Source of the DNA: a virus
Direction: 5' to 3' (one strand)
IMG/VR virus record: IMGVR_UViG_3300037264_003395
Coordinates: 1-26,624 of that record
Length of the DNA stretch: 26,624 nt
Shown here: one piece after another, positions 1-26,624 of the stretch
Numbering within the stretch: position 1 is the stretch's first letter
Layout: each line of letters starts with the position of its first letter
Made by a program: the position numbers and the translations under genes
The notes under the pieces: model-generated
Database searches by the model: none
What the model was told of the DNA's origin: nothing
Seen by the model: only the letters and a program-made list of their open reading frames with translations

Positions 1-2
1 GG

Positions 3-68
3 CTCGCGCTCGAGGCCTGCGGTGTGCTGGCGCCGCCATCGCCGTCGGCGGCGCCAGCTTCCCCGTAG
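3..68 (+). CDS. C-terminal end of an upstream gene (partial)
   Basis: The window appears to open in the last 21 codons of a gene. Frame 3 gives an Ala/Pro-rich tail (LALEACGVLAPPSPSAAPAS...) and stops at TAG 66-68. Third positions are mostly G or C, as in the confident genes, which favours this frame over the other two. Short Pro/Ala tails are common at protein C-termini. The gene cannot be named; in T7-like order the gene before the capsid is a scaffold or portal protein, but that is inference from position only. A competing reading in frame 2 runs to TAA 281-283 with a less convincing codon pattern. Confidence 0.4.
   Translation, partial: LALEACGVLAPPSPSAAPASP
26..58. repeat. Perfect 12-bp inverted repeat, 9-nt loop
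   Basis: GCTGGCGCCGCC (26-37) and GGCGGCGCCAGC (47-58) are exact reverse complements around a 9-nt spacer. It overlaps the last codons of the upstream gene. It is terminator-shaped in stem strength but is followed by CTTCCCC rather than a T-tract, so it may instead be an RNA-stabilising or pausing structure. Confidence 0.6.
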
Positions 69-124
69 CCTCGGGCCGTTCGCGAGCGACCGAGGTATGG
101 CGAGACCTCGAGCGCCGGGCGCAA

Positions 125-157
125 CTGGACAAATCGAGGGGGGTGCGATTTGTCCAG
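125..157. repeat. Perfect 12-bp inverted repeat in the capsid leader
   Basis: CTGGACAAATCG (125-136) and CGATTTGTCCAG (146-157) are exact reverse complements with a G-rich 9-nt loop. The AT content of the arms stands out from the surrounding sequence. It could be a protein-binding operator or an RNA hairpin; no T-tract follows, so an intrinsic terminator is less likely. Confidence 0.65.
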
Positions 158-190
158 CTGCCGCGGGAAAAGATTCGGCGCTCCTTGACG

Positions 191-219
191 CCTCGCCGCG
201 GCGAGGTAGAAATCTCGCC
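191..219. repeat. 16-bp palindrome with a competing third arm
   Basis: CCTCGCCG|CGGCGAGG (191-206) is a perfect palindrome. GGCGAG at 200-205 can alternatively pair with CTCGCC at 214-219 across GTAGAAAT. The three-arm arrangement resembles an attenuator switch in layout only. Confidence 0.5.
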
Positions 220-419
220 TGACGACAGGAGAGGAGCCCAGCCCGGACACCTTCGAGAGCCCAGCGGCTCGCCGGCCCGCTAACGCGGATACCCGGCACC
301 CGAGACGCTGACCCGCTTCGAAGCCCTGGCAAAAGCTCCTCACGCCCCGCCTTCCCGGCGGACACGCAAGCCCGGCCATCGCCGCTTCGCATGTCCACTG
401 AATCCCGGGAGGCGCTCTT

Positions 420-1298
420 ATGTCGTTCCAGGTCACCGTCGCAACCGTCCAGACCTACAAGGCCAACGTCGAGCAGCTGCTGCAACAGATGGACACGCGC
501 CTGCTCGGCGCGGTCGACACGCACAGCGGTTACGTCGGCAAGGCCGCCAAGATCGTCGAGCAGGTCGGCCAGGTCGCGATGCGCAAGCGCACCGTCCGCC
601 ACGGCGACGTGGTCCCGGTGAACACGCCGCACGACGCGCGGTGGATTCATCCCGAGGACTACGACATCGCCGACTACGTCGACGACCAAGACAAGCTGCG
701 CATGCTGATCGACCCGACGGGGATCTACTCGCAGAACTTCAAGAGCGCGGCCATGCGCCAGCTCGACGACCTGATCATTAACGCCCACTTCGGAACCTCG
801 TTCACCGGCGAGAACGGCACGACCGGCATCACCTGGGCCGCGTTCATCGCCGCGAACCCGTTGCACTCGATCGCGGCCGGCGGCACCGGCCTCACCGTCG
901 CGAAGCTGCGCGCGGCCCGCAAAGCCTTCCGCGCCGCCGAGGTGCCCGACGAGGAGCCCCTCTTCATGGCGCTCACGGCCGAGGAAGAGGACGACCTGCT
1001 GAACGAGATCCAGATCGTGAACACCGACTACAACGAGCGGGCCGTGCTCGCCGAGGGGAAGGTGAAGTCGTTCCTCGGCTTCAACTTCTTGCACAGCGAG
1101 CGCCTCTTGCTCTCTGGCGCCGATCGCCGGGTTCCGGCCTGGGCGAAGTCGGGGATTCACTGCGGCATGTGGCAGGACGTCTACACGACGGTCGATCGCC
1201 TGCCGAGCAAGGGCAAGACGTGGCAGGTCTACAGCTGCCTCACTGCCAACGCGACCCGGACGCAAGAGAAGAAGGTCGTCGAGGTGATCTGCGCCTAA
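420..1298 (+). CDS. Major capsid protein
   Basis: 292 aa; the subunit of the icosahedral head. The sequence matches the podovirus capsid family I recognise by its N-terminus (SFQVTVATVQTYKANVEQL), the conserved block ending in NTPHDARW, the following DYDIADYVDDQDKLRMLIDPT segment, the FTGENGTT motif and the late GFNFLHSERL motif. The length is normal for that family. The ATG at 420 is preceded by GGGAGG (407-412) at 7-nt spacing, the best Shine-Dalgarno in the neighbourhood. It sits behind a long structured leader and is followed after 33 nt by another virion-type gene, so the two are probably expressed together at high level. Family membership is from memory of conserved blocks, not from a search. 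Confidence 0.9.
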   Translation: MSFQVTVATVQTYKANVEQLLQQMDTRLLGAVDTHSGYVGKAAKIVEQVGQVAMRKRTVRHGDVVPVNTPHDARWIHPEDYDIADYVDDQDKLRMLIDPTGIYSQNFKSAAMRQLDDLIINAHFGTSFTGENGTTGITWAAFIAANPLHSIAAGGTGLTVAKLRAARKAFRAAEVPDEEPLFMALTAEEEDDLLNEIQIVNTDYNERAVLAEGKVKSFLGFNFLHSERLLLSGADRRVPAWAKSGIHCGMWQDVYTTVDRLPSKGKTWQVYSCLTANATRTQEKKVVEVICA

Positions 1299-1331
1299 GC
1301 GCAGGCCCGCAACCCGCAGAAGGAGCCCACC

Positions 1332-1934
1332 GTGGCAAACCGCCTTTCCGATCTCCTCGCGAACATCTACCCGAGCTCGCCGCCCGCGCTCTTCAACGAC
1401 GTGAACCTCGCCTTCGCGCAGGTGAAGTTCTGCATGGGGACGATCAGCGTGCTCGCGGCCGATGCGGACGCGATCATCTACCCCGTCTTCCGCGTCCTGG
1501 CCGACTGGCGCCTGATCGACCTCTGGGTGTTCAACGACGCGATCACGTCGGGCACGGACTACGACATCGGGCTCTACAACGCGGGCAACTGGAACCTCGC
1601 CGACCAGACCGTGCGCGATAAAGACATCTGGTGTGACGGCCTCACGATGGCGACCGCTCGAAACTTCGGCGTTTCGGTCGACCCGTCGATCGCGTCGCGC
1701 GCCCTCTCGGACGACGTCGCGGCGACCGGGAGCGGCCAGAACGTGCTCGGCCGCGCGATGGCGTCCTCGGCGTCGATCACGGGCATTCAGCGGTTCCGCA
1801 GGGTTTGGGAAGACGCCGGGCTCTCGGCTGCGCCGACTCCGGGCACCGAGTTCGACGTTTGCGTCACGGCGAACACCGTCGGATCGCTCGCGGGCACGAT
1901 CAAGGTCGCGGGCCTCTTCGCCGCGGGCTTCTAG
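1332..1934 (+). CDS. Virion-type protein next to the capsid gene (unknown function)
   Basis: 200 aa, GTG start with AGAAGGAG (1317-1324) upstream at 7-nt spacing. The protein has an N-terminal segment typical of short phage structural proteins (NRLSDLLANIYPSSPPALFND), a beta-rich middle with LIDLWVFNDAI, and a hydrophobic C-terminus (GTIKVAGLFAAGF). It has no signal peptide and no catalytic motif. Its place between the capsid and tail tubular genes suggests a head decoration, head-completion or minor head protein; that is inference from order. A strong hairpin follows it, which may separate the abundant head genes from the tail genes. Confidence 0.75.
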   Translation: MANRLSDLLANIYPSSPPALFNDVNLAFAQVKFCMGTISVLAADADAIIYPVFRVLADWRLIDLWVFNDAITSGTDYDIGLYNAGNWNLADQTVRDKDIWCDGLTMATARNFGVSVDPSIASRALSDDVAATGSGQNVLGRAMASSASITGIQRFRRVWEDAGLSAAPTPGTEFDVCVTANTVGSLAGTIKVAGLFAAGF

Positions 1935-1959
1935 GTAGAACGAACAAAGAGACCGAAAG

Positions 1960-1994
1960 CGCGCGGGTGAGGTCGGGGGGCTTCGCCCCGCGCG
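1960..1994 (+). terminator. Strong GC hairpin between head and tail genes (possible attenuator)
   Basis: CGCGCGGG (1960-1967) pairs perfectly with CCCGCGCG (1987-1994). A competing inner hairpin GGGGC-TTC-GCCCC spans 1977-1989. There is no T-tract after it, so a full intrinsic terminator is uncertain; partial attenuation or mRNA stabilisation of the capsid transcript is an alternative. Confidence 0.4.
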
Positions 1995-2012
1995 AGTAGG
2001 CAGGAGGGCGTG

Positions 2013-2195
2013 GTGGCTAAGCAATTCGTCGACACCGGCCCTTCGGGCGCCGATCCCGCGATTCAGAGCGGTGCCGCGCTCACCCTCACGAACTCGACCG
2101 GCGTCCGCGTGCTCTGGGACGACACGGCATCCTCGAACGACATCCTCGTCGCGCTCGAGAAGGCGAAGCTGGCGATCACCGCGAACGAGACCTAG
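2013..2195 (+). CDS. Small phage protein of unknown function
   Basis: 60 aa if started at the GTG at 2013; the alternative GTG at 2010 adds one residue. AGGAGG at 2002-2007 lies 5 nt from 2013 but only 2 nt from 2010, so 2013 is preferred. The product starts AKQFVDTGPSGADPAIQSG, is polar, and ends in a short helix (VALEKAKLAITANET). It has no recognisable domain. The gene is followed by only 3 nt before the tail tubular A gene, so it belongs to the head-tail joining block; a small connector or decoration role is possible but unsupported. Confidence 0.65.
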   Translation: MAKQFVDTGPSGADPAIQSGAALTLTNSTGVRVLWDDTASSNDILVALEKAKLAITANET

Positions 2196-2198
2196 CCC

Positions 2199-2780
2199 GT
2201 GGCCTCGGAGACCGGCATCGTTAACCGCGGCCTGATCGCGCTCGGCGAGTCGCCGATCACGTCGCTCGACGACGCGGTGAAAGCGGCCCGACTCGCCAAA
2301 GAGATCTGGCCCGAGATCCGCGACGACGTCCTGCGCCTTCATCCGTGGAACTGCGCCTCGCGCCGGGAAGCGCTCGCGGCGCTCGCAACGACACCGGCCT
2401 TCGAGTGGGCCTACGAATACTCCTGGCCGGCCGACGCGCTGCGCATCCTCACCGTCAACGACGAGGACTGGGCGGCCCGGGTGGGCTGGACCGTCGAGGG
2501 CCGCAAGATCCTCACCGACTGGGCGGCGCCGCTCGAGGTGCGCTTCGTCTTCCGGCAGGTCGACGCCAACACCTACGACCCGCTACTGCGCAGCGCCCTG
2601 TCCGCTCGCATCGCTGTTGAGCTCGCGATGCCGCTCACGCAGGACCGCGGGAAGCGCGCCGACGCAGAGGCGGCTTACAAGCAGGCGCTCGACGACGCCC
2701 GAGGAGTCGACGGCCAAGAAGAAGAGGTGATCGAGGACGATTCCGACTCCGAGTGGGTCGGCGCGCGCTATCGGTCCTAG
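2199..2780 (+). CDS. Tail tubular protein A-like (T7 gp11 position)
   Basis: 193 aa, GTG start. In T7 the gp11 ring attaches the tail to the portal and carries the nozzle; this protein is almost the same length (gp11 is about 196 aa). It has the family-typical opening: a short helix with RGLIALGESPITSLDD, the KAARLAKEIWPEIRDDVLRLHPWNCA block, then W-containing strands (EWAYEYSWPADALRI), and an alanine-rich helix near the end (ADAEAAYKQALDDAR). There is no Shine-Dalgarno; the start lies 3 nt after the previous stop, so translation is probably coupled. The next gene, tail tubular B, is its known partner. Confident on family and synteny. Confidence 0.88.
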   Translation: MASETGIVNRGLIALGESPITSLDDAVKAARLAKEIWPEIRDDVLRLHPWNCASRREALAALATTPAFEWAYEYSWPADALRILTVNDEDWAARVGWTVEGRKILTDWAAPLEVRFVFRQVDANTYDPLLRSALSARIAVELAMPLTQDRGKRADAEAAYKQALDDARGVDGQEEEVIEDDSDSEWVGARYRS

Positions 2781-2782
2781 CT

Positions 2783-5041
2783 ATGGGCCGCGCTTCCCCG
2801 ATGCAGGTCGCCTTCAATGCCGGCGAGTGGCACGCCGCTCTCGACGGCCGCGTCGACCAGGAGCGCTACGGCTCGGCGTGCCGGCGCCTCCGCAACTTCT
2901 GGCCGCTCGTCGAAGGGCCCGCCGAGCGCCGCGCGGGAACGCGCTACGTCGCCGCGGCGAAGACAACCGCGCAGCGCCGGGCTCTGCTCCCGTTCCGCTT
3001 CTCGACCGAGCAGGCCTACACGCTCGAGCTCGGCGAGAACTGGATGCGCTTCTACACGCAGTCGGCGCAACTGCTCGATCCCGGCACCGGCCTCCCGCTC
3101 GAGCTCGTGACGCCCTGGACCGCCGCGCAGGCCCGGGCGCTGCAGGTGCGCCAGTCCGCCGACGTGCTCTTCATCGCGCACCCCGACGTCGCGCCGCAGA
3201 AGCTCTCGCGCACCGGCGCCTCGGCGTTCACGCTCGCGCCCTACGCGCCCGACTGGGCGCCCTTCCGGGCCGAGAACACGACGGAGGCCTTCAAGATCCA
3301 GGCGAGCGCGAACACGGGCGTCGGCATCACGCTCACCGCGACCGGCTTCACGTTCTCGGATAACGACGTCGACCGACTCGTGCGCCTCCGCGAGATCCCC
3401 GAGAGCGAGCAGCCGCAGTGGGCCGCGGGCGTCGACATCCACAGCATCGACACCGGGACCGGCTCTGCGGTGAACGACCGCGTGCACTGGGAGAGCAACG
3501 TCTACCGGCTCGACAACAAGAACGCGAAGACGGCCTCGGGCACGCGGCCGCCGATCCACACGAACACCGACGGCGTGACCGAGCTCGACGGGAAGTGGAG
3601 CTGGGAATACATCCACTCGGGCGCTGGCTATGCGCGCATCACGGCCGTCGCGGTGGGCGGCGCGACCGCGACGGCCGACGTCGTGCACCGGCTGCCAGAC
3701 TCGGCCGTCTCGGCGTCGACGTTCCGCTGGGCATGGGGCGCGTGGGATCAACTTTCGGGCTACCCGCGTGCGCTCGAGTTCTTCGAGGAGCGCCTTTGGT
3801 GGGGCGGGACGCGCGCCGATCCGGACTTCTTGTGGGCGACGCGGCCGGGCGGCGCGTTCGACAGCTTCCGGCCCGACCGCACCGAGGAAGGGGCGCTCGG
3901 GTTCCGGCTGCTCTCGGGCGAGGCCGTCACAATCGAGACGCTCTCGGCGACGCGCATTCTCTCGGTCGCGACCTCGGCGGGCATCTTCCCGGCCGCAGGC
4001 CGCGACGCGACGCTCGCAGTCTCGATCGACAACGAGCTCTCGCGCGATCGCCAGGTTTCCTACGGCGCGCGCGCGGGCGTGCAGGCGCTCGCCGTCGACA
4101 ACGTCTCGCTCTTCGTGCAGCGCTCGGGGCGCTCGCTTCGCGAGGTGCTCTTCTCGGACGTCGAGCAGACGTTCCAGGCGCCGGACCTAACGATCCTCGC
4201 GGCGCACCTCGTGCGCGGCGGCATCCGGCGCATCGCCTACGCGCAGGAGCCCTACCGGCTGGTGCTCGCGGCGTGCGAGGACGGCAAGCTCGCGGCGGCT
4301 CTTTACGACCGCGCGCAAGAAGCGCTCGCCTTCTGCGGCGTCGAGATCGGGGGCGCGGGCGTCTTCATCGAGGACGTCTGCACGATCCCGCACCCCGACG
4401 GCGACAGTGACCAGATATGGCTCGCGGTCGAGCGCACGTTCATGGGCACCGTCTCGCGCTCGGTCGAGTTCATCGAGAAGGGCGCTTTCTTCGAGCCCGC
4501 GCTTGAGGACAGCTTCTACGTCGACGGTGGGCTCTCCTACGACGGACCTCCGGCGACCGTCATCAGCGGGATCCCGCACGAGGGGCAGATGGTCTCGATC
4601 CTCGCGGACGGCGCGCGCGTCGCCGATCGCGTGGTTTCCGGCGGGCAAGTCACCCTCGACGAGCCGGCGAGCGTCGTGCACGTCGGGCTGCCGTACTTCT
4701 CGCGCCTGGTCCCGATGCGCCCCGAGCCGGGCGATTCCTCGGGCGCCGCGAGCGGGAAGACGAAGCGTTGGTCGCACGTCGTTCCGCGTCTGCATCACAC
4801 CGGCGAGGGACTCTTCTACGGGAGCGCCGCCGCCGGCGCGGTGCTCGACGAGCTCGTCTTGCGCGACCGCTTCGATCTCCTCTCGACCGCCGTGCCGCTG
4901 ATCGGCGAGGCGAGCGACTCGGCGCCGCTCCCGTGGCCGGACGGCTACAGCCAGGACGGTTTCATCGCCTTCGAACACCGCGGGCCGACGCCGTGCACGA
5001 TCGTCGCGCTGATGGGCGAACTCGTGACAGGGGCGAAGTAG
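2783..5041 (+). CDS. Tail tubular protein B-like / nozzle protein (T7 gp12 position)
   Basis: 752 aa from the ATG at 2783, which begins 2 nt after the preceding stop; the longer frame from 2753 would overlap the tail tubular A gene and its extra residues look like readthrough of that gene. The protein forms the tail nozzle through which DNA leaves. Family marks are the N-terminal GRASPMQVAFNAGEW region, CRRLRNFWPLVEGPAERR, RFSTEQAYTLELG, FFEERLWWGGT and the beta-rich remainder, including DNVSLFVQRSGRSLREV. The length is close to T7 gp12 (794 aa). It is followed by a 53-nt gap with an AT-rich island before the internal virion genes. Confidence 0.9.
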   Translation: MGRASPMQVAFNAGEWHAALDGRVDQERYGSACRRLRNFWPLVEGPAERRAGTRYVAAAKTTAQRRALLPFRFSTEQAYTLELGENWMRFYTQSAQLLDPGTGLPLELVTPWTAAQARALQVRQSADVLFIAHPDVAPQKLSRTGASAFTLAPYAPDWAPFRAENTTEAFKIQASANTGVGITLTATGFTFSDNDVDRLVRLREIPESEQPQWAAGVDIHSIDTGTGSAVNDRVHWESNVYRLDNKNAKTASGTRPPIHTNTDGVTELDGKWSWEYIHSGAGYARITAVAVGGATATADVVHRLPDSAVSASTFRWAWGAWDQLSGYPRALEFFEERLWWGGTRADPDFLWATRPGGAFDSFRPDRTEEGALGFRLLSGEAVTIETLSATRILSVATSAGIFPAAGRDATLAVSIDNELSRDRQVSYGARAGVQALAVDNVSLFVQRSGRSLREVLFSDVEQTFQAPDLTILAAHLVRGGIRRIAYAQEPYRLVLAACEDGKLAAALYDRAQEALAFCGVEIGGAGVFIEDVCTIPHPDGDSDQIWLAVERTFMGTVSRSVEFIEKGAFFEPALEDSFYVDGGLSYDGPPATVISGIPHEGQMVSILADGARVADRVVSGGQVTLDEPASVVHVGLPYFSRLVPMRPEPGDSSGAASGKTKRWSHVVPRLHHTGEGLFYGSAAAGAVLDELVLRDRFDLLSTAVPLIGEASDSAPLPWPDGYSQDGFIAFEHRGPTPCTIVALMGELVTGAK

Positions 5042-5094
5042 GCGAACAGGCGAACAGGCGTGGTATTAAACAAAGGGAAATCTAAGGGGGCCCC
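5042..5094 (+). promoter_or_regulatory. AT-rich gap with tandem 8-mer and strong Shine-Dalgarno
   Basis: The gap begins with a tandem GCGAACAG GCGAACAG, followed by GGTATTAAACAAAGGGAAA (5062-5080), the most AT-rich stretch for kilobases. AAGGGGG at 5084-5090 is the ribosome site for the GTG at 5095. The ATTAA...AAAGGGA wording faintly recalls T3/T7-type RNA polymerase promoters but lacks their spacing, so a promoter here is only a suggestion. Confidence 0.3.
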
Positions 5095-5634
5095 GTGGGC
5101 TGGTTCATCCCGATCGCGACGATGGCCGGCAGCGTGCTCCAAGCCTCGGCCTCGGCCCAGCAGGGCGAGAACGAGGCCGCCGCGGCCCGTTACAACGCGA
5201 AGCTCAGCGAGGAAGAGGGCTACGACGAGGAGCGCCGGATCCGCCTCGAGGGCTCTCGCCTGCTCGCGCACCGGCGCCAGGCGAGCCGCAAGGCTGGATT
5301 CGAGCCCGCAGAGGGGACATCGCTCGACGCGCTGGTGAACGACGCCGAGATGATCGAGCGCGCGGCACTCGGCGCGCGCCGGACGGGGATCTCCGAGGCG
5401 AGGCTGCTGCGCGCTACCGGCCGCTCGGCGGTGCGTTCGGGCAATCTCGCGGCCGCTGGCACTGTGCTCGCGGGGATCGGGAACGCCGGAGCGACCGCCT
5501 ACGGGCTGCGCTACCCGACGGGCGCGCCGCTCGGGACCGGGGCGCCGCGGGTGGTTCCGCCAGGGTCTCGGGTGGTTCCGCCGCGGGTGTACACGCAGCC
5601 GGTGCCGCCGTACATCAGGCCGCGGCAGGCCTAG
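5095..5634 (+). CDS. Internal virion protein (T7 gp14 position)
   Basis: 179 aa, GTG start with AAGGGGG 4 nt upstream. T7 gp14 is about 196 aa, is ejected first and forms the outer-membrane pore. This protein has the usual layout of that group: a short hydrophobic N-terminus (GWFIPIATMAGSVLQASASA), a long charged helix (Gln/Glu/Arg-rich, ENEAAAARYNAKLSEEEGYDEE), a second hydrophobic Ala/Gly segment (NLAAAGTVLAGIGNAGATAYG), then a Pro-rich tail with a repeated RVVPP motif. It stops directly against the ATG of the next internal protein. The call rests on position, length and architecture; sequence similarity to gp14 itself is weak. Confidence 0.72.
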   Translation: MGWFIPIATMAGSVLQASASAQQGENEAAAARYNAKLSEEEGYDEERRIRLEGSRLLAHRRQASRKAGFEPAEGTSLDALVNDAEMIERAALGARRTGISEARLLRATGRSAVRSGNLAAAGTVLAGIGNAGATAYGLRYPTGAPLGTGAPRVVPPGSRVVPPRVYTQPVPPYIRPRQA

Positions 5635-7182
5635 ATGCCGCAGCGCATCCCGATCCTCGGAGCGCCGGCGCCTGAGCGCCAGCCGCGCGCCACGCCCGAG
5701 GTCTTCGGCGATCCTCGCGGGCAGGCTGCGCTCGGGCGCGGGCTCGAGATTGTCGGCGAGACGACGGCGCGCGTCTTCGACAACTACCACCGCACCCGTG
5801 CGCAGCGCGGCGCGGTGCAGGCCGGGATCAACTTGCGCAAGGCCGCGATGGAGGCTGCCGAAGAGAATGATCCGGTGAAGGCGGGCGCTCTGTTCGATCA
5901 GGCGCGCGCCGTGGCGCGCGAGAACGCGAAGAGCGCGCTCGGCGACCTTCCGAGCGGGTACTCTGACCTCTTCGAGGATCTTGTCGACGAGGACGAGGCG
6001 ACGGTCGCCTTCGAGGTGGCGTCGAAGATTCGCCGGCAGGGCGTCGAGAATGCAGGCGCCGAGGCGGACTGGTCGCTCGCACAGCTCGCCGACCGCGAGG
6101 CGCAGGCGCTCACCCCGGAATCCGCGGCTGCGACCCGCCAGCAGGCCGAGGACATCATCGGGACCGCGCAGCACTGGGACACGGCCGACAAGGTGAAGCG
6201 CATCAACACCTACCGCGACACCGTCGCCGAGGCTGCGCTCTCCGCGGGGCTCGCGGACGATCCAGCTGCTATCCGCGCGCAGCTGACAGCGCGCGCCGGC
6301 CCGTTCGCCGAGATGCCACAGAAGTGGATCGAGGCGGCGGAACTGAAGGCGCAGCGCCGCGTCGAGACGCTCGAGCGCGCCTCGCGCGCCGAGTTGCGCC
6401 GGGCAGAGGCGGACGAGAGCCGCGAAAGGACGGAGCGCAAGCGCGCGGCGCAGTCGGCGCTCGCGACCAAGGGGCGGCCTGACGGCCCGGGCGTGACCGT
6501 CGAGGACGTGCTCGAGCACGTCGATGATCTCGCTGGCGAGGCGGATTACTGGTTCTCGGTCGCAGGCCGCGGCGGCTTCATCGTCGACCCCGAGGCGATG
6601 ACGCCGACGAAGCGCGCCGCAGCCACCGCAGAGTCCGCGCGGCTCGAGGGGCTGACGCCGGCGCAGCTGGCCGAGGAGCCGCTCAATGCGGCGCTGCTCG
6701 GCCCCGAGCTCGACAACTGGCGCAGCAAGCAGGAGACGCTGCGCCAGCGCCGGTCCGACATCCCGCGCGGCTACCTCGTGCGCGCGAATGCGCGGCTCAA
6801 GCAGATGCAGCTGGATCCGTGGGGCTTCGATGACGCGGTCCTCAACAATGGGCTCGAGGACTCGACGCTGTTCTGGCAGGAGGCCGAGCTCGCGGTGCTC
6901 GACTGGGCCGATCGCGAGAAGAAAGATCCCAACCCGACCCAGCAAGAGGAGATCCTCGACCAGCTGGTGCTCGACATGGCGGCGAAGCGCGGAACCGACA
7001 TCACGCCGGGGCCGCATCTCGGGATCAATCCCCGCAACCGTGCGCACGCCGTGCGCACGGAAAGCGCACGACCACTGCCTACCGACGAGAGGGAACTCGT
7101 TTCTGGGCAGCTTTACGAGACTCCGCAGGGGGTTTTTCTCTTCGACGGGGAGGGTTTTGTTCCTCCCAGCACTGAAAAATGA
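5635..7182 (+). CDS. Internal virion protein (T7 gp15 position)
   Basis: 515 aa, mostly alpha-helical and rich in Ala, Glu, Arg and Asp. The ATG abuts the preceding TAG with no spacer, suggesting coupled translation. The N-terminus is Pro-rich (PQRIPILGAPAPERQPRATP) followed by helices; the C-terminus has a GVFLFDGEGF element just before the stop. In T7 the gp15 ring sits between gp14 and gp16 and forms the periplasmic tunnel. No enzymatic motif is visible. The last ~100 nt are markedly lower in GC than the rest and hold two inverted repeats that may influence the next gene. Its stop overlaps the giant gene's start (ATGA). Function is inferred from order. Confidence 0.75.
   Translation: MPQRIPILGAPAPERQPRATPEVFGDPRGQAALGRGLEIVGETTARVFDNYHRTRAQRGAVQAGINLRKAAMEAAEENDPVKAGALFDQARAVARENAKSALGDLPSGYSDLFEDLVDEDEATVAFEVASKIRRQGVENAGAEADWSLAQLADREAQALTPESAAATRQQAEDIIGTAQHWDTADKVKRINTYRDTVAEAALSAGLADDPAAIRAQLTARAGPFAEMPQKWIEAAELKAQRRVETLERASRAELRRAEADESRERTERKRAAQSALATKGRPDGPGVTVEDVLEHVDDLAGEADYWFSVAGRGGFIVDPEAMTPTKRAAATAESARLEGLTPAQLAEEPLNAALLGPELDNWRSKQETLRQRRSDIPRGYLVRANARLKQMQLDPWGFDDAVLNNGLEDSTLFWQEAELAVLDWADREKKDPNPTQQEEILDQLVLDMAAKRGTDITPGPHLGINPRNRAHAVRTESARPLPTDERELVSGQLYETPQGVFLFDGEGFVPPSTEK
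7038..7060. repeat. Perfect 10-bp inverted repeat, 3-nt spacer
   Basis: CCGTGCGCAC (7038-7047) and GTGCGCACGG (7051-7060) are exact reverse complements around GCC; each arm holds the 8-bp palindrome GTGCGCAC. It lies inside the end of the gp15-position gene (encoding AHAVRT), about 120 nt before the giant gene. It could be a hairpin or a two-site binding element. Confidence 0.6.
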
Positions 7183-7200
7183 GCGAGAAGCTCACTTTTT
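7175..7200 (+). terminator. Terminator-shaped hairpin covering the giant gene's start codon
   Basis: The sequence AAAAATGAGC-GAGAA-GCTCACTTTTT folds into a 5-bp TGAGC/GCTCA stem, with an A-C mismatch and four A-T pairs below it, ending in T5. It has the shape of an intrinsic terminator, and its left arm contains the ATG (7179) of the 12.3-kb gene and the preceding stop. No Shine-Dalgarno lies within 15 nt upstream of the start. Either partial transcription termination or blocking of unassisted initiation would be consistent. Confidence 0.45.
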
Positions 7201-10200
7201 CCGATGTGAGTAAGCCTGCGCAGCAGGTGCGCAGCGGTGCTGCGCAGCCGTCCAAGCTCAGCTTCGCACAGGTGAGCAGCGCGGAGCCTCCGCAGCCGCG
7301 AGTTCTCGACGAGCAGTTCCGCGGGTTCGCCGGCCTCCCCGAACCTGACGCGTCGCGTCAGGCCGACGATGAAGCGATCGGACGCCTGCGCGGCGCGTCC
7401 GAGGAGGAGATTCAGGCGGACCTCGCGGGTCAACCGCGCGAGCTGTCGATGACGGAGAAGCTGGTCATCGGGAGGGATGCCAGGCAGCCTCGCAAGAGCG
7501 CAGCCGCCGTCGCCTACGAGCAGGCGCGCTCACTCGGCTTGCCGGCGGACGTAGCGCTTCGCCAGGGCGAGCGAGTCGATGCGCTCTACCGCGAGCGGCG
7601 GTCGCAGCTGATCCTCGAGCGCGGCGACCTCGCGCGCTCGCGCGCCTTCCGCGAGGTGTTTGGCGACCCATCGCGCGCAGCGCTCGTCATGCCCGAGCTC
7701 GAGCACTGGGTGGCGCTCCGCGATGCGATGGCTGGGCAGGGCGCGGTCTCGGACACGCAGCGCATCTCGCGCGAAGTTGCCGAGGTGGGCGCGAGCTTCG
7801 GGCGCGGGCTCGGGCAGGGCGCCACGAACGTCGAGAGCCAGCTGCTCATCTGGAAGGTTCTGAAAGGCGATCCCGAGGCGACAAAGCAGTGGGAGGCGCT
7901 GCGCGCGTCCGAGCAGCAGTCACCCCTCGGCGCGCTCACGAAGGCCATTCGGCTCGATCCCAAGGAGAGCTTCGCAGCGCGCGTGCTCGGCGAGCAGATC
8001 CCGATCTACGGCGCGATGGGTGTGGGCGGCGCCGGCGGCTTCGCAGTCGGCACTGCCGTCCCGATCGGCGCCGGTGCGATCGTCTCGACTGCAACCGGTA
8101 ACCCCGGCGCGCTCGCGATCGGCGGCGCGATCTCGCGCTTCACCGGCCCGCTGTTTGGCCGCGCCGGCGCGGGTGCGGCGGCGTATCCGTTCAACCTCGA
8201 CGAGAGCTATGGGTTTCTCGTCGGGACGACCTATCAGCGTCCGCTCGCTTCGGGCGCAAGCGTCACGGAACCGATCCCACACGAGGCGCTCGTCGCCGCG
8301 GCGCACCTTGCGGCAGTCGCGAAAACCGGGCTCGACCTGGTGGGCATCGAGGCCTTCCTCTCGTTCGCCGGCGCTCGCACGGTGTTCTCGGCGCCTCTGG
8401 CCGGGCTCCGCGAGCGCCTCGGCGCGCTCGTTGCGTCCCGACCCGAGCTGATCCCCGCGCTGATGATGGCGGGGCGCTACCTCGTCTCGATCGGCGCCGA
8501 GGCGCAGACCGAGGACTGGCAGACGGCCCTCGACTACGCCTTCACGGCCGGCGTGCAGGCCGTCTCTGAGGGGCGACCTGCGGGCGAGGTGTTCGCGCGC
8601 GCGACGGCTGCCGACGAGACGCCCGAGGCTCTTGCTGCTCGCAGCGATGCGTTCCGCGCAGCGGCGATCTCGACCGCAGTGTTCGGTCCGGCCGCGGCGA
8701 TCCTGCCGGCGAACATCCGGCGGGCAGCGCGCATCGAGCGCTCTCGCGCCGACCGCGAGCGCCTCGACGCGATGGTCAAGGCAACGAGCAAGCTCACACT
8801 GCATGGCGAATCGCCGACCGCGTTCCGAGAGCTTGCGCAGCGCCTTGGTGCCGAGTCCGGCGTCGATACCACCTACATGAGCCCCGACGAGCTGCTCGAG
8901 CTCTTTCAGGACGACGCCGAAGCATTCCGCGGACTGCCCGAGCCGGTGCAGCGCGAGATCGCGGCGGCGCTCGAGCAGGGGCGCGACGCGAAGCTGCCGC
9001 TCGGGGTTACGCTCTCGGTGCTCGCGGCGCGCTCGCAAAAGGAGCCCGCCAAGGGAGCGGCCGGTGACGATCGCACTGGGGCCGCGCCGCGAGCACGCCT
9101 CACCCCGACGCAGCTGACCGAAGAGGAAGAGCAGGAACTCCTCGGGGATCTGGCGCAGCCCGACGACGCGCTTGCGACTCCGCGCGCTCCGCTGATTCCG
9201 CCGGCGGCTGAGGTGCAGTTCAAGCGCTACCGCGAGGAGCTCGTCTCGGCTGCGCACTCGCCGAACGACAAGCAAGCGGCCGATGCGATCGCGACGCTCA
9301 TGCGGCAGGCGACGCTCACCTACGCCGCGCGCCGCGGGATCTCGGTCGAGGAAGCGATCGCGCGCATGCCTCGCCTGCGCTTCCAGGGCCGCCAAGGCTC
9401 TGGCATCGCGCCCGCGCATCCGGCGCTGCTGGACGCTCCGCTGCGCGACGTGCCGGGCGAGCAGCGGCTCGCGGCCATCAAGCGCGCGGTCGTCGATCTG
9501 CGCAACCCCGTCGCGTTCGAGGCGAGCGTCAAGCATCCGATCCTCTCGCTCCTGAAAGGGCACGGCGGCGTCGATCCGACGAGCACGCTCGGCGGCGAGC
9601 TCCGCAACCTCGGCGTCACGAATCGGACGCTGCCGGGCATCTTCCGCCGGCGCGGGACCAAAGGCAAAGCAGGAAGAGCGGTTCCGGGCACTGCCGCGAT
9701 CGACACGCTCAACAAGGACGAATACCCCGATCTCTTCGACGGCTTCCCGGTGCAGGAGGGGACGAACTACATCGAGTCGAATGCGATCCTCGAGGCGATC
9801 CGCCGCGAGCTCGCCGGCGATCCGATCCTCTCGCCCGAGGAAGCGGGCACGCGGACGGCGCTCGAAGAGCAGCGCGCGATGCTCCAGGACGCTCTCGCCG
9901 AGGCGAATCTCGACCTCGCGCAGGTCGACGACGAGACGGCCGCGCAGGCGCTCTACGCGATGGAGCGGCAGGGGCTCGCCGACGAGCTGTTCCAGGGCCC
10001 GATCACCGAGGGAGGAGTCGAGTATGCGCTGGCCGATGCTGACCGACGAGACGATTCGCAAGTGGCTGAAAGCGGACCGGATGCCGGCGTATCGGTCGAG
10101 GTCTACGACGAGAAAGCGGCGCCGGCCGCGAAGGTGCTTCCGCGCGCGGCGCGCGTCGCGCTCGTCCAGACGGGCACCTTCCGCACCGCGCTGACCCGCG

Positions 10201-13200
10201 TCATCTCGGCCGAGGACGTGGCGCACCTGGTGGCCGAGCTCCGCAAGGATCCGCAGGAGCAGTTTCTCGCGGTGATTACGGGCGCGCGCGGCAAGGTGCT
10301 GCGCATCGTGCGCGTCAGTCGCGGCACCGTGTCCGCGTCGCTCGTGCACCCGATGACGACGCTCTCGCCGGTGTTTCAGGTCGAGGGCGCCGCGAAGGTT
10401 TGGCTCGTCCACAATCACCCGAGCGGAGAGGCGTCCCCGAGCCGCGAGGATCACGAGATACACGACCGGCTGCGCCGGGCGCTCAGCGGCTCGGGCATCG
10501 AGCTCGCGGGCGCCCTCGTCGTTGCGCCTGGTGGCCGCGCAGCCGAGATCGAGATGGGCCTCGCGATGGGAGGCTCCCGCGAGTTCAAGATCCCGGCGAA
10601 GCGCCGCGACCGCGTCGCGGGCGTGTTCGAGCGGCGGTTTCGAGCGATCGGCGACGCGAAGCCGCTGCGCGCGAGCGACCCTGAATCTGCGCTGCGTGCA
10701 TGGCACTCTCTCTCGCCAGAAGGCGCGCCGGGCATTCTCTTCTTGAACACGCGGCAAAAGGCCGTCGGCACGCTCTACCTCGAGCCTGACGAGATGAAGC
10801 GCCTGCGCACGGGCGACCCGAAGCGCGGCATGGGGGCGATCCTCCGCGAGGCGGGTGTGCGCAACGCGACGGCGATGATCGCCTTCGTGCCGAAGGCGGA
10901 CCTTCGCGGCGCTGCCCAGAATCTCGCCGGCTTCGGGAAAGTGATCGGGCTCCCGCTGCTCGATGCGGTCTCGAGCGATCCCGGGGAGTACGTCTCGGCG
11001 CGCGAGCAGAATTGGCTCGGCGCCGGCGAGACGTTCTTCCAGCCGCTCTTCAACCGCGGCGAGAAGGGCGAGACGGTCCGAGAGATCAAAGTCACGTCGA
11101 ACAAGAGCCGTCTCTACGACCTGCTCGGCCCGACGATGTACGACAAGCCGCTTGTTAACGCCGCGACCCGCGAGCTGTTGCAGAACGCCTTCGACGCCGT
11201 GAAGGCGGCCGCGCGCCCGGACGGCAAGATATTGCTCACGCTCGACCGCGCGGCGCGCACGCTCACGGTCGAGGACAATGGCATCGGCATGAGCGCCGAA
11301 ACCGTCGAGGAAGCGTTCTTCAAGATCGCCGGCACCGATAAAGGCGACCTCGCCATCTCGCAGCGGTCGGGTGGGCTCGGGCTCGCGAAGATGGCCTTCC
11401 TATTCGGCTCGGAATGGGTGGACCTCGAGACGGTGCGCGGCGAGGTCCGCGTAAAGGCGAACGCGACGAGCACGACGATGCGCAACGAGGAGCCGATCAC
11501 CCTGCACTCTTCGCCGGCGCCCGGAGTCCCGTCCGGGACGCGCGTCACGGTCAAGATCCCCGCCTCGTTCGTGAACAAGCAGGGAGAAACCACAGCGATC
11601 CAGTTAGAGCCTTGGGTGGTTCGCTCGGTGCTCGAGCAGCCGCTCATCGGCAACGTCGAGGTGTCGCTGAAAACGGTCGACCCGCACGCCCGGGACTTTG
11701 TTGAGGTGATGCCGACGGGGCGAAACCTCTCGCTCGAGACGCGCGCCGCCTTCGTTACGACGGTCACCTTCGACTGGGGATCGGCGGACCTCTACATCAA
11801 CCCGACGCCGCAAGACTACGCGCCTTTCCGGGTGCTCTCGGCCGGGCTCTATCAGTTCCACCACTTCGGAGCGAACGGCGAAAACGCCGTGATCCTCGAC
11901 ATTCACCCGAACGTCGACCCGCTCGACCCACGGTATCCGTTCAACAACACGCGCGACGGCTTCCGCAAGACGATCGACGCGGACATCAAGGCGGTCGAGA
12001 ACTTCCTGTCCGCGCGCAAGCTCGCGCGCGCGCTGCGCGAGGAATCGAAGTCGTTTGTCGACGTGAAGGCCATGCCGTATTCGCGGCTGGACGACGCCGC
12101 GCCGGTCGCGCCCGACTTCACCGATGCGGGACTGCGCCAGCTCGCGGACATCGAGATCCCGGTCGCGAAGAGCCTAAGCGGCGCGGCTTTCAAACAGGAG
12201 TCCGAGCGCCGGGTCGCGGCGTCGATGAAGTCGAACACGCCGGAGGAGCGCGTCGAGGCCTACGCCGTCGACCCCGAGACGCTGCTCTATCACAACAACA
12301 CGACGGGCGACTACCTCGGCGGAACGCCCGAGGAGGCGCTCGCGGCGCGCACGATGTTCGCGCAGATGGGCTCGTTCGCCTCCGACTTCAAGGACACGAT
12401 CGCCGGAATGCCGGGCTGGGGCGACGCACGCAATTACGCCGTCGGCATCTCGATCGACAAGGGCACCCCGCCGAAGCCCGGTTACAGGGGCGTCAATATC
12501 AACGTGCCATTCAAGGCATTTTTCCTGAACCCGCTCGCGCGGCACTCTAAGGGCGCCGGCGGTGCGGTCGCCGAGTTCTGGCATATCCTTCGGCACGAGG
12601 CCGTGCACGTCCGCGTGCGCGACCACGATGCGGAGTTCGCCGGCTGGCAATCCAACTTCGACGCCGAGATCGGAGACGCGGGGTTCGAGGAGCCACTTAA
12701 GGCGCAGCTCCGGGCGCTGGTGCATACACACTGGCGAACGCTCGAAAGACTGAGGGAGCTCTATGAGTCCGATCCTACTAAAAATCGTGCGCCGAGCCTT
12801 AAAGGCGCCGCTGCCCGAGCACGAGAAGCGCGAGAACGTGGAGATCATGCTCTTGGTGAACGCCGAGGGCCTCCGGTCTCACGGCTTCCCGGAGACGCAG
12901 ATCGCGGAGTACGAGACGGCGCTGCGCGAGGTGAAGGCGATGACGGACGAGGAACTGAACGAGCTCGCGATGTCCTAGCAGCGGCGTTCTCGCAGGCGTT
13001 CCAGGGCTCCCCCTCCAAGAAGCTGATCGGCGGGAAGCTCTCGGACTCCTACATCGGTACGGGCGAGAACACGCGCGGGCAGGGCTGGGGGCACTACCTC
13101 ACCTCGATGCGCTCCGTCGGCGAGTGGTATCGCCGGACCCTCGCGCACGACCGCACGGAGATGACCTACCGCGGCTCGGCGATCGCGCAGGTCGGGCCCG

Positions 13201-16200
13201 GGATTGTGCGCCGGCACTTCGAAGAGATCGGGCGCTACGAGCGGATGAGCAGGGAACACAAGCAGGACGGGAGCGCCGTCTCGCTCGAAGTTGCCGAGCG
13301 CGCAGACGCCGCTGCAGCTCGATTGCGCGAGCCCGCCGCAATCGCGGAGGGTGCGCGCCGCGAGGCGCTCTCACTGCTTGCCGGCGTGATCGACCGCGGC
13401 GTCGCTCCCGCCGCCGCGATCACCTCGGAGATCGAAGGGCGCCACCTGACGCTCATGCGCCAGCGCGCGGATCTGTACGAACGCCGCGCGCGACTCGCGA
13501 AACTCGGCGGTGAGAAGGCGGCATCGCTCGACCTGCTTCGCTACCGCGAGCTCGAACTCGAGGCCGAAGACGCGCTACTCGCGGCACTGCGCGAGATCGA
13601 CGCCGAGGACTTCCACGTCGAGCGGACCGGGGTTCTGCTCAAAGGGCAGCCGCTCGAAGAGCACAACACGGGGACGCTCGAGACGGAGGTGGTCACGGCG
13701 CGCGGCGACGAGCTTCGGCGCAAGCCGGTGCGTCGCTATTTGACGCGCGAGGAGGCCGAGGATCTCGCCCGTAGGTCGAACGTCGTCGGCGGCGCCTACG
13801 CGGGCATGACCGTCGAGCAAGATCGTGAGATCGGCGACTGGGTCGTGCTCGAGGCGCCGTCGACCGACGAGGACATGGCCGCGAAGGTGCGGGAGCGCGA
13901 CCTCGCGCGCTCGCAGCTCGTCGACCACGCGCGGCAGGTTTCCGCCGCCGAGATCGGCTCGTTCATGCAGGAGGGCCGCGATGGCGATGCGCTGTCAGCC
14001 GCCCACGCGCACGCCGAGACGCGGAAGAAGTGGAAGAACGCGCAGGAGAGGAATCAGGCCGACGCCGTCGCTTGGCGCACGACTTCACGCGAGCGCGCCG
14101 CCCGCTTCAAAGAGGCGCTTGCAGCGCGCGAGCGCGGCGAAGCGATTCCTTTCGGGACGACGCTGGACGCGAGCGGCGACCCTAGTTCCTCGCGGAACGC
14201 GGCTGCGCTGGTCTACATCCTTCGCATCCAGCAGGACGCCGTCGACGCGGCGCGCGTGGCCCAGAGCTTCGCCGGAGTCGCCGAGACTTACCGGCTGCTC
14301 GTGGAGGCTGTGGATTCGCTGCACCTCGAGGACGTGACATACGTGCAGCCGGGCAACGTGCGGCGGTTCGAGATCCCCGACGAGACGGACCTGCTCGCGT
14401 GGAACAAGACGCTCGCCGAGCACACGCCGGAGCTGCTCGAGAAGCTCGCGCCCGCGCTCGAGAAGGTCGGCATCACGCGCGAGACGCTCCCCGAGCAGAG
14501 CGGGCGCGATCTCTACTACGCGCTCGAGGACTCGTTCGCGCCGGACTACACGGGCAACCGCGGCCGTCATCCCGGTGCGCAGGAGGCGAGCCAGTACCTC
14601 CTTTCGCTCGGCGTGCCGGGGCACTCGTATATCTCGAACTCGCGCAACAAGAACTTCGTGCTCTACAGCGGCGACGCCGCGCAACTCGAGGAGACGTACT
14701 ACCAGGGCCCGCGCCAAACCGGGCTCTTCGCCGGCGCCGGCGAAATCAGCCGCGAAGCCAAGCGCCTGCTCGAGCACCTGAAAACCGCCTCCGACCGCAC
14801 CGTCTCGGCCATCGGCGCAGCGCTCGAGCTTGCAGATCCGAACGCCGTCGCCGACGAGCTCGCCGAGGAAGGCCTCGCGACGCTCACCGCGAGCGACCTG
14901 ACCGCGGACCCGCTCGGGCGGCAGGTGGCGCTCACCAAGGCCGGGCGCGAGCGGCTCGGGCTCGATCGCCGAAGGGACGACGGGCAGCAGACGCTTTTCC
15001 AGCCGGAACGCGTCGAGGATCCGCTCGTCTCTCCGGAGCAGGAGGAGCAACTCGACGAGCTCGACATCGGTGTCGACCGCGCACCCAAGCGCGCCTCGCG
15101 CGACCGCCTGCGTGCGCTCTATCGCAGTCTCGCTCGGACCTCGGACGATCCTGTCGCCGCGCTCTACGAACGTGAGTCCTACAGCCCCGCGCTGCGGCTT
15201 TCGAGTGGCGAGGTGGTCTACCTGCTCGGCGCGGACATGCAGCACGCGACGATCCAGCGAACGCTGGACGAGATCGGCGTCGAGGGCTCGACGCGCGACG
15301 GTTTCTATTCGCAGCGCGGCGAGTTCATCACGCGCGAGGATCTCGAGGACCTGCTCGGGGATAGCGACGACTCTTTCGCGGCATCCGGCGGCCGCGGCTC
15401 GATCACCTTCTCGCCCGATCAGCGCGAGGCCATCGTCCGCTTCTCGGCAGCCTCTGACCTCTCGACCGCGCTGCACGAGCTCGGCCACTACTACACGCTC
15501 ACGCTCCTGCGAGAAGCCGACGCCCTACGCGAGCAGGAGCCGGGCGCCGCCTGGGAGCAGCAGGTGCTCGCCGATGCCGATGCGCTGCTGAAAGCCGTCG
15601 GCGCGGAACCGGGCGACACGGTTACGAGCGAGCAGGCCGAGCAGCTCACCGATTTGTTCCTCGCCTACCTCCGCACCGGCAAGGCTCCGAGCGAGGCGCT
15701 GCGCAGCGCCTTCGGCCGCTTCCGCGAGTGGCTCGTCTCGCTCTACCGCTCGGTCCGAGACCTCATCGGGAAGGAAGCCCTCCCCGACGACGTGCGCGCC
15801 GTCTTCGACCGCCTCCTCGCGACCGACGAGGAGATCGCGCGCCAGGAGGGCGACGCTGCACTCGGCTCGATCTTCGCGCCGGGCGAGGTGACGCCCGAAG
15901 AGCAGGCGACGCTCGAGGCCGCGATGGCGAAGGCGCGCGAGCGCGTGACCAATCAGGTCGACCGGGCTCAATTGCTCGCGATGGCGAAGCAGCGCGGAAT
16001 CTTCGAACGAGTAGAGGCCGAGCGCGACCGCAAGGAAGCCGAGGTGCGCGAGTCGATCGAGGCCGAAGTCGCACGCGACATGGCGCGGGAGCCCGTGTGG
16101 CAGGCCGACCACTACCTGCGCACCGGGCAGTTGCTCGGGCGCGAGACGCCGGCGGAACTCCCGAAAGTGAAGCTCTCGCGCGCGGGTCTCTACTCTCTAT

Positions 16201-19200
16201 TCCGCGAGGACACGCCGGCGGGGCAGGCGATCAAGGAAGTCCCGACCGGGCAACGCTCGTGGCTCACCGCTTCGAAGGACGGCGTGCACCCGGACACGGT
16301 GGCCGAGCAGTTCGGCTTCGCGACGGGCGCCGATCTCGTGCGCGCGCTGCTCGCCGCGGGCTCAAAAGAAGCCGGCAGCCGCGAGCGCGTCGCCGCCGAG
16401 GAAGTGAAGCGCCGCCTCGCCGCGGCCGGCCGCCTCGCCGCGGGCGAGCTCGAGGAGCGCGTCCTTGCAGCGCTCGCGGGCGACTCGATGGCCGACTGGC
16501 TCGAGGTGCAGGACAAGATCCTGCACGCGCAGATCGGCGACGGTCCGACCCCGCTGCAAGCCCTTCGTCATCAGGCCGAGCGCATGCTCTCGGAGACCAA
16601 GGTCGGCGACGTGCTCGCGAACCGCGCCGCGCACGACCGCTCGACGCTTCACCGCGCGACCGCCGAGCGCGAGCAGCGCGCCGCGCGCAAGGCCTACAAG
16701 GCCGGCGACCGCGAGCGGGCCGCTCTCCACCTGCAGCGCGTTCAGCTGCATCGGCTGCTCGAGCGGCTCAGCTACGCGGCCAAGGACGAGGTGCGCGTCG
16801 CGCTCGATCTCGCGCGCCGTTACCGCTCGAGCGCCGATGTCCGAAAGCGCATCGGGCTCTCGGGCAACGGCCGGCTCGACCAACTCGACGGCGTGCTCGA
16901 GCGCGTGACGCTGAAAGCCGAAAGCGATCCCGAGATCCGCCGGCGCCGGGCGCCCTTCGTCGACTGGGTGCGGGCCCGCATGGCGGACGGCGACCAGCTC
17001 GCGGTGCCGGACCTTCCGGGCGATCCCTCGGATCCGCTCTACGCCGAGCTCCCGCGCTGGATGCGCGAGGGCATGCGCGTCAACTACCGCGAGATGACGC
17101 TCTCGGAGTTCCGCGGGATGCTCGCGACGCTCAAGTCGATCGACCACGCCGCGAAGCGCGAGCTCGAGGTGCGGATCGGCCAGGAGACGCGCCAGCGCGA
17201 AGACGTGCGACGCTCGCTGATTGCCGAGGTGAAAGCCGGAACGCTCCGGCCGGCGACGCGCCTGTCGACCTTCAACCCGCTCCCGTTCCGCTGGCGCAAC
17301 GTCCCGCGCGCGCTCTCCGAGCGCGATGCTGCGCGCCTCGGCGACCGGATGTTCAAGGCCGCGCGCGGCGCCGACGCGATCGCGACCGGGAAGGAAGCGC
17401 TCATCTGGGCGATCGCGAACGCGGACCCGACGACCACGATCTACGAGCTCTTCATCGGCAAGCTCTCGGTCGCCGAGGGCCAGCACGGCGACCGCCTCCG
17501 CCAGATCGTCGAACCGCTCGAGAAGGCGCACTCGCGCTACCTCGACCGGCGGGGCCGCGAATACCTCGACGAGACGCTCCCCGAGAACCGGCTCCAAAAC
17601 CGCTGGAAGCGCGCGCCTTTCGAGGTGACGCGCCGGAACCTGCTGCACGTCGCCTACAACGTCGGCAACGTCGGCCCCGGCTCGAACCTGACCAAGCTCC
17701 TCGGCGGTTACGGCTGGATCTCGGGCGAGATGGCGGACCTCGACCCGGACGGATCTCGGGCGTGGATCGTTGCGATTCTCGACGAGCATCTCGACGCCGA
17801 CGACTGGGCGCACGTGCAAGCGGTCTGGGATCTGCTCGAGTCCTTCCGGGACGAGGTGCTCGGCTTCGAGGAGCGCATGACGGGGCACGCACCCGAGCCG
17901 ATCGAGCCGGCGAAGTTCACGACGCCGAGGACCGGGGTCAAGATGCGCGGCGGATACTTCCCCGTCGTCTACGACCCCTCGCGCTCGGACGCGGCCGCGC
18001 TCCGGCAAGCCGAGGACATCCTGCGCACCGAAGCGATCGGCGTCGGGCGCGTCGAGCCGCGGCATCCCTACACCAAGGCGCGGACGTTCCTACGGTCTCG
18101 GGCGCTGCTCATCGAAGGCGACGAGATCCTCTTCAACCACCTCGAATCGGTCTCGCGCGACCTCGCCTTCCGCGAGGCGCTGCTCGACATCTGGAAGACG
18201 ATCAACCACGACTCGGTGCACGAGGCGATGCGCGCGACGCTCGGCGACGAGTTCTCGGTCGTCTCCTGGTGGAAGCCCTGGCTGCAATCGATCGCCGGCG
18301 AATCGCGCACGCCCTCGGGCCTCAGCTGGTTCACACGGCTCGCCTACGGCATGCACCACCGCGCGGCGGCCTTCACGCTGCTCGGCCGCGTGACCACGAT
18401 CTTGAAGCAGGTGACGGGCGTCTCGAACGCCGTGCAGCAGCTCTCGACGCAGGTGACGGACGAGATGCTGCCAGCGGGCGTGACCGCGCACGTCGGACTC
18501 CGGCACCTCGTCGCGACGCGCGCGCTGATCGCCGCGACCTGGCGCAGCTTCGGCGAGGGCAACCCCGCCGAGCTCCTGCGCGTGCGCGCCGCTGCGATGG
18601 CGAAGTTCCCGGTACTTCGGGGCCGTCTCGAGAGCTACGACCGCGAAATCAAAGAGGTGCGCAACCGGGTCCGGGGGCAGACCGGGCTCAAGGCCGCGCT
18701 CATCGAAGGGGCTGCGAAGGCGATCGCGTGGGTGCAGCTGCACTCGGTCGACATCCCGCTCGCGCTCGCGGCCTACGACCTTGCAAAGGGCCGCGGGCTC
18801 AGCGAGAGCGCGGCGATCGCTTCGGCCGAGACCGCGGTGCGCGTCGGCGAAGGCTCGGGCTCGCGGCTCTCGCAGCCGGTGATCCTGACGACGTTCGACT
18901 CGCTCGCGAGCGTCGTGTTCGGCTTCCTCGCGACTTACCGCTTCACGTCGCTCAACCAAGTGCGCAGCGCGTGGCGGACGACGCACTCGCCGGGCGCTGT
19001 GCTCGGGGCGCTGATCTTCTCGGCCTGGGTGCCGTCGATGCTCGGCGGCACGATCGGGCTCCTCTGGTGGGGGCTTACTGGGCAAGGCGGCGAGCCGCCC
19101 GACGACGAGGATTGGTGGGAGACGGTCTCGCGCAACGGGCTCGAGGGCGTCGCCGACCTAATCCCTGGGATCACGGATCTGCGCCGCTCGATCCAGCGCA

Positions 19201-19454
19201 AGGAGACGCCGACGCCGGGCTCTCTCGGCGTCTTCTACCGCGAGGTCAGCACCGCTCTCGGCGACACGATCGACGCGGCCCAAGGGAAGGAAGACGCGCT
19301 CTTGAAAGCGGGCTTCGACGCCTTGCGGCTCTGGGCGCTCGCCTACGGGCTGCCGGGCGACTACCCGCTGCGCACGATCGAGGACGTGACGACCGAAGAA
19401 GACAAGACGCGCGGCGGCCGCCGTGGTAGTAGTCGCACGGGCGGGGGGCGCTGA
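7179..19454 (+). CDS. Giant polyvalent virion protein (T7 gp16 position), 4091 aa
   Basis: One uninterrupted frame occupies the slot of the T7 ejection protein gp16 (about 1318 aa), so packaging in the virion and injection with the DNA are inferred. In order: Gly/Ala hydrophobic segments (about 277-560); conserved phage polyvalent region (about 770-900); RadC-like JAB domain (986-1130, HNHPSG at 1078-1083); GHKL ATPase (1308-1517); zincin HEAVH (1806-1810); ART-like domain (about 1940-2510); zincin HELGH (2766-2770); long charged helical stretch (2880-3350); polyvalent C-terminal module (3363-4000) with a membrane segment near 3942-3968. No transglycosylase motif is seen at the N-terminus. 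Residues about 1865-1932 are Arg/Gly-rich and look like wrong-frame translation over another ORF. The product may thus be two proteins or contain frame errors. The stop overlaps the tail-fibre ATG. Confidence 0.8.
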   Translation: MSEKLTFSDVSKPAQQVRSGAAQPSKLSFAQVSSAEPPQPRVLDEQFRGFAGLPEPDASRQADDEAIGRLRGASEEEIQADLAGQPRELSMTEKLVIGRDARQPRKSAAAVAYEQARSLGLPADVALRQGERVDALYRERRSQLILERGDLARSRAFREVFGDPSRAALVMPELEHWVALRDAMAGQGAVSDTQRISREVAEVGASFGRGLGQGATNVESQLLIWKVLKGDPEATKQWEALRASEQQSPLGALTKAIRLDPKESFAARVLGEQIPIYGAMGVGGAGGFAVGTAVPIGAGAIVSTATGNPGALAIGGAISRFTGPLFGRAGAGAAAYPFNLDESYGFLVGTTYQRPLASGASVTEPIPHEALVAAAHLAAVAKTGLDLVGIEAFLSFAGARTVFSAPLAGLRERLGALVASRPELIPALMMAGRYLVSIGAEAQTEDWQTALDYAFTAGVQAVSEGRPAGEVFARATAADETPEALAARSDAFRAAAISTAVFGPAAAILPANIRRAARIERSRADRERLDAMVKATSKLTLHGESPTAFRELAQRLGAESGVDTTYMSPDELLELFQDDAEAFRGLPEPVQREIAAALEQGRDAKLPLGVTLSVLAARSQKEPAKGAAGDDRTGAAPRARLTPTQLTEEEEQELLGDLAQPDDALATPRAPLIPPAAEVQFKRYREELVSAAHSPNDKQAADAIATLMRQATLTYAARRGISVEEAIARMPRLRFQGRQGSGIAPAHPALLDAPLRDVPGEQRLAAIKRAVVDLRNPVAFEASVKHPILSLLKGHGGVDPTSTLGGELRNLGVTNRTLPGIFRRRGTKGKAGRAVPGTAAIDTLNKDEYPDLFDGFPVQEGTNYIESNAILEAIRRELAGDPILSPEEAGTRTALEEQRAMLQDALAEANLDLAQVDDETAAQALYAMERQGLADELFQGPITEGGVEYALADADRRDDSQVAESGPDAGVSVEVYDEKAAPAAKVLPRAARVALVQTGTFRTALTRVISAEDVAHLVAELRKDPQEQFLAVITGARGKVLRIVRVSRGTVSASLVHPMTTLSPVFQVEGAAKVWLVHNHPSGEASPSREDHEIHDRLRRALSGSGIELAGALVVAPGGRAAEIEMGLAMGGSREFKIPAKRRDRVAGVFERRFRAIGDAKPLRASDPESALRAWHSLSPEGAPGILFLNTRQKAVGTLYLEPDEMKRLRTGDPKRGMGAILREAGVRNATAMIAFVPKADLRGAAQNLAGFGKVIGLPLLDAVSSDPGEYVSAREQNWLGAGETFFQPLFNRGEKGETVREIKVTSNKSRLYDLLGPTMYDKPLVNAATRELLQNAFDAVKAAARPDGKILLTLDRAARTLTVEDNGIGMSAETVEEAFFKIAGTDKGDLAISQRSGGLGLAKMAFLFGSEWVDLETVRGEVRVKANATSTTMRNEEPITLHSSPAPGVPSGTRVTVKIPASFVNKQGETTAIQLEPWVVRSVLEQPLIGNVEVSLKTVDPHARDFVEVMPTGRNLSLETRAAFVTTVTFDWGSADLYINPTPQDYAPFRVLSAGLYQFHHFGANGENAVILDIHPNVDPLDPRYPFNNTRDGFRKTIDADIKAVENFLSARKLARALREESKSFVDVKAMPYSRLDDAAPVAPDFTDAGLRQLADIEIPVAKSLSGAAFKQESERRVAASMKSNTPEERVEAYAVDPETLLYHNNTTGDYLGGTPEEALAARTMFAQMGSFASDFKDTIAGMPGWGDARNYAVGISIDKGTPPKPGYRGVNINVPFKAFFLNPLARHSKGAGGAVAEFWHILRHEAVHVRVRDHDAEFAGWQSNFDAEIGDAGFEEPLKAQLRALVHTHWRTLERLRELYESDPTKNRAPSLKGAAARAREARERGDHALGERRGPPVSRLPGDADRGVRDGAARGEGDDGRGTERARDVLAAAFSQAFQGSPSKKLIGGKLSDSYIGTGENTRGQGWGHYLTSMRSVGEWYRRTLAHDRTEMTYRGSAIAQVGPGIVRRHFEEIGRYERMSREHKQDGSAVSLEVAERADAAAARLREPAAIAEGARREALSLLAGVIDRGVAPAAAITSEIEGRHLTLMRQRADLYERRARLAKLGGEKAASLDLLRYRELELEAEDALLAALREIDAEDFHVERTGVLLKGQPLEEHNTGTLETEVVTARGDELRRKPVRRYLTREEAEDLARRSNVVGGAYAGMTVEQDREIGDWVVLEAPSTDEDMAAKVRERDLARSQLVDHARQVSAAEIGSFMQEGRDGDALSAAHAHAETRKKWKNAQERNQADAVAWRTTSRERAARFKEALAARERGEAIPFGTTLDASGDPSSSRNAAALVYILRIQQDAVDAARVAQSFAGVAETYRLLVEAVDSLHLEDVTYVQPGNVRRFEIPDETDLLAWNKTLAEHTPELLEKLAPALEKVGITRETLPEQSGRDLYYALEDSFAPDYTGNRGRHPGAQEASQYLLSLGVPGHSYISNSRNKNFVLYSGDAAQLEETYYQGPRQTGLFAGAGEISREAKRLLEHLKTASDRTVSAIGAALELADPNAVADELAEEGLATLTASDLTADPLGRQVALTKAGRERLGLDRRRDDGQQTLFQPERVEDPLVSPEQEEQLDELDIGVDRAPKRASRDRLRALYRSLARTSDDPVAALYERESYSPALRLSSGEVVYLLGADMQHATIQRTLDEIGVEGSTRDGFYSQRGEFITREDLEDLLGDSDDSFAASGGRGSITFSPDQREAIVRFSAASDLSTALHELGHYYTLTLLREADALREQEPGAAWEQQVLADADALLKAVGAEPGDTVTSEQAEQLTDLFLAYLRTGKAPSEALRSAFGRFREWLVSLYRSVRDLIGKEALPDDVRAVFDRLLATDEEIARQEGDAALGSIFAPGEVTPEEQATLEAAMAKARERVTNQVDRAQLLAMAKQRGIFERVEAERDRKEAEVRESIEAEVARDMAREPVWQADHYLRTGQLLGRETPAELPKVKLSRAGLYSLFREDTPAGQAIKEVPTGQRSWLTASKDGVHPDTVAEQFGFATGADLVRALLAAGSKEAGSRERVAAEEVKRRLAAAGRLAAGELEERVLAALAGDSMADWLEVQDKILHAQIGDGPTPLQALRHQAERMLSETKVGDVLANRAAHDRSTLHRATAEREQRAARKAYKAGDRERAALHLQRVQLHRLLERLSYAAKDEVRVALDLARRYRSSADVRKRIGLSGNGRLDQLDGVLERVTLKAESDPEIRRRRAPFVDWVRARMADGDQLAVPDLPGDPSDPLYAELPRWMREGMRVNYREMTLSEFRGMLATLKSIDHAAKRELEVRIGQETRQREDVRRSLIAEVKAGTLRPATRLSTFNPLPFRWRNVPRALSERDAARLGDRMFKAARGADAIATGKEALIWAIANADPTTTIYELFIGKLSVAEGQHGDRLRQIVEPLEKAHSRYLDRRGREYLDETLPENRLQNRWKRAPFEVTRRNLLHVAYNVGNVGPGSNLTKLLGGYGWISGEMADLDPDGSRAWIVAILDEHLDADDWAHVQAVWDLLESFRDEVLGFEERMTGHAPEPIEPAKFTTPRTGVKMRGGYFPVVYDPSRSDAAALRQAEDILRTEAIGVGRVEPRHPYTKARTFLRSRALLIEGDEILFNHLESVSRDLAFREALLDIWKTINHDSVHEAMRATLGDEFSVVSWWKPWLQSIAGESRTPSGLSWFTRLAYGMHHRAAAFTLLGRVTTILKQVTGVSNAVQQLSTQVTDEMLPAGVTAHVGLRHLVATRALIAATWRSFGEGNPAELLRVRAAAMAKFPVLRGRLESYDREIKEVRNRVRGQTGLKAALIEGAAKAIAWVQLHSVDIPLALAAYDLAKGRGLSESAAIASAETAVRVGEGSGSRLSQPVILTTFDSLASVVFGFLATYRFTSLNQVRSAWRTTHSPGAVLGALIFSAWVPSMLGGTIGLLWWGLTGQGGEPPDDEDWWETVSRNGLEGVADLIPGITDLRRSIQRKETPTPGSLGVFYREVSTALGDTIDAAQGKEDALLKAGFDALRLWALAYGLPGDYPLRTIEDVTTEEDKTRGGRRGSSRTGGGR
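8007..8190 (+). other. Hydrophobic Gly/Ala-rich segment of the giant protein
   Basis: Residues about 277-337 are almost free of charge and rich in Gly, Ala, Ile and Val (for example GAMGVGGAGGFAVGTAVPIG). Further hydrophobic helices follow (AHLAAVAKTGLDLVGIEAFL and a segment around ALMMAGRYLVSIGAEAQTED). This layout is common near the N-terminus of large phage ejection proteins and suggests membrane insertion during DNA entry. Confidence 0.5.
10134..10568 (+). other. RadC-like JAB/MPN metalloprotease domain in the giant protein
   Basis: Residues about 986-1130. The motif HNHPSGEASPSRED places the zinc ligands at H1078, H1080 and D1091, with the RadC-type SREDHEIHDRL continuation. The preceding GTVSASLVHP matches the strand-helix that comes before the zinc site in RadC. 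E1020-region EQF would supply the upstream glutamate. JAB domains of other families cleave ubiquitin-like or other isopeptide bonds; the activity here is unknown. The zinc ligands are intact, so the domain is probably active. Confidence 0.8.
11100..11730 (+). other. GHKL (Hsp90/MutL-type) ATPase domain in the giant protein
   Basis: Residues about 1308-1517 carry all Bergerat-fold boxes: the N box ELLQNAFDAV with N1336, the G1 box EDNGIGM with D1366, and the G2 box SGGLGLAK (G1398-G1401). A lid with FKIAGTDKG precedes G2. The closest class could be MutL/Hsp90/MORC-like rather than a histidine kinase, because no phospho-acceptor domain is visible. ATP-dependent clamping or remodelling is inferred from the family. 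Confidence 0.8.
12510..12768 (+). other. First zincin metallopeptidase motif in the giant protein
   Basis: Residues about 1778-1863. HEAVHVRVRDH gives H1806, E1807, H1810 and H1816, that is HExxH plus a third histidine at the spacing of metzincins (HExxHxxGxxH), but with Val in place of the Gly. DAEF follows, as in phage polyvalent peptidases with HDxxF-like tails. The downstream helix (LKAQLRALVHTHWRTLERLRE) is the last part of the giant frame with convincing coding bias before the frame switch. Confidence 0.65.
12763..12978 (+). CDS. 71-codon ORF out of frame inside the giant gene (real coding signal)
   Basis: The ORF lies in a different frame from the surrounding 12.3-kb ORF, but the coding signal here belongs to it: only 8 of its 71 codons end in A or T, against 42 of 64 codons of the giant frame between 12786 and 12977. 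The ATG has GGGAG (12753-12757) 5 nt upstream. The product is a natural-looking, charged helical protein (start MSPILLKIVRRALKAPLPEH, end TDEELNELAMS) with no family I recognise. Either it is a true small gene separating two proteins, or it is part of the giant polypeptide that lost its frame through an insertion near the A5 run (12780-12784) and a deletion near 12976. No stop in the giant frame marks either edge. Confidence 0.6.
   Translation: MSPILLKIVRRALKAPLPEHEKRENVEIMLLVNAEGLRSHGFPETQIAEYETALREVKAMTDEELNELAMS
12981..14706 (+). other. ADP-ribosyltransferase-like domain with a long insertion
   Basis: Residues about 1935-2510. FQGSPSKK, then IGTGENTRGQGWGHYLTSM and VGEWYRRTL, parallel the xHGSPH...IGTGEGAQAYGxGLYFA...VAxxYR pattern common in phage and mobile-element polyvalent proteins, which resembles the PARP YxFGxGIYFAD core. 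The second half is also present: RRFEIPDETDLLAWNKTLAE and QEASQYLLSLGVPGHSYIS...NFVLYSG. About 350-400 residues (coiled, charged) are inserted between TYRG and TYVQPG. Catalytic competence cannot be judged: the H-Y-E triad is not clear by eye. Confidence 0.55.
15399..15846 (+). other. Second zincin metallopeptidase domain in the giant protein
   Basis: Residues about 2741-2890. STALHELGHYYTLTLL places the HExxH at H2766-H2770. The following AEQLTDLFLAYLRTGKAPSEALRSAFGRFREWLVSLYRSV and VRAVFDRLLATDEEI segments are the usual continuation of this phage/mobile-element zincin family, and glutamates in the EQAEQLTD region are candidates for the third ligand. Such peptidases may process the polyprotein itself or host proteins. 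Confidence 0.72.
17266..19451 (+). other. C-terminal polyvalent module of the giant protein with a membrane segment
   Basis: Residues about 3363-4090 resemble large-polyvalent-protein-associated C-terminal regions: helical segments around KEALIWAIANAD and GYFPVVYDPSRSDA, LLGRVTTILKQVTGVSNAVQQL, then AIASAETAVRVGEGSG and FLATYRFTSLNQVRSAWR. A hydrophobic stretch AVLGALIFSAWVPSMLGG continuing to LLWWGL (about 3942-3968) could be one or two membrane helices. The Arg/Gly-rich tail (RGGRRGSSRTGGGR) ends the protein. Confidence 0.55.
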
Positions 19455-21268
19455 TGGCCGTTACAAGCGAGCAGGTCCGCGTCTCCTACGCCGGCAACGA
19501 CGTGACGGTGGCCTTCGCGGTCCCGTTCATGTTCCACGACAACGCGGCGCTCCTCGTGATCGAGCGCTCGGCGCTCGGCGTCGAAACCGTGAAGGTGCTG
19601 AACACGCACTACACGATCACCGGCGAGGACGTCATCACCGGCGGCACGGTCACGATGACGACCGCTCCCGCGGCTGGCGTGACGCTCTTCATCATCCACG
19701 ACCCCGATCTGACGCAGGTGCTCGACCTCGTCGGCGGCACCTCGCTCCCGGCCGAGTCGCTCGAGGCCGAACTCGATCGCCAGGTGCACCAGAACCAGCG
19801 CACTCGCGAGCTCGCGACCCGGACGCCTCGACTCGCCGAGACGGACACTGACGGCTCGGGCGCCTACAACGCGAACAGCAACCGGATCGCGAACCTCGCG
19901 GATCCGACGAGCGGGCAGGACGCCGTCACGCGCGCCTACGCGCTCGCGAACTTCGCGACGGCCTCGGGCCCGGCCGCGCTCCCGCCTAACGGCTCGCTGA
20001 CTAACGCGATGTGGGACACCGCGGGCGACCTCGCGCTCACCAACGTCGACGGGCTCACGATCGCCGAGCAGCAGGTGGAGGTGAACCCGCTCGCGCTCGC
20101 GGACTCCGGCGACCTCCTCGCGCAGCTGCAGAAGATCCAGTTTCAGATCCTCGCGATCCTCAACAATCTCGACGCGGGCGCGCGCGCGCACGCCTACGAG
20201 GCGGTGGGCACGAACGTCCCGACGCAGATCACGGCCTCGATCGCGGCGGCCGTGGTCGGAGGCAACGAGCTCGTGAACGGCAGCCTGCTCGTCTCGCAGC
20301 GCTTCCCGAGCGAGACGGCCACCGGCACGAACACCGGGTTCGATGCCTACGTGTGTGACGAGTGGTTCGTGTACCCGACCGGCGGCGTCGTCACCTGGCG
20401 CCGCACCGCGGTCGCGGCGGATCTCCACTCGGCCGCGCGCTCGCCGCTCGGGCTCGAGTTCGACGGCGCCGCGGGCATGACCAACATGCGCTTCGGGACG
20501 CGCCTCGGGCGTTCGAAGGTCCGCCGGCTCGGCGCGCTGCTCGCGAACAAAAACGTCACCTTCGGGATCAAGGTCAAACACTCGGGCACGACGGGCTCGA
20601 TCACGCCGGATTTTCACGTGCGCAGCACCTCGAACACGGGCCCCGACGAGGCGAACGCGACCAAGTTCGCGGTCGCGAACATGACCAACCGCCTGACGCA
20701 GCCCTTCCCGGGCGCGCTCGCCTCGGGCAACGAGGTGGCCTTCACGCACACGTTCGACCTCGGCGCGATGGTGGATTCCCAGAACGGCGTCGAGCTCTAC
20801 GTCGACTTCCTCGCGATGAACCTGGCGACCATCCAGTTCACGGTGGTCGATGCGTGGCTCGCCTTCGGCGACATCACGGCAACCCTGCTGGTCGACGATT
20901 TCGACGAGGCGCTCGACGCGTGCCTGCTCGGCTTCCAGAAGACGCCGGGCTACTCGGTGAGCGTCGCGACCCTCAACGCCGGCACCGCGGGCTTCGGCGG
21001 GACGCTGATCGGGCACGGGAAAGACGGCACGGCTATCTCAGGGATGCACTGGAATCACGCGCGCCCGCTGCGCTTTGCCGGGACGTTCGCGACCTACAAC
21101 CCGGCCGTTGGGTCTAACAACGCACCGCGAAACCAGCTCGGCGAGAATGGCCTCATCTCGACCGTCGCGGCGGGCCAGAGCACGTCTTACGTCCGCTACG
21201 ACACAGGTGGCACCGACTCCGTCGCCTGGCACGTGCACGCGACGCACGACGCGAGCTGGTACGACTAA
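19454..21268 (+). CDS. T7-type tail fibre / receptor-binding protein
   Basis: 604 aa; ATG overlaps the giant gene's TGA. The first ~150 residues are the T7 gp17-type attachment domain: SYAGNDVTVAFAVPFMFHDNAALLV, HYTITGED, GGTVTMTTAPAAGVTLFIIHDPDLTQ, then the LEAELDRQVHQNQRT helix. Next is the GNRIANLADPTSGQDAVTRAYA-like motif common in fibre shafts. The C-terminal half (about 270-604) starts with GGNELVNGSLLVSQRF...FDAYVCDEWFV, the pattern of jelly-roll carbohydrate-binding domains in phage fibres. The N-terminus should dock to the tail tubular proteins and the C-terminus to the host surface. There is no signal peptide, unlike the following genes. Confidence 0.9.
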   Translation: MAVTSEQVRVSYAGNDVTVAFAVPFMFHDNAALLVIERSALGVETVKVLNTHYTITGEDVITGGTVTMTTAPAAGVTLFIIHDPDLTQVLDLVGGTSLPAESLEAELDRQVHQNQRTRELATRTPRLAETDTDGSGAYNANSNRIANLADPTSGQDAVTRAYALANFATASGPAALPPNGSLTNAMWDTAGDLALTNVDGLTIAEQQVEVNPLALADSGDLLAQLQKIQFQILAILNNLDAGARAHAYEAVGTNVPTQITASIAAAVVGGNELVNGSLLVSQRFPSETATGTNTGFDAYVCDEWFVYPTGGVVTWRRTAVAADLHSAARSPLGLEFDGAAGMTNMRFGTRLGRSKVRRLGALLANKNVTFGIKVKHSGTTGSITPDFHVRSTSNTGPDEANATKFAVANMTNRLTQPFPGALASGNEVAFTHTFDLGAMVDSQNGVELYVDFLAMNLATIQFTVVDAWLAFGDITATLLVDDFDEALDACLLGFQKTPGYSVSVATLNAGTAGFGGTLIGHGKDGTAISGMHWNHARPLRFAGTFATYNPAVGSNNAPRNQLGENGLISTVAAGQSTSYVRYDTGGTDSVAWHVHATHDASWYD

Positions 21269-21282
21269 CAAGGAGGTCTCTC

Positions 21283-22380
21283 ATGGCCGTGACTCGCGTC
21301 CGGGCTGCGATCGCGGCGCTCTGCGTGGCCTTCGCCGCTCTGCCGGCTGTAGGCGCCTCGTGGTTCAACGTCGACCCGTTCGTCGGCGCTCAGGACAATG
21401 CGACCCGCTACGAGTTCGCGGCGGCCGACGGAACCGGCTTCTCGAGCATCCGGGGACTCGGGCCGCAGTGCCGGACGGTCGCGGTGGGCTTCGCGGACGG
21501 CGCCGGCGGCGACGCGACGGTGCACTCGTGCAGCGACGTCGCCTGCACCGAGAGCAAGGCCGAGGTCGCCTTCGTCGCGGACGGCGAGGCGGTCTTCGTG
21601 CCGCGCTTCCGGCGTCTGCGCGTCGAGCGCGTCGCGGTGGGCGCGGGCACGAGCATCCTCGAGATCAGCTGCGGCGGGAACGTCGCCAGGAGCGCCGCCA
21701 GCGTGCCGACCGGCACGGGATTCCGGCACATGACGGCGGGCGTCGAGGACGCGGCTGCGAAGCTCGTCGACACGGCCGACGTGAACGATGATCAGATCAC
21801 CTACGCAAAGGTGCAGAACGTCGTCGCCGATGATCGCCTGCTCGGCCGCGTCTCGGGCGCGAACGGGAACATCGAGGAGATTGCCGCGACGGCGCCGCTC
21901 GGCCTCGCGGGCGGCTCGCTCTTGCTCACGCAGAACGCTGGCACCGACGTAACCGCAGACCTCGAGGAAGAGACCCACGCCGCCGAGCACTCGCAGGCTG
22001 CCGCGGATCCCGTGACCGCCGAGAACCTTGCGAGCGCGTGCCTCTCGGGCGAGACGCTCGAAGGAGACGGCACGGGGGGCGTCGTCTGCGGCACCGACGG
22101 CAACTCCGTCGTCGTGACGCTCGACTTCGGCCTCGGCGGCTCCGACATCGCCTCCGTGGTGGTCACGGGCCAGGCCTGGGTCGCTGCGGGCACTGAGATC
22201 GCCTGCGCGCCGACGATGGTCGCGACGGCGGACCGCGCCGAGGGCGCCGAGGACGCGGTGATCGAGGGCCTCGTGGTCGCCGCGCACACCCGCGTCGCAG
22301 CGACCGGATTCACGCTCACCGGCGCCCCGCGGTTCGGCCATGCTATCGGCAAGTACGCCGTCCACTGCTTAGGAGTCTGA
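21283..22380 (+). CDS. Signal-peptide-bearing fibre-like protein
   Basis: 365 aa; AAGGAGGT (21269-21276) gives one of the best ribosome sites in the window, 6 nt before the ATG. Residues 1-25 form a Sec-type signal: Arg residues, the hydrophobic core AAIAALCVAFAALPA, then VGA-S as a probable cleavage site. The N-terminal domain has paired cysteines (PQC, HSCSDVAC, ISCGG). The middle has fibre-type phrases (NDDQITYAKVQNVVADDRLLG, HAAEHSQAAADPVTAENLA), and the C-terminal domain resembles tail-fibre tips (ASVVVTGQAWVAAGTEIAC). It is thus a fibre-like protein that appears built for export, which is unusual. Alternatives: a secreted decoy or a virion protein whose hydrophobic N-terminus is an anchor. 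Confidence 0.8.
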   Translation: MAVTRVRAAIAALCVAFAALPAVGASWFNVDPFVGAQDNATRYEFAAADGTGFSSIRGLGPQCRTVAVGFADGAGGDATVHSCSDVACTESKAEVAFVADGEAVFVPRFRRLRVERVAVGAGTSILEISCGGNVARSAASVPTGTGFRHMTAGVEDAAAKLVDTADVNDDQITYAKVQNVVADDRLLGRVSGANGNIEEIAATAPLGLAGGSLLLTQNAGTDVTADLEEETHAAEHSQAAADPVTAENLASACLSGETLEGDGTGGVVCGTDGNSVVVTLDFGLGGSDIASVVVTGQAWVAAGTEIACAPTMVATADRAEGAEDAVIEGLVVAAHTRVAATGFTLTGAPRFGHAIGKYAVHCLGV

Positions 22381-22383
22381 CCC

Positions 22384-23046
22384 GTGAAACGCTTCCTCTC
22401 CCTTCTCCTCGCGCTCCTGCTCGCGGTTCCGTCGCTCGCGTCCGTCGAGATCGACAGCGGGGCGAGCTCCGATCTGCTCACGGTCACGGCGAATAAGGCC
22501 GCACTCGTTGCGCACGCCCCGTCCACCCGAACGACCTACACCGCGACGGTCGCGGGCGCGACGACCACGGCAGCCTACAACCTCCAGGTCGAGTCGAGCG
22601 CCGGCACTGGTTTCAAGGTGTCGCGCATCTGTGTCACCTACGCCCTCGGCGCGACGGCGGCGGGCACGATCATCACGACTACGGTCTCCCGGCGGACGAC
22701 CGCGAGCTCGGCGGGCACGGCGCTCGCGAACGAAGGCACCGGCACGACCTCTGTCAGCAAGCACGACCCAGCCGCTGGCTCGTTCGGCGGGCTCGCGCGC
22801 GGGCTCGCGGCGACCCTAGGCACCGCCGGCGCGACGCTCGACCAATGGCAGTTTCCGCAGACCGTGGTCGCCGGGACGACCGGCATCACGCAGCCCGTCT
22901 ACATCTGCAAGGACTACGCAGCAAACGGCGAGCAGGCGATCGTCAACGCCGCGGGCGTGACCAACGGCATCTCCGTGCTCGTGTCCGCAGGCGGCGCGGG
23001 CTCGCTCGCCGTGGGCGCGATCTCGATGACCTTCATCTCGGAGTAG
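22384..23046 (+). CDS. Exported Thr/Ala-rich beta protein, phage-associated
   Basis: 220 aa, GTG start with AGGAG (22371-22375) 8 nt upstream; it begins 3 nt after the preceding stop. Residues 1-20 are a textbook signal peptide (KRFLSLLLALLLAVPSLAS). The mature part is a Thr/Ala/Gly-rich beta protein with one cysteine pair (RICVTYAL and VYICKDYA) and the phrase TVSRRTTASSAGTALANEGTGTTSVSKHDPA, a pattern I associate with environmental-phage virion proteins. No catalytic motif. It probably works with the flanking exported proteins on the cell or virion surface; the function is unknown. Confidence 0.78.
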   Translation: MKRFLSLLLALLLAVPSLASVEIDSGASSDLLTVTANKAALVAHAPSTRTTYTATVAGATTTAAYNLQVESSAGTGFKVSRICVTYALGATAAGTIITTTVSRRTTASSAGTALANEGTGTTSVSKHDPAAGSFGGLARGLAATLGTAGATLDQWQFPQTVVAGTTGITQPVYICKDYAANGEQAIVNAAGVTNGISVLVSAGGAGSLAVGAISMTFISE

Positions 23047-23048
23047 CG

Positions 23049-23438
23049 ATGCGCGTGAAAGCCAAACGCCGCGAGACTCCCGCTCTCCCGCCGGAGTTCC
23101 TCTACGCGGAGCGGGACGCCAGCGGGACGTGGCTCGTCGTGCGCGATGGGGAGACTCGAGGCACGCGGCTCTCCGAGCTCCACTTCCTCGCGCTGTGGGA
23201 GCCCTACCCGCCCTTCGCCCCGTTCGTGGAGCCTCCGGGAGCGCCATCGGTCGTTCGCGAGCTCGTCCGCGAGAAGGCCGATCGTGGGCTCGTCTGGCTC
23301 ATCAACTGGGCGAACCGCATGCGCAGAACGACCGCACCGGCGCCCGAGACCTACGTTCCGAGGCCGGGGGTCGAGGAGCGCGTGCTCGTCGATATCCCAA
23401 TGAAAGCACCCGCGGTCGCGGGGGAGGTGATCGAATGA
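23049..23438 (+). CDS. Unknown cytoplasmic phage protein
   Basis: 129 aa from the ATG at 23049, 2 nt after the previous stop; GGAG (23040-23043) precedes it. A longer frame exists upstream but overlaps the previous gene. The protein is basic at the N-terminus (RVKAKRRE), has strands around FLYAERDASGTWLVVRDGE, a Trp/Pro-rich middle (FLALWEPYPPFAPF), and a helix DRGLVWLINWANRMRR that could be membrane-proximal. No signal peptide, no domain recognised. It ends with ATGA overlapping the next gene, so the four genes 21283-25129 form one coupled group. Confidence 0.72.
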   Translation: MRVKAKRRETPALPPEFLYAERDASGTWLVVRDGETRGTRLSELHFLALWEPYPPFAPFVEPPGAPSVVRELVREKADRGLVWLINWANRMRRTTAPAPETYVPRPGVEERVLVDIPMKAPAVAGEVIE

Positions 23439-25129
23439 AGCGCTCGCTTGCTCTTCTCTTCGTGCTCGGGTTCGCGTGCCCGGCTTTTGCGGCGGCGTGG
23501 AACACCCCGGGGACTCTCGGGGCCGGCTCGTGCGCTGCGTTCATCTTAGGCGCGTCGGACGCCGGCAACGCGCAGCCCGGACTGCGCGTGCCCGCCGGCG
23601 AGCTCGCGTTCACCGCGGTTGCGACCAACGGCACGGCGATGAGCGTCTCGTTCTACGAGTTGCCGATCGGTGTGGTCGATGACGCCGACCCCGCAGCCGA
23701 AACTGGGACGCGCCTCGTCGCGACGATGACCGGCACCTCCTCGGCCCCAACCAAGGTCGAGACCAACGGCGGCATCCTCGACGTGGACATCGACACGGAC
23801 GGGGACGGCGGCTCGGTGAAGGTGTGCAGCGCGTCCTACGCGATGGCGAAGCTCCCGTTCTCTGGGAGACTCGACACGCTCGCTAACAGCACAAGCACAT
23901 CAGAGACTCCCGCGGCAAACGAATGGTCGCGCGTGTGGAGGGACCTACGAACCGAGGCCGCTCTTGTCTCTAGCTGGGGCTATCGGTCAGCGACGGCGAG
24001 CACCAGCGCCGATCTCGACGCGAGATCCTGCACCGCGGGCGTGGGGATGCGCTGGGACCCGTCCGTGAATGACAACACGAACGTCACCAGGGGCTCGATA
24101 TACGCTTGCCCGACGCGCGGGGTTGCTCTCGGAAGCTGCGGCCAGACTATCTTACTCGGAGATCTGGCAGCTTACCCGCTCAGTCCTTGGGATCAGGTTG
24201 GAAACGATGCCCGTTTGTCTCTTGCGGCGGGGCCATTTCTCCGGGTGGTCCTCACGACAGCACCCACCGGAGGCGACATCGCCGGCGTGCAGCTCGACTG
24301 CTTCGAGGCTTCCACTCCTAAACAGGCATGGCAGTGGCTTCTCCACGACGACATGGACCACACGGTCCTGAACTTCCGCAACAAGCGCGACGTCTCCTGC
24401 GCGAGCGCCACTTGCGGGGCGAACGACACAGTTGCGCCGGTGTGGATTCGCACGGCCATCAGTGCTCCGATTGCCGACACCTTCGTGCTCGACTCAGCGG
24501 TCGGCCAGAGCGGTCAGGCGATCCTCGACCCTGGTACTGCTGCGAGCACCGGGGTTCAGTACACGATGCCTGCCGCTGCGTCGCTCGTCCTAGACTACGA
24601 CGACCTCGGCAGGCTTCCAGGGAACGCGGTGCTCTTCGAGGCGACGTTCTGGCGCTCTGGGACGACGGTGATTCCCGCCATCGGGCTCTGTCCGATCTCA
24701 GCCGCCGACGCGGCGACGCTCGCACTCACCACGACTGGGGCCTTCGCCAACGCCATCGGTGGGGTCAAGTGGGACGCCGCTGGCACCTTCACCGCCAGGT
24801 GGGGGACGACCGACATAACGACCGTGGAGGTCTACGAGGGCAACTACCACACGGTCACGATTCGGACCAGAGTGCGAAATGTGAACCTAGACTTGTCCGG
24901 CCTTTTCCAGCCCAAGGGCTTCGGCGACATTGTCGACACTATGATGGAGATTGACGGCATCCCGGTCGTCTCTCTGGATACTGCCGGCGCGTTTTTCACA
25001 GTCTCGACCAATCAGATTTCCCCTTGCCTAGCCGCGGTCAACGTCGGCGGCACAGCGGACACTGTCAACATCACCGAAGTGCAATGGCACACGAGCAAGA
25101 TTCACGCGCGAGCCAACGAGGCCAACTGA
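23435..25129 (+). CDS. Large exported beta-rich protein, compositional outlier
   Basis: 564 aa; the ATG at 23435 has GGAGGTGA (23423-23430) 4 nt upstream, a perfect ribosome site. Residues 1-21 are a signal peptide (KRSLALLFVLGFACPAFAAA). The N-terminal ~130 residues form a small Cys-bearing domain with an Asp-rich DVDIDTDGDGG loop that could bind calcium. Residues about 300-550 look like a beta-sandwich of concanavalin/laminin-G type (HDDMDHTVLNF, VLFEATFWRSG, YHTVTIRTRV, MMEIDGIPV), suggesting glycan or surface binding. From about 23870 on, A/T-ending codons become frequent, unlike its neighbours, which hints at recent acquisition. The fold assignment is tentative. Confidence 0.78.
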   Translation: MKRSLALLFVLGFACPAFAAAWNTPGTLGAGSCAAFILGASDAGNAQPGLRVPAGELAFTAVATNGTAMSVSFYELPIGVVDDADPAAETGTRLVATMTGTSSAPTKVETNGGILDVDIDTDGDGGSVKVCSASYAMAKLPFSGRLDTLANSTSTSETPAANEWSRVWRDLRTEAALVSSWGYRSATASTSADLDARSCTAGVGMRWDPSVNDNTNVTRGSIYACPTRGVALGSCGQTILLGDLAAYPLSPWDQVGNDARLSLAAGPFLRVVLTTAPTGGDIAGVQLDCFEASTPKQAWQWLLHDDMDHTVLNFRNKRDVSCASATCGANDTVAPVWIRTAISAPIADTFVLDSAVGQSGQAILDPGTAASTGVQYTMPAAASLVLDYDDLGRLPGNAVLFEATFWRSGTTVIPAIGLCPISAADAATLALTTTGAFANAIGGVKWDAAGTFTARWGTTDITTVEVYEGNYHTVTIRTRVRNVNLDLSGLFQPKGFGDIVDTMMEIDGIPVVSLDTAGAFFTVSTNQISPCLAAVNVGGTADTVNITEVQWHTSKIHARANEAN

Positions 25130-25209
25130 TGCGTTTACTCCTCATGCCCTAAAACTGAATCCGGAAGGTGGTGCCGCGTGCCCGTGACAACTCCGTGCCG
25201 GTGTGAGCC

Positions 25210-25449
25210 GTGATCGAATCCGTGACCATCGGCGACATCATCTCGGGCCTAGTGCCGCTCGCGGGAATCCTCATCTACGGCGCTCGGCAGGGCGCGCGCA
25301 TCGACGCGATGAAGGAATCCATCGACGCCCTAACAGACCAGGTGCGGACACAGAACGGGCGCGTCGGCATCGTGGAGCGCAAGCTCGCAGGCGTTGAGGC
25401 GGCGGAGCGGGTGCGGGCCGAGATCGCCAACCACAACGGGTCACGGTGA
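25210..25449 (+). CDS. Small membrane-anchored coiled-coil protein (lysis cassette)
   Basis: 79 aa, GTG start. Residues 8-23 (GDIISGLVPLAGILIYG) form one membrane helix; the rest is a charged helix with a heptad-like pattern (IDAMKESIDALTDQV...IVERKLAGVEAAERV). This layout, N-terminal anchor plus periplasmic coiled coil, fits a short inner-membrane spanin or an XhlA-like holin-associated protein, though both usually differ in length or orientation. No Shine-Dalgarno is clear. Its TGA overlaps the ATG of the next tiny gene (TGATG), so it is co-translated with the lysis genes. Confidence 0.7.
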   Translation: MIESVTIGDIISGLVPLAGILIYGARQGARIDAMKESIDALTDQVRTQNGRVGIVERKLAGVEAAERVRAEIANHNGSR

Positions 25450-25556
25450 TGCTGGCTGGCTTCACGGCTGGCCTCGGCTTCTTCGGCGCGGGTGCGCTCT
25501 GCGCGGTGCTGCTCTTCGCCGTCTGCCTCTGGCTGCTGAAGCGGGCGAGCGAGTGA
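25449..25556 (+). CDS. 35-aa single-span membrane protein (candidate small holin)
   Basis: A tiny ORF with both ends locked to neighbours: ATG at 25449 overlaps the preceding TGA, and its TGA (25554-25556) overlaps the GTG of the peptidase gene. The product is nearly all one hydrophobic helix (LAGFTAGLGFFGAGALCAVLLFAVCLWLL) followed by KRASE. Codon third positions are mostly G/C, as expected for a real gene. In this position a holin or pinholin-type function is plausible, but a lysis-timing accessory role is equally possible. Confidence 0.65.
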   Translation: MLAGFTAGLGFFGAGALCAVLLFAVCLWLLKRASE

Positions 25557-25852
25557 GCAGCTTCACCGTCAAGCCCGGCGTCGTGCTGCCGCCCGTGCTC
25601 AACCTCGCCGTCGTGGTGGCCGAGGTGATGGCCCAGCACAGCGTCCAGTGCGTCATCACGAGCGGCACCGACGGGAAGCACAAGGCGGGCTCGCTGCACT
25701 ACGCGGACAAGGCGCTCGACTTCCGCTCTCGCGGGATGGCGCTCCCGCTTCAACAGTTGATCGCGACGCAGGTTCGGGAACGTCTCGGGCCTAACTACGA
25801 CTGCATCGTGGAGAGCGACCACTTCCACGGTGAGTTCGATCCGAAGGGGTGA
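25553..25852 (+). CDS. M15-family peptidase, probable endolysin
   Basis: 99 aa, GTG start overlapping the preceding stop. Phage M15 peptidases cleave peptide cross-links in peptidoglycan (L-Ala-D-Glu or D-Ala-D-Ala type bonds). The active site is complete: SLHYADKALDF gives H49 and D56, and ESDHFH gives the catalytic E87 with the H90/H92 pair, of which H92 is the expected third zinc ligand. TSGTDGKH precedes the first motif, as usual, and DPKG ends the protein. It is shorter than most relatives (about 120-140 aa) but lacks only peripheral parts. There is no signal peptide, so it needs a holin, which neighbouring genes could supply. Confidence 0.88.
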   Translation: MSSFTVKPGVVLPPVLNLAVVVAEVMAQHSVQCVITSGTDGKHKAGSLHYADKALDFRSRGMALPLQQLIATQVRERLGPNYDCIVESDHFHGEFDPKG

Positions 25853-25854
25853 AG

Positions 25855-26070
25855 ATGAAAGACCTAATCAGCAAGCTCTGGTACGACATGGTGTTCGCCA
25901 AGGCCGCAGTGCTCGCGCTGCTCGTCGGCGCGGGCTCGTTCTACGCGATGCCCAACAAGAGGCCGATCATGGAGCGGCTCGTCAATGCGGCGATCTTCAC
26001 GCTCGGCACCGCTGGCGCCGCGCTCTCGTCCAGCTCGGGCAATCGCCCGCCGAACGAAGGTGGCAAGTGA
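25855..26070 (+). CDS. Small protein with two hydrophobic helices (candidate holin)
   Basis: 71 aa from the ATG at 25855, which has AAGGGG (25844-25849) 5 nt upstream; a GTG at 25849 would add two residues but has no ribosome site. Helix 1 covers KAAVLALLVGAGSFYAM, helix 2 covers LVNAAIFTLGTAGAALSSSS, with a short basic linker (NKRPIMER). Two spans, small size and position after the endolysin fit a class II-type holin, but there is no sequence family I recognise. The final GTGA overlaps the lipoprotein gene. Confidence 0.68.
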   Translation: MKDLISKLWYDMVFAKAAVLALLVGAGSFYAMPNKRPIMERLVNAAIFTLGTAGAALSSSSGNRPPNEGGK

Positions 26071-26387
26071 GGTACGCACTCCTACTCGCGCTCCTGCTCG
26101 CCGGCTGCGCCAGCTCGAAGTCGATCCCCACGTCGAGCGGCGCCAACGTGAGCGCCGAGCAGGTGACGGCGAAGGGTGGCACCATCGCGTGCGCGACTGG
26201 GCTTTCGGTGACGCTGGACCCGGCGACCGGCAACGTCACGTCGCTCTCGTGCGCGAGCAACGGAGGCTGGACTGACCCGCCCACGACCGAGGAGATGACG
26301 GCGCTCTCGGAGTTCGGCCAGTCGCTGATCGGCCTCGTCAGCTTGCCGATTCAGATGCTGCGCGCGGCGCTGGGGGCGGCTCCGTAG
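26067..26387 (+). CDS. Lipoprotein of the lysis cassette (possible spanin)
   Basis: 106 aa, GTG start at 26067 overlapping the previous stop (GTGA). The longer frame that starts near 25830 lies over two other genes and is not used. The first residues VRYALLLALLLAGC carry a lipobox with C14 as the lipidated cysteine. Ser/Thr-rich mature part with one possible disulfide (IACATG, LSCASN), then a hydrophobic C-terminal helix (FGQSLIGLVSLPIQMLRAALGA). A lipoprotein with a C-terminal hydrophobic helix resembles the unimolecular spanin layout (as in phage T1 gp11), which would fuse inner and outer membranes; an outer-membrane exclusion lipoprotein is the alternative. Confidence 0.75.
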   Translation: MRYALLLALLLAGCASSKSIPTSSGANVSAEQVTAKGGTIACATGLSVTLDPATGNVTSLSCASNGGWTDPPTTEEMTALSEFGQSLIGLVSLPIQMLRAALGAAP

Positions 26388-26506
26388 CTACACGCCGAGA
26401 GAGGCGAGCGCCTGCTCGCGCGCTTGCTGGAGCTCGAGCCACGCCTCGACGTCGCCGCCCTTGTCGGCCACGCGAGCGGGTACTTCTCGATCGACGCCTC
26501 GTTCAC
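26388..26506 (-). pseudogene. Internally deleted J-domain (DnaJ-like) phage gene
   Basis: On the minus strand, GTG at 26506 has GAAAGGGA (26518-26511) upstream and starts NEASIEKYPLAWP, the typical opening of phage J-domain proteins (usual form xxYPLxWPxGWPRT). The other minus-strand frame, shifted, reads ADKGGDVEAWLELQQAREQA and stops at TAG 26390-26388; this is the usual J-domain end, where HPDKGGD carries the HPD motif (the H is lost here). The middle of the gene is missing and the two frames do not match, so it is a remnant. The deletion joins near 26466-26474. It is convergent with, and directly adjacent to, the lipoprotein gene. Confidence 0.6.
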
Positions 26507-26524
26507 TGTGTCCCTTTCTGTCGG

Positions 26525-26575
26525 GTTTTGTCGGGCCTGATCTGAGCAGAATCGCGGGCTTGGCCTAGTTTTGTC
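26525..26575. repeat. Direct repeat GTTTTGTC, two copies
   Basis: GTTTTGTC occurs at 26525-26532 and 26568-26575 (43 nt apart), on the minus strand GACAAAAC, upstream of the J-domain remnant. TGTCGGG also occurs twice in a row at 26519-26525 and 26530-26536. The region 26507-26624 is gene-free and AT-rich, with a long pyrimidine run (26585-26617). Candidate regulatory sites or promoter of a leftward unit; nothing more specific can be said. Confidence 0.4.
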
Positions 26576-26624
26576 CCCTTCGAGACCGCTCTTCTACTCT
26601 TCTTCTTATTCTTCTCTGAGATCC

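Follow-up and report, generated by a model that had tools for sequence, protein, structure and literature searches.

In phage lambda, the spanin gene Rz1 is wholly embedded in the +1 frame of Rz; both products are functional, and the outer protein is mutationally silent in the stretch that overlaps (PMC5295617). Polyvalent proteins of phages and conjugative elements are huge multidomain proteins that combine RadC-like, HExxH and other domains and are thought to be delivered with the DNA (PMC5512222). The words overlap, HSP90 and histidine kinase are absent from the latter survey, in which we found no description of a nested gene, and among the listed results of searches of the open-licence literature on polyvalent proteins, nested genes and ejection proteins, none described the arrangement reported here.

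In this study, we analyzed a whole IMG/VR virus record of 26,624 bp (the window), in which a first-pass annotation had noticed that the coding signal leaves a giant open reading frame (ORF) for a small one and then returns. Our analysis very strongly supports a small +1-frame gene overprinted on the linker-coding stretch of one continuous giant gene, an arrangement that needs no frameshift. The features of the locus are the following:

420 to 1298: major head gene
2753 to 5041: tail gene
5095 to 5634: internal virion protein gene
7179 to 19454, + strand: giant host gene (4091 aa), uninterrupted across the nested gene; polyvalent protein, apparently in the internal-virion-protein slot
10206 to 10529, + strand: RadC-like JAB domain of the giant protein (Pfam PF04002, E = 8e-22)
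11217 to 11564, + strand: GHKL (HATPase_c) domain of the giant protein (Pfam PF02518, E = 4e-6; Hsp90 by profile)
12594 to 12608, + strand: HEAVH, the HExxH motif of a putative zincin metallopeptidase module, kept in all aligned relatives
12752 to 12758, + strand: Shine-Dalgarno (SD) sequence GAGGGAG of the nested gene (duplex energy -7.7 kcal/mol; a strong SD is conserved in relatives)
12763 to 12978, + strand: nested +1-frame gene for a 71-aa predicted four-helix protein (from GC3, SD and AF2; same-place +1 ORF in relatives)
12780 to 12800, + strand: KNRAPSL in the giant frame, beginning at the A5 run and conserved across the start of the overlap in the alignment
12801 to 12977, + strand: Arg/Gly-rich linker of the giant protein, the stretch on which the nested gene is overprinted; linkers of low complexity occupy this place in relatives

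The internal virion protein gene is followed by a gene for a 515-aa protein without identity, the giant gene and a tail-fibre gene, and from this order we infer that the giant gene occupies the internal-virion/ejection protein slot of a podovirus-like genome. Its product resembles polyvalent proteins in joining several unrelated effector-type domains (RadC, GHKL and HExxH) in one phage protein, the HExxH region sitting just upstream of the frame switch. The C-terminal part is homologous to BPP-1 Bbp10, Cobetia phage Carin1 gp32, the giant internal virion protein of Vibrio phage MZH0603 and others, and the gene, like that of Bbp10 and similar proteins, lies ahead of tail-fibre genes; phrog_9880 matches the N-terminal, middle and C-terminal parts. 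The protein is best described as putatively polyvalent/ejection-type, and its packaging and delivery into the host are suggested by gene position. From about 12,990 onward, the giant frame contains GSPSKKLIGGKLSDSYIGTGENTRGQGWGHYLT (13080-13130 region), which appears to resemble the start of polyvalent-protein ADP-ribosyltransferase-like domains; the region gave no Pfam or PHROGs match. A 945-aa ORF on the minus strand opposite the giant gene (window 7920-10757) is probably a side effect of codon bias and high GC.

The small gene shares with Rz1 its complete embedding in the +1 frame of another phage gene. Unlike Rz1, an outer-membrane lipoprotein acting in lysis, its product is modelled as a soluble four-helix protein; the 71 aa include no cysteine, and the spanin pattern of a lipobox cysteine in the nested product and a membrane segment in the outer one does not apply. 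The host gene differs from Rz in being a giant virion-protein gene, and the probable role differs as well. Unlike the Bbp10-type proteins, the giant protein carries a GHKL-HExxH module for which tblastn found no match in the phage and plasmid collections, and no nested-family ORF was detected in the three Bbp10-type cases fetched. The GHKL ATPase domain is shared with T4-type RIIA, and RIIA lysis-inhibitor proteins are the nearest phage matches of this domain (window 11217-11564). The similarity is confined to the GHKL part and does not extend over the whole protein; the two RIIA proteins that were read have neither the HExxH module nor a nested relative. The succession of rIIA and a small gene in Vibrio phage 424E50-1 was considered as a parallel and rejected: its 82-aa gene between rIIA and rIIB (5912-6160) is unrelated to the nested family, and its RIIA lacks HExxH.

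The composition switch reported by the first-pass annotation is real and far above chance, and its counts proved exact. A/T-ending codons make up 8/71 in the small ORF and 42/64 in the giant frame (12,786-12,977), while the maximum among the 3,892 other 64-codon stretches of the same ORF is 17/64. When all alternative-frame ORFs of at least 60 aa inside the giant ORF were compared, giant-frame GC3 collapsed only here (0.36 versus 0.81 to 0.93 elsewhere), and alternative-frame GC3 at the nested ORF was high (0.88). Each third position of the giant frame is a second position in the small frame, where an ordinary protein forces A/T. Openness of the window's +1 frame is in itself unremarkable at 69% GC (P = 0.60). 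The annotation was also right that the small frame is coding and has its own ribosome-binding site: GAGGGAG is followed by CTCT and the nested ATG, and a small ORF with its own start thus lies wholly within another ORF in a different frame.

We gathered relatives with profiles of the GHKL-HExxH module, at first 70 IMG/VR loci and then more. A +1 ORF lies at the identical place in 84 of 84 readable IMG/VR records carrying the upstream GHKL-ATPase/HExxH module, the window included (65 loci of the first batch, with the window, plus 21 of the second, minus the duplicate L174 and the doubtful match L176). The second batch was fetched after the prediction had been set as a test, and it shows the same-place ORF too. 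The nested ORFs comprise about 60 to 100 codons directly 3' of the HExxH module, start with ATG, GTG or rarely TTG, and occur in loci ranging from 34% to 70% GC. Composition that flips out and back is what two indels would give, and sequencing errors or a compensated mutation pair had been among the options first proposed. This explanation is excluded for practical purposes, with a negligible probability, by the occurrence of the same ORF in unrelated contigs from many metagenomes and by the constraint seen in both frames. The recurrence of the small gene at one position in over 80 related phage sequences indicates that the double coding is real, with neither sequencing error nor ribosomal slip behind it.

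Searched alone in IMG/VR, the small protein or the window flanks returned none or one relative, and the small protein had no significant match in the phage and plasmid collections. Matches in genome contigs were tried as relatives of the module and set aside: most cover the GHKL part only, come mainly from Clostridia and are probably cellular Hsp90-type proteins. Among 385 sampled alphaproteobacterial genomes, the class of an Aureimonas genome, one had a strong match to the HExxH module (G258:C54:11038-11421, E = 1e-39), on a contig that ends before the nested region.

The giant frame is likewise open in 84/84 records, in L055 with TAG as a sense codon. This locus was considered as an exception with a closed giant frame and rejected as such, because all giant-frame stops in its nested stretch are TAG. 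In the same phage (L055/L174, IMGVR_UViG_3300028832_000411, 2-1735), the module has an open frame of 577 codons only if TAG is decoded as an amino acid, and the same code gives a 1,918-codon ORF after it; the phage appears to read TAG as sense. By codon resampling, the joint log10 P of an open giant frame given the +1 protein is -82 (37 lineages) and that of an open +1 frame given the giant protein is -29 (38 lineages), values that are somewhat overstated since lineages are taken as independent.

These results bear on the possibility that two genes flank the small gene, the long ORF being open by chance and its downstream part separately started. Such an organization is suggested by L163 to L165 and L055, in which the giant ORF stops not far beyond the nested gene and a separate ORF lies downstream; in L163 (2863-7998) and L164 (2815-7944), the module gene stops shortly past the nested ORF and the next long ORF starts at once. 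Even in L163 to L165, however, the giant frame remains open through the entire nested ORF, and the absence of stops from the window and nearly all relatives is the result that gave the -82 above. In the window, moreover, as the first-pass annotation stated, the giant frame has no ATG, GTG or TTG from 12,978 to the motif IGTGENTRGQGWGHYLT. We therefore consider flanking genes very improbable. From the initial proposal of two genes with a small one between them, the independent small gene stands; its place, however, is inside a single continuous giant gene, open in every relative.

Substitution patterns show that both frames code. Among 20 relatives, the identity of giant-frame fourfold sites is 85% within the nested ORF and 36% in each flank; third positions disagree in 23% of comparisons within the ORF, as against 62% in the upstream and 63% in the downstream flank. 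Along the sequence, third-position differences fall from 0.56 upstream to 0.39 over the SD and 0.05 after the nested start, and return to about 0.6 at the stop. The pattern of identity inside versus the two flanks was repeated in independent subclades, namely low-GC A2 (0.92 vs 0.45/0.50), A3 (0.87 vs 0.60/0.66), L166/170/188 (0.88 vs 0.42/0.34) and L163-165 (0.84 vs 0.58/0.59). Wobble sites of the +1 frame, at 62% identity, exceed the 36% level of free sites, which shows constraint on the giant frame as well. Purifying selection on both frames is thus seen in the relatives, and in the window itself through composition only.

Nested starts show the marks of independent initiation. An SD of -5 kcal/mol or stronger precedes them in 30 of 38 lineages (79%), compared with 14% of 4,211 control ATG/GTG codons in the same frame (P = 7e-14); for one lineage, L020, the scored position was two codons 3' of the likely start. 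Starts of the marine-type clade read aAGGAGttcnna-[A/G]TG, L006, L058 and L158 have no clear SD, and the +1 frame often has a stop just a few codons upstream of the nested start. Programmed frameshifting, another of the options first put forward, would instead make the small frame a domain of one polypeptide through a +1 shift at A5 and a -1 shift near 12,976. The AAAAA at 12,780-12,784 would permit re-pairing, and the lack of a giant-frame start ahead of the downstream motif would fit as well, but we found an independent start and no conserved shift site. Third-position constraint begins at the SD and start codon and not upstream, the nested starts bear both elements in relatives, and the nested stop (CTC GCG ATG TCC TAG) shows no apparent slippery sequence. 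The giant frame is also conserved beyond A5, and together these observations make frameshifting highly improbable.

The first-pass annotation had described the giant frame as turning to noise at this run. This is not so, as KNRAPSL runs past A5 and matches KNRAGSL, KNRGRSL or KPRGNRF in relatives. Homologues of the Arg/Gly-rich segment had been named as evidence that would speak against a frame switch; a match exists at its edge only, in KNRAPSL, and beyond it the relatives have their own Gly/Ser/Arg-rich linkers. The segment used as a query found no relatives. With a small gene nested in a continuous giant gene, some ribosomes on the mRNA would translate the 4091-aa protein, and others would initiate internally at 12,763 to yield a free 71-aa protein, presumably of four helices.

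Profiles built from part of the nested family recovered most of the remaining members against 6,096 decoy ORFs; L006, L162 and L171 were missed by the family profile. The small protein of the window scored E = 0.61 against the profile of the other members (rank 2 of 6,097) and E = 18 when the combined profile was used; its small cluster, compared with the main family by hhalign, gave only P = 0.008. The window copy is too diverged for a significant match and was therefore placed by position, frame, start, SD and composition. AF2 gave confident four-helix models for L051 (pLDDT 91) and for the window product (pLDDT 95, with family members in its alignment). Fold searches of the PDB with the small protein returned no significantly similar solved structure, and Pfam and PHROGs hold no family for it; phrog_951 (E = 0.03) and other weak PHROGs/Pfam matches were dropped as not common to the members. 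No annotation exists for the family; a gene wholly contained in another long gene tends to be hidden by standard gene callers.

Overprinted viral genes often carry unrelated accessory roles. A real nested gene could accordingly encode something unrelated to the giant protein, such as a regulatory or anti-defence protein that merely emerged within a permissive linker, a possibility to which we give nearly an even chance; disordered linkers tolerate overprinting. This explanation does not account for the strict linkage of the nested gene to the 3' side of a single module, whichever domains and architectures follow. It is also at odds with the failure to find a free-standing close relative: a scan for the small protein yielded 32 loci, all on contigs already known to carry an embedded copy, and close relatives were found embedded only. 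The GHKL-HExxH module is always the upstream neighbour of the nested gene, including in loci where a separate gene encodes the downstream part, and for this reason the nested product would most likely bind the module.

We accordingly see a reasonable, if not quite even, prospect that the product is a physical partner of the GHKL-metallopeptidase module, a role predicted from gene linkage. On present evidence, this and an unrelated passenger are about equally likely. As a partner, the nested product would bind the module as an assembly factor or an inhibitor, and as an inhibitor it would silence the module before ejection carries the giant protein into a new host. More tentatively, it may be a dedicated partner encoded in the effector's own gene, an inhibitor or packaging chaperone that would be left behind at ejection and leave the module active in the next host.

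The nested family occurs strictly in association with a single module of giant ejection-type phage proteins and provides a clean case in which to study genes nested out of frame in tailed phages. Its product would be a likely candidate for the missing partner of a class of injected multidomain proteins.
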